Origin: Sandaracinus amylolyticus
GTDB taxonomy: Bacteria > Myxococcota_A > Polyangia > Polyangiales > Sandaracinaceae
Direction of reading: 5' to 3'
Length of the DNA: 64,000 nt
Assembly: GCF_021631985.1 (NCBI RefSeq)
Contig: NZ_CP070225.1
Coordinates: forward strand, 6,820,001-6,884,000
Shown: piece by piece, positions 1 through 64,000 of the stretch
Layout of the letters: the number at the start of each line of letters is the position of its first letter
Position numbering within the stretch: position 1 is the first letter of the stretch
Made by a program: the position numbers and the translations under genes
The notes under the pieces: generated by a model
Told to the model about the DNA's origin: nothing
Databases searched by the model: none
What the model saw: only the letters and a program-made list of their open reading frames with translations

Positions 1-427
1 CCGCGGAGACGCCGACGCCGTGCAGACCGGCGGAGACCTTGTACGAGTCGTTGTCGAACTTGCCGCCGGCGTGCAGCACGGTCATCACGACCTCGGCCGC
101 GCTCACGCCCTTCTCGTGCATGCCGACGGGGATGCCGCGACCGTTGTCGACGACGGTGATCGATCCGTCGCTGTGCAGCGTGACCACGATGCGATCGCAG
201 TGACCGGCGAGGTGCTCGTCGACCGCGTTGTCGACGACCTCCCACACGAGGTGGTGCAGGCCCGTGCCGTCGTGCACGTCGCCGATGTACATGCCGGGCC
301 GCTTTCGGACGGCCTCGAGGCCCTCGAGGACCTGGATGGATCGCTCGCCGTACGACGACGCGCTCGGAGGCTGGCTCCGCTCCTCGGTGACAGGGGTCTG
401 AGGTTCGTTCGAGTCGGTGACGGACAT
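1..427 (-). CDS. gyrB: DNA gyrase subunit B, N-terminal part (cut by window edge)
   Basis: This is the amino-terminal end of the ATPase subunit of DNA gyrase, which powers supercoiling by strand passage. It reads leftwards and leaves the window after about 142 codons. The ATG at 427 is followed by a Ser/Pro-rich leader of about 30 residues, then the GHKL ATPase core: [10 protein letters not shown] (residues 41-50), [10 protein letters not shown] with the expected catalytic Glu63 and Asn67, DNGRGIP (94-100) and the ATP-lid start GLHGVG (134-139). ParE shares this fold; the [16 protein letters not shown] wording is more typical of GyrB, but the discriminating C-terminal half is outside the window. 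Confidence 0.93.
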
Positions 428-463
428 GCGATGCGGTGTTTCTCCGGGGGACGGTGTTTGCTG

Positions 464-487
464 CTTCGCGGACTGATCGCCGCGAAG
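464..487 (-). terminator. Hairpin between the copper-monooxygenase-like gene and gyrB
   Basis: A perfect 8-bp stem (cttcgcgg / ccgcgaag) with an 8-base loop lies in the 190-base gap upstream of gyrB. It has no T-run on either side, so it may be a weak terminator for the gene ending at 618 or an element of the gyrB leader. The rest of the gap (488-617) is comparatively A/T-rich and probably holds the gyrB promoter, although no clear -35/-10 pair stands out. Confidence 0.3.
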
Positions 488-617
488 TGTCTTCCGAAGG
501 AGAGAAAAGAGGCCCCGAAAAAGAGGCCTGAGAATAGCCCGGAACGAGCGCCGCAGCAACCCCGCGCGACGCTCGCAACATATTGGAATCACTACTGTTT
601 TGGACGCGCTCCGGAGC

Positions 618-1532
618 TCAGTAGTAGTAGGCCCACAGAAAACACATCTCGTCGGCGAAATCGAGCCCGAACGAGACGGTCTCCGCGCGGTCGTTGTAGT
701 AGGTGCAGGTCAGTCGGAGACCCTCGTCGGAACCGAGCACGAGCGGCGGCGCGAACGTGTCCAGCGGAGGCTCCGCCCACTCGGTCGACTCGTGCAGCGG
801 CGGCGTGTCGTAGTCGCTCTCCGAGCGCGCGCGATGGATCGCCGCGTACGTGCCCAGCGAGTGCGTGTGCGACGTGAGCGCGAAGAGGCGCGCGCCGTCG
901 GGCACGTAGTGGAAGCTCGTGACCGTGGTCTCGCGGCGCGGCGGGAGCGTGAGCGACATGTCGCCGGTGAAGAGGAACTCGACCGGCGCGCGCGCCGTGG
1001 TGTCGTCGAGCGGATGGAACTCGAAGGTCACGCTCGAGCGCACGTCGATCGGCTCGCGCGTGTAGTTGATCTCGTGGATCTCGAGGCGGATGTGCTGGTT
1101 CGCGCCGAACTCGAGCGCGGCCTCCTCGGGGTACACGAGCTCGGCGTCCACCGTCTCCGCGATGAACACCGCCTCGCCTCCGTCGGCGAACGGGAAGCAC
1201 GGATACGGCGTCTCGCGGACCGGCATGTCGGTGCGATAGACGATCATGTGATGACTGCCCTGCGGCAGGTGCGTGCGGATCGCGCGGACCTGACGCGCGA
1301 CGGGATTGCCCGCGTCGAGGATCACGCAGACGGTCCGCTCGTCGCCCGGCGCGAGCGCTTGCGGGCCGAACGAGACGGTGACCGACGGCGCATCGGGATC
1401 GATCGCGCCCGCGTCGTTCGGGAGCACGGTGCCGGAGTCGTTCGGAGCTCCGCCGCCGTCGACCTCGCTCGTGCGAGACGAGCCACAAGCACACAGCACG
1501 AGCACGATCGCGAATGGAGCGAGAGCGCGCAT
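618..1532 (-). CDS. Lipoprotein resembling copper type II ascorbate-dependent monooxygenase (PHM-like fold)
   Basis: A 304-residue lipoprotein. The ATG at 1532 gives [19 protein letters not shown], a signal peptide with lipobox ending at Cys14; upstream in-frame codons would spoil this. A short [10 protein letters not shown] linker follows. The mature part carries features of peptidylglycine hydroxylase-type copper domains: [10 protein letters not shown] (adjacent His pair), [10 protein letters not shown], the HTHS motif of the second copper site and a C-terminal [10 protein letters not shown] with the Met ligand position. The family hydroxylates substrates using two coppers; the substrate here cannot be guessed. 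It stands alone on its strand upstream of gyrB. Confidence 0.7.
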
Positions 1533-1809
1533 CGAAGACCTCCCGAGCGAGCGGGATCGTACCGATCCGATCAAGCTCGCGAAACGAGCACGTCACACGC
1601 GCATCGAGGTGGATGTGCGATGCGGGCTGGCGACGGCACCTGCCAGGAACTGGTCACTCGGGCTCGCGCGCACGGGGCGAGATCGCACGCCGGAGAGCAC
1701 GACGCTGTACGGATCGGCTCGGCGAGGAACGAATCGCTGCATCGAGGTCGCGTTCCGTACTACGAATGCGCTGTCGATCCAGGCACATACGTTGCTGAAC
1801 GGCGGGCTC

Positions 1810-3285
1810 ATGATGCGTGCGCATGCATACCGATTCCTTGTCGCCCTCGCGCTGACGTCGATCGCGGCGGGCTGTTCCAACGACACGAACGAGCCAGCGC
1901 ATCGCGGCTCGTGGGTGGAGATCCAGGAGGTGGAGCTCACCGCCGACGCGCTCGACGTGGAGAACCACGACGCGTTCCAGTCGGTGGTCGTGGAGGACGA
2001 TCGCCTCGTCTTCCGCTTCGACGGGACCTCGCCGCTGCGCGTGGGCCACGTGGTCGCGGGCGTCACGGGCACGGGCTACCTGCGCAAGGTGCTGACGATC
2101 GACGAGCAGGCGGACGGCTCGATCGTGGCGACGACGCGCGACGCGACGCTCGCGGAGTACTTCGTGACCCTGCGCGCGATCGCGCACTACGATCCGATCC
2201 GCGTCGACGAGCCGGTCGAGGCGAGGGAGGAGGGCGTCGCGATCGAGTCGCTCGGCGACTGCATGGACGCGCAGCCCTGTCTTCTCGGCGGCACCCCGTC
2301 GTTCATGGGCAACCCGATGGATCTGCTGGGCTGCACCGGCGCGTCGGGCTTCGGTCTCACGCCCTTCGTCGAGACCGACTTCCGCAGCATGGACGTGCCG
2401 ATCGACATCGACATCGACGTCGGGCTCACCGGCATCAGCGCGAACCCGACGATGTACCTCGACCTCGACGGCACCGTCAGCGCGGGCGTGCACGTGACCG
2501 GCGACGGACGCGGCGAGCTGATGTGCATGGCGGACTTCATGGCGCTCGCGGGCGGCGGTCAGGCGCCGGAGATCCGGCTGATGCGCGTCATCGTGTACGG
2601 CGTCCCGATCGAGCTGCTCGCGTCGCCGGTGCTGAACGGCGAGCTCAGCGCGATGAGCGACGCGGGCCAGTTCCGGTTCACTGCGGGCGTCGAGATGACC
2701 GCGAACCTCGAGCTCGGCCTGAAGGAGGGCGAGTACCACCAGGTCGGTCCCGACGTGGACGTCGATCCGATCGCGCGCCTCTCGACCGAGCGCGCGGGCC
2801 CGGTCACGGCGAGCGGTCAGATCGCGGCGGGCGTCTCGGTGCGCCTGCAGATCGGCTATCGCTGGAAGCGCAGCGGCTTCACGATCAACATCGGCGCGGC
2901 GGCGATCGCGGAGCTCACGGGCAGCGTGGGCGTCGAGCTGACGAGCGACGCGGGCGGCTGCGAGTGGAACTGCGACTTCCCGTGGGCGCTCGAGTTCACG
3001 CCGAGCGTCGAGCTGAGCCTGATGATCGAGGACATCGGGCCGACGTGGACCCACGAGTTCGATCCCTTCACGCTCGCCGAGGGCAGCCTCGGGTCGGTGA
3101 GCGGGACGCTCGATGCGTGTCAGGTCGGCGGCGGCGAGTGCACCGGGCCGGGCTCGTGCCTCGACGAGATGTTCGACAACAACGTGTGCGAGGGACGCAT
3201 GGGCTTCCAGCAGTGCACCCCGACCACGTACGCGCACTGCACGTGCACCGCGTCGGGATGGGCGAACTGCAGCGAGTGCATGTGA
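1810..3285 (+). CDS. Hypothetical secreted lipoprotein with Cys-rich C-terminus
   Basis: A protein of about 491 residues that I do not recognise. Tandem ATG codons at 1810 and 1813 precede a signal peptide with a lipobox (SIAAGC), so it should be anchored in the outer membrane or periplasm. The first third repeats short beta-like segments. The middle is rich in alternating hydrophobic residues (LEL, VELT, SLMIE), compatible with an all-beta domain. The last 45 residues contain about ten cysteines (CTGPGSCLDEM, CEGRMGFQQC, CTCTASGWANC), like small extracellular disulfide modules in other myxobacterial lipoproteins. It is transcribed away from the copper-protein gene across a 277-base divergent region (1533-1809) in which I see no distinct operator. 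A strong terminator follows. Confidence 0.75.
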   Translation: MMRAHAYRFLVALALTSIAAGCSNDTNEPAHRGSWVEIQEVELTADALDVENHDAFQSVVVEDDRLVFRFDGTSPLRVGHVVAGVTGTGYLRKVLTIDEQADGSIVATTRDATLAEYFVTLRAIAHYDPIRVDEPVEAREEGVAIESLGDCMDAQPCLLGGTPSFMGNPMDLLGCTGASGFGLTPFVETDFRSMDVPIDIDIDVGLTGISANPTMYLDLDGTVSAGVHVTGDGRGELMCMADFMALAGGGQAPEIRLMRVIVYGVPIELLASPVLNGELSAMSDAGQFRFTAGVEMTANLELGLKEGEYHQVGPDVDVDPIARLSTERAGPVTASGQIAAGVSVRLQIGYRWKRSGFTINIGAAAIAELTGSVGVELTSDAGGCEWNCDFPWALEFTPSVELSLMIEDIGPTWTHEFDPFTLAEGSLGSVSGTLDACQVGGGECTGPGSCLDEMFDNNVCEGRMGFQQCTPTTYAHCTCTASGWANCSECM

Positions 3286-3305
3286 TCGACTGAGCGATCG
3301 AGGAG

Positions 3306-3330
3306 ACGGCCGGGCCACGCGCCCGGCCGT
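3306..3330 (+). terminator. Rho-independent terminator
   Basis: A perfect 10-bp GC-rich stem (acggccgggc / gcccggccgt) with a 5-base loop is followed by TTTTCGTT on the plus strand. It sits between the plus-strand lipoprotein and the convergent HIT gene. It has the T-run in the plus direction and would serve the lipoprotein best. Confidence 0.85.
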
Positions 3331-3340
3331 TTTCGTTCCG

Positions 3341-3748
3341 TCAGATCGCGAGCTCGGCGCGCAGCGCGGCGATGCGCGCCTCGAGCACGTCGGGCTCGTA
3401 CGGCAGCGCGGGATGGAGGCCCCACACCGGGCGCGGCCACGCGTCGTCGGTCGGGAAGCGCGCGACGACGTGCACGTGGAGCTGCGCGACGACGTTGCCG
3501 ATCGCCGCAACGTTCATCTTGTGCGCGGACACGATGCGCGAGAGCGCGGACGCGACCTGCGCGGACTCGTCGATCAGCGCGTGTCGATCGCGCTCGTCGA
3601 GCTCGTGGATCTCGCGCACCCCGGGACGTGCCGGGACGAGCAGCGCCCACGGATACCGCGCGTCGCGCATCCATCGGACGTGGCAGAGCGGAAGACGCCC
3701 GACCGGCGCGCTGTCGGCCTCGATGCGCGGATCGAGCGCGAAGATCAC
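3341..3748 (-). CDS. HIT family nucleotide-binding protein
   Basis: A 135-residue histidine-triad protein, last gene of a leftward operon. The core QLHVHVVARF (His91, His93) is the nucleotide-binding loop of HIT hydrolases, which cleave dinucleoside polyphosphates or AMP-lysine/AMP-amide type substrates through a histidine-AMP intermediate. The N-terminal region CHVRWMRDARYPWALLVPAR matches the variant subgroup related to bacterial Ap4A hydrolase-like HIT proteins. The GTG at 3748 overlaps the stop of the upstream gene by four bases (GTGA), which fixes the start and implies translational coupling. Confidence 0.88.
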   Translation of the reverse strand: MIFALDPRIEADSAPVGRLPLCHVRWMRDARYPWALLVPARPGVREIHELDERDRHALIDESAQVASALSRIVSAHKMNVAAIGNVVAQLHVHVVARFPTDDAWPRPVWGLHPALPYEPDVLEARIAALRAELAI

Positions 3749-4365
3749 TCGCCGGGGCCCTCGTAGCCCTCGGGCTCCTCGACGTCTTCCATGCCGCGCT
3801 GCAGCGGCGCGCGGAGCTCGCCGTGGATCGTGATGCCGCCGGTCGTCATGAGCTCCTGGTGGTACTCGACGATCACCGGGCCCTGCTCGGGGCAGTACAC
3901 GGTGCGCGAGCGACCCTGCGTCTGCTCGTTCTCGACGACGACCTCGACGCACTCGGAGAACGTGCCCGCGGGCACGGTGACCTCCTGGTCCGTCTGGGTG
4001 ATCCGCGCGGTGCGACCGTTGCCCGCGTCCCAGGTCTCGCCGACGACCAGCGGATCGCGCACGTGCCACGCGTTCGCGTCGACGTCCCAGATGCCCTCTT
4101 CGCGCAGCTCGTAGACGTGTCGCTCGCGCGCACCGTCGGCCTGGATCACGAAGCGCGGCGGCAGCGCCTCGGTGACGCGCGTGATCGAGAGCGTCGAGAT
4201 GCCGGTCTGGGTGTCGACGTCGTGCGTCCAGATGTAGCCCTCGCCCATCGGATAGAGCTCGCGCGCGCGGAGCGGGCCGGTGCGCGTCGCGGTGTGGGTC
4301 TGTGCACCGCCGCAGCCGGCGAGCGCGAGGACGAGGAACGCGGAGACGAGAGGTCGCTTCATCAT
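3745..4365 (-). CDS. Putative lipoprotein of unknown function
   Basis: A 206-residue lipoprotein: MMKRPLVSAFLVLALAGC is a classical signal peptide and lipobox, followed by a Gly/Thr-rich linker. The mature protein begins LYPMGEGYIWTHDVDTQTG and has repeated beta-strand-like segments, ending in an acidic tail (EDVEEPEGYEGPGE). I recognise no enzymatic motif; the pattern resembles secreted beta-sandwich proteins of about 150 residues. Its ATG overlaps the stop of the gene upstream by four bases, and its stop overlaps the HIT start, so the three genes form one tightly coupled operon. Confidence 0.78.
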   Translation of the reverse strand: MMKRPLVSAFLVLALAGCGGAQTHTATRTGPLRARELYPMGEGYIWTHDVDTQTGISTLSITRVTEALPPRFVIQADGARERHVYELREEGIWDVDANAWHVRDPLVVGETWDAGNGRTARITQTDQEVTVPAGTFSECVEVVVENEQTQGRSRTVYCPEQGPVIVEYHQELMTTGGITIHGELRAPLQRGMEDVEEPEGYEGPGE

Positions 4366-4724
4366 TCCAGCACGTAGACGTAGGTGATGACGAGGAGCGC
4401 GACGGCGCAGAGCACGAGGAACACGATCTGCACGGGGTCCATCGCGGTGCGGCGGGCGAGCTCGCGCGCGGCGTCGACGATCTTCGGATCGATCGCGCGC
4501 TCGAGCTCGGTGGTCAGGGCCCGCACCAGCGCGTAGTTGCCCGCCTCGAACGCAGCGTTCGCTTCGCGCAGCTTCTCGCCCTCCGCGGTCCCCTCGCCGG
4601 GGAGGCGCGTGGGCTCGGTGGGCTCGTCGGCCGCGCCGCGATGGCGCTTCTTCTTCGCGACCTTGGTCGCCTTCGGACCGGTGTCCTCGGGCTCCGGCTC
4701 GGCCTTGATCGGATCTTCGCTCAC
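4362..4724 (-). CDS. Small tail-anchored membrane protein
   Basis: A protein of 120 residues with a charged, Pro/Glu/Lys-rich N-terminus (including AKKKRHRG), a central helical segment (AEGEKLREANAAFEAGNYAL, resembling one TPR helix pair) and a single C-terminal transmembrane helix (PVQIVFLVLCAVALLVITYV). It is therefore likely to be tail-anchored with the soluble part in the cytoplasm. The GTG at 4724 is preferred because a GGAG lies six bases upstream; a GTG at 4775 would add 17 residues. It is the first gene of the operon with the lipoprotein and the HIT protein. Confidence 0.62.
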   Translation of the reverse strand: MSEDPIKAEPEPEDTGPKATKVAKKKRHRGAADEPTEPTRLPGEGTAEGEKLREANAAFEAGNYALVRALTTELERAIDPKIVDAARELARRTAMDPVQIVFLVLCAVALLVITYVYVLE

Positions 4725-4806
4725 GCGGGGCTCCGGTTCGTCGACGCGCACGTGCACGGGCACGAGCACGTGCACGTCTGTGGCGTCTTGGAGCGGGAGA
4801 GGGGGA

Positions 4807-5634
4807 TCATTCGGGGAGGGGATACGGCGGGTACTGCGGGACCTCGTCGTCGGGGATCTGCCACGGCGATCCCCAGAGGCTCGCGCCGCCGTCGATGTAG
4901 AAGGTCTGACCGGTGACGAAGTCCGCCTGCGTGCTCGCGAGGTAGACGATCAGGTGCGACGTCTCCTCGGCGCTGCCGAGGCGCTTCAGCGGGGTCGACG
5001 CGCGCGACATCTCGAGCAGCTCGGGCGGGTACTGCGCGGTGCCCGTCGTCTTGATCACGCCGGGCGCGACCGCGTTGACGCGGATGCCGTGCACCGCCCA
5101 CTCGACCGCGAGCGTCTTCGTGAGGTTCTCGACGCCGGCGCGCGCCGCGCCGGTGTGCGCCATGCCGGGGAAGCCGCGCGCGACGTTCGCGATGACGTTC
5201 ACGATGCGCCCGCGCTTGCTCGGGATGAACGCGCGGCGCGCGACCGCGTGGGTCATGGTCCAGGTGCCGAGCAGGTTGTTGCGGACCACCGCCTCGAAGC
5301 CCTTCGGCGCGAGGTGCTCGGCGGGCGTGGGGAACTGGCCGCCCGCGTTGTTGACGAGGATCGACGCGCGACCGAAGCTCGCGACGACGCCGTCGACGAA
5401 CGCCTCGACCTCCTCGGGCTTGCGGATGTCGCAGGCCGCGTGGTGCACGTCGATGCCGTCGGCGCGCAGGCGATCGGCGGCCTCGGCCAGGGGCTCGGGG
5501 CGACGACCGCAGATCGCGATCTTCGCTCCCAGGGTGCCGAGCTCTCGCGCGACCGCGAAGCCGATGCCGGTTCCACCACCGGTGACGATCGCGACTTCGC
5601 CGTCGAAGAGAGCCGCTCGGAAGATGTGCTGCAA
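4807..5634 (-). CDS. Short-chain dehydrogenase resembling peroxisomal trans-2-enoyl-CoA reductase (PECR)
   Basis: A 275-residue SDR with the NADP-binding TGGGTGIG motif near the N-terminus, NNAGGQF, and the segment HTGAARAGVENLTKTLAVEW. That segment is almost the wording of animal PECR, where the usual YxxxK catalytic pair is not written in the normal way (here TGAAR). The C-terminal FVTGQTFYIDGGASLW also fits. PECR and its relatives reduce the double bond of trans-2-enoyl-CoA in fatty-acid metabolism. A TTG at 5634 is chosen because GGAGG precedes it by ten bases; the longer TTG reading frame to 5667 lacks such a site. The gene is divergent from the membrane protein at 5718. Confidence 0.85.
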   Translation of the reverse strand: MQHIFRAALFDGEVAIVTGGGTGIGFAVARELGTLGAKIAICGRRPEPLAEAADRLRADGIDVHHAACDIRKPEEVEAFVDGVVASFGRASILVNNAGGQFPTPAEHLAPKGFEAVVRNNLLGTWTMTHAVARRAFIPSKRGRIVNVIANVARGFPGMAHTGAARAGVENLTKTLAVEWAVHGIRVNAVAPGVIKTTGTAQYPPELLEMSRASTPLKRLGSAEETSHLIVYLASTQADFVTGQTFYIDGGASLWGSPWQIPDDEVPQYPPYPLPE

Positions 5635-5717
5635 GACTGCGTGACCTCCGTCCGGAGCCAACCCCAATCCCGGCGGCCGGTATATCGCAGCCCTGCACGG
5701 GTGGCTACGCCGCTACG

Positions 5718-7094
5718 ATGGCGAGCGTGACCTCGAGCGCGACGAGCGAGCTGCGCACCGGTGTCTCGCTCGTGCGGATGCACCCGGGGATCTCGATCGC
5801 GCTCGGCGCGGCGATCGTGCTCTCGCTGTGCGCGGTGTGCACCGGGCTCGGCGCCATCGTGGGGCCGTGGTTCGTGTGCGAGCTCTACGGCGTGCAGATC
5901 GCGGCGGCGACGGGGATCGCGCGGCCGCGCACCAGCGCGTGGATCCGCGCGGCGGCGATCGTGCTGGCGACGGTGGTGATCGTCGCGCTGACGGGATGGC
6001 TCGCGGCGCTGGGGTTCGGCCCCGACGTCGCGACCGCGGATGCCGCCGAGGAGCCGCTTCCCTGGCCCGAGGCGCTGCGGCGCGTCGGGCTGATCACGGG
6101 CTCGGTGATCCTCGCGGTGGGGTTCATCGCGCCGTTCCTCTATGCGCCGCTGGTGCTGATCGATCGCGGCGGGCGCATCGGCGGCGCGGTGGTGGAGAGC
6201 GCGTGGCTCGCGTGGCGAAGCGGCGTGCTGCGGCACCTCGCGCTCACGTTCGTCGTGTTCTTCCTGCAGCTCTCGCCGGCGCTGATCACCGCGATGATCG
6301 TCGCGCGCACGTTCGAGCGCGCGGCGACGCCGCTCGGGCTGCTCGGCGCGCTGCCGCTGATGACGATCACGATCCCGCTCGGTCAGGCGTGGACGACCGC
6401 GGCGTACCTCGAGCGGCGCGCGCTGCTCGCGGTGCCGCGCGCGGTGCAGGCGCGCGGGCCGGTGCCGCGCACGCTGGTCGCGCTGCTCTCGTTCGACGTG
6501 CTCGCGCCGGTGCTCGCGCTGGCGATGCTCGGATTGAGCGCGCTGCGCCCCTCGACGCCGGCGGAGTCGGACGCACCTCCGGGCACGACGCTGATCGATC
6601 GCGAGGTGCACGAAGAACGCGCGCGCATCGTGGTGCCCGACACGACGATCACGGTGATGGTCGAGGGCCGCGAGCTGATCGTGCGCGCCGGGGACGGCGA
6701 AGCCGACGGCGCGGGGCGGCTGCCGCGCGCGTGGCCGAGCGCGATCGAGCGGGTGCGCGTGGTGCGAGCGCGCGACGTGTACGCGATCACGATCGAAGCG
6801 AACGATCGGGTGTTCCACACGCGCATCGACGGTGCGGGCATGCGCGTCGACGACTCGATCCGGCGCAGGCTCGAGCAGCACGTTCCGACGTGGGCGCTGC
6901 TGACGATCCTCGCGGCGTTCCTGGTGTTCGGCCTGCTCGGTGGGCGCGCGCTCGCGCCGCTCGGTGCATTGCGCGCGGAAGTCGGCGCACCCGAGCGCGC
7001 GGAGGCCTATGCGCGCTCGATGCGATGGGGCCTCGCGATCGCGCCCTTCGTGGTCGGCGCGCTGATCGCGGGCGTGGTGTCGATCACGCGGTGA
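5718..7094 (+). CDS. Multi-pass membrane protein of unknown function
   Basis: A 458-residue integral membrane protein. Hydrophobic helices lie at roughly residues 24-55, 75-100, 125-155, 180-200, 210-230 and 250-275. A soluble segment of about 110 residues follows (about 285-390, with TTITVMVEGRELIVRAG, probably a small beta domain outside the membrane), then two more helices (AFLVFGLLGGRAL and LAIAPFVVGALIAGVV) at the end. The N-terminal half resembles DUF975/glycerophosphoryl-diester-type membrane regions only in general hydrophobic pattern, so I give no family. It is transcribed away from the PECR-like gene and converges on the NlpC-like gene three bases later. Confidence 0.8.
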   Translation: MASVTSSATSELRTGVSLVRMHPGISIALGAAIVLSLCAVCTGLGAIVGPWFVCELYGVQIAAATGIARPRTSAWIRAAAIVLATVVIVALTGWLAALGFGPDVATADAAEEPLPWPEALRRVGLITGSVILAVGFIAPFLYAPLVLIDRGGRIGGAVVESAWLAWRSGVLRHLALTFVVFFLQLSPALITAMIVARTFERAATPLGLLGALPLMTITIPLGQAWTTAAYLERRALLAVPRAVQARGPVPRTLVALLSFDVLAPVLALAMLGLSALRPSTPAESDAPPGTTLIDREVHEERARIVVPDTTITVMVEGRELIVRAGDGEADGAGRLPRAWPSAIERVRVVRARDVYAITIEANDRVFHTRIDGAGMRVDDSIRRRLEQHVPTWALLTILAAFLVFGLLGGRALAPLGALRAEVGAPERAEAYARSMRWGLAIAPFVVGALIAGVVSITR

Positions 7095-7097
7095 CGC

Positions 7098-7898
7098 TCA
7101 CCGGAGCAGTCGACCGAACACGACCGGTGTGATCACGTAGCCGTCGCTCAGCGTGCCGACCCAGCCGTAGTGGGTCGCGTGGCCCTGACCGTCGGTGAGG
7201 AAGACGAGCGTGCCGAAGCCGAAGCCGCCGACTCCGTCGTCGCGTCGCGTGTCCTCCTGGTGCCCCCACGACGTCGAGTCCGCGATGCGCACCGCGTAGG
7301 CGCCCGGGATCGACGGCAGCGACACCGGCGCCTCCATCACGAAGCCGACGTGCCCGGTGTTGCGGCTCGGGAAGCCACGCGGGCGCCGCCACGCGAACAC
7401 GTCTCCGGGACGCACCGCGTCGATGTGCTCGAGGCGCTGCCACCCGCTGCGACCTCCACGCACCGGCGCGCGCTCGATCGCCGACACGAAGTCCCGCGCG
7501 ACCGGCCGCTCGCGCGTGATCGCGCCCATCGCGCGCGGCGCGGCGCGACGCAGCACCCACGCCGCCATGCCCGAGCAGTCCCAGAGGAAGACGCCCTCGC
7601 GCTCGCGCACCACGGTCGCATGCTGGTAGCGCGTCTGGCGCATCGAGGTCTGCACGCCGCGCAGCACCTCCATCACGCGCGCGGCCGCCGGCGTCGCGGG
7701 CTCCGAGGGCGCGGGCCGCGGCGGCGCGGGGATCGGCAGCCCGAGCGGCGGCGCGATGATCGGCCAGGGCACGCCCTCGTAGATCCCCACCTCGAGCTGA
7801 GCGCGCGCCGGCACCGAGCCCGCGGCGATCACGACGAGGCACGCGGCGATCGCGGCGAGCACGGCGCCACGGCTGCGCCGTCGTCTCTCGACGTCCAT
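7098..7898 (-). CDS. Secreted NlpC/P60-like cysteine peptidase
   Basis: A 266-residue protein with an Arg-rich start and signal peptide ([21 protein letters not shown]), then a proline-rich linker. The catalytic-type motif WDCSGMAAW places a nucleophile at Cys108, and [10 protein letters not shown] supplies the His, in the order seen in NlpC/P60 and amidase-like papain-fold enzymes that cut or modify peptidoglycan peptides. The spacing between Cys and His (about 85 residues) suits the fold, though sequence similarity outside the motifs is modest. Its ATG at 7898 lies only 28 bases from the divergent rnc start, so the promoters must overlap. Confidence 0.7.
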
Positions 7899-7926
7899 CC
7901 AGGGGGAGTCTACGCTGGCCGGTCGA

Positions 7927-8640
7927 ATGGTCGATCCCCGCGATTCGGCGAGCACCGTGGCCCACCGGCTGGGGCACGCGTTCGGTGATCTCGGGCTCCT
8001 GATGACGGCGCTCACGCATCGGTCGTACGTGCACGAGCATCCGGAGCTCGCCGCCGCCGACAACGAGCGCTTCGAATTCCTCGGCGACGCGATCGTCGGC
8101 GCCGCCGCGGCGATGGTGCTGGAGCGACGGTTCCCGACCGCGCGCGAGGGCGAGCTCACGCGGCGCCGTGCCGATCTCGTCAACGAGGGCGCGCTCGCGA
8201 CGATCGCGGCCGAGCTGGGGATCGGCGAGGCGCTGCGGCTCGGTCGCGGCGAGGAGCGCTCGGGCGGCCGCCAGAAGCCGCGCCTCCTCGCGAGCGCGCT
8301 CGAGGCGTGCATCGCGGCGATCTTCCTCGACGCGGGCATCGAGCCGGCGATCGCGATCGCCCGCGCGCTCCTCGCGCCGCGCATCGACGCGCTCGCGCCG
8401 GGCGCGAAGGACTTCAAGTCGCGCCTCCAGGAGCGCATGCAGGCGCGCGGCGAGACGCCGCGCTACGAGCTCGAGCGCACCGAGGGGCCGGAGCACGAGC
8501 GCGTGTTCCACGTGATCGTGACGGCGCCCGATGCGCGCGTGCTGGCGCGAGGCTCGGGTCGGACGAAGCTCGAAGCGGAGCAGGCCGCGGCACGCGCGGC
8601 GCTGAGCGAGCTCGAGCGGGCGCGGGAGACCGACGGATGA
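7927..8640 (+). CDS. rnc: Ribonuclease III
   Basis: A 237-residue double-strand-specific endoribonuclease that matures rRNA and other structured RNAs. The nuclease domain shows HRSYVHEH and the signature NERFEFLGD (residues 46-54, with Glu47, Glu50 and Asp54), then [15 protein letters not shown], where Glu126 is the last metal ligand. The position three residues before that Glu, Asp in E. coli, is Ser123 here. A double-stranded RNA-binding domain fills about residues 160-235 ([25 protein letters not shown]). Its stop overlaps the next gene's ATG (ATGA), so the lipoprotein downstream is translationally coupled to it. The usual partner era is absent. Confidence 0.95.
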
Positions 8641-10190
8641 AGGTGTGCTCGCGACGCGCGTTGTGGTGCATGTGCGCGGTGGTCGTCGTCGGGTGCAGCC
8701 TCGATCGCACCGGGTTCGGAGGACAGGGCGGAGGCGGCATCGACGCAGGCGGGCGCGACGCGACCACCGGCGTGGACGCGAGCGACGACGAGCCCGATGC
8801 CGGCGAGCCCGACGCCGGCGAGATGGTCGACGCAGGCGAGATGATCGACGCGAGCGAGATGATCGACGCGGGCATCGACGCGAGCGAGCCGATCGACGCG
8901 GGCGAGATGATCGACGTCGGCGTGGACGCGTTCCGCGGCTGCCCCGTCGGGCTCGTCGAGTGCCAGGGCGACGTCATCGCGGAGTGCAACGCGTCGGGGC
9001 GCTTCGACATCGTCGAGACGTGCCCGATGGGGTGCCTCGGCGCGGAGGTGCCGGTGCGGTGCGCGCGGCTCGTGCCCTCGCACGTCGCCGATCCCGCGCG
9101 CCTCGTCGCGGGCACGACCGATCTCGTGGTGCGCGCGGGCGAGGTGGTCTCGATCGACACCGACACCGGGCGCATCGTCGAGACGGTGTCGGGCACCGAG
9201 CTGCGCGCAGCGGGCGCAGCGGGCGACGCGAGCGGGATGCTGCTCGCGACCGCGACGCAGGGGATGGGAAATCCCGAGGTCGCGATCGTCTCGGTCGGCG
9301 CGCTGCGCGTCGAGGCGGGCGGCCAGCTCGTCGCGAGCGGGCCGCGCGCGCTGATCCTGCTCGCTGCGGGCGAGGTGCGGATCGCAGGCGTGATCGACGT
9401 CGGCGGCAACGGTCGCGCCGGCGGTCCGGGCGCGGGCGGCGGCGGCGACGCACGGATGGCAGGGAGCGGCCCCGGCGCGGGCGGCCCCGGCAACGTGACC
9501 GGCACGTTCGGCGCGCTGATGGGCGGCGGCGGTGGCGGCGGTCACGCGGCGAACGGGGGCGAGGGCGGCGACGAGGGCGGCATCTCGGGGACCGCGCAGG
9601 GCGGCTCGAGCGGCGGCGTGCTCGGCGACGCGAGCGTGTCGGTGTTGATCGGCGGCGGAGGCGGCGGTGCGGGCGCGAACGCCGACGACGGTGGAGACGG
9701 CGGCGGAGGCGGCGGCGCGCTGCAGATCTCGAGCGCGGTCGGCATCGTGATCGCGACCGGCGGCGTGGTGCGCGCGCCGGGCGCGGGTGGCCGCGAAGGC
9801 GACGACGGCGGCGGCGGTGGTGGCGCGGGCGGGACGATCTTCCTCGAGGCGCCGAGCGTGGTGATCGACGGTGCGGTCGTCGCGAACGGCGGCGGCGGCG
9901 GCGGCGGCGACAGCGATCTGATCAACAACGCCGATCACGGCGAGCGCGGGCGCGACGACGCGGCGCGCGCCGACGGCGGCGACGGTGCGGGCGGCGGCGA
10001 TGGGGGCCGCGGCGGCGCAGGCGGCGAGCTCGCGGGCGAGAACGGCGAGAACGGCAACGGCGGCGGCGGCGGTGGTGGCGCGGCAGGGCGCGTCCGCATC
10101 CTCACGCGCACCGGTGCGTCGTCGGGCGCGGGCGTGCGCTCGCCGAGCGCGGCGGGCGGCTACGGCGAGGGCGTCGCGTCGTCGAGCTGA
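8637..10190 (+). CDS. Glycine-rich lipoprotein with Asp-Ala-Gly linker repeats
   Basis: A lipoprotein of about 517 residues starting at the ATG that overlaps the rnc stop. [20 protein letters not shown] is the signal peptide and lipobox. Residues about 35-95 form an imperfect repeat of the type DAGEMIDA / DASEMIDA / DAGEPDAG, a flexible acidic spacer. A small Cys module ([17 protein letters not shown]) leads into a beta-helix-like region interrupted by long poly-Gly blocks such as [16 protein letters not shown]. This composition is typical of cell-surface adhesive or structural proteins in myxobacteria. I know no defined function. Confidence 0.78.
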
Positions 10191-10195
10191 TCGCG

Positions 10196-11092
10196 ATGTC
10201 GAGAGTCTCTTCACGCTCGCTCGCGATCCTCTCGCTCGTCGTCGCGATCGTGCTCGCGCTCGGATCGGCCGCGGGCTTCGTCCCGCGCGCCGATGCCGAC
10301 GACGGAGTGCGTGCGTGCCAGCGCCGCGATCGCGGTCGCTCGGCACGACGTGGCGGTCGCACCCATCGGCGGCGCGCCCGCCGGCCGCGACTGACCGCCG
10401 CACAGCGCCGGCAGATCCAGCGCTGGCACCAGCGCGCGAGCCGCAGCGAGGTGCGCGCGTGGTCGCGCCTCGATCCGCCGCCGCTCGTGTTCCATCCGCT
10501 GCGTCAGCGCGAGCACATCGCGCTCGTGCCGGCGGGCGTCGAGGGCGGCTTCGAGACCGACGATCTCGTCCTCGCGCAGCAGGCGTTCGCGTCGCGCGAG
10601 GGCTCGATGCACGACGTCCATCCTCGCCTGCTCGGGCTCGTGTACCGCGCGGTCCGGCACTTCGAGGTGCCCTACGTGCACGTCGTCAGCGGCTATCGCG
10701 ACGGGCGCGCGACGAGCCGTCATTCGCAGGGTCGCGCGATCGACTTCGTGCTGCCGGGCGTGAGCGATCGGAGGCTCGCGGCGTACCTGCGCCCGCAGGG
10801 CTTCGTGGGGGTCGGCATCTATCCGGTGAGCGGCTTCGTGCACCTCGACGTGCGCGCGCGCAGCTACTTCTGGAGCGATGGCTCGGGGCCGAGCGAGCCC
10901 ACGCGCGAGCGCGCGATCCTCGCGGCGCAGACCTCGCGCTACGACGCGGCGGCGCGCCGGCGCGGTGAAGAGAGCGTGCCGGACCTCGAGGTCGGGCACG
11001 ACGAGGAGGAGATCGAAGAAGAAGAGAGCGCCGCGCCCGAGGTCGCCGACGAAGCCACGCCGCCGCCCGATGCCGGTGTGAGCGCGGGCTGA
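10196..11092 (+). CDS. DUF882 / M15-type zinc peptidase-like exported protein
   Basis: A 298-residue protein with an N-terminal membrane/signal segment and an Arg-rich stretch (about 40-75). The catalytic core HSQGRAIDF (His176, Asp183) and GFVHLD (His216, Asp218) matches the D-Ala-D-Ala carboxypeptidase-type M15A/DUF882 (YcbK) zinc site, implying peptidoglycan cleavage in the periplasm. The tail is strongly acidic (DEEEIEEEES). It begins five bases after the glycine-rich lipoprotein and precedes a kinase by 16 bases, so 7927-13166 may be one transcription unit. Confidence 0.85.
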   Translation: MSRVSSRSLAILSLVVAIVLALGSAAGFVPRADADDGVRACQRRDRGRSARRGGRTHRRRARRPRLTAAQRRQIQRWHQRASRSEVRAWSRLDPPPLVFHPLRQREHIALVPAGVEGGFETDDLVLAQQAFASREGSMHDVHPRLLGLVYRAVRHFEVPYVHVVSGYRDGRATSRHSQGRAIDFVLPGVSDRRLAAYLRPQGFVGVGIYPVSGFVHLDVRARSYFWSDGSGPSEPTRERAILAAQTSRYDAAARRRGEESVPDLEVGHDEEEIEEEESAAPEVADEATPPPDAGVSAG

Positions 11093-11108
11093 CGTTAGAA
11101 TCGGGGGC

Positions 11109-13166
11109 ATGGCGGTGGACGACGCGGTGGTGCAGGCCCTCGTGCGCGAGGGTCGCCACGAAGAAGCTGCGCGCATCTGCGCGGAGGGCGGACAGCCCGC
11201 GCGCGCCGCGGAGCTGCTCGCCGCGGTGTGGAAGCACGCCGAGGCGATCCGCGTCGCGACCGACGCCGGGCTCTACGACGAAGCGTATCGGCACGCGGTG
11301 GGCGCGCAGGATCGGGAGCTCGCGTCGTCGCTGCTCTCGAGCCTCGCGGCGCGTCCCGAGCAGGCGTCGCGCGCAGCGAGCCACGCCGAGGCGCGCGGAC
11401 GCACCAGCGACGCGGCGCGCCTGCGCGAGGCCGCAGGCGAGCTCGAGGCCGCGGCGATGCTGCACGAGCGCGCGGGAGAGCTCGGCGACGCCGCGCGCTG
11501 CTGGAAGGAGCTCGGCGACATGCGCAAGGCGGGCATGCTCTACGAGCGCCGCCTGCGCGACACCCCGGACGACGCGGAGAGCGCGTTCGAGCTCGGACAG
11601 ATCCTCGCGCGCTTCGGTCGCTGGGATCACGCGGCGCGCGCGCTGCAGGTCGCGGCCGACGACGACGAGCTCGCGATCCCCGCGGGCAAGCTGCTCGTCG
11701 CGTGCTTCGACGCACTCGGCATGACCGACGCCGCGCAGAGCCGGCTCGACGTGCTGCGCGCGCTCGAGCCCTCGATGCCGGCGACGGTGCCCGAGCTGCT
11801 GCGCGCGTCGTTCGGCGACGAGCGCGGTCCGCGAAGCGCGAGCCGCGATCAGCTGATCGCGGGGCGATATCGCGTGGTGCGCGCGCTCGGCGCGGGCGGC
11901 ACCGGGCGCGTGCTGCTCGCGGAGGACGCGTTCTACGGGCGCGAGGTCGCGATCAAGGTGCTGCACGCGGGGAGCTCGGGCGCCGCGGGCCGCGACGCGC
12001 TGAGTCGCTTCGCGCGCGAGGCGAAGGTCGCGGCGGGCATCGATCACCCGAACGTCGTGCAGGTCTACGAGTACCAGCCGGACGGGCCCTTCCTCGTGAT
12101 GGAGCACATGTCCGGGGGCACGCTCGAGGATCGCCTGTCGAACGGCGAGGTCGCGACGGCGCTCGCGCCGAGCGTCGTGCAGCACGTCGGCCGCTCGGTG
12201 CTGAGCGCGCTCGAGGCGGTGCACCGGCGCGGCGTGGTGCATCGTGATCTCAAGCCCGCGAACGTGTTCTTCGGGCGCACCGGCGAGGTGAAGCTCGGCG
12301 ACTTCGGCGTCGCGCACCTCGCGGATCTCGGCGCGACCCTGACCGGCGCGATGATGGGCACGCTCGCGTACATGTCGCCCGAGCAGATCACGGGGTCGTC
12401 GCGGCCCGATGCGTCGACCGATCTCTACTCGCTCGGCGTGATCGTCTATCGCGCGATCACCGGCGTGCTGCCCTTCCCCGGGCCCGACTTCGTCGCGCAG
12501 CACCTCGAGCTCACGCCGGCGCGCGCGATCACCCACGCGCCGTGGATCGGCGAGGCGCTCGACGCGCTGATCGCGTCGATGCTCGAGAAGGATCCCGCGG
12601 CCCGACCGCGCACCGCGAGCGAGGTGCTCGAGGCGTGGACGCACCTGCCCTGGGCGCGCATCGAGCAGGAAGCGCAGCTCGCCGCGCCCCGCACTGCGGC
12701 GCCGGCCGCGCCGCGACGCAGCAGCAGCGCGCCGCCCGCGCCCTCGGTCGAGCGCTGGTCGATCGTCGACGTGAAGCTCGACGGAACGACGATCGCCGAC
12801 GACGAGCTGCTTCGACGTCGTGTGGTGATCGTCCCGTGCGACGCCGATCGCGCGCGGTCGCTGCGTGCGCTGGCGCGGGCGGACTCGCCGTTCCTGCAGG
12901 CCGTTTGGTCGATCGACGAGGAGGGTGGGCGCGCGATCCTCGAGCTGCCGCGAGGCGAGGCCCCACGCGCGCCGCTCGAGCGCGCGCGCGCCGACGAGCT
13001 GCGAATCGCGCTCGAGGGCCTGCACGCGCAGGGGCTCGTCCACGGGCACGTCGACGCGGCGCACGTGGTGGTCGCGGACGGTCGCGCAGTGCTGATGCTC
13101 CCGCTCGGCGCGCGGGTGGGCAGCGCAGCCGCGGATCTCGAAGCGCTCGATCGCCTTCGCGGCTGA
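11109..13166 (+). CDS. Ser/Thr protein kinase with N-terminal TPR-like region and C-terminal pseudokinase-like segment
   Basis: A 685-residue Hanks-type kinase. Residues 1-240 form helical repeats (RHEEAARICAEGGQPARAAE, GDAARCWKELGDM) of TPR or VPS-like type. The kinase domain runs from about 250 to 515: glycine loop GAGGTGRV, VAIKVL, HRDLKPANV, GDFGVAHL and GTLAYMSPEQ are all intact. After a Pro/Ser linker, residues about 560-685 look like a second, decayed kinase C-lobe: ALEGLHAQGLVHGHVDAAHV parallels the catalytic loop, with HGH in place of HRD and no DFG. The first domain should be active; the second is probably a regulatory pseudokinase. Targets are unknown. Confidence 0.88.
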   Translation: MAVDDAVVQALVREGRHEEAARICAEGGQPARAAELLAAVWKHAEAIRVATDAGLYDEAYRHAVGAQDRELASSLLSSLAARPEQASRAASHAEARGRTSDAARLREAAGELEAAAMLHERAGELGDAARCWKELGDMRKAGMLYERRLRDTPDDAESAFELGQILARFGRWDHAARALQVAADDDELAIPAGKLLVACFDALGMTDAAQSRLDVLRALEPSMPATVPELLRASFGDERGPRSASRDQLIAGRYRVVRALGAGGTGRVLLAEDAFYGREVAIKVLHAGSSGAAGRDALSRFAREAKVAAGIDHPNVVQVYEYQPDGPFLVMEHMSGGTLEDRLSNGEVATALAPSVVQHVGRSVLSALEAVHRRGVVHRDLKPANVFFGRTGEVKLGDFGVAHLADLGATLTGAMMGTLAYMSPEQITGSSRPDASTDLYSLGVIVYRAITGVLPFPGPDFVAQHLELTPARAITHAPWIGEALDALIASMLEKDPAARPRTASEVLEAWTHLPWARIEQEAQLAAPRTAAPAAPRRSSSAPPAPSVERWSIVDVKLDGTTIADDELLRRRVVIVPCDADRARSLRALARADSPFLQAVWSIDEEGGRAILELPRGEAPRAPLERARADELRIALEGLHAQGLVHGHVDAAHVVVADGRAVLMLPLGARVGSAAADLEALDRLRG

Positions 13167-13243
13167 TCGCGAGCGTGCCAGTCCCGACTGGCATCCTCGA
13201 CTCGGCACGCGCGATGCGACGACGCGCTGCGAGGAGGGCAGTC

Positions 13244-13537
13244 ATGGCCACCATCATCGTCGAGCATCATTTCTCCGCACGTCCCCCGGCCGACGAATTC
13301 GAGCAGCTCTCGCGCGCGATCGACGCCGAGCTCGCGGCGCGCGGAGGTCGCTTCGAGCGCAGCTATCTCTCCGAGGACGGAACGCGGATGATCTGCGAGC
13401 TCACCGCGAAGGATGCGGAGAGCGTCCGCGACGCGTTCCGCGCGGCGAAGGCCGCATTCGACACCGCGTGGGTCGCGCAGCGCGAAGAGGCGCAGAGCGC
13501 GTCGGCCCCTGCGAAGAGCGAGCCGCTGCACGCCTAG
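13244..13537 (+). CDS. Small DUF4242-like protein
   Basis: A 97-residue soluble protein. The ATG at 13244 follows GAGGAGGG at good spacing. Its layout (VEHHFSA..., a short helix, RFERSYLSEDGTRMICELTA, a second helix DAFRAAKAAF) is that of the ferredoxin-like DUF4242 family, which pairs a strand-helix-strand core with a conserved SYL/SYV strand. Function of the family is unknown; some members have been suggested to bind metals. It lies 77 bases after the kinase gene and could be cotranscribed with it. Confidence 0.7.
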   Translation: MATIIVEHHFSARPPADEFEQLSRAIDAELAARGGRFERSYLSEDGTRMICELTAKDAESVRDAFRAAKAAFDTAWVAQREEAQSASAPAKSEPLHA

Positions 13538-13592
13538 GCGTGGCGCCGCGCCCCGCGCGCGCGAACGCCCGGCAACATCTCCCCGCGCCGCG

Positions 13593-13958
13593 TCACTCGC
13601 ATCCCGAGAACGACGCGCGCGCACGTGCGCAGAGGCACTCGCGCTCCGCGCTCGTGACGCACGCGCCGTAGTCGGCCGACGTGAAGTACAGGCACTCGAG
13701 CGCGCCCTCGCAGAGCGCGCCCGCGAACCCACCGCAGCCCGCGCGGCCGACCATGCAGCGCCCGCTCTCGCACTGCAGCTCGCCCCCGCACGCGCTCGGG
13801 TCCTCGCACGCCGCGCCGAGCATCTCGTCGCACTCGGTCGTGCTCGCGTCGGACCCGCGCGCCGCATCGACGCTCGCGTCCGCTCGCTCGTGCTCCTCGC
13901 TGCACGCGACGAGCACGAGCATCGCGAGCGCCGCGATCAGCCCTCGAGATCGCACCAC
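13593..13958 (-). CDS. Small Cys-rich lipoprotein
   Basis: About 121 residues from GTG codons at 13958 or 13955 (VVRSRGLIAALAMLVLVAC). This gives a signal peptide and lipobox, then an acidic/Ala linker and a cysteine-rich domain with about 12 Cys (CDEMLGAACEDPSACGGELQ, CMVGRAGCGGFAGALC). Such modules recur in myxobacterial surface lipoproteins; no activity can be assigned. The start overlaps the end of the upstream gene by about 20 bases, so the two are probably coupled. The ATG inside the signal peptide would give too short a leader. Confidence 0.65.
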   Translation of the reverse strand: MVRSRGLIAALAMLVLVACSEEHERADASVDAARGSDASTTECDEMLGAACEDPSACGGELQCESGRCMVGRAGCGGFAGALCEGALECLYFTSADYGACVTSAERECLCARARASFSGCE

Positions 13959-14353
13959 AGCGCGATGCTCCCTTCCGCGTAGCACCCGCGCAGGAACGAC
14001 GAGAGCGCGTCCCACGACGCGATCCGCGACGGCATGCTCTCGACCACTGCGGGCCGCAGCGCGTCCATCGCGGCGAGGATGCGCTCCAGCTCGGTGCGCT
14101 CGCAGAGCCCGACGATCACGTCGAGCCCCTCGCGCGACCATCCGCTGCGCTCTCCGTCGCCCAGCAGGATCTCTTCCCAGTCGGCGAGCCACGACGCGAT
14201 GCGCACCTGCTCGGGATCGAGCTCCCCCTCGCGCGCCCGATCGTCGAGCTCGCGCAGGATCACGTCGACGCCCGCGCTCGGGCCCGCGCCCACGTCGAAG
14301 CCCCGACGCATGTCGAGCGCACCGTCTCTGTGGAACACGACGCTCAGATCCAT
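13937..14353 (-). CDS. Hypothetical acidic protein
   Basis: A protein of 138 residues that I do not recognise, starting at ATG 14353 (MDLSVVFHRDGALDMRRGFD). It is acidic, without signal peptide or membrane segment, and predicted mainly helical (RIASWLADWEEILLGDG, LERILAAMDALRPAVVE). The opening VFHRDGALDMRRGFDVGAG and a possible C-terminal beta strand (SIALWCDLEG) suggest a small cytoplasmic or immunity-like fold, but that is speculative. It is divergent from the AraC gene and overlaps the lipoprotein downstream. Confidence 0.6.
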   Translation of the reverse strand: MDLSVVFHRDGALDMRRGFDVGAGPSAGVDVILRELDDRAREGELDPEQVRIASWLADWEEILLGDGERSGWSREGLDVIVGLCERTELERILAAMDALRPAVVESMPSRIASWDALSSFLRGCYAEGSIALWCDLEG

Positions 14354-14448
14354 GCAGCGAGTCTCGCCACCGCGCCCACGCCAGTCGAGCCCCTCGCGCC
14401 CGCGTGGGCTCACACCGTGTGTCGAATGGCTTTCCTTCCTGCGTCGAA

Positions 14449-14471
14449 ATCGGTATCAAATATCGGTTTCA
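14449..14471. promoter_or_regulatory. Direct repeats upstream of the AraC-type gene
   Basis: Two copies of ATCGGT(A/T)TCA begin at 14449 and 14462, 13 bases apart, in a locally A/T-rich pocket just upstream of the regulator's GTG. Direct half-sites on one face are a common form of AraC-family operator, so autoregulation is plausible. The next gene on the other side starts at 14353. Confidence 0.4.
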
Positions 14472-14490
14472 GCTTTTCGAAGGTGAGCGT

Positions 14491-15522
14491 GTGACCAAGG
14501 GCGGGGGCGGCAGTGTCTCGGTGATGGGAGCCCTCATGGTGCTCCATTGCGCGGAGAAGTTGGGCGCAGACCGTGCGCGCATCCTCGAGCGAGTCGGGCT
14601 CACCCCCGATCGCCTGAAAGACCCCGAAGCGCACATTCCACTGCCCACGCACCATCAGCTGTGGGAGACGGCGATCGAGGAGTGCGGCGACCGCGCGCTG
14701 CCGCTGCGCGTCGCGGAGGACTCCGATCCCGCGAAATTCAGCGTCCTCGGCTACACGTGCATGACCGCAGCGACGGTGCGCGAGGCCCTCGATCGCCTCG
14801 CGCGCTTCCTCTCGCTCTTCCTCCAGGGCGAGACGCTGACGCTCGAGCAGCAGGCCGAAGAAGCACGTCTCACGCTGCACCAGACCGCACCGCGCCGGCT
14901 CGGTCGCGAGCTCTCGGGCGAGTCGACGATGGCGAAGATCGTCATCACGGTGCGCATGCTGATCGGGCACGAGAACGGCGGGCGCACGTGGTCGCCCTCG
15001 CAGGTCTCGTTCACCCACGGCGCGCCCACGGACACGCGACCGCACGAGCAGCTCTTCGGATGCAGCGTGCGCTTCGGCGCGCCGCGCACCGAGCTGATCA
15101 TCCCGCGCGCGATGCTCGATCTGCCGCTCGCGAAGGCCGATCCGAGCCTCTCGGCGTTCTTCGAGCGACACGCCGAGGAGATGCTGCGCCGCATGGGCGC
15201 ACGCGCCGACGCGACCGCGCGCGTGCGGCGCGCGGTGAGCGAAGCGCTGCACGCGGGCGAGGTGAGCGAGACGAACGTGTCGCGCCGGCTCGGCTGGAGC
15301 GAGCGCACCCTGCGGCGCCGCCTCGGCGAAGAGGGCACGACGTTCCGCCAGGTGCTCGACGACGTGCGGCGCGAGCTCGCGCAGGGCTGGCTCGTGCAGA
15401 GCGAGATGGCGATCGGCGAGGTCGCGTTCCTGCTCGGGTTCTCCGAGTCGAGCAACTTCCATCGCGCGTTCAAGCGGTGGACGGGCCAGACGCCCGACGA
15501 GTTCCGCCGCTCGCAGCGCTGA
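14491..15522 (+). CDS. AraC-family transcriptional regulator with arabinose-binding-like N-terminal domain
   Basis: A 343-residue regulator. The GTG at 14491 has AAGGTGAG upstream; an ATG at 14524 is possible. Residues about 20-210 match the PF12625-type domain of OruR/ArgR-like AraC proteins (LERVGLTPDRLKDPEAHIPL, VLGYTCMTAATVREALDRLA). The C-terminal 100 residues hold two helix-turn-helix units (NVSRRLGWSERTLRRRLGEE and EVAFLLGFSESSNFHRAFKR). This subgroup often controls catabolic or lipid genes. No obvious target lies beside it: the neighbours are the hypothetical protein divergent at 14353 and the WD40-LRR gene converging four bases after its stop. Confidence 0.92.
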   Translation: MTKGGGGSVSVMGALMVLHCAEKLGADRARILERVGLTPDRLKDPEAHIPLPTHHQLWETAIEECGDRALPLRVAEDSDPAKFSVLGYTCMTAATVREALDRLARFLSLFLQGETLTLEQQAEEARLTLHQTAPRRLGRELSGESTMAKIVITVRMLIGHENGGRTWSPSQVSFTHGAPTDTRPHEQLFGCSVRFGAPRTELIIPRAMLDLPLAKADPSLSAFFERHAEEMLRRMGARADATARVRRAVSEALHAGEVSETNVSRRLGWSERTLRRRLGEEGTTFRQVLDDVRRELAQGWLVQSEMAIGEVAFLLGFSESSNFHRAFKRWTGQTPDEFRRSQR

Positions 15523-15526
15523 GCGA

Positions 15527-18340
15527 TCAGACGATCTTCTCGTGCTCGGAGATCGCGCCCCAGCGCGCGAAGCTCTCGCGCAAGCGCGCCGAGTACGCCT
15601 CGCGCGCGGCGCGCAGCTCGGGCGATGCAGCGATCGCATCACGCGACGCGTCGTCGCCGTAGAGCACGAGCGTCTTGAGCGAGCGCGCGAGGGGCGACGC
15701 GGCGAGCGCATGGATCCCGGCGGGCCCGACCTTTCGCGCGCTGCCGATCGCGAGGTGCTCGAGGCCGGCGAGGTGCGGCGCGCTCGCGAGCCGTGCGAGG
15801 TCGTCGTCGGTCGTGTCCTTCGCCTCGAGGACGAGCGAGCGCAGGCGCGAGAGGTGCGTCGCCGCGAGGATCATCTCGAGGCCGGGCACGTCGGAGTACG
15901 CGAGGTCGATCGACTCGAGCCCTGCGAGCTGGGTCGCGGCGACGAACGCGTCGTGGAGCTTGGGCGACCCCAGCTTCTTGTTGCGATCGAGCGCGAGGTG
16001 GCGGAGCCGCGCGAGGTGCTTCGAGCCGAGCATCCCCGCGACCGACGTGCCGCTGAGGCGGTTGCCTCCGAGATCGAGCCGCTCGAGGCGCGTCCACTGC
16101 ATCGAGCCGATCGCCTTCGCGACCTTGGGCCCGAGCCCGACGGCGTAGAGACGCAGCTCGATCAGATCGGGCCAGCGCGCGCACAGCGCGACCGCATCGT
16201 CGTCGTCGAGCTCGCCCTGGCTCACGTCGAAGATGACGAGACGAAGGTCGGCGAGCGCGGCGAGCGCGCGCGCACCCGCGCCGCGGAGGTGCTTGGTGCG
16301 CAGCGTTCGCACGACGCGAAGGCGCGGCTGCGCGCGACCCGACACCGCATCGTCGACCCAGGTCGGCGGCGCGCGTCGCAACACGTCGGGCCATGCCTCG
16401 AGCGCGTCCTCGACGCGCGTCAGGATTGCATCGTCGACCTCGATCCCGTCGAGCGCCGCGCACACGCGAGCCCACGCCTCGACGCTCGGAGCCTCGGCGA
16501 GCGCGCTCCACAACGCACCTTCGTCGTGCACGCGCGGAGCCGCGACGGAGCGCGTCAGCGCAGGTCGCTCGACGACCACCAGCGCGCCTTCGCGCGCGGC
16601 GACGACGTCACACGATCCCGCGGTGCGCACCAGCGCGGGGGCGATCCCCGAGAGCGCGTGCTCGCCCAGCAGCGCACCGGTCGCCACGTCCCAATAGCGC
16701 AGCACACCCGGATGCGCGCTCACCAGCACCGCGTCGTCGTCGGTGAACGCCGCGGGCGCGCCGCCCTCCCCGAGATCGATCGTGCTTCGCACTTCGTCGC
16801 GCACCACGTCGAGGATCGACCACCGCGTCTCCTTGTGCGTGCTCGACGCGAGCGCGACCCACAGCGTTCCGCGCGCGCCGAGGATGCCGTGCTCCCCGCG
16901 CCAGCTCTCCGCGAATCGACGCTCCTTCACGACCGATCGCGTGCGCAGATCGAGCGTGAGCGCGCCCGCGCCACCGACCAGCACGATCGCATCGTCCGCG
17001 ACGTGCGCGTGGGTGATCGTCCACGAGAGCTGCAGCGTCGCGAGCTCCTCGCCCGTCGCGGCATCGCGCACCGTCGCGTGCCCGTACGTGCGTCGCGACG
17101 CGGCATCACACGCGACGAGCAGCGCGCCGTCGCGGCTCGAGACGAGCAGCGTGATCTCCCAGCCGTGCTCGTGTCGCGCGCGCCAGATCGGCTCGGGCGA
17201 GCTGGGATCGAACCGCACGAGCTCGGTGCCGAACGCGATCACGACGTGCCCGCCGGGCACGAAGCACCCGGTGCTCGCGCGAGACGCTCGGGGCTCGACG
17301 ATCTCGCGGATTCGCATCGCGCGATCGAGATCCCAGAGCTCGACGCGCGGGCCTCGACCGCACACCAGCGCGGTGCGCGCATCGGGCGAGACCACGAGGT
17401 CCTCGACGGTCCCGTCCGGCCCCTCGAGGGCCCTCGCGGGCTCGAGCGTCTCGCGCGCGACGCGTCGCGTTCGGTGCCCGAACGCCTCGCTGACGTAGAT
17501 CGTCTCCCCGGCGACTGCGACCGACCCGAGCGGCTGATCGGTCGTGCGCTCGGCGATCACCTCGCCGTCGCGCACGATCATCAGCGTGCGATCGAACGCG
17601 ACCACGAGCCCCTCGGGCAGCATCGCGATCCCGGTGAAGCACGCGCTGCGATGACCGACGCGCTCGAGGTGCCAGCGCTCTGCGCCCGACGCGAGATCCC
17701 ACGCCGTGATGCGGTGCTGCGTGCGCGTGTAGAGCGTCGCGCCGTCGTCCGAGAAGCGCACCCCGGTCACCGGCTCCTCGTGGGCGAGCGCGAGCGGCTT
17801 GCCGACCTTCGCGCCACCGAGCGACCACACGCGCGCGCTCTTGTCGCCGCCGCTCGCGACGCGATCACCCGAGGGTGAGAACGCGAGCGCGACCACCTCG
17901 GCGCGCGAGCCCGTGAGCTCGTGGGCGATCACGCCCGTCGTGCGATCGACGAGGCGCACCGTGCGATCGGCGTCCTTGCCGTAGCCACCGCCGCCCATCG
18001 CGAGCCAACGCGCCGAGAGGGCCAGCGCGCGCGGCAACGGCGCGCGCTCGATGCGCAGCAGCTCCTCGCCGCTCGTCGTCACGATCGCCACCGCATCGAG
18101 CGCGACCGCGAGGTGATCACCGTGGGTCGCGACCGCGCCGATCCCGCCCTTGTCCGGCACGAGCCGCGCACGCTCGCGCTCGGTCGCGAGATCCCACATC
18201 CGCACGTCGTAGATGCTCGCGGTCGCGAGCGATCCGTCGCCCATCACGTGCAACGAGGGTCCGGACCACGACGCGAGCAGGAAGGTCGATCCCAGTCGTC
18301 GCACGGACGGAGGGAGCGCGGGCGGCTCGAGGCGCTGCAT
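15527..18340 (-). CDS. WD40-repeat / leucine-rich-repeat fusion protein
   Basis: A very large scaffold-like protein of 937 residues (ATG 18340; an in-frame start at 18376 would add 12). The first two thirds consist of WD40-type beta-propeller blades ending in units such as RVWSLGG, TAWDLASG, ELWDLDRAMRIR and RYWDVATG. A linker (about 620-690) leads to leucine-rich repeats (LERLDLGGNRLSG, LRHLALDRNKK, LESIDLAYSDV, LRSLVLEAKD). No signal peptide is seen, so it is probably cytoplasmic. Both halves are protein-binding platforms. It diverges from the FHA-AAA+ regulator with about 70 bases between starts, which hints at a shared regulatory role. Confidence 0.85.
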   Translation of the reverse strand: MQRLEPPALPPSVRRLGSTFLLASWSGPSLHVMGDGSLATASIYDVRMWDLATERERARLVPDKGGIGAVATHGDHLAVALDAVAIVTTSGEELLRIERAPLPRALALSARWLAMGGGGYGKDADRTVRLVDRTTGVIAHELTGSRAEVVALAFSPSGDRVASGGDKSARVWSLGGAKVGKPLALAHEEPVTGVRFSDDGATLYTRTQHRITAWDLASGAERWHLERVGHRSACFTGIAMLPEGLVVAFDRTLMIVRDGEVIAERTTDQPLGSVAVAGETIYVSEAFGHRTRRVARETLEPARALEGPDGTVEDLVVSPDARTALVCGRGPRVELWDLDRAMRIREIVEPRASRASTGCFVPGGHVVIAFGTELVRFDPSSPEPIWRARHEHGWEITLLVSSRDGALLVACDAASRRTYGHATVRDAATGEELATLQLSWTITHAHVADDAIVLVGGAGALTLDLRTRSVVKERRFAESWRGEHGILGARGTLWVALASSTHKETRWSILDVVRDEVRSTIDLGEGGAPAAFTDDDAVLVSAHPGVLRYWDVATGALLGEHALSGIAPALVRTAGSCDVVAAREGALVVVERPALTRSVAAPRVHDEGALWSALAEAPSVEAWARVCAALDGIEVDDAILTRVEDALEAWPDVLRRAPPTWVDDAVSGRAQPRLRVVRTLRTKHLRGAGARALAALADLRLVIFDVSQGELDDDDAVALCARWPDLIELRLYAVGLGPKVAKAIGSMQWTRLERLDLGGNRLSGTSVAGMLGSKHLARLRHLALDRNKKLGSPKLHDAFVAATQLAGLESIDLAYSDVPGLEMILAATHLSRLRSLVLEAKDTTDDDLARLASAPHLAGLEHLAIGSARKVGPAGIHALAASPLARSLKTLVLYGDDASRDAIAASPELRAAREAYSARLRESFARWGAISEHEKIV

Positions 18341-18413
18341 GCATCGCTTGTCGCGCGCGCGATCACGCAGTGTCAAACATCGCGGAGAGCCTTATCCTGC
18401 GGCCTCGCGCAGC

Positions 18414-19838
18414 ATGCCGAAGACGATCGACGACGCACCCACCGAGGATTTCGAGCTCTCGCTGCATGGCGCGCGCGCCGCGCGCGGTCCGCGCGAGGTC
18501 AACGCGCTGGTGATCGCGTGGTCGCGCGCCGAGCCCGATCGAGTCGGCGAGGTCGCGCGCATCGAGCGCGCGTGCGTGCTCGGTCGCGGCAGCGCGCCCG
18601 CCGCCGACGGCGCTCCGCGCGCGCGCTTCGTGCGACAGCGGCCGTGGGGCGACGGCCCGAGCGAGCCACTCGCATCTCCGCGCCTCTCGCGCGAGCAGCT
18701 GCGCATCGAGCCCACCGCGAAGGGGCTGCGGATCACGTCGATCGGTCGCGCGCCGATGTGGATCTCGAGCGAGCCGGCGACCGAGCGCGAGATCGTGCCG
18801 GGAGACACGGTGCGCATCGCGGACGAGCTGCTCCTGCTCGCGGTGCGCCGGCCGACCCGCATGGACGCCCAGCGCGCGTGGGGCGAGGACGAGTCCCCGT
18901 TCGCGTTCGGCGCGCCCGATCGCTTCGGGCTCGTCGGTGAGAGCGTCGCGGCGTGGACGCTGCGTGATCGCGTCGCGTTCGCGGCGCGCGCCGATGCGCA
19001 CGTGCTGCTGCTCGGTGCGAGCGGCACCGGCAAGGAGCTCGTCGCGCGTGCGATCCACGCGCTCTCGTCGCGCGCGTCGGGCCCGCTGGTCGCACGCAAC
19101 GCCGCCACGTTGCCCGAGGGCCTCGTCGACGCGGAGCTCTTCGGCAACGTGCGCAACTACCCGAACCCCGGCATGGCGGAGCGCCCCGGGCTCGTCGGCG
19201 AGGCCGACAAGGGCACGCTCTTCCTCGACGAGATCGGCGAGATGCCGAGCACCGCGCAGGCGCACCTGCTCCGCGTGCTCGACCGCGACGGCGAGTACCA
19301 GCGGCTCGGCGATGCGCGCCCCCGCCGCGCGTCGATCCGCGTCGTCGGCGCGACGAACCGCGCGCGCGACGAGCTCAAGCACGACGTGCGCGCGCGCTTC
19401 GGCATCGTGCTCGAGATCCCGCAGCTCGACGCGCGGCCCGACGACGTCCCGCTGCTCGTGCGGCACCTCGTGTCGATCGCCGCGACGAAGACGCGCGTGC
19501 CGGCGCCCGAGCCGAGCATCGAGCTGGTCGACGCGCTGCTGCGTCATCGTTACGAGCTCAACGTGCGCGAGCTCGAGCAGCTCTTGTGGCAAGCGATGGC
19601 GGAGAGCCGCGCCGGCAAGCTCGAGCTCGTGGCGAGCCTCGTCGATCGCCTCGCGACCCCGGAGCGCGGGAACGAGCCGGCGGGCGACGAGAAGGAGCCC
19701 GATCGCGAAGCGATCGAGGCCGCGATCGCGCGCGCCGGCGGAAGCGTGACGAAGGCCGCGCGGGAGCTCGGATTGAGGAACCGATACGTGCTCTATCGCC
19801 TGCTGCGAAAGCACGGCATCGCAGTCGACGGACTCTAG
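18414..19838 (+). CDS. FHA domain protein with sigma-54-activator-type AAA+ domain and Fis-like HTH
   Basis: A 474-residue regulator. Residues about 50-140 form a forkhead-associated domain (ACVLGRGS, LSREQLRIEP), which binds phosphothreonine and so listens to Ser/Thr kinases. The AAA+ module has Walker A GASGTGKE (201-208), Walker B GTLFLDEIGE (267-276) and the sensor RVVGATNRARDEL. The ELFG at 241-244 is normally followed by the sigma-54-contacting GAFTGA loop; here it reads NVRNYPNPGMAERPG, so contact with sigma-54 is doubtful. A Fis-type helix-turn-helix closes the protein (GSVTKAARELGLRNRYVLYR). It may act as an ATPase-driven regulator independent of sigma-54. Confidence 0.9.
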   Translation: MPKTIDDAPTEDFELSLHGARAARGPREVNALVIAWSRAEPDRVGEVARIERACVLGRGSAPAADGAPRARFVRQRPWGDGPSEPLASPRLSREQLRIEPTAKGLRITSIGRAPMWISSEPATEREIVPGDTVRIADELLLLAVRRPTRMDAQRAWGEDESPFAFGAPDRFGLVGESVAAWTLRDRVAFAARADAHVLLLGASGTGKELVARAIHALSSRASGPLVARNAATLPEGLVDAELFGNVRNYPNPGMAERPGLVGEADKGTLFLDEIGEMPSTAQAHLLRVLDRDGEYQRLGDARPRRASIRVVGATNRARDELKHDVRARFGIVLEIPQLDARPDDVPLLVRHLVSIAATKTRVPAPEPSIELVDALLRHRYELNVRELEQLLWQAMAESRAGKLELVASLVDRLATPERGNEPAGDEKEPDREAIEAAIARAGGSVTKAARELGLRNRYVLYRLLRKHGIAVDGL

Positions 19839-20041
19839 CGCTTCGCGCGCCGGACGTTCCGCACGAGCTCGATCACGAGGAGGATCGCGTTCGGGATGAA
19901 CACGCCGAAACTGATCGCCCCGGCGAGCAGCCACGCCGTCCTCTCGATCTGCCAGACCGCGTGCTCGAAGACGTACGTGGCGTACACGAACGGCGCGACC
20001 ACGAGATCCAAGAACCAGAGCACCGGGCAGATCAACAGCAA
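19835..20041 (-). CDS. Small two-helix membrane protein
   Basis: A 68-residue protein with two hydrophobic segments (LICPVLWFLDLVVAPFVYAT and LLAGAISFGVFIPNAILLVI) and a basic C-terminus (RNVRRAKR). A TTG at 20041 preceded by GGGAG is the likely start. It resembles short inner-membrane proteins of the DUF-type found beside secretion or stress genes, but I cannot name a family. Its stop overlaps that of the convergent regulator by a few bases. It marks the left edge of the accessory region. Upstream of it lies a 284-base gap (20042-20325) in which I see no gene. Confidence 0.5.
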   Translation of the reverse strand: MLLICPVLWFLDLVVAPFVYATYVFEHAVWQIERTAWLLAGAISFGVFIPNAILLVIELVRNVRRAKR

Positions 20042-20325
20042 CGGGCTCCCGGGACCGCAGCTGCCATCGCTCGGCAGTGGAGCTCCGGCTCCGGCCCGAG
20101 CGCCTGCGCGTGATGCCAGAGCCCGATCGACACGACGATTCCGAAGCTTCCGAGGATCGTGCTCGGGGTCGCGAGACGTCGCAGCGAGCGCGCGAGAGCA
20201 TCGTCATCCATGCACGAATGTCGATCGCACGCGGACGGGCGTTGCTCGAGCGCGGACGGTCGAGAGGCGCGTTCGGTGCGATCCGCGCAATGACATCGAG
20301 GACCGGCCGATTCCCTCTCGTGACC

Positions 20326-21219
20326 ATGCGTCGGACCAAAGCTGCGCTCGCAGCGATGCTGCTCCTCGCCTCCTGCCGTGCCGCATCGGCTCCATCGGAT
20401 TACGAGACGCTCGACCAGCGCCGAGCGCGCGAGCACCGCGAGATGCTCGAGCGGGTCGCGCCCATCGCAGCGCAGGCGGTGCGAGACCGCGCCTGCGAGG
20501 ACTGCGATCTCACGTACGCGACGCTGCGCGGGAGCGACCTCTCGGGCGGGCGATTCCACGACACCATCTTCGTGCACGCCGACGGGCGCGAGGTGAACCT
20601 GAGGGATGCAGATCTCAGCGAGACGGCACTCGGCGGGGACTTCACCGGAGCTGATTTCCGCGGCGCGAATCTTCGCGACGCGAGTGTTCACAGCGCGGTG
20701 TTCCGCAACGCTCGGCTCGATGGCGTCGACCTCCGAAGGATTCGCCACGCCGAGGCTGCGGATTGGGCCGAGGCCGTTCTCGAGGGCGCGAACCTCGAGC
20801 ACGTTCGCTTCACCGGCCCGCATGGCGCCGTGGATCGGACGACCCCGGGACAGCCGATGGGTGTCGCGAACGGCGGCACGGATCTCGGGCACGCGAACCT
20901 GCGTGGCGCGCGACTCGCGGGCGCGACGCTCGAGCGATGCTCGCTGCGCGGCGCGGATCTGCGCGGCGCCGACCTCACCGGCGCTCAGCTGTCGGGAGCC
21001 GATCTCAGCGGCGCGGACCTTCGCGGCGCAACCCTCGATCGAGCCGTCCTGCTCGGCGCGATCTTGCGTGGTGTGAACCTGGAGGGCGCGAGCGTTTCGC
21101 GCGCCGAATGGTCGTATCGCGGCGAGCGGGGCCACGCGCACCTGACGGGCGCGACCTGGACCGACGGCCGAGTGTGCGAGGCCGGCTCGGAGGGACGCTG
21201 CATCCGCTCGACGCGATGA
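20326..21219 (+). CDS. Pentapeptide-repeat lipoprotein, copy 1 (putative immunity protein)
   Basis: A 297-residue lipoprotein: MRRTKAALAAMLLLASC places the lipid on Cys17. After a charged helix (about 25-55) comes CEDCDLTYATLRGSDLSGG and then right-handed quadrilateral beta-helix repeats of the A(D/N)LXX type, for example GADFRGANLRDA and GADLRGADLTGA. A long insert (HGAVDRTTPGQPMGVANGG) and a small Cys-bearing cap (TWTDGRVCEAGSEGRCI) complete it. It is nearly identical to the copy at 21657 except for the leader and residues about 228-272. By position next to remnants of a lipase gene I infer a periplasmic protective role; no direct evidence exists. Confidence 0.82.
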   Translation: MRRTKAALAAMLLLASCRAASAPSDYETLDQRRAREHREMLERVAPIAAQAVRDRACEDCDLTYATLRGSDLSGGRFHDTIFVHADGREVNLRDADLSETALGGDFTGADFRGANLRDASVHSAVFRNARLDGVDLRRIRHAEAADWAEAVLEGANLEHVRFTGPHGAVDRTTPGQPMGVANGGTDLGHANLRGARLAGATLERCSLRGADLRGADLTGAQLSGADLSGADLRGATLDRAVLLGAILRGVNLEGASVSRAEWSYRGERGHAHLTGATWTDGRVCEAGSEGRCIRSTR

Positions 21220-21235
21220 GGAAGCTGCAGTTCGT

Positions 21236-21395
21236 CTACGCGAGCGTGGTCAGCGGGACTGACAGACAAGACAGAGACGCGAGCGCGCCCATGAAAGGGC
21301 CGTCGTTCCGAGATGGAACCACGAACGACGAAGCATGCCGCGACGGTCGGCAGTGAACGTGCCGAGCGAGCATCGTGAGGAGGAGCTCGACGAGA
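21236..21395 (-). pseudogene. Remnant of a second lipase gene (C-terminal fragments)
   Basis: Two stretches match the intact lipase gene on the same strand. 21358-21393 corresponds to about 22982-23020 and in translation reads DLVELLLTMLARH versus DLVDLLLTMLAQH. 21258-21305 corresponds to about 22664-22712 and reads DGPFMGALASL versus SDPYMGELAYL. About 270 bases that separate them in the intact gene are missing here. The fragment lies just downstream of pentapeptide copy 1 in the same convergent arrangement as the intact pair, which indicates an ancestral duplication of the two-gene module followed by decay. Confidence 0.65.
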
Positions 21396-21545
21396 TCAGC
21401 GGATGCAGGTGCCCACCGAGCCGACGGCACAAGTCCGCCCGTCGATCCAGATCGCACCTTCCAGCCGAGCGCCTGGTGCTCCGTCTCTGGCGAACACTGC
21501 CCCGGTCACATCGGCACCCTCGAAGCGCGCACGACGAAGATCCAC
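21396..21545 (-). pseudogene. C-terminal remnant of a third pentapeptide-repeat gene
   Basis: About 49 codons ending at a TGA read VDLRRARFEGADVTGAVFA and then GAIWIDGRTCAVGSVGTCIR, which is the cap of the two intact pentapeptide lipoproteins (GATWTDGRVCEAGSEGRCI) on the opposite strand to them. No signal peptide or upstream part is present, and the frame continues upstream without a convincing start (the GTG at 21545 has no ribosome site). It is best read as a broken third copy joined directly to the lipase remnant. Confidence 0.65.
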
Positions 21546-21656
21546 GCCGGAACCGTCGGCCCTGGCCGCCGCCCGTTGCGCGGCACCTGGGACTGTTACC
21601 TCTCGCGCGCAATCCTGGCGATGACCGGTCGATTCTGCGCCCACGGGTGTAGTGAG

Positions 21657-22586
21657 ATGGAACGTTCCGCTCGAAATCCGCTCGAACCGAGTCTCGCGTA
21701 TCGGATCGCTCGGTTGTTGACGTGTCTGGTCGCGGTCGGGTGCTCCGCGCCTCCCGCTCCCCCAGACTACGAGACGCTCGACATGCGCCGAGCGCGCGAG
21801 CACCGAGAGATGCTCGAGCGCGTCGCGCCCATCGCAGCACGCGCGGTGAGAGACCGACGCTGCGAGGACTGCGATCTCACGTACGCGACGCTGCGCGGAA
21901 GCGACCTCTCGGGCGGGCGATTCCACGACACCATCTTCGTGCACGCCGACGGGCGCGACGTGAACCTGAGGGATGCGGATCTCAGCGAAACGGCACTCGG
22001 CGGGGACTTCACCGGAGCTGATTTCCGCGGCGCGAATCTTCGCGACGCGAGCGTGCACAGCGCGGTGTTCCGCAACGCTCGTCTCGACGGCGTGGACCTC
22101 CGAGCGATTCGCCACGCCGAGGCTGCGGATTGGGCCGAGGCCGTTCTCGAGGGCGCGAACCTCGAGAACGTTCGCTTCACGGGGCCGCATGGCGCCGTGG
22201 ATCGGACGACTCCGGGACAACCGATGGGTGTCGCGAACGGCGGCACGGATCTGGCGCACGCGAACCTGCGTGGCGCGCGACTCGCGGGCGCGACGCTCGA
22301 GCGATGCTCGCTGCGCGGCGCGGATCTGCGCGGCGCCGACCTCACCGGCGCTCATCTCTCGGGAGCCGACCTGAGCGACGCCGATCTTCGCGACGCCACC
22401 CTCGACCGGGCGACGCTGCTGGGAACCGATCTGCGAGGCGCGAACCTCCAGGACGCGCAGCTCTCGCGAGCTCGTTTCAGTGGTCGCTTGCCCGAGGGAG
22501 ATGCTCTCCTGACGGGCGCGACCTGGACCGATGGCCGGGTCTGCGGGGCCGGCTCCGATGGCCGATGCATCCGCTCATCGCGATGA
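21657..22586 (+). CDS. Pentapeptide-repeat lipoprotein, copy 2 (putative immunity protein)
   Basis: A 309-residue paralogue of the gene at 20326. The leader differs (lipobox VAVGC, Cys29), but from DYETLD onward only about eight residues change in the first 195. Difference is concentrated in the last repeat coils (ADLSDADLRDATLDRATLLG and the following 25 residues), then the Cys cap is again alike (TWTDGRVCGAGSDGRCI). The ATG at 21657 follows AGTGAG. It converges on, and overlaps by 12 bases, the lipase gene at 22575-24512. The arrangement suggests a protective partner of that lipase, anchored where a secreted toxin would act; this is inference. Confidence 0.82.
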   Translation: MERSARNPLEPSLAYRIARLLTCLVAVGCSAPPAPPDYETLDMRRAREHREMLERVAPIAARAVRDRRCEDCDLTYATLRGSDLSGGRFHDTIFVHADGRDVNLRDADLSETALGGDFTGADFRGANLRDASVHSAVFRNARLDGVDLRAIRHAEAADWAEAVLEGANLENVRFTGPHGAVDRTTPGQPMGVANGGTDLAHANLRGARLAGATLERCSLRGADLRGADLTGAHLSGADLSDADLRDATLDRATLLGTDLRGANLQDAQLSRARFSGRLPEGDALLTGATWTDGRVCGAGSDGRCIRSSR

Positions 22587-24512
22587 AGCCGCTGCGCGTC
22601 GGCGCCGTGTCGTGAGCTGGGACTCGAGCTCTTCCTTGATCTCCGGATACAGGTCGAATCGACTCTGGGAGTGACAGACCAGCGCGAGATACGCGAGCTC
22701 GCCCATGTACGGGTCGCTCGCGCGATTGCGCCACGGTGACTTCTCGGGCGGGTCGACGGCAATTCCGCCGACGTCGCGCTCCCTGAGGTGCGTGCACCAG
22801 AACCATGCGACGTCGACGAGATTCACGATCGAGCGCAGCACGGAGAGCAGGTTCGTCGTCGCCCCGAAGCCCGGACCGCCCGGGGAGAAGAACGGCGGGA
22901 GGTTCGCGTAGATCCAGTCGATCCCTCGTCGGAGCTCGTCGAGGAGCGGCCACCACTCCTCGACCATCTCGCGGACGGGACCGTGCTGGGCGAGCATGGT
23001 GAGCAACAGATCGACGAGATCGTCCGGCGCCCGACGGCTCTGATATCGCGCCTCGATCGCCGTGACTCGCTCGAAGAAGTCGCGGGCGCGCGACGAGAAC
23101 GGCGTTCGGGCGGGGTACGAGTCGTGGGGTGTGATGTCGAGCTCGACGATGTTGCTCGCGAACGGCGTCCCCGCGAGCTGGCGGTCGGGAGACGTTCGAG
23201 TGTCGTCGTACACATCGATCTGCTCGAGCAGCGTCGCGACGAGGAGGTCTGTGAACGGACTCGTCAGACTGCCCGGCACGGGCACGCCGCCACCGCCCAC
23301 TCCGACTCGGAGATCGCGCGACACCGTCATGAACGCCGGGCTCTCGAAATCAGTCAACACGCCGGAGATCTCGAATACACCGGACGCACGCCGGGCCTCG
23401 AGCGCGCTCTCGGTGGTCGCGATCGATCCGTCGAGCTCGTTGATGAAATGGTCCCACCGTCGCCGCAGAGACTCACTGATGAGTGAGCGGCCTTGGCTGA
23501 CCCGACCGACGAACTCGATGGAGGCGGGGTATTCGATCCCCTGCTGCAGCTGATCGATGACGACGCGAACCTGGCGGAGCACCTCGCGGATGGGCGTGAA
23601 GATGCCCAAGAGATGGCCGTAGACACGCGCGCTGCGCGTGGGGTCGAAGCGGATCTCGGGCGAAACACCCCAGCCCGTATCCGTGTCGACCACGTGGACG
23701 GAGGAGAGCATCGGCAGGAGATCCGCGTCGAGACCGGCGAACGAGGTCGTGCACGAGCTCGCCGCCGCGCTGACGGCTCGGCCGACGGCGGCGAACCCGG
23801 TGAGCTCCAGGACCTTGTTGAGCTGGAGAAGGTTGAAGTCCGCGAGCACGCGCTGCGTGAGGTCGAATTCGTCGGTTGCGCTGATGATCTTGCAGTCGGG
23901 ATCGAACGCACCGGTGTCCACCTGGTGCAGGCGCTGGAAGAACGGTGTCGACAGATAGACGACGGTGCGAATCTTCCATCGGCTCGGCCAGACGCGCGCC
24001 GCCTCACGACAGAGCTCGTTGATGACGTTCCCACCGTGCGAGTGGCCGAGCAGGTGGAAGTGCACCTCGCGAGACAGAAACCCTGCGTAATAGGGGCGCT
24101 CTCCCTCTGCACCGCACAGGCGGTCCGCGATGTACTTGCCGGCGACCTCTCGATTGTAAGGAGAGTTGTCGCCGCTCCATCCGTGCGCGGTGAACACGTG
24201 CAGATTCGTATACGAATCATGCAGGCTCATGATGGCCGCGCGCAGTCCGGGATTGTCCTGCCAATACCAACGCTCGGAGTCCGTCAGCCCGTCGCGGCGA
24301 AGCTCGTCCTCGGGTCGGCTCCAATACGATGGATCTCCACGCTCCACACCGGGCCTGCTGTATCCCGCCGATCGATGGCCTCCGCCGAGATTCCCTGGCT
24401 CCGTGGTGCCTCCGATGAGCACGAGCACATTCACCGTGTCGCGAACGGCGAGCTGGTTCGGACTCTCCGGCGCGATTCGCGCAACTCGCGTCTCTTCTCC
24501 ATCACCAGGCAT
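22575..24512 (-). CDS. GHSHG serine lipase-like protein, putative secreted toxin (Tle-type)
   Basis: A 645-residue alpha/beta-hydrolase. NVLVLIGGTTEPGN opens the fold, HVFTAHGWSGDNSPYN follows, and the nucleophile elbow is LLGHSHGGNVINEL with Ser158. VVYLSTPFF comes after it, as in phospholipase effectors where membrane lipids are the substrate. The acid and His of the triad cannot be placed with certainty (the region with HVVDTDTGWG is a candidate). There is no signal peptide, so export would need a dedicated apparatus. The C-terminal 250 residues are unlike anything I know. It is the last gene of a three-gene operon behind LysM and Ig-fold adaptor proteins. Codon use is less GC-extreme than in neighbours. 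Confidence 0.72.
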   Translation of the reverse strand: MPGDGEETRVARIAPESPNQLAVRDTVNVLVLIGGTTEPGNLGGGHRSAGYSRPGVERGDPSYWSRPEDELRRDGLTDSERWYWQDNPGLRAAIMSLHDSYTNLHVFTAHGWSGDNSPYNREVAGKYIADRLCGAEGERPYYAGFLSREVHFHLLGHSHGGNVINELCREAARVWPSRWKIRTVVYLSTPFFQRLHQVDTGAFDPDCKIISATDEFDLTQRVLADFNLLQLNKVLELTGFAAVGRAVSAAASSCTTSFAGLDADLLPMLSSVHVVDTDTGWGVSPEIRFDPTRSARVYGHLLGIFTPIREVLRQVRVVIDQLQQGIEYPASIEFVGRVSQGRSLISESLRRRWDHFINELDGSIATTESALEARRASGVFEISGVLTDFESPAFMTVSRDLRVGVGGGGVPVPGSLTSPFTDLLVATLLEQIDVYDDTRTSPDRQLAGTPFASNIVELDITPHDSYPARTPFSSRARDFFERVTAIEARYQSRRAPDDLVDLLLTMLAQHGPVREMVEEWWPLLDELRRGIDWIYANLPPFFSPGGPGFGATTNLLSVLRSIVNLVDVAWFWCTHLRERDVGGIAVDPPEKSPWRNRASDPYMGELAYLALVCHSQSRFDLYPEIKEELESQLTTRRRRAAASSR

Positions 24513-24524
24513 GTGGAGCTCCCA

Positions 24525-25193
24525 TCAGCTACGGTGGCGTCGCACGAGGGCCTCGCGGACTCGCTCGCTCGCGCGCTCGTCGTCGGGATCGATGCCGTGC
24601 GCGGCCTGGAAGGCCGCCAACGCTCGATCGGTCGATTCGCCGCCGCTGTCGTCGTCCTCGCCGCAATCGAACGCGAGGTTCTCGAGGCGCGCCCACAGGC
24701 CGCTCGTGCTGTCGACGGGGTCGAGATGACCAATCTGCAGGTCCCACTCGAACGGCGACTCGTCTTCCTCGCTCATCCAGACCGAGAGCGTTCCCTCGCT
24801 CTCGTGCTCGACGTCGTGCGGAAGGAAGACCTCGACGAGCCCTTCGGATGTCGTGCGCCCCTCGAGGGTTCGACCGGCAATCTCGACCCGGAAGCGCAGG
24901 TTCGCGAGCGGATCGCGATGCGGACCCTCGTCGTGGAGATGGACTCGTAACGCCGTCGACGGCCGTCTCGCGACGAATCGGTGCGCCCCGCCGATCGCCG
25001 CTGTGAACGACGTGGGCTCGGGGTCCGGCACGAACACTTCGTCGCCGACCGCGAGCACGTTGGGATCTCGCCGGCGCGCCCGCAGCTCCGCGTTGTGCGG
25101 GTGCTGCCAGACGGCGCGCCAATTTGCGATCCCGTGCTGCTTCGCGATGCGCTGGATCGTCTCGCCCTGTGCGACCGAATGCGTTCGGGACAT
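24525..25193 (-). CDS. LysM and peptidoglycan-binding-domain protein
   Basis: A 222-residue protein beginning with a LysM domain (HSVAQGETIQRIAKQHGI ... VGDEVFVPDP, residues 5-57). An immunoglobulin-like segment follows (LRFRVEIAGRTLEGRTTSEG, about 95-150), and then a PG_binding_1-like C-terminus (STDRALAAFQAAHGIDPDDE). No signal peptide is present. From family knowledge, this LysM plus beta-sandwich plus PG-binding layout often accompanies VgrG/PAAR-linked cargo genes of type VI systems. It ends 12 bases before the lipase and begins 9 bases after the upstream gene, so the three are coexpressed. Confidence 0.8.
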   Translation of the reverse strand: MSRTHSVAQGETIQRIAKQHGIANWRAVWQHPHNAELRARRRDPNVLAVGDEVFVPDPEPTSFTAAIGGAHRFVARRPSTALRVHLHDEGPHRDPLANLRFRVEIAGRTLEGRTTSEGLVEVFLPHDVEHESEGTLSVWMSEEDESPFEWDLQIGHLDPVDSTSGLWARLENLAFDCGEDDDSGGESTDRALAAFQAAHGIDPDDERASERVREALVRRHRS

Positions 25194-25202
25194 GGTGCCT
25201 CC

Positions 25203-25781
25203 TCAGTGCGCGCGCTCGACGGTGCGCTCGGCCTCGAGGTCGGGGAACACCACGTGCGCAGTCCCGCGCTCGGTGCCCGTGTCGACGCGCGCGCGACCGT
25301 TCGAGCCCAGCGTGCCCGAGCGGACTTCGCCACTCGGCAGCGTCACCTCGTATCGCGCGTCGGCGATCGGCTCGCCTTCCTCGTCGAGCAGCTCGAGATC
25401 GAGCCACGTGAGCTCGGGCTCCGGCACCGCCGCCGGCTCGGAAGGCCCCCGCGGCCCGGCCACGATCACGATGCGCGGCTGCACGCGTCGCGCGAGCGCC
25501 AGACGCCCCGCGAGCGAGCCGACCTCCGAGCGCACCAGGCGCTTCACGTCGGCGTCGTCGTACTGGCTCGCACCGGCGTAGCCCGCGATCTCCGCGAGCA
25601 GCGCTCGGAGCTCGGGGAGGATCCGGTGCGCGTGCGCGTCGATCACCCGCACCGCCTCGTGGCCCTCGACGCATCGATAGGGCGCCGCTCCACCGGCGCG
25701 CGTCGAGCGCCTCACCTCGAACGCATCACCCAGCACGTAGCCGTACGTCGTGTCGCGGAACTGGCAGGAGGCGCGGCGCAT
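25203..25781 (-). CDS. Ig-like adaptor domain protein, first gene of the lipase operon
   Basis: A protein of 192 residues. The N-terminal half has charged helices (about 1-115). The C-terminal half, TWLDLELLDEEGEPIADARY followed by VTLPSGEVRSGTLGSNGRAR and TAHVVFPDLEAE, is the carboxypeptidase-regulatory-like beta sandwich that I know from VgrG-linked cargo and adaptor proteins of type VI secretion loci. No enzyme motif or export signal is seen. It starts at ATG 25781, is divergent from the globin gene, and is followed at once by LysM and lipase genes, so it may couple the toxin to a delivery spike. No VgrG, Hcp or PAAR gene lies in this window. Confidence 0.68.
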   Translation of the reverse strand: MRRASCQFRDTTYGYVLGDAFEVRRSTRAGGAAPYRCVEGHEAVRVIDAHAHRILPELRALLAEIAGYAGASQYDDADVKRLVRSEVGSLAGRLALARRVQPRIVIVAGPRGPSEPAAVPEPELTWLDLELLDEEGEPIADARYEVTLPSGEVRSGTLGSNGRARVDTGTERGTAHVVFPDLEAERTVERAH

Positions 25782-25819
25782 GCGGGCCCCTCATCCGCCC
25801 GAGCGCGCTCCCGTTGTGC

Positions 25820-25854
25820 GCGAACCGTGCGCGAACTGTGCGCGCACGGTTCGC
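25820..25854. promoter_or_regulatory. 14-bp perfect inverted repeat upstream of the globin gene
   Basis: gcgaaccgtgcgcg and its exact complement are separated by 7 bases between the divergent starts of the Ig-like adaptor (25781) and globin (25940) genes. A TTTTCCC stretch follows on the plus strand. It could be an operator serving either gene or an attenuator-like hairpin in the globin leader. Its distance from the globin start (about 85 bases) favours an operator or upstream leader element. Confidence 0.5.
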
Positions 25855-25939
25855 CCTCTGGTTTTCCCTACGAATCGTGGTCACGGCGCGTGGATCACGC
25901 CGTGCACTCCCGCCGCTCGCGCTCACCAGGAGGCTGCCC

Positions 25940-26362
25940 GTGTCACTCGACGTCCCGCTGCTCCGCTCGTCCTTCGAGCTCGTCCTCGAGCGCGAGCCCG
26001 CGCTCACCGCGCGCTTCTACGAGATCCTCTTCGAGCGCTATCCGCAGGCGCGCCCGCTCTTCTCGCGCAACGGGCGCAACCAGCAGGAAGAGATGCTCGC
26101 GCGCGCGCTCGCCGCGGTCGTCGATCACCTCGAGGACGCGCCCTGGCTCGTCGAGACGCTCGGCGCGATGGGCGCCAAGCACGTCGACTACGGCGTGACC
26201 GAGGAGATGTACGGCTGGGTCGGCGACTCGCTGCTGCGCACGCTCGCCGAGGTCGCAGGCGATGCGTGGACGCCGCAGCTCGAGGCCGCGTGGGCCGCCG
26301 CGTACGGCGCGATCCGCGATCTCATGCTCGCCGGCGCGAGCCGCGCGCAGGCCGCCGAGTGA
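25940..26362 (+). CDS. Single-domain bacterial globin
   Basis: A 140-residue haemoglobin of the Vitreoscilla/flavohaemoglobin type. The GTG at 25940 has AGGAGG ten bases upstream. LTARFYEILFERYPQARPLF holds the A-C helices and the CD1 Phe (Phe41), Gln48-Gln49 lie at the distal E7 region, and GAKHVDYGV supplies the proximal His81. There is no reductase domain, so it must be reduced by a partner or act as a sensor or NO/oxygen binder. Its stop touches the stop of the convergent kinase gene with no gap, and that kinase carries a related globin domain in its middle. Confidence 0.92.
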   Translation: MSLDVPLLRSSFELVLEREPALTARFYEILFERYPQARPLFSRNGRNQQEEMLARALAAVVDHLEDAPWLVETLGAMGAKHVDYGVTEEMYGWVGDSLLRTLAEVAGDAWTPQLEAAWAAAYGAIRDLMLAGASRAQAAE

Positions 26363-28582
26363 CTACCGCGTGACCTTCGCGACGAAGGCGTCGATCGCGT
26401 CGAGCAGCGCGTCGCGGTTCCCTGCGAACGGCAGGTGATCCTCGCCTTCGAGCACGAGGAGCTCGGCGCGCGGGAGCGATTCCGCCAGCGCGTGCCCCTG
26501 CGCCTCGGGTACGAAGCGATCGCCGCGTCGATGCACCACGAGCGTCGGCGCGGTGAGCGTTCCGGCGAGCGCCGTCAGATCGATCTCCGCGCCTCGCCGC
26601 AGCTGCGCGGCGAGCGCGCCGGGGCTCGACGACGATCGCACGAGCGACGCCCAGAACGCGAGGAACGACGCGTCTTCCGCGAGCGAAGGCGCGAGCAGCT
26701 CCGCGAGCACCGCGCCGCCCCACCCTGCACGCACCGTCTGCACGCGCTCCTCGATCACCTCGCTCGAGAGCGCGTCGCCGAGCCGCAGCGCGCCTCCGAC
26801 GATCACCGCACCCGCGACTCGTTCGCCCGCCTTCGCCGCCGCGCGCAGCGCGATCGCGGCCGCATCGCCGGTGCCCACGATCACCGCGCGGCGGCTCGAC
26901 ACCGCGTCGAGCACCGCGAGCACGTCGTCCACCTGCGCGTCGAGCTCGTACGACTCGGGCGCGCGCTCCGAGAGCCCGCACCCGCGACGATCGATCGACA
27001 CCAGCCGCGCGATCGACGAGAGCCCGCGCTGCCACGCTGCGCTCGACGGATGCTGCCACGCGCGCTCGAGGTGCGAGACCAGCCCGGGCACGAGCACCAG
27101 ATCGATCGGCCCCTCGCCCATCGCCTGGTACGCGATCGCCACTCCATCGCGATCGACGAAGCTCGTGCGCGGCAGATCCTGCGTGACCTCCGCGCGCACC
27201 GGCGTCGAGCGTCGCGTCGGGCCCGGCGAGGGCGCGGGCGGGATCGGCGGGAGCGTCTCCGCGAAGTCGGTGTCGGCGATCGCCATCCCGCGCAGCATCG
27301 CCTCGGACAAGCGCGAGACCGCGGTGCGCCACGCCATCTCGGTCGGCGCGTCCCATCGCGGATCGTGCTCGCGCAGCGCCGCGATCAGCGCGGTCTCGGC
27401 CTGCTCGAAGTGCTCGCGCCGCGCGCCGTACGCGACGTGCCGGCGCCCGAGATCTTCGAGCAGCGGGACGAGACGCTCGGGCGCGCGGATCTGCGCGACG
27501 ACGTTCTCGATCGCGTGCAGCAGCTTGTGGCGCTGTCCCTCGAGGTCGTGCGGGAAGAGCGGCCGCGCATCGGGCGCACGCTCGAAGAGCAGCGTGTAGA
27601 AGCGCGAGATCATCGCATCGCCCGACGACGCGATCCGCGCGAACGACGCGGTGAGACGGCCGTACTCGTCCTCGACCCCGCGCCCCTCGGTCGGCTGCGC
27701 GAAGGGGCGGTAGTAGCGACGCAGCAGCTCGAGCGCGTCGCGCAGCGCGTCGGCGCCCGGCCATCGCTCCGCGGGATCACGACGCAGGCAGCGCACCACC
27801 GCGTCGATCATCCCCTGGGGCGCGTCGGGCACGCGCGGCATGCGCACCTCGTCCTCGACCGCGCGCGCTGCGAGCAGATCGAGCGGCAACCCCCAGCGCA
27901 GTCGCTCACCCGTGAGCAGCTCGCGCAGCACGAGCCCGAGCGCGTACACGTCGGAGCGCAGCGTCGCGGGCAGCCCCTCGAAGAGCTCGGGCGCCATGTA
28001 CTGCGGCGTGCCGACGATGCGCCCGATCGACGTGAGGCCGGTCGCGCCGCTCGGCAGCGGACCGCTGGTGTCGACCGCCTCGCTCTCGTGGATGCGCAGC
28101 GCGAGCCCGAAGTCGATCAGCTTCGGCACGCCGGTGCTCGTCACCACGACGTTCGCCGGCTTGATGTCGCGATGGAGCAGGCCGCGCGCGTGGATCGACG
28201 CGAGCCCGCGCGCCATGCCGATGCCGAGATCGAGCGCGAGATCCCAGCGCACCGGCGTGCGCATCGCGTGCAGCGTCGAGCCCTCGACGAACTCGTACGC
28301 GATGTACGGGTTGCCCTCGACCTCGCCGACGCGGAACACCTGCACGACGTTCGGATGCGTGAGACGAGCGAGCGCGCGGGCCTCGCGGAGGAAGCGCTCG
28401 CGCTCGCGTGGATCGGGCTCGGCCGCGCGCACGAACTTCAGCGCGACGGGTCGATCGAGCGCGACGTCGTGGCCGCGATGCACGGCGCCCATCCCGCCGC
28501 GTCCGAGCGGTCCGACCACCACGAACCCGTCGAATTCGCGGGGCGGATCCCACTCGTCGTCGTCTCTGGCCGCGTGCACCAC
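26363..28582 (-). CDS. Ser/Thr kinase - globin - alpha/beta-hydrolase fusion protein
   Basis: A 739-residue protein with three domains in one frame. Residues 18-290 are a Hanks kinase with GRGGMG (27-32), Lys49, HRD (137-139), DFG (157-159) and APE (197-199), all intact. Residues about 303-432 are a full bacterial globin: MISRFYTLLFERAPDARPLF parallels the neighbouring stand-alone globin, and RRHVAYG gives the proximal His382. A Pro-rich linker (444-462) leads to an alpha/beta-hydrolase (473-739) of the kind attached to adenylate cyclases, with GVAIAYQAMGEGP and RRGCGLSER. Its nucleophile position reads GTGDA, Gly572 replacing Ser, so catalysis is doubtful though Asp688 and His716 remain. A haem- or oxygen-sensing kinase is the natural inference. 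Starts at GTG 28582 or 28579. Confidence 0.93.
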   Translation of the reverse strand: MVHAARDDDEWDPPREFDGFVVVGPLGRGGMGAVHRGHDVALDRPVALKFVRAAEPDPRERERFLREARALARLTHPNVVQVFRVGEVEGNPYIAYEFVEGSTLHAMRTPVRWDLALDLGIGMARGLASIHARGLLHRDIKPANVVVTSTGVPKLIDFGLALRIHESEAVDTSGPLPSGATGLTSIGRIVGTPQYMAPELFEGLPATLRSDVYALGLVLRELLTGERLRWGLPLDLLAARAVEDEVRMPRVPDAPQGMIDAVVRCLRRDPAERWPGADALRDALELLRRYYRPFAQPTEGRGVEDEYGRLTASFARIASSGDAMISRFYTLLFERAPDARPLFPHDLEGQRHKLLHAIENVVAQIRAPERLVPLLEDLGRRHVAYGARREHFEQAETALIAALREHDPRWDAPTEMAWRTAVSRLSEAMLRGMAIADTDFAETLPPIPPAPSPGPTRRSTPVRAEVTQDLPRTSFVDRDGVAIAYQAMGEGPIDLVLVPGLVSHLERAWQHPSSAAWQRGLSSIARLVSIDRRGCGLSERAPESYELDAQVDDVLAVLDAVSSRRAVIVGTGDAAAIALRAAAKAGERVAGAVIVGGALRLGDALSSEVIEERVQTVRAGWGGAVLAELLAPSLAEDASFLAFWASLVRSSSSPGALAAQLRRGAEIDLTALAGTLTAPTLVVHRRGDRFVPEAQGHALAESLPRAELLVLEGEDHLPFAGNRDALLDAIDAFVAKVTR

Positions 28583-28655
28583 GGCCGCAACTTACCACGC
28601 CACGAGGGCCGTCCAGAGCCCGTGGTCGTCGCGTGTTTCCGCGGGGTTGCGTCCT

Positions 28656-30182
28656 CTAACGGACGACGAGCCGCAGCTTCACGCCCATCCTGCGCAGGTG
28701 CTCGCGCTCGGCGTGCACCTCGCCCATCGCAAGGGCGTGGGAGTCGGCCCACGCGCGCGGCAGTCGCAGCTCGAGCTGCTTGCCGCTCGCGAACGCGCGC
28801 ACCGGCGGACGGATCGCGGCGCGGCTGCGATGCAGCGCCGCGCCGAGGCGCAAGAGCGCCGCGACCCGCAGCAGCTCGCGCTGCTCCCCGCGCTCGAGCC
28901 CCGCGACGTACTCCAGCTTCGGCCGCCGCCGGTGCAGCCCGATCAGCGCGGAGACGCGGATCGCGTCCTCGCGCGCGAGCCCGGCGAGCGTCGCGTTGCG
29001 GACCAGATACGCGCCGTGCTTGTGGTAGCCCGCGTAGGTCAGCGACTGCCCGATCTCGTGCAGCATCGCGGCCCAGCGCAGCGGCGCGCCGTAGTCGCGC
29101 AGGTCGAGCCGCCACGGCACCGACACGTCGCGCAGCAGCGCGAGCGCGGTGGCCTGCACGCGCTCGGCCTGATCGCGATCGACGCCGTGTCGCTCGGCGA
29201 ACGAGCGGATCGAGGCCTCGCGCACGTCGTGATCGGCGTGACGACCGATCAGGTCGTAGAGGATCCCTTCGCGCATCGCGCTGCGCGCCGCGCGCAGCCG
29301 CGGGATCGAGAGCGCCTCGAGCGCCGCGCTCACGATCGCGAGGCCACCCGGGATCACCGGCGCGCGCTCCGGCGCGAGGCCTTCGATCCGCAGCTCGCCC
29401 ACGTCGCGGTGCTCGAGGATCGCGTCGGCGAAGAGCGCGACCCCTTCCGGCGTGATCCCCGCGCCGCCCCACTTGTTCGTGGTGAGGATCGCGTCGATCG
29501 CGCGCATCGTGCCCGAGCTGCCCCACGCCTGATCGAAGCGGCCGCGCCACCCTTCCGCAAACGTCGCGAGCTCGGCGAGCGCGGCGTTGCGCGCGCTCTC
29601 GAAGTGCTTCCGCTTGATGCGACCGTGCGGGAAGAAGCGCTCGGTGAAGCTCACGCAGCCCATGAACAGGCTGTGCGCAGAGCGCACGTCGGTGCCGACG
29701 CCGAGGATGCACTCGGTGCTGCCTCCGCCGATGTCGATCAACAAGCGACGCTCGCCCGGTCGCGGCGCGTCGCCCGATGCGACGCCGAGGTACGTGAGGC
29801 GCGCTTCCTCCGCGCCGCTCACGATCTCGATCGGATGACCGAGCAGCGCCTCGGCGCGCCGCACGAAGTCGCGCGCATTGCGCGCCTTGCGCAGCGCGTT
29901 GGTGCCCACGACGCGCACCGCGCCGCGCGGCAGTGGGCGCAGCGAGGCGCCGAAGCGCTCGAGGCACGCGAGCGCGCGACGCTCCACCGGACGGCGCAGC
30001 GTGCCGTGCGCCTCGAGACCCTCGGCGAGGCGCACCATCTCGCGCCGCTCGTCGAGCACGTGCACGCCCTCGGCGTCCACGCGCGCGATCACGAGGTGGA
30101 AGCTGTTCGATCCGAGATCGAGCGCGGCGAGCGTCTCGCGCTCCGAGCTCGGGCTCGTGCGCGCGGGGAGCACGTCGTTCAT
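28656..30182 (-). CDS. Exopolyphosphatase / pppGpp phosphohydrolase (Ppx/GppA family)
   Basis: A 508-residue enzyme hydrolysing terminal phosphate of polyphosphate or converting pppGpp to ppGpp. The acetate-kinase-like fold shows AALDLGSNSFHLVIARV, VVGTNALRKARN, LLIDIGGGSTE and SSGTMRAID. The C-terminal HD-like region carries ALIGLHRRRPK and AAMLHEIGQSL. The ATG at 30182 is preferred over an in-frame upstream codon inside the intergenic operator. Ppx and GppA cannot be separated by eye. It is divergent from the TetR gene with only about 60 bases between them. Confidence 0.9.
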   Translation of the reverse strand: MNDVLPARTSPSSERETLAALDLGSNSFHLVIARVDAEGVHVLDERREMVRLAEGLEAHGTLRRPVERRALACLERFGASLRPLPRGAVRVVGTNALRKARNARDFVRRAEALLGHPIEIVSGAEEARLTYLGVASGDAPRPGERRLLIDIGGGSTECILGVGTDVRSAHSLFMGCVSFTERFFPHGRIKRKHFESARNAALAELATFAEGWRGRFDQAWGSSGTMRAIDAILTTNKWGGAGITPEGVALFADAILEHRDVGELRIEGLAPERAPVIPGGLAIVSAALEALSIPRLRAARSAMREGILYDLIGRHADHDVREASIRSFAERHGVDRDQAERVQATALALLRDVSVPWRLDLRDYGAPLRWAAMLHEIGQSLTYAGYHKHGAYLVRNATLAGLAREDAIRVSALIGLHRRRPKLEYVAGLERGEQRELLRVAALLRLGAALHRSRAAIRPPVRAFASGKQLELRLPRAWADSHALAMGEVHAEREHLRRMGVKLRLVVR

Positions 30183-30211
30183 GCGCGCCGCAGCGTACCA
30201 GCGGGGCGCGC

Positions 30212-30255
30212 TTGACGATTCCGTAAACGTCATTCACAAAGTGAACGTGGTTCAC
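30212..30255 (+). promoter_or_regulatory. Promoter-like sequence and overlapping palindromic operator
   Basis: TTGACG at 30212-30217 resembles a -35 box for the TetR gene, although no good -10 hexamer is visible at the right distance. From 30233 two palindromes overlap: TTCAC-AAA-GTGAA (30233-30245) and GTGAAC-GTG-GTTCAC (30241-30255). The second contains the proposed TetR start codon, so TetR binding here would block both this gene and possibly the divergent ppx. Symmetric half-sites of this size are typical of TetR operators. Confidence 0.6.
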
Positions 30256-30942
30256 GAAACCGCGAGAGTCCGGCGACGCGAGGCGAAGGCGGAGCGCATC
30301 CTCGATGCAGCCGAGGGGATCCTCGAGCGCGAGGGGCACGAAGCGCTGACGATGCAGCGCCTCGCGGCCGAGCTCGAGCTCACGGTCGGCGCGGCGTATC
30401 GCTACTTCGCGTCGAAGGACGCGATCGTCGCGGCCCTGCAGCGCCGCGTGTTCGAGGGGCTCGCAGCCGATCTCGAGCGCGCGATCGCGGAGTACGAGGC
30501 GGCGCATCCGCGCGCGTCCCGCGTCGGCGCGCTCTCGCGGGTGTGCGTGGTCGCGCGCGTCTACGCGACGCTGCCCGAGCGCCGGCCCACCCACGCGCGC
30601 TTGCTCTCGCGGATGATGGGCGAGCCGCGCAACGTGCTCCCCGAGGGCTTCGGCGAGGCGAACGCGCAGGTCGCGATGACGCTCGCGGGCAGCGGCGTGC
30701 GTGAGCTCGCGTCGGCGCGCGAGGCCGGTGCGCTCGGAGCGGGCGACGATCTCGAGCGGGCGATCCTGCTGTGGACGAGCCTGACCGGCCTCGCGCAGGC
30801 GAAGAAGCTCGAGCGCTGGGGCGTGCCCGGGCTCGACGTCGACGCGCTGACCGAGCGGCTCGTCGTGACGCTGCTGGTGGGATGGGGCGCCGAGCCGGCG
30901 CGGGCGCGCGAGGCGCTCGCGCGTGCGGCGGAGATCGTTTGA
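30241..30942 (+). CDS. TetR-family transcriptional regulator
   Basis: A 233-residue regulator. The N-terminal HTH reads ILDAAEGILEREGHEALTMQ then ELTVGAAYRYFASKDAIVAA, the standard TetR DNA-binding unit. The remaining 150 residues form the ligand-binding helical domain. The start is uncertain: GTG at 30241 or 30247, both inside a palindromic sequence, with no clear ribosome site, which could mean leaderless translation. It is followed after 26 bases by the fatty-acid-hydroxylase gene, presumably its regulated partner. Confidence 0.88.
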   Translation: MNVVHETARVRRREAKAERILDAAEGILEREGHEALTMQRLAAELELTVGAAYRYFASKDAIVAALQRRVFEGLAADLERAIAEYEAAHPRASRVGALSRVCVVARVYATLPERRPTHARLLSRMMGEPRNVLPEGFGEANAQVAMTLAGSGVRELASAREAGALGAGDDLERAILLWTSLTGLAQAKKLERWGVPGLDVDALTERLVVTLLVGWGAEPARAREALARAAEIV

Positions 30943-30968
30943 GCTGAAACGAATCAGGGGAGGCGACG

Positions 30969-31517
30969 ATGGCGACGTGGGGAATCGGGCTCGCGCTGGG
31001 CGTGGTGGCGTGGACGCTGCTCGAGTACGTGCTGCATCGATGGGTGTTCCACCGTCGCGTGCTCGGTCGTCGCGCCGCGCGCGGGCACCTCGAGCACCAC
31101 GCGAAGGTCGACTTCTTCTATCCGGTGGGCGGCAAGCTCGTGATGGCCGCGTTCGTGCTCACGCCGATCGTGATCGTCTGCGCGCTCGCGCTCGGATGGC
31201 AGCTCGGCTCGAGCATCCCGGTCGGCATCGTCGTGGGCTGGCTCGTCTACGAGTGGATCCACCGGCGCATCCACGTCGCGGCGCCGATCGGCGCGTACGG
31301 TCGGTGGGCGCGACGTCATCACCTGCACCACCACTTCCAGCGCGCCGACTGCAACCACGGTGTCAGCACGCCGCTCTGGGACGTCGTCTTCGGCACGCTC
31401 GCGCCGCGCGAGCAGGTACGCGTGCCGCGCGCGCATGCGCGCAAGCTCCCGTGGCTGATCGAGGGCGACGAGCCGAAGGTCGCCAGCGCGTGGGCGAGCG
31501 AGTATCGCATCGTCTAG
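30969..31517 (+). CDS. Fatty acid hydroxylase / sterol desaturase family membrane protein
   Basis: A 182-residue diiron membrane oxygenase. The histidine clusters are in the expected order: LEYVLHRWVFHRR, HLEHHAKVDF, and RRHHLHHHFQ followed by NHGVS. Transmembrane helices flank them (WGIGLALGVVAWTLLEYVL, AFVLTPIVIVCALALGW, IPVGIVVGWLVYEW). Family members hydroxylate or desaturate lipids, such as 2-hydroxylation of fatty acids or carotenoid ring hydroxylation. It is cotranscribed with the TetR gene, so substrate lipids may be the inducing signal. Confidence 0.9.
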   Translation: MATWGIGLALGVVAWTLLEYVLHRWVFHRRVLGRRAARGHLEHHAKVDFFYPVGGKLVMAAFVLTPIVIVCALALGWQLGSSIPVGIVVGWLVYEWIHRRIHVAAPIGAYGRWARRHHLHHHFQRADCNHGVSTPLWDVVFGTLAPREQVRVPRAHARKLPWLIEGDEPKVASAWASEYRIV

Positions 31518-31567
31518 TGACTCAGGTCGGGTGCACGTCGTGATTGGCCCGCGTATCATGGCGATTC

Positions 31568-33229
31568 GTGCGTACGCGGATCGCGATGATGCTGGCGCTG
31601 ACGGCGTGCACGAGCGCGCCGGGTGCGCTTCCAGGCGACGGCATCGACGCGGGCTCGCGTCGTCGCGATGCGTCGGCACCGATCGACGGAGCGACGGAGC
31701 GCGACGTGGGCCCGCGCGTCGACGGCGGCGATCCGTTCACCACGTTCGATCGCGCGTGGTGGGAGCGCGCGGTGATCTACTTCGTGATGGTCGATCGTTT
31801 CTCGAACGGCGATCGCACCAACGACGGCGACGCGACGTGCACCGATGCGAGCGCGCCGATCCTGTTCCACGGCGGCGATCTGCAGGGCATCGTCGATCGG
31901 CTCGACTACCTCGAGGAGCTCGGCGTCACCGCGGTGTGGATCACGCCGGTGCAGCGACAGGTCGGACGACGCGGCGATCAGTGCGGCTATCACGGCTACT
32001 GGGCGGATCTCGGTGTGCCCGACGACGGCGCGATCGAGCCGCGCCTCGGGGGCGAGGCCGCGCTGCATGCGCTGATCGACGCGCTGCACGAGCGCGGGAT
32101 GCGCCTGATCGTCGATCTCGTCGTCAACCACGCGGGGTACGGCGCGCGCGTGGTGGGGCAGCGACCCGAGTGGTTCCATCCGAGCGCGGGCTGCGAGACG
32201 CTCGGCGATCCCGACGTCTACTGCGCGCTCTCGGGGCTGCCCGACTTCGCGCACGAGCGCGACGACGTCGCCGACTACCTCGATGCGATGAGCACGTCGT
32301 TCGTGTCGCGCTTCGCGTTCGACGGCATCCGCATGGACACCGTGAAGCACGTCGAGGTCGCGTACTTCCGCGATCGATGGGTGCCCGCGGTGCGCGAGGA
32401 GCGCCCCGGGCTCTATCTGGTCGGCGAGCTCTTCGACGAGGGCGGATATGCGCTCTTCGATCGGTATCTCGACGCAGGGTTCGACGGGCTCTTCGACTTC
32501 CCGATGCGACGCGCGCTGATCGACTCGGTCGCGCACGGCGGATCGCTCGGAGCGCTCGCGGGGCGCGCCCAGGAGACGGTCACGCGCTGGGGCGCCGAGC
32601 GGGCCCGGCTGCGCGCGACGATGATCGACAACCACGACGTGCCGCGCTTCGTCGAGGAGATGAGCGGCGCGAGCGAGGCCGAGAAGAGCGCGCGGCTGCG
32701 GCTCGCGCTCGGTGTGCTCTTCACGGTGCCGGGCATTCCGCAGCTCTACATGGGCGACGAGCTCGGGATGGGCGGCGCGTATCCCCTCAATCGCCGCGAC
32801 ATGCCGGCGTGGACGTGGCGCGCCGAGGATCGCGAGGGAGCGCACGAGGGCGCGCTGCCCGACGCCGCGCGCATCCACGACGAAGTGCGCGCGCTCGCGC
32901 GACTGCGCGCATCGACGCCGGCGCTGCACGCCGGTGGCTATCAGGAGCTCTGGCGGCCCGCGCCGGGCGGCGCGAACGCGTGGGCGTTCTTCCGGAGCAG
33001 CGGAGAGAGTCGAGTCGTCGTCGCGGTGAACGGAGGCGCGACGACGATCACCGACCTACAGGTGCCCTATCGCACCAACCCCGGGATCGCCGAGCGAGAT
33101 CGCGAGACACCCGACGGCACCACGCTGACCCTCGTGCACGGCCCGGAGGGCGCGAGCGCGCGCGTGGTCGGAGGGCGGATCGCGCTGATGCTCCCGCCGC
33201 GATCGCTCGTCGTCCTCACGATGCCGTGA
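31568..33229 (+). CDS. Secreted GH13 alpha-amylase lipoprotein
   Basis: About 553 residues. The GTG at 31568 gives a short leader ending in the lipobox ALTAC and an Asp/Gly/Arg linker; a TTG at 31544 would add eight residues. The catalytic barrel has the GH13 signatures: DLVVNH, GIRMDTVKHV with nucleophile Asp257, LVGELFD with acid/base Glu287, and IDNHDVPRF with Asp357. GDQCGYHGYW and YMGDELGMGG are also typical. It would hydrolyse starch or maltodextrins outside the inner membrane. A glycogen debranching gene lies about 5.6 kb downstream, with other genes between. It converges on rtcB with a gap of three bases. Confidence 0.95.
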   Translation: MRTRIAMMLALTACTSAPGALPGDGIDAGSRRRDASAPIDGATERDVGPRVDGGDPFTTFDRAWWERAVIYFVMVDRFSNGDRTNDGDATCTDASAPILFHGGDLQGIVDRLDYLEELGVTAVWITPVQRQVGRRGDQCGYHGYWADLGVPDDGAIEPRLGGEAALHALIDALHERGMRLIVDLVVNHAGYGARVVGQRPEWFHPSAGCETLGDPDVYCALSGLPDFAHERDDVADYLDAMSTSFVSRFAFDGIRMDTVKHVEVAYFRDRWVPAVREERPGLYLVGELFDEGGYALFDRYLDAGFDGLFDFPMRRALIDSVAHGGSLGALAGRAQETVTRWGAERARLRATMIDNHDVPRFVEEMSGASEAEKSARLRLALGVLFTVPGIPQLYMGDELGMGGAYPLNRRDMPAWTWRAEDREGAHEGALPDAARIHDEVRALARLRASTPALHAGGYQELWRPAPGGANAWAFFRSSGESRVVVAVNGGATTITDLQVPYRTNPGIAERDRETPDGTTLTLVHGPEGASARVVGGRIALMLPPRSLVVLTMP

Positions 33230-33232
33230 GTG

Positions 33233-34753
33233 TCACTTCCCGCGCATCCGGCGACCCTGGTCGCGCGCCTTCTCACGCGCCTTCGCGTCGGCCTTGCGCG
33301 CCCTCGCCTTCGGCGAGCGGAGCGCTTCCTCGGTGCCCTTCAGCGAGCACACCGGCCACAGACGGTGCTCGATCTCCGCGAGCCCTGCCGCCACCACCGC
33401 GCTCACCACTTCGTCGCTCGACTTGTAACAAGGCGCGGCCTCGTCGAGCGGGACGCGACCGTCGAGATTGACCAGGATGCCGTCGCGTCGATATTGCTCG
33501 TCGATCTTCTTCTGATCGAGCGTGCGAGTCGCCTCTCCGCGCGACAGGCGTCGTCCCGCGCCGTGATTGACGCTGTAGGCGCTCTTCACCGCGCCCGGCT
33601 TCGGACGGAGGATGTAGCTCCAGTCGCGATTGCTCCCCGGGATCAACACCGGGTGACCGCTCGCCTCCCACTCCGTCCCTCGCAGCGCGGGATGGCCCCC
33701 CGGGAACGCGCGGGTCGCGCCCTTGCGATGCACCCAGACCTTGCCGAATTCCGGGTGTGTCTCGGCCTGCACGAGGTTGTGGCTGATCTCGTAGATGAGC
33801 TCGAGGTCCTTCCGGAACACCCGGCGGAACGCCTCGGCGACCGCCTCGAAGAGCACCAGTCGATTGACGATCGCGTAATTCCCGCCGGCGGCGACCGCAT
33901 TGAGATATTCGCGGTAGTGCTCGCTGTCGGGCGTGAAGAAGCCGAGATCGATGTCGCGCTGCTCGGGGTGCTCCTCGCGCGCCATCTCGAAGTAGTTCGT
34001 CGCGAGCCCGTGCCCGAATCCCCGACTGCCGGTGTGCACCTGCACGAAGAGCGTGCTCGTCTGCTCGCTCTTCTGCAGCTCGATGAAGTGATTTCCGCCG
34101 CCGAGCGTGCCCAGCTGCGCGAGGCCGCGCTCCGGGTTGCCCTTCCCGCCCCACGGGATCTTCCACCCGTCGTCGACCGGAATGCGCTGCCGCTCGGCGC
34201 GATGGCGCTCGACGCGCGCACCGTGGGCCTCGACGTAGTGCTCGGCACCGCCCCGCACGACGTCCTCGAGCTCGCGCTTGCTGAGCTCGCCGAAGCGGTG
34301 CGACTTTCCACCCGCGCCGAGCGCGACTCGCTCCATCACCTCGCGGTTGAACTCGAGCTGTCGATCGGGCGTCGCCGCTTCCGCGGGGACCTCGCTGCGC
34401 GCGCTCACCATGCCGCAGCCGATGTCGAACCCGACCGGCCCCATCGCGACCGCGCCTTCGTCGCGGTCGGTGAGGATCACGCAGCCCACGGGCACGCCGT
34501 ACCCGACGTGCACGTCGGGTGTGATCACCACGCACTTCACGCCGGGAAACCGCGTCGCGTTCACGATCTGTCGATAGACGTCCTGCTCGCACTCGCGCAG
34601 CAGCGCCTCGCCGAGGAAGAGCCGCACCGGCACGTCGCCGACGTCTCCGGTCTCGAGCCGATGATATCCGCCCTCTGCGTCCCACTTGCAGTGGCGCTTC
34701 CAATCGCCCGCGGAGATCAGCTCGCGCGAGTCCCGCAACATGCCCGAGGCCAT
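33233..34753 (-). CDS. rtcB: RNA-splicing ligase RtcB
   Basis: A 506-residue RNA ligase joining 2',3'-cyclic phosphate or 3'-phosphate ends to 5'-OH ends through a GMP-histidine intermediate, with Mn2+ and GTP. All hallmark motifs are visible: DVHVGYGVPVG, GFDIGCGMVSAR with the metal-binding Cys, LGGGNHFIEL, VHTGSRGFGHG and VNHGAGRRLSRGEA with the guanylylated His near residue 400. The C-terminus is basic (KARARKADAKAREKARDQ). The ATG at 34753 is chosen; reading further upstream enters the lipoprotein gene. No RtcA or RtcR gene is in the neighbourhood. Confidence 0.95.
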   Translation of the reverse strand: MASGMLRDSRELISAGDWKRHCKWDAEGGYHRLETGDVGDVPVRLFLGEALLRECEQDVYRQIVNATRFPGVKCVVITPDVHVGYGVPVGCVILTDRDEGAVAMGPVGFDIGCGMVSARSEVPAEAATPDRQLEFNREVMERVALGAGGKSHRFGELSKRELEDVVRGGAEHYVEAHGARVERHRAERQRIPVDDGWKIPWGGKGNPERGLAQLGTLGGGNHFIELQKSEQTSTLFVQVHTGSRGFGHGLATNYFEMAREEHPEQRDIDLGFFTPDSEHYREYLNAVAAGGNYAIVNRLVLFEAVAEAFRRVFRKDLELIYEISHNLVQAETHPEFGKVWVHRKGATRAFPGGHPALRGTEWEASGHPVLIPGSNRDWSYILRPKPGAVKSAYSVNHGAGRRLSRGEATRTLDQKKIDEQYRRDGILVNLDGRVPLDEAAPCYKSSDEVVSAVVAAGLAEIEHRLWPVCSLKGTEEALRSPKARARKADAKAREKARDQGRRMRGK

Positions 34754-34764
34754 GCGCGTGATTA

Positions 34765-35343
34765 TCACTCGACGAGCGAGCAGCGCTCGACGATCTCGCG
34801 GAAACACCCCGACGACGCGTCGCTCAGGCAGTCGTCGTACGCCGCGAGCTCCGGGATGCACGCGTCGCGGCAGACGAAGAGATCGAGCCCGCTGCGCCGC
34901 GCGCACGCCGGTTGCTCGTGCGCGCAGCACGCGAACGCCTCCCACCCCGGCTGGCATCCGGCGGAGTTCGCGCAGCGCACGAGCGTGTTGTCGACACACG
35001 CCACGCACTGGCTGTCGCGCGCGATGCACCCGTCCACGCACCCTCCGTCGCCCTCCTCGCAGGCCCGGGCGCACGCGCGCGTCGTGGCCGCGCAGCCGGG
35101 ACCGACGAACGGCGCGATCTCCTGTCCGCACGCCAGCGGTCCTGCATCCACCGCCGAGGCATCGGGCCCCGCGATCGCACCATCGAACCCCTGCCCTCCC
35201 CCGTCGAGCTGCGAGACCGATCCGTCCTGCTGGGAGACGCTCCCGTCGCGTCGATAGGCCTCCGGAGGCGCGTCTCGCGACTCGTAACAACCGACCAACG
35301 ACATCATCAGCACGAGCGCGGCGATCGATCGACGAGGCTGCAT
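34765..35343 (-). CDS. Cys-rich DAG-linker lipoprotein
   Basis: A 192-residue lipoprotein starting at ATG 35343 (MQPRRSIAALVLMMSLVGC is the signal peptide and lipobox). The linker (DGSVSQQDGSVSQLDGGG) precedes a domain with about 16 Cys, including CAATTRACARACEEGDGGC, CVDGCIARDSQCVAC and CAHEQPACARRS. The spacing resembles small disulfide-rich domains of secreted myxobacterial proteins. No activity is known. It is followed 11 bases later by rtcB, so the two may be cotranscribed. Confidence 0.72.
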   Translation of the reverse strand: MQPRRSIAALVLMMSLVGCYESRDAPPEAYRRDGSVSQQDGSVSQLDGGGQGFDGAIAGPDASAVDAGPLACGQEIAPFVGPGCAATTRACARACEEGDGGCVDGCIARDSQCVACVDNTLVRCANSAGCQPGWEAFACCAHEQPACARRSGLDLFVCRDACIPELAAYDDCLSDASSGCFREIVERCSLVE

Positions 35344-35430
35344 GCCCGACATCCGTTCGCACACCGCGCGCCACGCAGCGGACATGCGACGAGGGACACA
35401 CGTGCACGCGGCCCTCGTCGCTCGTCCTGC

Positions 35431-36453
35431 TCACACGTGCCGGACCTCGCTCGTCGCGCCACGCGCGCGATCGAACGCATGCCGCACCGCCGCCTTCACG
35501 CGCTCCCAGGTGCCGGGATGACGGTCCTCCCAGCGGGTGCGCGCGTCGCGCTCGATCAGGGTCCAGTCGCGCCCCGCGTAGCGCCGATCGCCGCCGAGCT
35601 CGTGCCCGAGGCGATAGGCCGGCTCGTACGACTCCCAGCGCGCGTCCACGATCGTCCCGTAGTTGCGATCGAAGTGCGCGCGATGATCGCGCGAGACGCG
35701 ATCCCATCCGCCGAGCGCCGGGCGATCGAAGTCGTCCACCGCGACCTCGGTCTTCCTCACGGTGTCGCGGATGCGCTCGGTGCGCGTGTCGACGTCCTTG
35801 CCGACGCGCACCTCCTCCACGACGTGCGCGCTCTTGCCGACGACCGCCTTCTCCACGCGCTCGCGGATCGAGATGTCGCCCGCCTGCCGCACCGCCGCGA
35901 CGTCGCCCGCGCTCGCGGGACGATCGACCGGCACGCGCTCGACCCTCACGTGCTCCTCGCGGAGCTGCACGTCCTGCTCGATCGGCTGCTCGACGAACCG
36001 CGTGTGCACGCGTGCACCGCCGCGCTCGATCTCGCGCTTGCCGACCTCGAGCTCCTCCTCGACGACCGGGATCACCCTCTCGGTCGTCCTGCGCTCGCCG
36101 ATGCCGCGCTCGCTCTGGCTCCGGATGCTCTCGAGGCGTCCCTCGTCGAGCGTGGTGTCCGGCTCGGGCGCCCTCGTCGCCCCCGGCTCGTAGCGCCGCA
36201 TGATCGCGGCCGCGCGCACCGCGTCGGCGTCGGTCGTGTCGACCGTCACCAGGACCCAGCCGCGCGAGATCGCGTCCTTGTAGTACTCCGCATCGGCGCG
36301 CGGGATCCCGATCCGCTGGAGATCGTGCACCGACCCGCCGAGCATGCTCTTCCGCAGCTGTACGTCGCTGCGCGAGAACCCAGCGTCCTCGAGCTCCTTC
36401 TCGATGCGCGAGCTGCTCGCACCATCGAAGAGCCCGACCACCGTCTTCCTCAT
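35431..36453 (-). CDS. Stress-type protein with YflT-like N-terminus and DUF2382 domains
   Basis: A 340-residue protein. Residues 1-75 (TVVGLFDGASSSRIEKELED, WVLVTVDTTDADAVRAAAIM) match the general-stress protein 17M/YflT domain. Residues about 120-250 hold two DUF2382-type beta/coil units ending in RVERVPVDRP and with VIPVVEEELEVGKREIERGG. The last 90 residues are rich in Trp, Arg and Tyr (RWESYEPAYRLGHELGGDRR). DUF2382 proteins occur in dehydration and stress regulons, with no known biochemistry. Start is ATG 36453 with AGGAGG upstream. Confidence 0.85.
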   Translation of the reverse strand: MRKTVVGLFDGASSSRIEKELEDAGFSRSDVQLRKSMLGGSVHDLQRIGIPRADAEYYKDAISRGWVLVTVDTTDADAVRAAAIMRRYEPGATRAPEPDTTLDEGRLESIRSQSERGIGERRTTERVIPVVEEELEVGKREIERGGARVHTRFVEQPIEQDVQLREEHVRVERVPVDRPASAGDVAAVRQAGDISIRERVEKAVVGKSAHVVEEVRVGKDVDTRTERIRDTVRKTEVAVDDFDRPALGGWDRVSRDHRAHFDRNYGTIVDARWESYEPAYRLGHELGGDRRYAGRDWTLIERDARTRWEDRHPGTWERVKAAVRHAFDRARGATSEVRHV

Positions 36454-36502
36454 GATGTCCTCCTGGCGTGTCCGTTCGCTCAGTCCGCCTTCCGCGCGCC
36501 CT

Positions 36503-36919
36503 TCACCTCCTCTCGCTCTCGAGCGGCACGCGCTCGATCTCGACGTCCTCGCGACGGAGCACGACGTCCTGCGGCGCGCTCTCGATCGGCACGCGTCGCC
36601 TCCGGATGTGCAGCTCCTCGCGGAGCAGCAGCTTCTTCTGCACGACCACGACCTCTTCGAGCACCGGCACGACGAGCACGTCGCCCTCCATGCGGTTGCC
36701 CGGCGCGGCGTCGACGTAACGATCGACGGGGACGCGCTCGACCGCGACCTCCTCGCGGTACGCCTCCGGGACCACGTGCTCGACGCGCTCGGTCACGCGC
36801 TTGTGCACGCGCACCTCCGCGGTGTCGACGAGCTGGCGCTCGATCTCCGCGCGCTCGTCGACCACCGGGATGACGACGTCGCCCTCGCGCCGCGGCACGT
36901 CCGTTCGCTGCGTCGGCAT
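36503..36919 (-). CDS. DUF2382 protein
   Basis: A 138-residue protein almost entirely of the DUF2382 type: VVIPVVDERAEIERQLVDTA, EVRVHKRVTERVEHVV, VERVPVDRYVD and QKKLLLREELHIRRRRVPIE. Charged residues alternate with Val/Ile in a pattern expected for extended beta-hairpins. It lies between the larger DUF2382 protein and a small membrane protein on the same strand with short gaps (49 and 7 bases), forming a likely stress operon. Confidence 0.85.
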   Translation of the reverse strand: MPTQRTDVPRREGDVVIPVVDERAEIERQLVDTAEVRVHKRVTERVEHVVPEAYREEVAVERVPVDRYVDAAPGNRMEGDVLVVPVLEEVVVVQKKLLLREELHIRRRRVPIESAPQDVVLRREDVEIERVPLESERR

Positions 36920-36926
36920 GGCGCCC

Positions 36927-37070
36927 TCAGAGCAGCAGCGCTGCGATGATCGCCGCGACGACGATCACGGCGAGCAGGAGGAGGAACGTGAGCGCGCCCT
37001 TGTCGTGCGCGCGCTCGGGGCGGTCGTAGATCCGCGGCCCGGTGGGTAGGTCCTGGGTGTTGGTGGCCAT
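36927..37070 (-). CDS. Small single-span membrane protein
   Basis: A 47-residue peptide starting at ATG 37070: a hydrophilic N-terminus with TGPRIYDRPERAHDKG, then one transmembrane helix (ALTFLLLLAVIVVAAIIAAL) ending at the stop. It is the first gene of the DUF2382 group, seven bases upstream. It looks like a membrane anchor or stress-induced small protein; I know no family. The 168 bases upstream contain no other gene, only a small GC hairpin at 37226-37240 at the end of the marC-type gene. Confidence 0.6.
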   Translation of the reverse strand: MATNTQDLPTGPRIYDRPERAHDKGALTFLLLLAVIVVAAIIAALLL

Positions 37071-37238
37071 GCCCCGCTCAATGGACGCGAGAGGGCCGGG
37101 TCCAACCAGCATTCGTGAGTTGCCGGATCGCTCGTTCCCCTGAAAAACAGGCGCGATCGTGCCCCGTCGTCGCGACGCGCCACGGGACGTCCTTGCCGCG
37201 CGCACGGCGCGCTGCGACGCACCGCGAGGCCGGCGGCC

Positions 37239-37859
37239 TCAGGCCGGCGAGACGATCGCGCGCGCGATCGGGACGACTCGGTCGATCACGAACTGCACGC
37301 CGATCACGAGCACCACGAGGCCCATGATGCGCGTCGTGAGCGCGGTGCCGGTCGCCCCGAAGCGCGCGAGCAGCGCCGGTGCCGCCGCGAGCACGACCCA
37401 GGTGAGGGCGAGCACCACGACGAGGGCGCCCGCGAGCGCGGCGACGTGGGTGACGCTCTCCGCCTGCCCGACCAGCACCATCACGGTCGTCATCGCGCCT
37501 GGCCCACCGATCAGCGGGATCCCGAGCGGCACGATCGAGGGATCCTCGGGCGTGCTCGCGCCCGTGGTCGCGTGGTCGCCGCCGCGCAGCATCGAGAGCC
37601 CGAGCATCACGAAGAGGATGCCGCCGCCGATGCGGAACGCCTCGATCGTCACGCCGAAGAGGCGCAGCAGCGCGGAGCCGCTCGTCGCGAACACCGCGAG
37701 CACCGCGAGCGCGGCGAGGCACGCACGAAGGGCTACCCGGCGGCGCGCCCGGGCGTCGCTGCGCGCCGTCATCGACGCGAACACCGGCGCGACCCCGATC
37801 GGATCGATCACGGTGAACAGCGACGAGACGCAGAGCGCGCCGAAGGCCGCGGCGCTCAT
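37239..37859 (-). CDS. MarC family membrane protein
   Basis: A 206-residue integral membrane protein with six hydrophobic helices. LCVSSLFTVIDPIGVAPVFA and the IPLIGGPGAMTTVMVL segment are the family hallmarks. MarC/YchE proteins were once linked to multidrug resistance, but their transport substrate is not established; amino-acid export is one suggestion for relatives. Its ATG overlaps the stop of the Lrp-type regulator by four bases, so regulator and transporter are coupled. Confidence 0.9.
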   Translation of the reverse strand: MSAAAFGALCVSSLFTVIDPIGVAPVFASMTARSDARARRRVALRACLAALAVLAVFATSGSALLRLFGVTIEAFRIGGGILFVMLGLSMLRGGDHATTGASTPEDPSIVPLGIPLIGGPGAMTTVMVLVGQAESVTHVAALAGALVVVLALTWVVLAAAPALLARFGATGTALTTRIMGLVVLVIGVQFVIDRVVPIARAIVSPA

Positions 37860-38359
37860 CGCGGGCTCCGCTTCGCGCGCACCGGCGCGTCTTCCCGGAG
37901 CGGCACCGGGCCGCGGTGCTTCGCCGACGAGAGCACGAACGTCGTCTTGACCCGGCCGATCACCGCGATCGGCGTGAGCCGGTCGAGCAGGAACGACTCG
38001 AACGCACGCACGCTCTCGACGACGACCTTGAGGAGGAAGTCCTCGTCCCCCGCGATGTGGTGCACCTCGAGCACCTCGGGCATCGCGGTGGTCGCCTTCA
38101 CGAAGCGGCGATGGCTCTCGAGCGCGTGGTCCTTCAGCGTGACGTGCACGAACGCCATCACCCCGCGCCCGACCTGCGCCGGATCGACGTCGGCGTGGTA
38201 CCCGCGCAGCACCCCGCTCTGCTCGAGCCGGTCGAGCCGCGCCCGGAGTGGCGTCGTGGTGAGCCCCACCGCGTCGGCGAGCGCGGCGAGGCTGGTCCGC
38301 GCGTCGCGCTGCAGCGCGTCGAGGATCGCGCGATCGATGTCGTCCAGCGGATCTCTCAT
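37856..38359 (-). CDS. Lrp/AsnC-family transcriptional regulator
   Basis: A 167-residue regulator. MRDPLDDIDRAILDALQRDA leads into the HTH (SLAALADAVGLTTTPLRARL, then RLEQSGVLRGYHADVDP), followed by the alpha/beta RAM sensor domain (MAFVHVTLKDH, EVLEVHHIAGDEDFLLKVVV). The family senses amino acids. ATG 38359 is preferred; an in-frame start at 38395 would place 12 residues over a palindromic site. It drives a MarC-type membrane gene, and paired palindromes upstream of it (38379-38628) are likely operators. Confidence 0.9.
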   Translation of the reverse strand: MRDPLDDIDRAILDALQRDARTSLAALADAVGLTTTPLRARLDRLEQSGVLRGYHADVDPAQVGRGVMAFVHVTLKDHALESHRRFVKATTAMPEVLEVHHIAGDEDFLLKVVVESVRAFESFLLDRLTPIAVIGRVKTTFVLSSAKHRGPVPLREDAPVRAKRSPR

Positions 38360-38378
38360 GCGAGATGCTTCTAGCGCA

Positions 38379-38424
38379 GACGATTCGTCCGTCAACGGCA
38401 GCTCTGGTAGCCGATTCGGCTACC
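38379..38424. promoter_or_regulatory. First palindrome pair upstream of the Lrp gene
   Basis: GACGATTCGTC (38379-38389) and GGTAGCCGA-T-TCGGCTACC (38406-38424) are both perfect palindromes around the core CGATTCG, with centres 31 bases apart, about three helical turns. They begin 20 bases upstream of the Lrp-type gene start and would overlap its promoter. Lrp-family proteins form octamers that bind arrays of phased sites, which suits this spacing. Confidence 0.6.
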
Positions 38425-38585
38425 GCGCTTGCCGGTGGCAGGCAGGTCGCGGACCCCGCGCATCCGCTCTCGCGCTGCCGCGCCGCCGTGCGCGTGCTCC
38501 AGGAGCGCACCGCGCTCGACGAGCGCGCGCGCCGGGCCGCGCCGTTCTCGCGCTGAGGGGCCGACGGGCGCTCGCGGCCGGGGTA

Positions 38586-38628
38586 GACGATTCGTCCATC
38601 GAGAGCCGCTCGCCCAGCCGATTCGGCT
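38586..38628. promoter_or_regulatory. Second palindrome pair, same spacing
   Basis: GACGATTCGTC (38586-38596) and AGCCGATTCGGCT (38616-38628) repeat the first pair, again with centres 31 bases apart and 207 bases further on, about 180 bases before the debranching-enzyme gene. The 445-base gap 38360-38804 holds nothing else I can call a gene, apart from a doubtful short frame (38365-38556) and a small palindrome GGCACG-C-CGTGCC at 38696-38708. Confidence 0.55.
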
Positions 38629-38804
38629 ACCCAGGTCGTCCTGGGCAGCGCATTTCAAACCCGGGGCGACGTGTCGCACGCGCACGATCGGGGGAGGCAC
38701 GCCGTGCCCCGCGCGCGACGCTCGATCGCGCGCCATGCCGCGGCGCGCGCGGCAGCACGCGGTTTGCGATGGACGGCGCCGCACCCCGTTCAGGGAGACC
38801 GAGC

Positions 38805-40922
38805 ATGCCCGGCACTGCTACCACGCTCCGATGGGTCGGCATCGGCGCGCCGGCTCCGGCCGAAGGAATCCAGTCGACCACCGTGAACCCCGACGTGCGC
38901 GCCGCGACCGAGGGTGCGCCCGAGTGGCTCGTCACCAACGGCCTCGGCGGATACGCGTGCGGCACGATGACCGGCCTCGTCACGCGCCGGTTCCACGGGT
39001 ATCTCGTCGCCGCGCTGGCCGCCCCGCGCGGGCGCACGATGATGCTCAACAACCTACGCGAGCTCGTCGTCGGTGAGCAGGGCCCGGCGCGGCTCTCGGA
39101 GCAGCCGGATCCCGACGTCAGCCACGCACCGTTGGCCACGCTGCGCGAGTTCCGGCTCGAGCTCGGGCTGCCGGTGTGGACGTTCGAGCACGCGGGACAG
39201 GTGCTCGAGAAGCGCATCGTGCTGCCGCACCGGCAGAACACGGTCTACGTCGTCTACACGCGAGTGGACGGCGCCGGCCCGCTCGAGCTGCAGCTCGATC
39301 CCTGGATCCACTTCCGCCCTCACGAGGGCACGCTCGCCGGGCCGATCGAGGGCGAGTACGCGCTGCGGGCGCTCGGCGGTCGCTACGAGGTGGAGGACGT
39401 GCTCGACGTCGGCCTACCTCCGCTGCGCCTCAAGATCGTGGGCGCGACGTCGCACTTCGAGATCGACGAGCGGCGGATCCGCAACGTGCGCTACCTCGTC
39501 GAGCAGTCGCGCGGCTACGACGCGTCGGGCGATCTCTACAGCCCGGGGAGGTTCCGCGCGGAGCTCGTGCCGGGCGCGTCGGTCGCGCTCGTGGCGTCGG
39601 TCGAGGACTGGCGCACCATCGGCGCGCTCACGCCCGATCTCGCGATCCGCGCGGAGCGCGCGCGGCGCGAGCGGCTCGTCTCGATCGCGCATCCGGGGCT
39701 CCACACGAGCACGGCCTCGGAGCTCGTGATCGCCGCCGATCAGTTCATCATCCACCCCGCAGGCCGCCTCGAGGACGCCGCGCTCGCGCACGCGTTCGGC
39801 GACGAGGAGCGCACGATCGTCGCGGGCTACCACTGGTTCACGGATTGGGGCCGCGACACGATGATCAGCCTCGAGGGGCTGACGATCACGACCGGTCGCG
39901 TCGAGGAGGCGGGCTACATCCTCCGCACCTTCGCGAAGTACGTGAAGGACGGCCTCATCCCCAACATGTTCCCGGAGGGCAAGGGCGAGGGCCTCTATCA
40001 CACGGCCGACGCGACGCTCTGGTTCTTCCACGCGACGCGGCGCTACGTCGACGCGAGCGGCGATCACGACACGCTGCGCCGCCTGCTCCCGCTGATGGCG
40101 GACATCGTCGAGCGACACGTCGAGGGCACGCGCTTCGGCATCCACGTCGATCCGAAGGACGGGCTGCTCGCGCAGGGCGCGGCGGGATACCAGCTCACGT
40201 GGATGGACGCGAAGGTCGGCGATCTCGTGGTGACGCCGCGCCGCGGCAAGGCCGTCGAGATCAACGCGCTCTGGTACAACGCGCTGCGCCTGATGGAGGA
40301 GTGGGCCATCAGCGAGCGGAACGACGAGGAGGCCGCGCAGCGCTATCGACAGCTCGCGGATCGGGTGCGCGAGTCGTTCAACGCGCGCTTCTGGAACGAG
40401 CGCCGCGGCTGCCTCTTCGACGTGATCGACGGCGAGGACGGACACGACGACGCGATCCGGCCCAACCAGATCTTCTCGATCTCGCTCCCGCACGCGGTGC
40501 TCGATCCGTCGCGCTGGGAGCAGGTCATCGAGGTCGTGCGCGCGAACCTGCTCACGCCGTACGGGCTGCGCTCGCTCGCGCCCTCGGATCCCGACTACCA
40601 GCCGCAGTACTTCGGCGACCTGCGCGCGCGCGATCTCGCGTACCACCAGGGCACGATCTGGCCGTGGCTGATCGGTCCGTACTTCGACGCGTGGAGCAAG
40701 GTGCACCCCGATCGCATCGAGGAGATCCGACCGACCGCGATCAGCCTCGGCCAGCACCTCGCGAGCGCGTGCATCGGGAGCATCAGCGAGATCTTCGACG
40801 CCGAGCCCCCTTACACGCCGCGCGGTTGCTGCGCGCAGGCATGGAGCGTGGCGGAGGCGATCCGCGTCCTCGCGGCGGTGAACGTACGGCGAGGCGTCGG
40901 CATCGAGGCCGCAGCAGAGTGA
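38805..40922 (+). CDS. Glycogen debranching enzyme (GDE, bacterial/archaeal type)
   Basis: A 705-residue amylo-alpha-1,6-glucosidase-type enzyme that releases glucose at branch points. The N-terminal beta domain (residues about 25-260, with NGLGGYACGTMTGLVTRRFH) matches GDE_N, and the alpha/alpha barrel from about 330 holds the catalytic-type motif WFTDWGRDTMISLEGL near residue 347 and QGTIWPWLIGPYFDAW. It lacks the glucanotransferase half of eukaryotic enzymes. ATG 38805 follows GGGAGACC. It lies downstream of the Lrp operators and about 5.6 kb past the amylase gene, so it may belong with intracellular glycogen use. Confidence 0.93.
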   Translation: MPGTATTLRWVGIGAPAPAEGIQSTTVNPDVRAATEGAPEWLVTNGLGGYACGTMTGLVTRRFHGYLVAALAAPRGRTMMLNNLRELVVGEQGPARLSEQPDPDVSHAPLATLREFRLELGLPVWTFEHAGQVLEKRIVLPHRQNTVYVVYTRVDGAGPLELQLDPWIHFRPHEGTLAGPIEGEYALRALGGRYEVEDVLDVGLPPLRLKIVGATSHFEIDERRIRNVRYLVEQSRGYDASGDLYSPGRFRAELVPGASVALVASVEDWRTIGALTPDLAIRAERARRERLVSIAHPGLHTSTASELVIAADQFIIHPAGRLEDAALAHAFGDEERTIVAGYHWFTDWGRDTMISLEGLTITTGRVEEAGYILRTFAKYVKDGLIPNMFPEGKGEGLYHTADATLWFFHATRRYVDASGDHDTLRRLLPLMADIVERHVEGTRFGIHVDPKDGLLAQGAAGYQLTWMDAKVGDLVVTPRRGKAVEINALWYNALRLMEEWAISERNDEEAAQRYRQLADRVRESFNARFWNERRGCLFDVIDGEDGHDDAIRPNQIFSISLPHAVLDPSRWEQVIEVVRANLLTPYGLRSLAPSDPDYQPQYFGDLRARDLAYHQGTIWPWLIGPYFDAWSKVHPDRIEEIRPTAISLGQHLASACIGSISEIFDAEPPYTPRGCCAQAWSVAEAIRVLAAVNVRRGVGIEAAAE

Positions 40923-40934
40923 TCCACGGAACGA

Positions 40935-40980
40935 CGACGACGGCAGCCTACCTCGTCCTCCGGGTGGGCTGCCGTCGTCG
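40935..40980. terminator. Long hairpin between convergent genes
   Basis: A perfect 14-bp stem (cgacgacggcagcc / ggctgccgtcgtcg) with an 18-base loop lies between the debranching enzyme (plus) and the tetrad-repeat protein (minus). No T-run follows on either side, so it is a bidirectional stabilising hairpin or a rho-assisted terminator. Confidence 0.65.
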
Positions 40981-41000
40981 GTCGACGCGGTGGATCGCGA

Positions 41001-42236
41001 TCAGGAGAGCTGCGAGCTCATCCGCTCCTGCGCCATGCTCCGGACCGTCTCGGTCACGCGCTCGCGGAGATCGTCGCGGAGTCGCTCGCGGATCGCCTGC
41101 GCGACGCGCTCGCGCACGACCTCGCCGACACGCTCGCGCACCGCGTCCGCGAGCCGCTCGGGATCCATGTTGCCCTGCTGCATGCAGTTGCGGATCGTCT
41201 CGGCGAGCCGCTCGCGCAGGCCCTCCATCACGCGCTCGCGCGCGCGATCCGCGAGGCGCTCCGCGATCTCGTCGCCGAAGCGCTCGCGGAGGCGATCGCC
41301 GATGCGCTCCGCGAACCCGCCGCCCATCTGGGGCATGCCCATCTGTCCGCCGCCGACGGCGCCGAAGCCCATCTGCTGCGGCCCGAGCCCGGACAAGCTC
41401 ATCTGCTGCGGGCCGAAGCCCATCATCGACTGGCTGCCCATCATCATCATCATCGAGTTGCGCACCGCCTCCTGCACTCGCTCGCGCAGCGCGGACGCGA
41501 GGCGCTCGCGCAGCGCGTCCTCGAGGCGCTCGCGCATGCCCTGCGAGATGCGCTCGTGGATCGCGTCGGCGATGCGCGACTGGAGCATCTCGGGCCCGGC
41601 CCACGCGCCCTCGCTCTGCATGAGCGCAGTGCGCATGCCGTCGACGATGCGCGCTTCGATGCCCTCCATCACGCGCTCGCGGATCGCGGGCACGATGCGC
41701 TCCTGCACGACGCGCTCGCGCAGCCGCTCGCGGAGCTCCTGCGCGACGCGCTCGGCGATCGGATAGCTGCCCTCGCCGAGCTGGCTCTGGATCGCGTACA
41801 CGACGCGCTCGCGGATCCCGTCGACCATGCGATCGCGCAGCTCCTCGCGGATGTCGTCGCGCAGCGACTGCTCGATCCGATCACGCACCATCTCGACGAT
41901 GCGCTGCGCGGCCATCCCGCTCGTGATCGCGCCCGACGCGATCGCGGCGCGCACGCCCTCGCGGATGCGCTCGCGGAGGCGCTCCCGCAGCCGCTCGTGG
42001 ATCGCCTCGGAGAGCCGCGCGTGCAGGCCCTCGCGGATGCGCTCGTGCACACGCTCGGCGATGCGATCGCCGAGCTGGAATCCCCCTTCCTGCTGCTGCT
42101 GCCACCACTGCCCGCCGCCACCGCCAGCGAGCCCGCCCATCATCATCATCGGGCGACGTCCCATCGCCTGCTGCGTCATCGCGATCATCTGGCTGAGGCG
42201 GGACAGCTCCTGCTCGGTCACGTTGTCGGTCGTCAT
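41001..42236 (-). CDS. Tetrad-repeat protein (RERx/xExΦ) with Met- and Gly-rich spacers
   Basis: A 411-residue protein that I do not recognise. Hydrophobic residues recur every fourth position for long runs, for example at 59, 63, 67 up to 99, and again at 117-149, 222-258, 312-348 and 362-398, with Arg-Glu-Arg between them (RERL, RERV, AERI, HERI). Such strict four-residue periodicity gives one drifting stripe on a helix. Spacers are Met/Gly-rich (PMMMMGGLAGGGGGQWWQQQ, residues 260-308 with MMMMM and GFGPQQM). No signal or membrane segment. The start ATG 42236 follows GAAGAAGA. It lies downstream of a small acidic protein and a putative outer-membrane protein in the same direction. Confidence 0.8.
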   Translation of the reverse strand: MTTDNVTEQELSRLSQMIAMTQQAMGRRPMMMMGGLAGGGGGQWWQQQQEGGFQLGDRIAERVHERIREGLHARLSEAIHERLRERLRERIREGVRAAIASGAITSGMAAQRIVEMVRDRIEQSLRDDIREELRDRMVDGIRERVVYAIQSQLGEGSYPIAERVAQELRERLRERVVQERIVPAIRERVMEGIEARIVDGMRTALMQSEGAWAGPEMLQSRIADAIHERISQGMRERLEDALRERLASALRERVQEAVRNSMMMMMGSQSMMGFGPQQMSLSGLGPQQMGFGAVGGGQMGMPQMGGGFAERIGDRLRERFGDEIAERLADRARERVMEGLRERLAETIRNCMQQGNMDPERLADAVRERVGEVVRERVAQAIRERLRDDLRERVTETVRSMAQERMSSQLS

Positions 42237-42295
42237 CTCTTCTTCCCCCTGTATCGATTGATCGAGTGCACTGCCGAGTGAGTTCGTCGGACGCG

Positions 42296-42586
42296 CTACT
42301 CCTCCGCGTCGGCGCGTGCAGCGACATGCGAGATCGCGCGTTCCCCTTCGCGCGACGTCGCATCCGCGTGCTCTTCGTCGAGGCCCAGCGCCCACAGCTC
42401 GAACGCGATGCTCGGGATCGATCGCGCTGCGATCGCGAGCTCCGCGAATCGCACCGTGAGCTCGCCCTCGGAGGGCGCCTCGGGATCGGTGGGCGGAGCG
42501 CCGTCGATGCGGAGCTCCTCGCCCGTCAGCGCGCGGTGGATCGCGCGGATCTCCTGCGTCATTCGCTCGTAGGTTCGTCGCTCCAC
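42296..42586 (-). CDS. Small acidic helical protein
   Basis: A 96-residue protein starting at GTG 42586 (MERRTYERMTQEIRAIHRAL in translation) with AGGGGGC upstream. It is helical and acidic, ending ISHVAARADAEE. No family is recognised. It sits 59 bases upstream of the tetrad-repeat gene, so it is likely its operon partner and may bind it. The ATG at residue 9 is a possible later start. Confidence 0.6.
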   Translation of the reverse strand: MERRTYERMTQEIRAIHRALTGEELRIDGAPPTDPEAPSEGELTVRFAELAIAARSIPSIAFELWALGLDEEHADATSREGERAISHVAARADAEE

Positions 42587-42695
42587 GTGTGCCCCCTGTC
42601 GCCCCGGGTGCCGGAGCAAGGCTCACGTACGGACGCGAATTGGGCGTACCAAGCTCGCCGGCGAGGGAGCACGCAGCGCGGACGCGACGCACGGA

Positions 42696-43622
42696 TCACC
42701 GCGGAGATCGCGGCTCGGGACGCCACGCGACGAGCGAGAGCTGGAACACGAGCACCTGGCCCTCGGTGCGCGACCTCACGTCGAGCTCGCGCACCCAGCG
42801 CATCCCGATGCGACCTGGGAGCGCCGGCAACATCACGCCGATCTCGGCGCCGAGCGCGAAGACGCGATCACGCGCGCCCTGCAGCACGAGCGGTACATCG
42901 CTGCCTTCGTCGTCGGTGGTCTGCCAGAGCGCAGCGCCGACGACGCCGACGTCGACGAGATCGAAGAGCGTCGCGCCGATGCCGCCTTGGATCGTCAGGG
43001 CGTCGCCGCGGCGGATGTCGATCCCGTTCTTCGTCTGGTTGAGGTCGTAGCTCGCCATCGCGCTCGCGGAGTAGCGGCGCTCCTCGTCGACGTAGATCGC
43101 GGTGCCGAGCGAGAGCTCGTGCGTGATGTGCCCGCTGCTCACGCTGCCCTCGCCGAGGCGGAAGAGCCCGGTCGGCAGATAGAGCGCGTACCCCGTGACG
43201 ACGTCGACGTGGGGCAGGCGCCAGCCGAGCGAGAGTGGCTGCACGTACACGTCGCCGAGGCCCGAGCGATCGAGGCTGACCTGGGGGAGGTCGGAGGAGA
43301 GCGAGGCGTGCGCGAGCGGCAGCGCGGCGGTGACCGCGACGTACGTCGCTTCGTCGGGCAGCTCGACGACCAGCGAGAGACCGAGCGCGTTCCCGATCGC
43401 GTCGATGCGCAGATCTTCGATCGGCACCTCGGCGCCGGTGCGATCGTAGAGCGCGTCCGCGGTGTAGTAGGCGAGCTGATCCGCGACGTAGAGCCCTGCG
43501 TCCCGGCGTCGGCCGGCGTGGAGCCCCTGCGTCCCGATCAGTCGGTGACCGAGATCCTGCGCCGCAGCTGGCGCGCTCGTGAGGAGCGCCGCGAGGAGGA
43601 GCGCGCGAGAGAGGGCTCGCAT
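42696..43622 (-). CDS. Outer-membrane beta-barrel-like exported protein
   Basis: A 308-residue protein with a cleavable signal peptide (RALLLAALLTSAPAAAQ). Alternating hydrophobic/polar strands follow throughout (YVQPLSLGWRLPHVDVVTGY, TIQGGIGATLFDLVDVGVVG), ending with a strand VLVFQLSLVAWRP. The GYALYLPTG segment matches the SphA/MetA-type barrel family of phenol-degradation and transport clusters. It is probably a porin-like protein. It lies upstream of the small acidic protein after a 109-base gap and downstream of atpC, from which a hairpin separates it. Confidence 0.78.
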   Translation of the reverse strand: MRALSRALLLAALLTSAPAAAQDLGHRLIGTQGLHAGRRRDAGLYVADQLAYYTADALYDRTGAEVPIEDLRIDAIGNALGLSLVVELPDEATYVAVTAALPLAHASLSSDLPQVSLDRSGLGDVYVQPLSLGWRLPHVDVVTGYALYLPTGLFRLGEGSVSSGHITHELSLGTAIYVDEERRYSASAMASYDLNQTKNGIDIRRGDALTIQGGIGATLFDLVDVGVVGAALWQTTDDEGSDVPLVLQGARDRVFALGAEIGVMLPALPGRIGMRWVRELDVRSRTEGQVLVFQLSLVAWRPEPRSPR

Positions 43623-43688
43623 GCGCGGGTGCCTCGCAAGGCGAGTGCCTCCGGGTGGCCGCGATCGCGGAGCGACGGAATGCGACGA

Positions 43689-43716
43689 GCCCCGTCACGC
43701 TGGTGCGCGACGGGGC
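43689..43716 (-). terminator. Probable atpDC terminator hairpin
   Basis: An 8-bp GC stem (gccccgtc / gacggggc) with a 12-base loop begins 24 bases past the atpC stop in the direction of transcription. No T-run follows. It separates the ATPase operon from the outer-membrane protein gene. Confidence 0.5.
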
Positions 43717-43739
43717 CCGTTCGTCGGATCGAGATCGAC

Positions 43740-44174
43740 TCAGGGGTGCGAGCCGTTGTCCGCCTTCGCCTGGAGGCGCGCGAGGCACCAGTCGATCTGG
43801 CGCTGCAGCTCCTCGTAGCGCGGCCCCTCGTAGAGCTCGCCGTAGCCCGCGAGCTCCTTCTCGGCCGCCTCGAGCTCGCTCTGCACCTTCGCGGTGTCGA
43901 TCTCCTTCGGCTGCGCGAACACGTCGCACAGGAGGAGCACCTTGTCGGGGCCCGCCTCGACGAAGCCCGCGCCCACCGCCGCCACGTGATCCTTGCCGGC
44001 GACGCGATACTTCACGACGCCCGGCTTGAGCGCGGCGAGCAGCGGGAGGTGGCCCGCGAACACGCCGAACTCGCCGTGCACGCTGGGCGCCGCCACGCTC
44101 TCCGCCTCCGTGCGGAGCACGAGACCGAGCGGAGTCGCGACCTCGAGAGTCAGAAGCTCAGGATTGGCAGCCAT
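43740..44174 (-). CDS. atpC: ATP synthase F1 epsilon subunit
   Basis: A 144-residue F1 epsilon. The beta-sandwich shows LTLEVATPLGLVLRTEAESV, VHGEFGVFAGHLPLLAALKP and VVKYRVAGKDHVAAVGAGFV; the C-terminal helical hairpin follows (VQSELEAAEKELAGYGEL). It couples rotation of the central stalk to catalysis and can inhibit ATP hydrolysis. The ATG at 44174 uses an AAGGAG that overlaps the atpD stop, so translation is coupled. The rest of the F1 and Fo genes are not beside it. Confidence 0.95.
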   Translation of the reverse strand: MAANPELLTLEVATPLGLVLRTEAESVAAPSVHGEFGVFAGHLPLLAALKPGVVKYRVAGKDHVAAVGAGFVEAGPDKVLLLCDVFAQPKEIDTAKVQSELEAAEKELAGYGELYEGPRYEELQRQIDWCLARLQAKADNGSHP

Positions 44175-44180
44175 CGCCAA

Positions 44181-45722
<1,542 letters not shown>

Positions 45723-45801
45723 CTAGCATGCAGGGGGGGTGGGGTCAACGAAGGCGGCCTGACAGCCCCGGGCCCGTTCGTGCGTAGCTAACGGCACGAA
45801 C

Positions 45802-46194
45802 ATGACCAAGCGCGAGCCCTGGATCGTCCTCGTCCTGACCTTCGTGACGTGCGGCCTCTATCACCTGTGGTGGCAGTACTCGACCACCGAGGAGCTGAAG
45901 CGCGTCTCGGGGCGCGACGATCTGAATCCGACGATGGATCTGATCCTCACGCTGCTGACGTGTGGTCTGTGGGTCGTCTACGTCGCCTACCGGAACGCCC
46001 AGGTCGTGCACGAGATGTACGGATCACGCGGGATGCAGCACGACGACAAGTCGACGCTGCTCGTCATCCTCTACGCGGTCGCGGTCTTCAACGGCGTGAC
46101 CGCGTTCATCGCGCCGATGATCCTGCAGGACGAGATCAACAAGCTCGCGGATCGCGTGCTGGGAAGCGCGGGCCCGGCCCCGTCGACGTTCTGA
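45802..46194 (+). CDS. DUF4234 membrane protein
   Basis: A 130-residue protein with three to four transmembrane segments (PWIVLVLTFVTCGLYHLWW, LILTLLTCGLWVVYVAYRNA, LLVILYAVAVFNGVTAFIAP). The WxxxLVxxxTCGLYxxWW wording is the DUF4234 hallmark. Function of the family is unknown. It is divergent from atpD and followed, after 79 bases, by the ATP-grasp gene. Confidence 0.85.
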   Translation: MTKREPWIVLVLTFVTCGLYHLWWQYSTTEELKRVSGRDDLNPTMDLILTLLTCGLWVVYVAYRNAQVVHEMYGSRGMQHDDKSTLLVILYAVAVFNGVTAFIAPMILQDEINKLADRVLGSAGPAPSTF

Positions 46195-46273
46195 GGATCG
46201 CGGAAACACGCGCGAAACGCGCGCAATTCGGGCTTTCCGAGCGCGCGGTCGCGCGTCTATCCTGGCGCTCGAC

Positions 46274-47713
46274 ATGGACGTGACGGACTACGATCTCGGC
46301 GGGTTCCACGACGAGATGTTCACCGCGCCGGGGGTGCCGCGGCCGGGATGCGAGCCCTTCGTGCAGCGGCTCGGGCAGCTGAGCGTCGAGGACATCGCGC
46401 GGCGCGAGCGCGCGGCCGAGAAGTCGATGCTCACGCTCGGGATCACGTTCCAGGTCTACGGGCACGAAGAAGGAACGGAGAAGATCTTCCCGTTCGACGT
46501 GGTGCCGCGCATCGTGACCGCGGACGAGTGGGACGTCGTGGAGCGCGGGCTCGCGCAGCGGATCCGCGCGCTCAACATGTTCGTCGCCGATCTCTACGGC
46601 GAGCAGAAGATCCTCGCCGACGGGATCGTGCCGCGCGATCTGATCGAGAGCGGCAAGGGCTATCTCCCCGCGTGCCGCGGGATCACGCCGCCGCGCGGGA
46701 CGTGGATCCACGTGACCGGGACCGATCTCGTGCGCGACGCGAGCGGTGCGTTCCACGTGCTCGAGGACAACCTCCGCTGTCCGAGCGGCGTGAGCTACGT
46801 GCTCGAGAACCGCGCGCTCATGAAGCGCGTGTTCCCCCAGGTGTTCGAGGCCTCGCGGGTGCGTCCGGTCGACGAGTACCCGGGCCGATTGCGCGCGACG
46901 CTCGAGGCGATGTCGCCCCACGACGATCGGAACGTCGTGCTGCTGACGCCGGGCATCCACAACAGCGCGTACTTCGAGCACTCGTTCCTCGCGCAGCAGA
47001 TGGGCGTGCCGCTGGTGCAGGGGAGCGATCTCGTGGTCGACGCCGACCGCGTGTACATGCGGACCACGCGCGGGTTCTCGCGGGTCGACGTGGTGTATCG
47101 ACGCATCGACGACACGTTCCTCGACCCGCAGGCGTTCCGTCCCGACTCGCTGCTCGGGGTGCCGGGGATCGTGGGCGCGTGGGCGAAGGGCAACGTCGCG
47201 CTGTGCAACGCGCCGGGCACGGGGATCGCGGACGACAAGGTCGTCTACGCGTACGTGCCGAAGATCATCCGTTATTACCTGGGCGAAGACGCGATCCTGC
47301 CGAACGTGCCGACCTGGGTGTGCCGCGAGCCCGATCAGTGCGCGTACGTGCTCGAGCACCTCGACGAGCTCGTGGTGAAGGCCGCGAACGAGTCGGGCGG
47401 GTACGGGATGTTGATCGGTCCCGCGTCGACCGCGGAGGAGCGCGCGAAGTTCGCGGAGCGCATCCGCGCCGAGCCGCGCAACTACATCGCGCAGCCGACG
47501 CTCGCGCTCTCGCGCGCGCCGACGTTGGTGCACGACGAGGGCGGCACGCGGATCGAAGGGCGTCACGTCGATCTGCGGCCGTACATCCTGTTCGGCGAGG
47601 ACGTGTACGTGCTGCCCGGTGGGCTCACGCGCGTGGCGCTGCGGCGGGGATCGCTCGTGGTGAACAGCTCGCAGGGCGGGGGCAGCAAGGACACCTGGGT
47701 GCTCGCGGAGTAG
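46274..47713 (+). CDS. Circularly permuted ATP-grasp protein (DUF404/DUF407 type)
   Basis: A 479-residue member of the circularly permuted ATP-grasp family 2. Residues such as GITFQVYGHEEGTEKIFPFD, VARAD-like replaced by IVTADEWDVVERGL, VLEDNLRCPSGVSYVLENR and NESGGYGMLIGP show the fold. Family members ligate amino acids or peptides onto carboxylates and usually come with an alpha-E (DUF403) gene and a transglutaminase. Neither is adjacent: the next gene runs the other way. Substrate is unknown. Confidence 0.9.
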   Translation: MDVTDYDLGGFHDEMFTAPGVPRPGCEPFVQRLGQLSVEDIARRERAAEKSMLTLGITFQVYGHEEGTEKIFPFDVVPRIVTADEWDVVERGLAQRIRALNMFVADLYGEQKILADGIVPRDLIESGKGYLPACRGITPPRGTWIHVTGTDLVRDASGAFHVLEDNLRCPSGVSYVLENRALMKRVFPQVFEASRVRPVDEYPGRLRATLEAMSPHDDRNVVLLTPGIHNSAYFEHSFLAQQMGVPLVQGSDLVVDADRVYMRTTRGFSRVDVVYRRIDDTFLDPQAFRPDSLLGVPGIVGAWAKGNVALCNAPGTGIADDKVVYAYVPKIIRYYLGEDAILPNVPTWVCREPDQCAYVLEHLDELVVKAANESGGYGMLIGPASTAEERAKFAERIRAEPRNYIAQPTLALSRAPTLVHDEGGTRIEGRHVDLRPYILFGEDVYVLPGGLTRVALRRGSLVVNSSQGGGSKDTWVLAE

Positions 47714-47716
47714 GCC

Positions 47717-48544
47717 TCACTCAGCGCGCACGTTGATGACGCGGGCGAGGATCGCCTCGGTCATCTCGAACGGGAGCGCGCTGCGCGCGAGCAATCGCGC
47801 GCGCACCCCGGGGCCGAGCGCGTAGCGAAGGCGCGGGCGGGGATCGACGAGCATCCTCACCACGAGGTCCGCGACCTCCTGGGGATCGCCCATGCGGCGC
47901 TCGGCGCTCGCGAGCATCGACTCCATGCGCTTCAAGAACGCGTCGTAGGGGCCGGGCTCGCTCGCCGCGCGCGCGGTCCATCGATTGCGCCCGAAGATGT
48001 CCGTTTGGTACGGACCAGGCTCGACGAGCACGACGCGCACCCCGAACGGGCGCATCTCGTGGCGCAGTGCTTCGGTCATGCCCTCGAGCGCGAACTTCGA
48101 CGCGGCGTACGCGCCGAGCCCGGGCAGCGCTTGTCGTCCCGCCATCGAGGAGACGTTGATCACGATGCCCTTCGACGCGCGGAGGTGGGGCAGCGCGAGG
48201 CGCGTGAGCGCGTGCGGCGCGACGACGTTCACCTCGAAGAGGCGCTGGAGCTCGTCGGTCGCGACCTGCTCCTGGAACCCCGCGAGCCCGACACCCGCGT
48301 TGTTCACCAGCGCGTCGAGGCGGCCCTGCTCGCGCACGATGCGTGCGATCGCGGACTCGCGCTGCGCGGCGTCGGTGACGTCGAGCGCAATCGGGATCAC
48401 CGAGAGACCGCGCGCAGCCTCGGTGAGCTCGGGCGACGCGGATGGATCGCGCACGCCAGCATAGACGGTGTGACCGGCGCGCGCGGCGCCGATCGCGATG
48501 AGCTTGCCGAACCCGCTGCGGCAACCGGTGACGAGGACGATCAT
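47717..48544 (-). CDS. SDR family oxidoreductase
   Basis: A 275-residue classical short-chain dehydrogenase with the Rossmann motif VTGCRSGFGKLIA, NNAGVG, catalytic Ser in NVSSMAGR and YAASK. It starts at ATG 48544. Related enzymes are oxidoreductases acting on retinoid-, steroid- or lipid-like alcohols, but the substrate is unpredictable here. It lies 19 bases downstream of the helical-repeat gene and convergent with the ATP-grasp gene. Confidence 0.9.
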   Translation of the reverse strand: MIVLVTGCRSGFGKLIAIGAARAGHTVYAGVRDPSASPELTEAARGLSVIPIALDVTDAAQRESAIARIVREQGRLDALVNNAGVGLAGFQEQVATDELQRLFEVNVVAPHALTRLALPHLRASKGIVINVSSMAGRQALPGLGAYAASKFALEGMTEALRHEMRPFGVRVVLVEPGPYQTDIFGRNRWTARAASEPGPYDAFLKRMESMLASAERRMGDPQEVADLVVRMLVDPRPRLRYALGPGVRARLLARSALPFEMTEAILARVINVRAE

Positions 48545-48563
48545 CGCGCGCGATGATGCCCGA

Positions 48564-49754
48564 TCACGCGCGCTCGAGGAGCACGCGCCACGACGCGACG
48601 TCGTTGGCGAGGCCGAGCGGGCGCAGCGCGACGTCGACGTCGCCGAGCTTCCGCGACCACATCTCGGGGTTGTCGTAGAGCGCGTCGAGCAGCGCGAGCG
48701 CGGCGCGCGGGAGATCGGCGCGCCTCGTGCGCGGGGTGATCACGGTGCCCTCGAGCGCGCGCTCGAGAGGGCGCAGCGCGTCCTGCTCGAACGTCGACTG
48801 CGAGGTGTCGCGGCGCGCGACGTCGACGAGCACCGGCAGCGCGCGCTCGAACCCCGCGTCCGAGACGCGATCGCCCGCGAGCACTGCGATCAGGAAGAAG
48901 CGGAAGTGCCCGGATCGCCAGGGGAACGGATGAGGGAACCACGCGTCGTGCTCGGCGCGGCGGCGCAGCGCCTCGATCAGCACGTCGGTCGCGCGCTCGT
49001 CGTGGGGCGAGACGCGCAGCACGCCGATCGCCGAGGCGACGCGGGCCGGCCAGGGCGCGCGGTCGAGCGCAGCGCGCAGCGCGGGGAGGAGCTCGGGCAC
49101 CCGCTTGGCGAGATGGCCGAGCGCGGACGCGAAGCCGGCGTGGGCCTTCTCGGTCGCGGGCTTTCGTGCGCGCGCCGCGATCGCGAGCGCGAAGTCTCGC
49201 GCGGTCGCATCGAGATCGGTGCCCTCGGGCGCGTCGTCGCCGGCCGCGTCGATCAGCGCCACGAGCGCGGAAGGAACGTTCACGAGCAGCGCCTCGTCGC
49301 CTTCGACGTCGAGCAGCTCGAGCAGCGCGTCGCGCGCGCTCCACGTCGCGCGTCGGGTCGCGCGCACCCACGCGAGCTCGCGGCGATGCTGCGCCTCGAG
49401 CTTCGGGCGCTCGGCGTCGCTCGCCCAGAGGAGCGCGCCCGAGCCCTCGGTCATCGTGGTCGCGTACGCGAGCTGCGCGATCATCGCGACGAGGTGTCCG
49501 CGATCGTCGGGCGGTGCGACGCGCAGCGCACGCGCGAGGATCGGTGCGACCTGCGGCGTCGCCTCCACGATGCTGCCTTGGTGCTGGATGCGCTCGGCGA
49601 GGGCGCGTCGCGCCTCGGTGCGCTCCGATGCGCGGGGCGCGCTCAGCATCGCGCGGGTCAGCGCGGGCACGTCCTCCGCGCTGCCACGGCAGTGCTGGAG
49701 CGAGCTCCAGGACACACGCGCGAGAGCGCTCTCGATGTCGGCGTCGATGGCCAT
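48564..49754 (-). CDS. Helical-repeat (HEAT-like) protein of unknown function
   Basis: A 396-residue cytoplasmic protein without signal or membrane segment. It consists of alpha-helical repeats (VPALTRAMLSAPRASERTEA, LLEALRRAEHDAW-type helices, RALPVLVDVARRDTSQSTFE) that look like a HEAT or armadillo scaffold. No catalytic motif is seen. ATG 49754 lies 29 bases from the divergent DUF938 gene. It would bind other proteins, but no partner is suggested. Confidence 0.7.
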   Translation of the reverse strand: MAIDADIESALARVSWSSLQHCRGSAEDVPALTRAMLSAPRASERTEARRALAERIQHQGSIVEATPQVAPILARALRVAPPDDRGHLVAMIAQLAYATTMTEGSGALLWASDAERPKLEAQHRRELAWVRATRRATWSARDALLELLDVEGDEALLVNVPSALVALIDAAGDDAPEGTDLDATARDFALAIAARARKPATEKAHAGFASALGHLAKRVPELLPALRAALDRAPWPARVASAIGVLRVSPHDERATDVLIEALRRRAEHDAWFPHPFPWRSGHFRFFLIAVLAGDRVSDAGFERALPVLVDVARRDTSQSTFEQDALRPLERALEGTVITPRTRRADLPRAALALLDALYDNPEMWSRKLGDVDVALRPLGLANDVASWRVLLERA

Positions 49755-49783
49755 GCCGCGCAGTCTATGGTGGGATCCGGCGC

Positions 49784-50398
49784 ATGTCGGACATCATGCG
49801 AACGTCGCCCGCCGCGCTGCGCAATCGCGCGCCGATCCTGGAGGTGCTGCGGCGGGTGCTGCCGGATCGCGGGACGGTGCTGACGATCGCGGAGGGCACG
49901 GGCGAGCACGTGACGTTCTTCGCGCCGGCGCTGCCGGAGCTGGCGTGGCAGCCCAGCGATCGTGATCCCGATGCGCTCGCGAGCATCGCGGCGCACCTCG
50001 CAGCGGCACCGCAGCCGCACGTGCGGGCGCCGATCGCGCTCGACGTGTGTGGCGAGGCGTGGCCGATCGCGCGCGCCGACGCGATCGTGTGCATCAACAT
50101 GATCCACGCGTCGCCGTGGGCGTCGACGCCGGGGCTGATGCGCGGTGCGTCGCGCGTGCTCGATCGCGAGGGCGCGCCGCTCGTGCTCTACGGCGCGTAT
50201 CGCATCGGAGGAGCGCACACCGCGCCGAGCAACGAGGAGTTCGACGCGTGGCTCAAGACGCGTGATCCGCGGTGGGGCGTGCGCGACCTCGAGCAGGTGG
50301 AGGAGCTCGCGGCCCAGCACGAACTGGTGCTCGAGGAGCGGATCGCGATGCCGGCGAACAACTTCGTGCTCGTGTTTCGCCGGAGATTCCGCGGGTGA
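49784..50398 (+). CDS. DUF938 family methyltransferase-like protein
   Basis: A 204-residue SAM-methyltransferase-like protein. It has RNRAPILEVLRRVLP, the glycine motif IAEGTGEHVTFFAPALP, WQPSDRDPDALASI, and the DUF938 wording CINMIHASPWASTPGLMRG and YGAYRIGGAHTAPSNEEFDA. Substrate unknown. The ATG at 49784 lies 29 bases from the divergent helical-repeat start. A 121-base gap precedes the next lipoprotein. Confidence 0.9.
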   Translation: MSDIMRTSPAALRNRAPILEVLRRVLPDRGTVLTIAEGTGEHVTFFAPALPELAWQPSDRDPDALASIAAHLAAAPQPHVRAPIALDVCGEAWPIARADAIVCINMIHASPWASTPGLMRGASRVLDREGAPLVLYGAYRIGGAHTAPSNEEFDAWLKTRDPRWGVRDLEQVEELAAQHELVLEERIAMPANNFVLVFRRRFRG

Positions 50399-50519
50399 GC
50401 CGGGTGAAGGCGCGTCCGACGCCGAGCTCGTGGTGCGCGCTCGAGATGGCGCGTGCGCAAAGCGCCCGGGGCGCGCTCGTTTGACGCGTGTCGGAGTCGC
50501 GTGTTAGCGGCTCGCCCGC

Positions 50520-51557
50520 ATGCATCGCAACGTCGGCGCGGTCCTTCTCTGTGCTCTCCTGGCCCTCGGCTGCGGTGGTGCGCAGAGCGCTCCATCGGGC
50601 ACCACGCCGTCCGCGCTGAACCTGCCCGAGAGCGCGTGGGCGCGCGCCGACATCCCGGAGGGCGGCTTCTCGCTCGAGCTGCCCGGGACGCCGGCGCGTC
50701 AGGTGTCGACGCGCGAAGACGGCGAGACCGTGCAGTACGTGATCGCGCGCGAGCCGCTCGCCGTGGTGGTGTCGATCGAGCAGCTCGCCGGCGTCGTCAC
50801 GCCCGCGCTCGAGCCGACGTCGCTCGACCGGGTGGGCGCGCTGATGGTCGAGCGCTCGCGCGATCCCCAGCGCGCGTGCACGCCGCGCCCGGTGCGCACG
50901 ATCAGCCACGAGGGCCACGCCGGGCGGCTCTTCGTGGGCGCCGACTGCCACGCGCTGGGCGACGGCGCGATGGGCGCCGCGGTGTTCCTGCACGGGCGCG
51001 CGGTGGTGAGCCTGGTCGTGGTCGGCGCGGGGCTCCCCGAGGCGCAGGTCGAGGGGCTCGCGGCGCGCGTCGTCGACAGCATCGTGTTCGGCCCTGCGCC
51101 TTCGTGGTTCCTCCCGGTCGATGCGCGCGTCGAGGTCGCGCTGGTGCCCGGGCTCGCGTTCTCGATGCCCGGCGAGCCCTCGCTCGAGACGCTCCAGGAG
51201 GAGCACGGCACGACGGCGCGCTACGTGTCCGAGCCGATCGCCGGGCTCGGGACGCTCGTGCTCGTCACGCGCCCCGCGGCATTCCCGCTCGCGCAGTACT
51301 GCAACGTGCTGCAGACCGGTGGCGGGCTGACGATGACCGAGCGCCGCGACGACGTGCTGCCCGGCTCGGGCGCCGCGTACTGCGAGGTCCGCGGCCGGCG
51401 CGAGGCCGACCCGAACGTGATCGAGATCCACGACGTGCTCCTCGCGGGCGGCGCGGTGATCGAGATCATCTGGGTGGGCCCCTTCACGCCGGCGTTCGTC
51501 GCGGGCGGCGATGCGCAGATGCAGGCGATGCGCGCGTCGCTGCAGCTCCCGCGGTGA
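50520..51557 (+). CDS. Hypothetical lipoprotein with duplicated domain
   Basis: A 345-residue lipoprotein with MHRNVGAVLLCALLALGCGG as signal and lipobox. Two similar halves are apparent: IPEGGFSLELPGTPARQVST and LVPGLAFSMPGEPSLETLQE begin equivalent beta-rich domains (about 45-190 and 200-345). These resemble the PsbP-like or DUF-type fold in which SLELPGxP is followed by a strand pair. No enzyme signature. It is monocistronic and convergent with the large kinase gene. Confidence 0.72.
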   Translation: MHRNVGAVLLCALLALGCGGAQSAPSGTTPSALNLPESAWARADIPEGGFSLELPGTPARQVSTREDGETVQYVIAREPLAVVVSIEQLAGVVTPALEPTSLDRVGALMVERSRDPQRACTPRPVRTISHEGHAGRLFVGADCHALGDGAMGAAVFLHGRAVVSLVVVGAGLPEAQVEGLAARVVDSIVFGPAPSWFLPVDARVEVALVPGLAFSMPGEPSLETLQEEHGTTARYVSEPIAGLGTLVLVTRPAAFPLAQYCNVLQTGGGLTMTERRDDVLPGSGAAYCEVRGRREADPNVIEIHDVLLAGGAVIEIIWVGPFTPAFVAGGDAQMQAMRASLQLPR

Positions 51558-51658
51558 GTCCTCGCCGGGAGTGCTCGTCCCGCAGGTCCCGGACGGAAGC
51601 GCGCGAAGCGCGCGCACGGTAGGGACCGGCGGGCGAGCCGATCTCGACGGTCTTCGAC

Positions 51659-54600
51659 CTACGGCGCTCCGAGCCGCGCGGCGAGCTCGCGCAGCGCGAT
51701 CACCGGGATGCACGATGCGTCGACGATCTCGCGCATCCACGGATCGGCGCCCTCGATCGTGATCGCGAGCCGCTCGAGCCCGGTGCGCACCGCGGCGCGC
51801 GCGTCGTCGTCGCGTCCCATCGCGAGCAGCACCTCGGCGCGCGTGAGGTGGATCCACTCCCAGCCCCACACCGCCGTCACCGCGCTCGCCTCGCGCGCCG
51901 CGTCCTCGAGCCGCGCCAGCGCGGTCTCGAGCGCCCCGCGTCGCAGCGCGATGCGCGCCTCGATCACGCTCGGCCGGAAGCGCGCGGTCACGAACGGGGC
52001 GCGCGCGATCTCGGCCTCCGCCTCGTCGAGCCGATCCGCGAGCACGTGCGCGAAGATCAGCAGGTAACGCGCGGCCTCGGCGCGCGAGAGATCGTCTCGT
52101 CGCGCGTGCAGCTCGAGCTCGGGCGCACGGCCGTCGAGCAGGAGACGCACGCTCGCGCGCCAGAGATCGAGCCACGCGAGCGCGATCGGCATCGCCGTGT
52201 GCGCCTGCGCCTCGACGAGCGCGTCGAGCGCCGCGAGCGCCTCGCGCGAGCGACACGCGCCGACGAACGGCACCGCGTAGCCGTGCCCGAAGATCACCGC
52301 GGTGTCGTCGCCCTGTCGCGTCGCGAGCTCGATCGCCTCGAGCGCGAGCGCGCGCGACTCACCGAGCCGTCCGTCGAGGCTGTGCGACATCGCCGCGCGC
52401 GCCAGCAGGGTCCACACCGGGTGCGCGTGCTCGCTCTTCGTCGCGCGCTCGAGCAGCGCCCGCGCGACGTCGGTCGCTCCCGCGTGATCGAGCGCGATCA
52501 GGATCCCGACGAGCGCGATCCCACCCTGCCGCCCGCTCGGCACCGCGCCCTGCGCGATCCACGCCTGGGTGATCATCGCGACCGTCTGCAGATCACCGGC
52601 GACGCCCGCGAGGTACACCGCGCTGCCCACCGCGAGCGACGCGATCGGGTGCGAGAGCGGAAGGATCGACACCGCACGACGCGCGTGCTCGAGCCCGCGA
52701 TCGAGCTCGGCACGCCACAGGCACGACACCGCGGTCCACGCCTCGTACGCGCCGCGCTCCTCGTCCGACGTCGCACGCGCGAGGCCCCGCGCCGCGAGCT
52801 CGAACGTCTCGCGATCGGCGCCCGCGTCCCACGCGCGCGCCGTCGCACGCAGGAGCCAGTGCGCCTCGCGCTCCGGGTCCTTCGCGCGCTCGACGTGCGC
52901 GAGCATCTCGCGCGGATCGGGATCGCCCCGGCCCTCGAGCCAGTCCGCGGCGCGCACGTGCGCGGTCGGCGCGTCGTCCGGCGAGATGGTCGCGTATGCC
53001 GCCTCGCGCACCAGCGCGTGCGAGAACGCCCAGCCCTCGTCGGTGCGCTCGACCATCCCGCGCGCTGCGATCGCCTGCAGCGTGCGCTCGACCACGCTCA
53101 CGCTCTCGCCCGCGATCGCCGCGACGCCCTCGGCGAGGAAACGATCCCCGAGCACGCTCGCCGCGCGCAGCACCCGCCGTCGGTCGGCCGAGAGGTCGTC
53201 GAGCCGCGCGTGCAGCACCGCGGCGATCGTGGGCGGCAACGTCTTACGCCTGGACGACACCGCGTCCGATGCGGCGCGACGCTCGCGCACGAAGCGCGCG
53301 AGCTCCTCGAGGAAGAGCGGATTGCCCCCCGCGCGCTCCACGATGCGCGCGATGGTCTCGCTCGACGTGTCGAGCCCGAGCGCCGCGCGGACGAGGCGCT
53401 CCGACGCGCGCGCGCCGAGCTCGCCGAGCGTGAGGTGCGTGGTGTGCGGCCACGGCGTGCGCAGGTGGTCGCGCACCTCGGGCCGCGCGAGCGCGACGAC
53501 GAGCAGCGGGCACATCCCGCGCACCCGCAGCGCGTCCCCGAGGTGCCCCAGCGTGACCTCGTCCGCCCAGTGCAGGTCCTCGATCACCAGCACCACCGGC
53601 GCGCGCGCGCACTCCGCGGCGAGCCACTCGCGCACGCTCCTCCGCGTCCATCGCGACGTGAGCTCCGCGTCGCCGCGCGCCGCGGCGAGCACGATGCCGG
53701 GCTCGCTCGGCGGCGCCCCGATCAGATCGCACAGCAGATCCGCGACGCGCTCGCGATCGTCGAGCGGCAGCGAGCGCAGGTACACGCGGAGCCGCTCGCC
53801 GTCGCGCGGATCGACACGCGCGCCCGGCGCGTGGGGAGGCAGTCCCGCCGCGGCCCGCACCAGTGCGCGCGTCGTCGCGTTCACCGATCGCGCGCTCGTC
53901 ACCTCGGCGCTCGCCTCGATCACGCGCACGTCGCCCCGCGCGCGCATCCGCGCCGAGAGCTCGCGCCCGAGCCGCGACTTGCCCACCCCCGGCGCCGCGG
54001 TGACCAGCACACCGCGCGGCGCGCCCTCCTCGATCACCTCGGCCAGCATCGCCTCGATCGCCGCGAGCTCCTTGTCGCGACCGACGAAGGGCGTCGCCTC
54101 GGTGCGCGCCCTCGCGCGCCCGAGCACCTGCCCCTCGACCTCGAAGCGCGCGCCCAGCAGCTCGACGAGCGTCTCGTCGAGCGCGATCGTCCCGGGCTTC
54201 GCATCGCGCGCGAGCCGCGTCGCGCGCGCCAGGACCTCGCCCGCCGGAACCCCCGCGCTGGTCGCCGCGAGCCCGGCCGCCATCGCCGCGCGCAGCGAGG
54301 GCCGCGACGCGATCAGCTCCGCGAGCACCGACGCCGCGAGCTCCGCCTGATCGGCGACGGTGCCGCGCGTCTCGACCACCACGAGCGCGCTCGTCGGTCC
54401 GATCGGCACCAGGTCCGCGCCCAGCTCGCGCAGCTGCGCCGCGGTGTCGCGCAGCGACACGTCGAGCGCGACCTCGTCGAGCGTCACGCCCTCGCGCAGC
54501 ACCGACGACGACGCGAGCTCGACCCACGCCGCGAGCGAGAAGCGCTGCTCGTTGCGCGACAGCGGAGGACGCGCGCGTGGCTGGCTCGTCGCGAGCAGCG

Positions 54601-55411
54601 CGTCGAGCGGTCCGATCTCGTCGAGGGCACGCAGCACCGCGGTGCCGTCGGCGGGACGATCCTCGGGCGCACCTGCCAGCATCGACGCGACGAGATCGTC
54701 GAGCGCGTCGGGCACCTCGGGGCGCGCGCTGCGCAGCCGGCGCGGCGTCTCCGCGAGCATGCGCGCGAGCATCGCGATCGCGTTCTCCGCGGCGTAGAGC
54801 GGCTCGCCGCTCGCGCACTCGAAGAGCACGCAGCCGAGCGAGAACACGTCGGCGCGCGCGTCGACGCGCGACTCGGAGCGCGCCTGCTCCGGCGACAGAT
54901 AGCCGATCGTGCCGAGGATCAGGTTCGTCGCGGTGACGAGCGGCGCGTCGCGCTCGCGCGCGATGCCGAGATCGAGCAGCACCGCGTCCTCGGCGCGGCC
55001 GTGCGGCAGCATCACGTTCGCCGGCTTCACGTCGCGGTGCACCGCGCCCGCCGCGTGCAGCGCCGCGAGCGCCGACGCGATGCGACGCGCGACGTGCAGC
55101 GTCTCGCCGAGCGAGAGCGGCGCACGCGCGAGCCGTGCCGCGAGCGACTCGCCCTCGACCCACGTCATCGCGAGGTAGGGCCGGCCCTCGTCGAGACCGT
55201 GCGCGACGTGCGCGACGAGCGCCGGATGCCGCACGCGCTCCAGCAGCCGCGCCTCGCGCTCGAAGCGCGCGTGCTCGCGCTCGGTGCCGCGCAGGCGCTT
55301 CAGCGCGACGAGCTCGCCGGTCGCGTGGTCGAGGGCCTTCCACACCTCGCCCATGCCGCCCTCGCCGGCGCGCTCGATCAGCTCGAACCGCTCCGCGAAC
55401 CGTCGCGCCAT
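51659..55411 (-). CDS. Ser/Thr kinase with degenerate cyclase-like region, AAA ATPase and TPR repeats
   Basis: A 1250-residue multidomain regulator. The N-terminal kinase (about 8-265) has AGEGGMGEVW, VALKRL, HRDVKPANV and DLGIAR. Residues about 290-440 keep the layout of a nucleotide-cyclase homology domain (AGEVLARATRLARDAKPGTI) but lack catalytic Asp pairs. A large ATPase of the AAA_16/STAND type comes next: FVGRDKELAAIEAML, Walker A TAAPGVGKSRL near residue 475, Walker B VVLVIEDLHWAD. The C-terminal 400 residues are TPR-like helices. PknK-type kinases share this plan. Such proteins are thought to integrate signals into transcription. No HTH is seen. Confidence 0.9.
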   Translation of the reverse strand: MARRFAERFELIERAGEGGMGEVWKALDHATGELVALKRLRGTEREHARFEREARLLERVRHPALVAHVAHGLDEGRPYLAMTWVEGESLAARLARAPLSLGETLHVARRIASALAALHAAGAVHRDVKPANVMLPHGRAEDAVLLDLGIARERDAPLVTATNLILGTIGYLSPEQARSESRVDARADVFSLGCVLFECASGEPLYAAENAIAMLARMLAETPRRLRSARPEVPDALDDLVASMLAGAPEDRPADGTAVLRALDEIGPLDALLATSQPRARPPLSRNEQRFSLAAWVELASSSVLREGVTLDEVALDVSLRDTAAQLRELGADLVPIGPTSALVVVETRGTVADQAELAASVLAELIASRPSLRAAMAAGLAATSAGVPAGEVLARATRLARDAKPGTIALDETLVELLGARFEVEGQVLGRARARTEATPFVGRDKELAAIEAMLAEVIEEGAPRGVLVTAAPGVGKSRLGRELSARMRARGDVRVIEASAEVTSARSVNATTRALVRAAAGLPPHAPGARVDPRDGERLRVYLRSLPLDDRERVADLLCDLIGAPPSEPGIVLAAARGDAELTSRWTRRSVREWLAAECARAPVVLVIEDLHWADEVTLGHLGDALRVRGMCPLLVVALARPEVRDHLRTPWPHTTHLTLGELGARASERLVRAALGLDTSSETIARIVERAGGNPLFLEELARFVRERRAASDAVSSRRKTLPPTIAAVLHARLDDLSADRRRVLRAASVLGDRFLAEGVAAIAGESVSVVERTLQAIAARGMVERTDEGWAFSHALVREAAYATISPDDAPTAHVRAADWLEGRGDPDPREMLAHVERAKDPEREAHWLLRATARAWDAGADRETFELAARGLARATSDEERGAYEAWTAVSCLWRAELDRGLEHARRAVSILPLSHPIASLAVGSAVYLAGVAGDLQTVAMITQAWIAQGAVPSGRQGGIALVGILIALDHAGATDVARALLERATKSEHAHPVWTLLARAAMSHSLDGRLGESRALALEAIELATRQGDDTAVIFGHGYAVPFVGACRSREALAALDALVEAQAHTAMPIALAWLDLWRASVRLLLDGRAPELELHARRDDLSRAEAARYLLIFAHVLADRLDEAEAEIARAPFVTARFRPSVIEARIALRRGALETALARLEDAAREASAVTAVWGWEWIHLTRAEVLLAMGRDDDARAAVRTGLERLAITIEGADPWMREIVDASCIPVIALRELAARLGAP

Positions 55412-55468
55412 CCCGCGCTCAGGGTTGCACGACGGGATGCGCGCCGGAAGCGAAACTCGCGGATGATT

Positions 55469-56629
55469 TCAGCCAGGCTGTCGACCCACGGTCAACTGAC
55501 TTCCGCGCTGTCGGATGCGCCGGTATCCGAACGCGTGGAACACGTCGAGCGGGTACGCGCGCGCCACGCGGGTGTCGACGATCAGTCGGTCGCGATGCGC
55601 GGGATCGCGCCGCACGCCGGGCAGGAGCGGCAGTGCGCGATCGAGATGCGCGCGACGCAGCAGCTCGCTCGCGACGAGCCGCGCCTCGCTCACCTCGCGT
55701 CCCCAGAAGAACCCGTCGTCGCCGAGCCCTTGATAGAGCGGGAGGATCACCAGCCCGTCCGAGCGCGCCCGGATCTCGCCGCGTCGATCGCGCGCGAGCA
55801 GCTGTCCGCGCCGCACGCGCTCGAGGTTCGCGAAGCCGGGCGTCATCACGAACTCGTCGGCGGGCGTGATCGCGTGGCGCTCGATCACCTCCATCACGCG
55901 CGGCAGGTGCCCGCGGCGCGAGTGGAGCAGCGCGTGGCTGCGCTCGCGCTCGCGCGCGAAGTCACGTGCGTCGATCAGCCGCGCGGTCTCGAGCGCGACC
56001 CAGATCGCCGCCTCGAGGTTGTCGATCGACGCCGGGTCGTCGTGCTGACCGCCCTCGATCGTCAGCGTGATGCAGCCGTGGTGCGTGAAGTACTCGCTCA
56101 TCACGCCGTCGACCTGCTCCTCGAGCCCGAGGATGATCGGCAGCGGGAACGCGCGCGCGAACGCGCGCTGGGGGAGCGTGTCGCCGAAGAGCACGAACGG
56201 GATGCCCGCCGCGCTCGTCGTGTGCAGATCCATGAAGTAGACGGGGCCGCGCGCGCGCAGGATCGCATCCTCGATCACCTCGAGGAGCTCGCGCTGCTCG
56301 AGGTCCTCGGGGTCGTCACCGATGCGATCGGGACGCGCGTGCAGCTCGCGCACCCGCACCGGCGTCCACAGGCGATTGAGATCCTTCGCCTGGAACCGAC
56401 GCCGCAGGCGCAGCGACGCGAGGTTGCCGGCGAACGCGACGAGCTCGCCCCGCAGCGAGGGCGCGTCGAGCCGCTCCAGCACCCGATGGCTCGCGATCGT
56501 CCCCGCGGGCTCGTTGCCGTGGATGCCGCCGACGCAGATCAGCGTGGGGCCTGGGTGGTCGCCCCGGACGCGCCCGATCTCGCGCGCCGCGAGCGGAGCC
56601 GAGGACGAGTGGGGGCTCGGGGTGTCCAT
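55469..56629 (-). CDS. Succinylglutamate desuccinylase / aspartoacylase-like zinc enzyme
   Basis: A 386-residue M14-type zinc deacylase. GGIHGNEPAGTIA provides the His-x-x-Glu ligands, AKDLNRLW the substrate Arg, and YFMDLHTTSAAG the third ligand His; ITLTIEGGQHDD supplies the catalytic Glu. The family hydrolyses N-acyl amino acids. The C-terminal part (about 280-386) has a beta-barrel-like region and a basic end. It is divergent from the gene at 56901 over a 271-base region containing the 22-bp repeats. Confidence 0.87.
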   Translation of the reverse strand: MDTPSPHSSSAPLAAREIGRVRGDHPGPTLICVGGIHGNEPAGTIASHRVLERLDAPSLRGELVAFAGNLASLRLRRRFQAKDLNRLWTPVRVRELHARPDRIGDDPEDLEQRELLEVIEDAILRARGPVYFMDLHTTSAAGIPFVLFGDTLPQRAFARAFPLPIILGLEEQVDGVMSEYFTHHGCITLTIEGGQHDDPASIDNLEAAIWVALETARLIDARDFARERERSHALLHSRRGHLPRVMEVIERHAITPADEFVMTPGFANLERVRRGQLLARDRRGEIRARSDGLVILPLYQGLGDDGFFWGREVSEARLVASELLRRAHLDRALPLLPGVRRDPAHRDRLIVDTRVARAYPLDVFHAFGYRRIRQRGSQLTVGRQPG

Positions 56630-56696
56630 CGAGGTCGAGGCAGCCTACCGGCTCGGGCGCGATCGTCACGTGACCGACGTGACGTGGCCCACCGGG

Positions 56697-56783
56697 CCAG
56701 GAGCCACCGGCTCCTGACCCAGGAGACATCGGCTCCTGGCCCAGGAGCGATCGGCTCCTGACCCAGGAGACATCGACTGCTCC
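56697..56783. repeat. Four tandem 22-bp palindromic repeats
   Basis: Units start at 56697, 56719, 56741 and 56763 with consensus CCAGGAGnnAnCGGCTCCTGnC; the fourth is slightly decayed and one base short. Each contains an inverted AGGAG / CTCCT pair able to form a small hairpin, and neighbouring units could pair with each other. A palindrome GTCACGTGAC lies just upstream at 56665-56674. The array is in the intergenic region between divergent genes starting at 56629 and 56901. Confidence 0.85.
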
Positions 56784-56900
56784 GTTCGGTGACGTCGACG
56801 AACATCAACGAATTCCGCAGGTTGCGGTGCGCGAAGGACGTGAATTCGTGGGATGTGCGTCGAGTTTGAACGTCGCGAGGCTTCGTGAGACACCTCCGCG

Positions 56901-57665
56901 ATGCTTCGCCTGGTGATCTCGGGCCTCGTCGCGCTGGTGATCGCGACGTTCGCGACGTCTGCACGCGCGCAGACCCCCTCCGACGAGCAAGCGCGCACGC
57001 ACTTCGAGTCCGGTCGGCTCTACTTCGAGCGCGGCGAGTACGACGCCGCGCTGCGCGAGTTCGAGGCCGCGTACGAGCTGAGCCATCGCACGCAGCTGCT
57101 CTACAACATCTATCTCACGCTCGAGCGGCTCGGACGCCCCGGTGACGCCGCGGATCGCCTCGAGGCGTTCGTGGCTGCGTCGCCCGAGCTCGACGACGAG
57201 GCCCGCGCGAACTTCGAGACGCGCATCGCCAACCTGCGAGCGCGCGCGGCGGAGCTCGCACGCGAGGAAGAAGCGCGCGCGGCGCGCGAGCGCGAGGCGA
57301 CGCCGGTCGCACCGCCGGAAGAAGGCATCGGTACGCTCGGCATGATCGGGATCGGCGGGCTCGCGGCCGGTGGGGCGTCGCTGCTCGCGTTCGCGATCAC
57401 CGGCGGGCTCGCGGCGGCCGAGGACTCGTCGCTCGCCGACTCGTGCGGCGAGAACGCGGGCCGCACCTGCACCGAGGACGACGTGTCCACGCTGCGCACG
57501 CTGACGACGACCGCGGACGTCACGCTCGCGATCGGCCTCGTGCTCGCGGCCGCAGGAGGAACGCTGCTCGCGATCGACCTCGCGACGACCGAGCAGGCAC
57601 CGGTCGCGATCGCGCCGATGATCGGACCGAGCGTCGCGGGCGTGCAGATCGGAGGTGCGCTGTGA
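56901..57665 (+). CDS. Exported TPR protein with membrane segments
   Basis: A 254-residue protein. A signal peptide (LVISGLVALVIATFATSARA) precedes one TPR pair (ARTHFESGRLYFERGEYDAA, LREFEAAYELSHRTQLLYNI), a charged Glu/Arg helix (about 100-140) and two hydrophobic helices (GMIGIGGLAAGGASLLAFAI and VTLAIGLVLAAAGGTLLAID). It therefore carries periplasmic TPRs and a C-terminal anchor. This type recurs in myxobacterial genomes with no known role. Its stop overlaps the next gene's GTG (GTGA), so the two are coupled. Confidence 0.78.
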   Translation: MLRLVISGLVALVIATFATSARAQTPSDEQARTHFESGRLYFERGEYDAALREFEAAYELSHRTQLLYNIYLTLERLGRPGDAADRLEAFVAASPELDDEARANFETRIANLRARAAELAREEEARAAREREATPVAPPEEGIGTLGMIGIGGLAAGGASLLAFAITGGLAAAEDSSLADSCGENAGRTCTEDDVSTLRTLTTTADVTLAIGLVLAAAGGTLLAIDLATTEQAPVAIAPMIGPSVAGVQIGGAL

Positions 57666-59065
57666 AGCGCGTGGTGATGATGATCGCGCTCGCGGCGCTG
57701 CCGGGGTGCGGGCTCTTGTTCAGCGCCGACGATCACGTCGGCGGTGGCGAGATCGATGGTGGTCCTCGTGACGCGGCGATCGACGCGGCGGACGAGCCGC
57801 CGACCGATGCGGGCGAAGCGGATGCGGGCAGCGACGCCGGGCCCCCGCCGCCGCCCGAGTGCACCACGTCGGCCGAGTGCGGCGCGCCCGGGCTCGTGCA
57901 GTGCGTGAGCCAGCGCTGCCAGTTCTGCGCGACGCCCGACGCCGCCGCGCGCACGCTGCGCGACGACGCCGCGCTGCGCCCGCAGGTCGCGCTCGCGTTC
58001 GGCACCCGCGACACCGGTCCGCCGTACGTACACGTCGCCGCGTTCCAGGGCGCCGCGGGCGCCACGAGCTCGTGGCACCGCTTCGAGCTCGGGAGCCCGA
58101 CCGTCGAGACCCACACGATCGCCGCCGCCGGCGGCCAGCTCTGCGGCGGGACCGAGCCCTACGATCGCGTGCTCGGCGGCGCGTTCGCCGACGGCGGCGC
58201 CGGCACGATGACGCTCTCGTACCTCGGCCCGCGCGCCGACCGCACCTACTGGCAGTTCCTCCGCTGGTACGACGGCGGCGAGCCCGATGTCTCCGTGTAC
58301 GACTGCCGGCCGACGATGGCGACCACGATGCTCGGTCCGATCGTGCCCATCACGAGCACGGGCACCTTCGGTGGGATCTTCGTCACGCGCTGGATCTCGG
58401 ACACGACCGCCGGGCTCATCTCGGTGGAGTCGGGCTACGGCAACGAACAGGAGCGCCAGACGATCGAGCAGGTCACCCGCGAAGACGTCACGCACGTCGC
58501 CCACGCGAACGCGCTGGTGTCGCTCTCCTCGGCCGACCGCGCGCGGCAGATCTTCTGGATCCACGACATGACGTGGCCGAGCTTCATCGACACGCCGGGG
58601 CGCACCACCGACGCCGACTTCGCGGCGGTCGACGCCGACGACTACCTGATGGCGTACGGCGTGGGCGCGCTGATCCGCGTCGTGCCGGTGCACTGCGAGG
58701 GCTACGACTGCATGCCGATGGGCGACTCCGCGGACGTGCGCACCGACGCCGAGTCGGTCGACGTGGTGCGCGTCGCGCTGAGCAGCGGCTCGATGCCGCT
58801 GCTGCTCTCGGTCGAGGAGCGCGCGGGCGGCGATCAGCTCGTGATGCGCGCGCTTCGTCCCTCGCGCGCGCCGTGGGACGCGCCGGGCGGCGGTCGCGCG
58901 CTGGTCGTCGAGAGCGCGCCGGAGGGCGAGGACATCCTGGACGCGCAGCTCGTCACCGCGGGCACCGGCGCGACCGTGCGTCACGCGGTCGCGTGGCTGC
59001 GCGCCGGCGAGCCGGGCGCCGCGAGCGTGCTCGCGCAGGGCTACGCGGGCGCCTGCGAGCCCTGA
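57662..59065 (+). CDS. DAG-linker lipoprotein with propeller-like domain
   Basis: A 467-residue lipoprotein starting at GTG 57662 inside the overlap with the TPR gene. MKRVVMMIALAALPGCG (as translated) is the leader and lipobox. A linker (DAADEPPTDAGEADAGSDAG) and a small Cys module (CTTSAECGAPGLVQCVSQRC) lead to a domain of repeated beta blades (FVTRWISDTTAGLISVESGY, HANALVSLSSADRARQIFWI, DADDYLMAYGVGALIRVVPV), suggesting a beta-propeller. It should be at the cell surface or periplasm. It is likely to act with the coupled TPR protein. Confidence 0.75.
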   Translation: MKRVVMMIALAALPGCGLLFSADDHVGGGEIDGGPRDAAIDAADEPPTDAGEADAGSDAGPPPPPECTTSAECGAPGLVQCVSQRCQFCATPDAAARTLRDDAALRPQVALAFGTRDTGPPYVHVAAFQGAAGATSSWHRFELGSPTVETHTIAAAGGQLCGGTEPYDRVLGGAFADGGAGTMTLSYLGPRADRTYWQFLRWYDGGEPDVSVYDCRPTMATTMLGPIVPITSTGTFGGIFVTRWISDTTAGLISVESGYGNEQERQTIEQVTREDVTHVAHANALVSLSSADRARQIFWIHDMTWPSFIDTPGRTTDADFAAVDADDYLMAYGVGALIRVVPVHCEGYDCMPMGDSADVRTDAESVDVVRVALSSGSMPLLLSVEERAGGDQLVMRALRPSRAPWDAPGGGRALVVESAPEGEDILDAQLVTAGTGATVRHAVAWLRAGEPGAASVLAQGYAGACEP

Positions 59066-59071
59066 GGTGGC

Positions 59072-61009
59072 CTACCCGCCCAGCTTCTCTTCGAGGAGCT
59101 GGGCGGCGATGCCCATGAAGTCCTCTTCGCTCAGCACCGCGACCAGGTGCCCGTCCTGCACCACCGGCAGGCACCCGATGCGATAACGACGCATCAGCGC
59201 GATCGCCTCGAGCGTCGGCGTGTCGGGCGTCACCGTGATCACGTCGCGACGCATGATGTCGCTCACCGGCGTGGATGCGCTGTCGGCGCGCACGCCTTCC
59301 TTCTCGCGCTCGTTGAAGTAGCGCAGCACCGCGCGATAGCTGACGAGCCCGACGAGGCGTCCCTTGCCGTCCTCGACCGGCACGTGGCGGATCCGCTCCC
59401 AGCCCATGAGGTCCGCGACCAGCTCCACCGCGTCGTCGGCCTGCACGGTGAAGATGTCGGTCGTCATGTACTGCGAGACGCGGTGGTAGCTCGTCTTCGC
59501 GCTGCCGATCTCGTCGAGGCGCGCGCGCTCCCACTCCGCGACCGTGCGCCCCGTCTTCTGCCGCGCGACCGTCGCCGCGACGATCGCGGTGAAGCGCTCG
59601 CCGCTCGATCCGCGCTGCTTCATCTCGCCGAGCGACTGCATGATCCAGCGCGCGCCGGTGCGCATCGTGCGCACGCGCTGCTCGATGATGCCGAGATAAC
59701 GCGACGCGTCCTCCGCGTTGACGCCCGCGCGCTTCAGGCCGTCGCTCGCCATCGGGAGCAGTCGATCGAGCACCAGCGGCTGCGCGAGCACTTCTTCTCC
59801 GTCGAGCCAGGTGAAGCGCGCGCCGAGCCCGTTCTGCGCCGCGGCGTAGAGGTTCGCGTGCGCATGATCGAACTCCATGCGCTGCGTGATGTCCTCCTCC
59901 TGCGCGCCGAGCTCGCTCATCAGGCCGAGCCAGAACGCGGCCGTCGCGATCTCGTCGGGGATGCTCGGGCCCGAGGGCAGCACGCGCAGCTCGATGCGCA
60001 GGTGGGGCTTGCCGTTCGGCCCGATGCCGTAACACGCGCGGTTCCACCGATAGACGGTGCCGTTGTGCAGGCGCAGCGCCTTGAGCTGCGGGACCTCGCC
60101 GCGCTCGAACGTCTCGAGCGCGTTCTCGTCGAGATCGGTGCCGACGAGCGTCCGGAAGCGCGCGATGTCCTCCTTGTAGATCTCGAGGATGCTGCTGCGG
60201 ACCCAGCGCTTTCCGAAGTTCACGCGCGCCTGCGCCTCGCGCAGGTGATGGCCCTTGTGGCGCGTGTCGACCGCCTGCTCGAAGAGCGCGATGCGCGTCT
60301 CGGCCCAGAGCCGGCGACCGAAGAGCACCGGCGAATTCGTCGCGACCGAGAGCGCCGGCGCCGCGAGCACCTGCGCGATGTTGTAGAGCCGCGCGAAGTC
60401 CTTCGGGTCCACCTGCAGGTGCACCTGGAAGCTCGCGTTGCACGCCTCGACCATGACCGAGTCGTGCTTGACGATGAGCTCGTCGATGCCCTTGATCGCG
60501 AAGTCGTACGCGTCGCCGCGCGCCGCGGTCATCGCGCGGTTGAGCGCGAGATAACGCGGGCTCGGCACCATGTTCTCGATGCCGAGATCGTTCTTGCGGA
60601 TCGTCGGGAGGATGCCGATCAGCACCGGCATCATGTCGAGCTGATCGGTCACGCCGCGCACCTTCTCGAAGAGGTGCACGAGCTGCGCTTCCATCTTCGC
60701 GAGCCCGTCGCCCGCGAAGGGCTGGGGGTCCGCGTTCATCTCGAGGTTGAAGAGGCCGAGCTCGGTCGTGAAGTGTGGATCGTCGATGCGCTCCATCACC
60801 TTCATCGCGCCGGCCGCGGGGTGATAGCTGCGATCGACGAGGAAGAGCTCCTGCTCCGCGCCGATGCGCGGCACGCCGGTCTCGAACGCGTTCGACTCGA
60901 GCATGCGCTCGAGCGCGCGGAGATCGGTGAGGAGCGCGCGTGTGAACTGCCGCCGCGCCTCGCCCTCGAGCTCGCCCTCGACCTTCTTGTGCGTGCGCGT
61001 CTCGTTCAT
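59072..61009 (-). CDS. GCS2-type amide-bond ligase fused to CBS domain pair
   Basis: A 645-residue fusion. Residues about 40-460 are a glutamate-cysteine-ligase family 2 (YbdK-like) domain with GAEQELFLVDR, LEMNADPQPFAG, RIELRVLPSGP and NLYAAAQNGLGARFTW. Residues about 515-640 form two CBS repeats (MTTDIFTVQADDAVELVADL, MRRDVITVTPDTPTLEAIAL), which usually bind adenine nucleotides and regulate enzymes. GCS2 proteins join an amino acid to a glutamate or other carboxylate. The ATG at 61009 overlaps the esterase stop by four bases (ATGA), so the two are coupled. Confidence 0.88.
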   Translation of the reverse strand: MNETRTHKKVEGELEGEARRQFTRALLTDLRALERMLESNAFETGVPRIGAEQELFLVDRSYHPAAGAMKVMERIDDPHFTTELGLFNLEMNADPQPFAGDGLAKMEAQLVHLFEKVRGVTDQLDMMPVLIGILPTIRKNDLGIENMVPSPRYLALNRAMTAARGDAYDFAIKGIDELIVKHDSVMVEACNASFQVHLQVDPKDFARLYNIAQVLAAPALSVATNSPVLFGRRLWAETRIALFEQAVDTRHKGHHLREAQARVNFGKRWVRSSILEIYKEDIARFRTLVGTDLDENALETFERGEVPQLKALRLHNGTVYRWNRACYGIGPNGKPHLRIELRVLPSGPSIPDEIATAAFWLGLMSELGAQEEDITQRMEFDHAHANLYAAAQNGLGARFTWLDGEEVLAQPLVLDRLLPMASDGLKRAGVNAEDASRYLGIIEQRVRTMRTGARWIMQSLGEMKQRGSSGERFTAIVAATVARQKTGRTVAEWERARLDEIGSAKTSYHRVSQYMTTDIFTVQADDAVELVADLMGWERIRHVPVEDGKGRLVGLVSYRAVLRYFNEREKEGVRADSASTPVSDIMRRDVITVTPDTPTLEAIALMRRYRIGCLPVVQDGHLVAVLSEEDFMGIAAQLLEEKLGG

Positions 61010-61740
61010 TCCCCCACCCACTCACGGAGATATTTCGGCAGCATCACGCGCCACGTGGGCCAGTCGTGGTGCCAGTCGGGGCCCCAGTCCTCGACGCGAT
61101 TCGGGATGCCCTTGGCGCCGAGCACGTTCGCCATCGCCCAGCTCTCTCCGACGTTCTCGGCGCGCCCCGCGCCCGTCGCGAGCAGGAGGAATCGCTGCTT
61201 CAGCACGTCGAGGTGCAGGCCCTCGAGCGTCGGCACGAATTGCAGCGGCGAGCTGACGAAGTAGTGCTCGGTGAATTGCTGCGCTTCGATGAAGCGCATC
61301 AGGTTGTAGGTGCCGCTCATCGCGATCGCGCGGTGGAACAGGTCGGGGAACCGGCACACCGCGGCGACCGAGTGGAACGCGCCGATCGACGCGCCCGCCG
61401 CCCAGATCGGCACGTCGTCGCTCTTGCAGTCCATGCGGATCGCCGGGACCACCTCGTGTTTCACGTATTGGTGGTACTGGTTCATCATCCACATGCGGTG
61501 CTCGGGAGTGCCCTCCTTCCCGAACCACACGCGGCCGGCGACCGAGTCGCACGAGTAGACCTTGATCTTGCCGGCGGTGATCAGCGGCTCGAGCGCGCGG
61601 ACCAATTGCCAGCGCTCGATCTCCTCGGCGTCGCCCCCCGCGGTGGGGAAGACGAGCACCGGTTGTCCGTAGTGACCCCAGCGAGCCAGCGTGGCTTCGC
61701 ACCCCAAGCGCTCCGAGCGCCAGCGCGATTTCAGGAACAT
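61006..61740 (-). CDS. Alpha/beta-hydrolase-fold esterase
   Basis: A 244-residue esterase of the PF00756-like type. The start at ATG 61740 (MFLKSRWRSERLGCEATLAR) is preferred, since upstream in-frame residues lie in noncoding sequence. GHYGQPVLVFPTAGGDAEEI opens the fold. WAAGASIGAFHSVA is the GxSxG elbow with the nucleophile Ser, and a C-terminal DWHHDWPTW provides the His. No signal peptide. Its stop is coupled to the GCS2-CBS gene. Confidence 0.85.
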   Translation of the reverse strand: MFLKSRWRSERLGCEATLARWGHYGQPVLVFPTAGGDAEEIERWQLVRALEPLITAGKIKVYSCDSVAGRVWFGKEGTPEHRMWMMNQYHQYVKHEVVPAIRMDCKSDDVPIWAAGASIGAFHSVAAVCRFPDLFHRAIAMSGTYNLMRFIEAQQFTEHYFVSSPLQFVPTLEGLHLDVLKQRFLLLATGAGRAENVGESWAMANVLGAKGIPNRVEDWGPDWHHDWPTWRVMLPKYLREWVGE

Positions 61741-61828
61741 GCAGCGGGCCCCATCATCACACAAAGGCCCTCGGAACGGCAGATCGTCGTGACGGATGCG
61801 CCGGCATGGCCCCAATGCGTTCTGGACC

Positions 61829-63478
61829 ATGCGAGCCTCGACACTCTCCTTCCTGGGCGCGCTGGCCGTCCTCTCGACGGCCTGCGGTGACGACGACGCG
61901 ACGGCCGACACCGACGCGGGCACGAACGACGCCTCGATCGACGGCGGCGGGAGCGACGCTGGAGGCAACGGCGACGCCGGTGACCCCGACGGCTGCATCG
62001 CGGTGCGCGCGACGACGTGGACGCTCGAGGGGCTCGACGACGTGTCGATCGGCTACCTCGCGCGGCTCGTCCCCGAGGTCGACGGCGACGTGTACGACCT
62101 GTCGATCCAGTTCTATCGCTACGAGACCGAGTACGTCGGCACGTTCGACGTGAGCACCGGTCCCGACTCGAACCACGAGAGCTGCGCGCACTGCGTGCAG
62201 GCGTGGCACGGCACCGATCGATCGCGCGGCTTCTTCGTCACCGAGGGCACGCTCGAGCTCACCTCGGATCCCTTCGAGATGCGGCTCGCGGGCTCGCTCA
62301 CCGGCGCGCGGCTGATCGAGGTGACGATCGAGGGTCCGACGCTGATGTCGGTGCCGGTGCCCGACGGGCGCTGCCTGGTCGTCGAGGACGTGGAGTTCGA
62401 TCGCACCTTCGCGCCCGAGGGCTGGACCTGCGCGACGGAGTCCTGGCACGACGGCGAGACCTGCGACTGCGGGTGCGGCCCGATCGATCCCGACTGCTAC
62501 GAGGACCTGCCGATCGAGGGCTGCTTCCCGGGCGAGGTCTGCGTCGGCGTGCCGAACCAGGAGATCCTGCGCATCGACGGCGCGTGCAAGGAGGCCTGCG
62601 ATCGCGCGACCGGCGACGCGTGCGACGTCGGCGTGTGCTCGTTCGGCCCGAACAACGTCGACGTGTGCGTCTCGGAGCTGGAGGACTGGGATCCCGAGGC
62701 CGACGTCGGCGAGACCTGCGCCGAGGGCGCGGGCTTCTGCGCGATCGACGAGGGCGGGTTCGTGCGCGGCGTGTGCGACATCCACGACCGCAACGATCGC
62801 GAGTGCAAGCCCACCTGCGACGAGGACACCGACTGCGACGTGGCCGCGTTCGAGCGCTGCTACACGATCACCGCGGGCTGGCCGCCCGAGGGCTTCTGCT
62901 CGCCGCGATATCCGCTCGACTGGACCTGCAGCGGCGATCGCTACGAGGACGGCACGTACTGCGACTGCGCGTGCGGCGTGTTCGATCCCGACTGCTACGA
63001 CGAGACGCGCGCGGTGCGCGGCTGCGGCGACGACGAGACCTGCGTCGACGGCAGCGCGTGCGAGCCGATCCCCGCGAACGACACCTGCGCGGCCGCGATC
63101 CCGCTCACGCCGGGCACGCCGGTCACCGGCAACACGCTGGGCGCGCTCCCGCAGTACGCCGCCGCGACGCCGTGCGTGACCTCGGAGCAGCGGGGCCCCG
63201 ACGTCGTGTACTCGATCGCGCTCACCGCGGGACAGACGCTGACCGTCACCGCGACCCCGAGCGAGCACAACCTCGCGCTCTCGCTGCGCGGACCGGGCGC
63301 GGCGAGCGTGTGCGATGCGACGAGCTCGTGCATCGCGGGTGTGGACGCGAGGGAGCGCGCGATGGCGGAGACGCTCACGCACACCGCGACGACCGCGGGC
63401 ACGTACTACGTGATCGTCGACTCGTTCTGGAGCGGCGAGTACGGCGAGTTCACGCTGAACGCGACCGTCACGCCGTGA
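61829..63478 (+). CDS. Cys-rich surface lipoprotein with DAG linker
   Basis: A 549-residue lipoprotein. ATG 61829 starts MRASTLSFLGALAVLSTACG, signal peptide and lipobox; the linker DGGGSDAGGNGDAGDPDG follows. The middle contains repeated Cys modules (CDCGCGPIDPDCYEDLPIEG and the parallel CDCACGVFDPDCYDET) and CxxxC arrays like those of myxobacterial extracellular proteins. The C-terminal 120 residues resemble a PPC-type beta sandwich (TYYVIVDSFWSGEYGEFTLN). It is antisense to its neighbours and splits the esterase and ATP-grasp genes. It ends with an 11-base overlap on the latter. Confidence 0.8.
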   Translation: MRASTLSFLGALAVLSTACGDDDATADTDAGTNDASIDGGGSDAGGNGDAGDPDGCIAVRATTWTLEGLDDVSIGYLARLVPEVDGDVYDLSIQFYRYETEYVGTFDVSTGPDSNHESCAHCVQAWHGTDRSRGFFVTEGTLELTSDPFEMRLAGSLTGARLIEVTIEGPTLMSVPVPDGRCLVVEDVEFDRTFAPEGWTCATESWHDGETCDCGCGPIDPDCYEDLPIEGCFPGEVCVGVPNQEILRIDGACKEACDRATGDACDVGVCSFGPNNVDVCVSELEDWDPEADVGETCAEGAGFCAIDEGGFVRGVCDIHDRNDRECKPTCDEDTDCDVAAFERCYTITAGWPPEGFCSPRYPLDWTCSGDRYEDGTYCDCACGVFDPDCYDETRAVRGCGDDETCVDGSACEPIPANDTCAAAIPLTPGTPVTGNTLGALPQYAAATPCVTSEQRGPDVVYSIALTAGQTLTVTATPSEHNLALSLRGPGAASVCDATSSCIAGVDARERAMAETLTHTATTAGTYYVIVDSFWSGEYGEFTLNATVTP

Positions 63479-64000
63479 GGATCTCGGACGGGCTCCTCGA
63501 CGCTTCGGCGTCGAGGATGTGCATCGTGCGCTCGTAGAGCGCGAGCGCGCCCTCGTGGTCGCGCGCGATGCACACGAGGCCGAGCTTGCCGTGCTCGGAG
63601 AGCGCGCCGATCAGGTTGAACACCACGCCTTCCTGGGTGGTCTCGTCGAAGTGGAGGCCGTTCTCGACGAGCACGTCGACGAGATCCTCGGGGATGAAGC
63701 GACGGTACTCGGGGCGCACGAGGTTGTCGGTCGCGTAGTAACAGCGCGGCTGACCGAGCGGCGTGACGAACTCGCCGCTCGCCTGGTCGTATCGCCCGTC
63801 GGTCAGGAACTGCAGCATCTGGAACGGCAGCGTCGTGCCGCCCTTGCGCAGGTTGATCTCGATCGCGGCGAGATCCCAAGACCCTTCCCGCCACACAGCA
63901 ACGAAGTCGACGCCGAAGCGCCCGAGCACGCCGCGCGCGCGAAGCACCTCGCCGATGCGCCGACCTGCCTCGTGCAGCGCCGCGCGGTACGCGCCGTCCG
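63468..64000 (-). CDS. ATP-grasp peptide-ligase-like protein (5' end cut by window)
   Basis: The C-terminal 176 residues of a larger gene. RFGVDFVAVWREGSWDLAAI and EINLRKGGTTLPFQMLQFLT form the metal-binding end of the ATP-grasp fold (Glu-Ile-Asn). After it comes the cap module (YYATDNLVRPEYRRFIPEDL ... GVVFNLIGALSEHGKLGLVC) typical of PGM1-type peptide ligases. It would form an amide between two amino acids or peptides. It reads in the same direction as the esterase and GCS2 genes, with which I suggest it acts. The start lies beyond 64000. Confidence 0.75.
   Translation of the reverse strand, partial: DGAYRAALHEAGRRIGEVLRARGVLGRFGVDFVAVWREGSWDLAAIEINLRKGGTTLPFQMLQFLTDGRYDQASGEFVTPLGQPRCYYATDNLVRPEYRRFIPEDLVDVLVENGLHFDETTQEGVVFNLIGALSEHGKLGLVCIARDHEGALALYERTMHILDAEASRSPSEILTA

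Follow-up and report, generated by a model that had tools for sequence, protein, structure and literature searches.

A patchily distributed myxobacterial protein family with a hydrophobic residue every 4.0 residues of its long predicted helices, and an associated small heat-shock protein

What kind of protein is encoded by a frame in which an aliphatic or Met residue falls at every fourth position, and is it a conserved helical protein or an expanded 12-base DNA repeat? The question was raised by an earlier note on the window, which is a stretch of 64,000 nucleotides of the Sandaracinus amylolyticus genome (contig NZ_CP070225.1, positions 6,820,001 to 6,884,000), and is followed up here by computation. 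The gene and its parts, in window positions, are as follows.

41001..42236, minus strand: tetrad-helix gene, ATG to TGA, 411 aa, with GGGGGAAG immediately 5' of the ATG
42150..42236, minus strand: N-terminal segment, residues 1-29 (MTTDNVTEQELSRLSQMIAMTQQAMGRRP), a short helix (model helix 4-26)
41424..42077, minus strand: residues 54-271, with four long tetrad helices that probably form a four-helix bundle (from the model and matched structures)
41325..41423, minus strand: residues 272-304, Met/Gly/Gln/Phe-rich disordered linker of variable length (pLDDT <50; indels relative to G001)
41007..41324, minus strand: residues 305-410, the two C-terminal helices (model helices 305-353 and 359-410)

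In the window protein, a short N-terminal helix is followed by a Met/Gly/Gln/Trp-rich stretch, four tetrad blocks, the Met/Gly/Gln/Phe linker, and two further tetrad blocks. Residues V, I, L, M, or F form unbroken chains at a spacing of four with 12, 11, 5, 8, 13, 7, 5, and 10 members, which confirms the aliphatic or Met residue at each fourth position; the earlier note had also counted at least five blocks of 10-11 turns, and under the strict definition used here four blocks have at least 10 members. The protein contains 66 Arg, no Lys, and 66 Asp plus Glu. The chains comprise 63 tetrads, of which 46 have Glu or Asp at the third position; at the last position, 30 have Arg and 19 have Ala or Gly. 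The RER triplets described between the stripe residues are present, as are the Met- and Gly-rich spacers. A spectrum computed without preselection of segments peaked at a period of 4.06 for residues 52-262 (power 28.1, with 4.59 at 4.00, 0.14 at 3.5, and 1.34 at 3.6) and at 4.12 for residues 313-411 (power 16.6, with 1.26 at 4.00); the peaks lie at these values rather than at 4.00 because the strict chains are joined by phase slips of +1. The chain of 12 in residues 52-262 was reached by 2 of 20,000 composition shuffles. The window has 310 stop-to-stop frames of 100 aa or more, and a chain of 13 occurred only in the tetrad gene and its own antisense frame, the next best being 7. In the orthologue G001, from a second Sandaracinus genome, the longest chain was 12, against 13 as the longest among its 2,000 shuffles. 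The antisense frame (40923-42278, plus strand) is open for 452 codons and also carries a period-four stripe, which is probably a by-product of codon complementarity; the codon-position changes given below favor the minus strand over it.

Homologues were sought by profile, as the earlier note had proposed, and distant members that retain the pattern were found. A two-sequence profile recovered distant members in the same class, and a later profile recovered one member in another class, which gave ten members (G000, the window genome, with G001, G375, G165, G156, G162, G082, G197, G198, and G188) from five families and two classes of the phylum. The nine homologues are 27-85% identical to the window protein, G188 being lowest at 27%, and homology spans nearly the full length of the protein. 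Residues 1-29 are identical at 29 of 29 positions between the window protein and G001, several homologues align with DNNEMQxLNxAIxxA at this segment, and an MDPERL cap that precedes the second C-terminal helix is common to most homologues. Named matches to the family were Nannocystis exedens DSM 71, Nannocystis sp. RBIL2, a Kofleriaceae MAG, and a Myxococcales MAG. A search for related loci that used just the window protein as query gave 48 stretches matching a pattern, of which none was confirmed. At E 1e-9, 11 of 317 class genomes matched (nine with family members and two, G043 and G107, with DNA repeats), and in a scan of the phylum 6 of 377 genomes matched (four with family members and two, G043 and G424, with repeats); these counts are lower bounds because genomes are incomplete and the number of candidates scored was limited. 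Distribution within genera is patchy, the gene occurring in at least 3 of 7 genomes of g138, at least 3 of 16 of g102, and at least 2 of 3 of Sandaracinus. The members constitute an unnamed, patchily distributed myxobacterial family of proteins with about six long alpha-helices and a hydrophobic residue every 4.0 residues. In genome G164 (contig C4), a 76-codon frame (L105, about 9866-10024, minus strand) with only the C-terminal tetrads and the tail EFSGFGSGVR is likely a remnant of the gene, the full form of which was not found there.

The earlier note had allowed that homologues might reveal a recent expansion of a 12-base repeat, frame-shifted or lost in other strains, and the tetrad gene could in that case be a recent or non-functional low-complexity frame. 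True 12-bp repeats in the phylum do give tetrad frames (e.g. RDRV, SETV, SESV), which would allow a remote origin of this kind, and the tetrad gene is missing from many relatives. However, DNA self-identity at lag 12 was 0.41 in the tetrad gene and 0.42-0.47 in three other members, compared with 0.87-0.97 in true 12-bp repeats and 0.35 in atpD, and no near-perfect lag-12 repeat of the kind that defines a 12-bp microsatellite ORF was found in the gene. Self-identity at lag 24 (0.526) exceeded that at lag 12 (0.409), which points to a weaker eight-residue sub-period. Homologues of 28-49% identity align end to end, and with the same profile the best-piece E-values of the family were 7.6e-93 to 2e-178, compared with 8.9e-11 at best for tetrad-coding DNA repeats. 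The G001 orthologue is 85% identical with the same start, with 35/29/75 substitutions by codon position relative to the window gene and dN/dS values of 0.088/0.244 over the whole gene and 0.057/0.215 in the helices; the helices are 90% identical without indels, and all linkers together are 63% identical and change in length. A recent or non-functional repeat-derived frame is thus highly improbable. The part of the objection that concerned recent expansion largely falls, since the pattern is kept down to 27% identity in non-repeat DNA, and the part that concerned loss has some substance, since the gene is absent from many close relatives searched and only a C-terminal remnant persists in G164. 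The family may have begun as a 12-bp repeat from which the present genes have long diverged. Tetrad-coding 12-bp repeats (RDRV, AETV, GHGL, SESV) were observed at L005, L008, L011, and L012 (G043), L077 (G007), L027 (G236), L176 (G107), and L074 (G424); weak matches at E up to 0.001 in G043, G007, G236, G107, G424, and others were set aside as such repeats or unrelated frames, as judged by reading part of them.

Conservation of the stripe itself was assessed from changes between close pairs. When three independent close pairs were pooled, 51 of 63 stripe changes stayed within V/I/L/M/F, compared with 33.8 expected from single-base neighbors (P 6e-6). Two further pairs, in which 20 of 22 changes (G165-G162; expectation 11.3) and 29 of 34 changes (G156-G162; expectation 17.7) stayed within this set, were excluded because they would use sequences more than once. 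In the Sandaracinus pair alone, 9 of 14 changes were of this kind against an expectation of 8.1, and no excess was seen. In the pooled close pairs, the stripe residues are under purifying selection.

The period of the stripe lies outside that of known coiled coils. Within tetrad segments it peaked at 3.99-4.04 in all ten members, a range that measures the precision of the period rather than its existence, since the segments were preselected for tetrad chains; existence is tested by the unselected spectrum, with its peaks of 4.06-4.12. The passages of PMC4786415 used here give 3.5 for heptads, 3.67 for hendecads, 3.75 for pentadecads, and 3.8 for YadA, the most extreme known, and place accessible coiled-coil periods between 3.33 and about 3.9 with 4.0 outside. 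Family members resemble coiled coils in having long helices with a periodic hydrophobic stripe and differ in that their period exceeds that range, as the earlier note had held in setting the pattern apart from normal coiled coils. With about 3.6 residues to each turn of an alpha-helix, a four-residue stripe winds round the helix, and at 3.63 residues per turn the computed drift is about 410 degrees in 45 residues. The drifting stripe on an Arg/Glu-coated helix that had been proposed is thus supported by the Fourier peak and the predicted helices.

The nearest solved principle found is that of the Sac3 CID helix of yeast TREX-2, which has an approximate four-residue hydrophobic repeat forming a right-handed stripe with a pitch of about 40 A that is gripped by Sus1/ENY2 (PMC2726291, in the passages used). 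In Sac3, as described there, the stripe is confined to a single helix, at two sites each about 25 residues long that other proteins bind, whereas in the tetrad family it runs over about six helices per protein; the family is bacterial and no relationship to Sac3 was found. The likeness is one of analogy, not kinship. Sac3 was the sole precedent for a period-four helix family among the literature matches listed. The window protein scored 29.2 bits against EnY2/Sus1 (PF10163; cut-off 27), which 2 of 10 members matched at E up to 0.001.

Helices were predicted throughout the two AlphaFold models, both of which are of single chains and rest on 9-10 sequences of a kind, rich in Arg, Glu, and Leu, that is readily predicted helical. 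With the window protein first (9 sequences), mean pLDDT was 67, rising to about 80 in the first four helices, and pTM was 0.42; the helices were 42-100, 109-153, 155-190/193-208, 215-271, 305-353, and 359-410. With the G197 protein first (10 sequences), pLDDT in the first four helices was mostly 89-94 with dips to 81, and pTM was 0.51. Each helix is roughly 45-57 residues long. In structure comparison, about residues 40-275 resembled long four-helix bundles, including the designed bundle 4uos (Z 13.1, 7.2 A over 188), and the G197 model aligned with 4bej_B at Z 11.5 and 3.8 A over 203 residues; dynamin-like proteins gave Z up to 12.8 at 5-14% identity, all of these Z values falling where the tool warns of a mere common arrangement of long helices. 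The likeness to the four-helix bundle of dynamin-like stalks (4bej, 5wp9, 7zw6) lies in the alignment of the G197 model; dynamin-like proteins combine the stalk with a GTPase domain, and the tetrad family had no GTPase family among the Pfam matches listed. For neither model did Foldseek find a PDB match at E 0.001, and a PDB sequence search with the family profile gave none at E 0.1. On these models, the first four helices probably form a four-helix bundle, and the last two are predicted to form a separate hairpin joined by the disordered linker.

The earlier note had suggested a single free alpha-helix or a supercoiled assembly. Separate charged rods or spacers without tertiary packing would fit the balance of 66 Arg and 66 Asp plus Glu, the RER triplets, and the helices found throughout both models. 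Known single alpha-helices carry charge along nearly their whole length, unlike the window protein, in which each fourth residue is a large aliphatic one; the stripe residues are moreover kept aliphatic in close pairs, and the G197 model is confident and bundle-like. Since the models match four-helix bundles, the free helix has less support, and charged rods are judged unlikely. The same low standing is given to an inter-chain assembly in which helices would form a tightly wound right-handed rope whose core period is truly near 4.0, with about 39 residues per wrap: the period near 4.0 in all ten members and the low-complexity linkers agree with it, and the upper limit of about 3.9, with 3.8 as the extreme and 4.0 outside the accessible range, stands against it in the cited part of PMC4786415. 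A broader proposal, in which packing of the helices keeps a true core period of 4.0 through stretches of 45 residues, in a bundle or in a multi-chain rope beyond the coiled-coil limit set so far, and a chaperone of their own aids folding or assembly, is doubtful, if rather less so than the rope alone. A core period of 4.0 corresponds to about 2.5-fold tighter winding of opposite sense relative to a heptad coiled coil (39 versus 98 residues per wrap).

A candidate for such a chaperone, which the earlier note had overlooked, is encoded directly upstream of the tetrad gene on the same strand.

42296..42586, minus strand: partner gene, putative small heat-shock protein (sHSP) N-terminal arm, 96 aa from a likely GTG or 88 aa from the ATG at 42562

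The gap between the two genes is 59 nt in the window, 60 nt in G001, 100 nt in G375, and 27 nt in G082, and they overlap by 4 nt in G198. The upstream partners of G375, G198, and G082 exceeded the PF00011 (Hsp20) cut-off of 20.8 bits (30.9, 23.5, and 38.4, respectively) and have a common N-terminal arm, RAIYRALTGED..FADL..AR..P..AERVPPF. The 88-aa form of the window partner matched no Pfam family, and no alpha-crystallin domain was found in it; against the sHSP profile, the arm-only partners gave E 4e-8 over positions 2-68 of 186 (G000) and E 2e-8 over positions 2-62 (G001). Judged from sequence, the Sandaracinus partner would be an sHSP arm whose crystallin domain was lost. The partners thus share with Hsp20 the crystallin domain in G375, G198, and G082, and differ from it in the cassette-specific arm and in the apparent loss of the domain in Sandaracinus. 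A full sHSP gene lies upstream in 3 of the 10 family genomes and the N-terminal arm alone in two more, both Sandaracinus. With the arm as query, four of the 289 class genomes gave strong matches (E <1e-28), each next to a tetrad gene, and G375 matched as well; the other 12 of 16 arm-matching genomes were weaker, at E 6e-5 to 0.0098. No such sHSP or arm was found beside the tetrad gene in the remaining five family genomes (G165, G156, and G162, of one genus, with G188 and G197), which elsewhere contain only generic crystallin domains, so that the tetrad gene does not require the sHSP beside it. Seen from the partner, the link is tight; seen from the tetrad gene, it is optional. That the arm outlives the crystallin domain in Sandaracinus suggests that it contacts the tetrad protein. 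The literature search returned nothing on sHSP in Nannocystis, and "small heat shock" did not occur among the Sandaracinus, spore, and myxobacteria matches listed.

The dedicated sHSP, the disordered low-complexity linkers, and the many striped helices suggest a chaperone-linked structural scaffold made up of the tetrad protein and its sHSP, a reading based on sequence and models to which we assign a probability of roughly 0.4. The period, the conservation, the gene linkage, and the helix prediction are results of computation, and the mechanism built on them is conditional. The first four helices would pack against one another as a bundle and the last two would form a hairpin, and any part of the stripe left unburied by the bundle would be available for binding to further copies or to different proteins. 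The dedicated upstream sHSP would work with the tetrad protein, docking most likely via its conserved N-terminal arm, and together they may form a scaffold that holds or organizes proteins under stress; in Sandaracinus, the crystallin domain would have been lost and the arm retained.

Two other functions were weighed. Many amphipathic helices would suit a surface-binding protein of a granule or lipid body, similar to a phasin or perilipin, and sHSPs are known to occur on inclusions. However, the stripe makes more than one full turn about each helix and so leaves no constant lipid face, and no phasin family was among the Pfam and NCBIfam matches listed, which makes such a protein quite unlikely. 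A gas-vesicle accessory protein of the GvpQ kind was considered because all ten members weakly match NCBIfam GvpQ (NF041670; best 2.2e-12), and GvpA was found in 3 of the 10 family genomes compared with none of 10 other genomes tested. The window protein scored 44.3 bits over 40 residues, below the curated cut-off of 100 bits, and matched profile positions 10-49 of 137 only; 7 of the 10 family genomes show no GvpA (G198, which is 59% complete, among them), and neither of the two gvp regions read (G000 and G197) contains a tetrad gene, that of the window genome lying at 6.86 Mb and gvpA at 9.75 Mb. A GvpQ-type role is accordingly very unlikely. The gas-vesicle region of the window genome (L168, G000:C1:9742001-9762000) has three GvpA-type matches, and G001 and G197 have three each.

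Other database similarities appear to reflect composition. The window protein scored 33.5 bits against DUF445 (PF04286; gathering cut-off 33.8), which 8 of 10 members matched at E up to 0.001; the similarity is probably one of shared helix composition, and the tetrad family may be remotely related to DUF445. Twelve PHROGs families matched (best E 5.6e-10), including plasmid stability in 9 of 10 members and head morphogenesis in 5 of 10, and were taken as compositional. PADLOC gave no match for three proteins, and no match at 1e-5 was found for the window protein among plasmid records or for the G197 protein among phage records.

Apart from the sHSP, no functional neighbor common across genera was found; the only cross-genus matches, at a distance of a few kb, were sensor histidine kinases and Ser/Thr kinases, both of which are common in myxobacteria. 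In the window, the cassette is preceded by a PF13557 outer-membrane-type gene (42696-43622) and, farther upstream, by the genes for F1 ATP synthase epsilon and beta (43740-45620, minus strand). Downstream, the tetrad gene ends near a hairpin.

40925..40990, no strand assigned: GC-rich hairpin between the tetrad gene and its convergent neighbor (-44.5 kcal/mol, z -5.5; conserved in G001; no T run)

The hairpin is a possible two-way terminator; a promoter and terminator scan called nothing, this hairpin included. Elsewhere in the window, a 22-bp tandem repeat of 3.6 copies (56697-56775) has a unit that contains the inverted repeat AGGAGCC..GGCTCCT, and 15-bp repeats at 20944-21029 and 22311-22409 would read LRGAD-like, which suggests pentapeptide-repeat proteins.

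The linked sHSP offers a way to test a chaperone with an apparently dedicated partner, and the Sandaracinus remnant, which lacks the crystallin domain, suggests that the N-terminal arm of the sHSP has a separable role. Work on coiled coils, in the part of PMC4786415 cited here, holds a sustained period of 4.0 to be inaccessible, and this family stays within a few hundredths of that value across two bacterial classes. The structure of a family member would bear both on helix packing and on the accepted limit for coiled coils.
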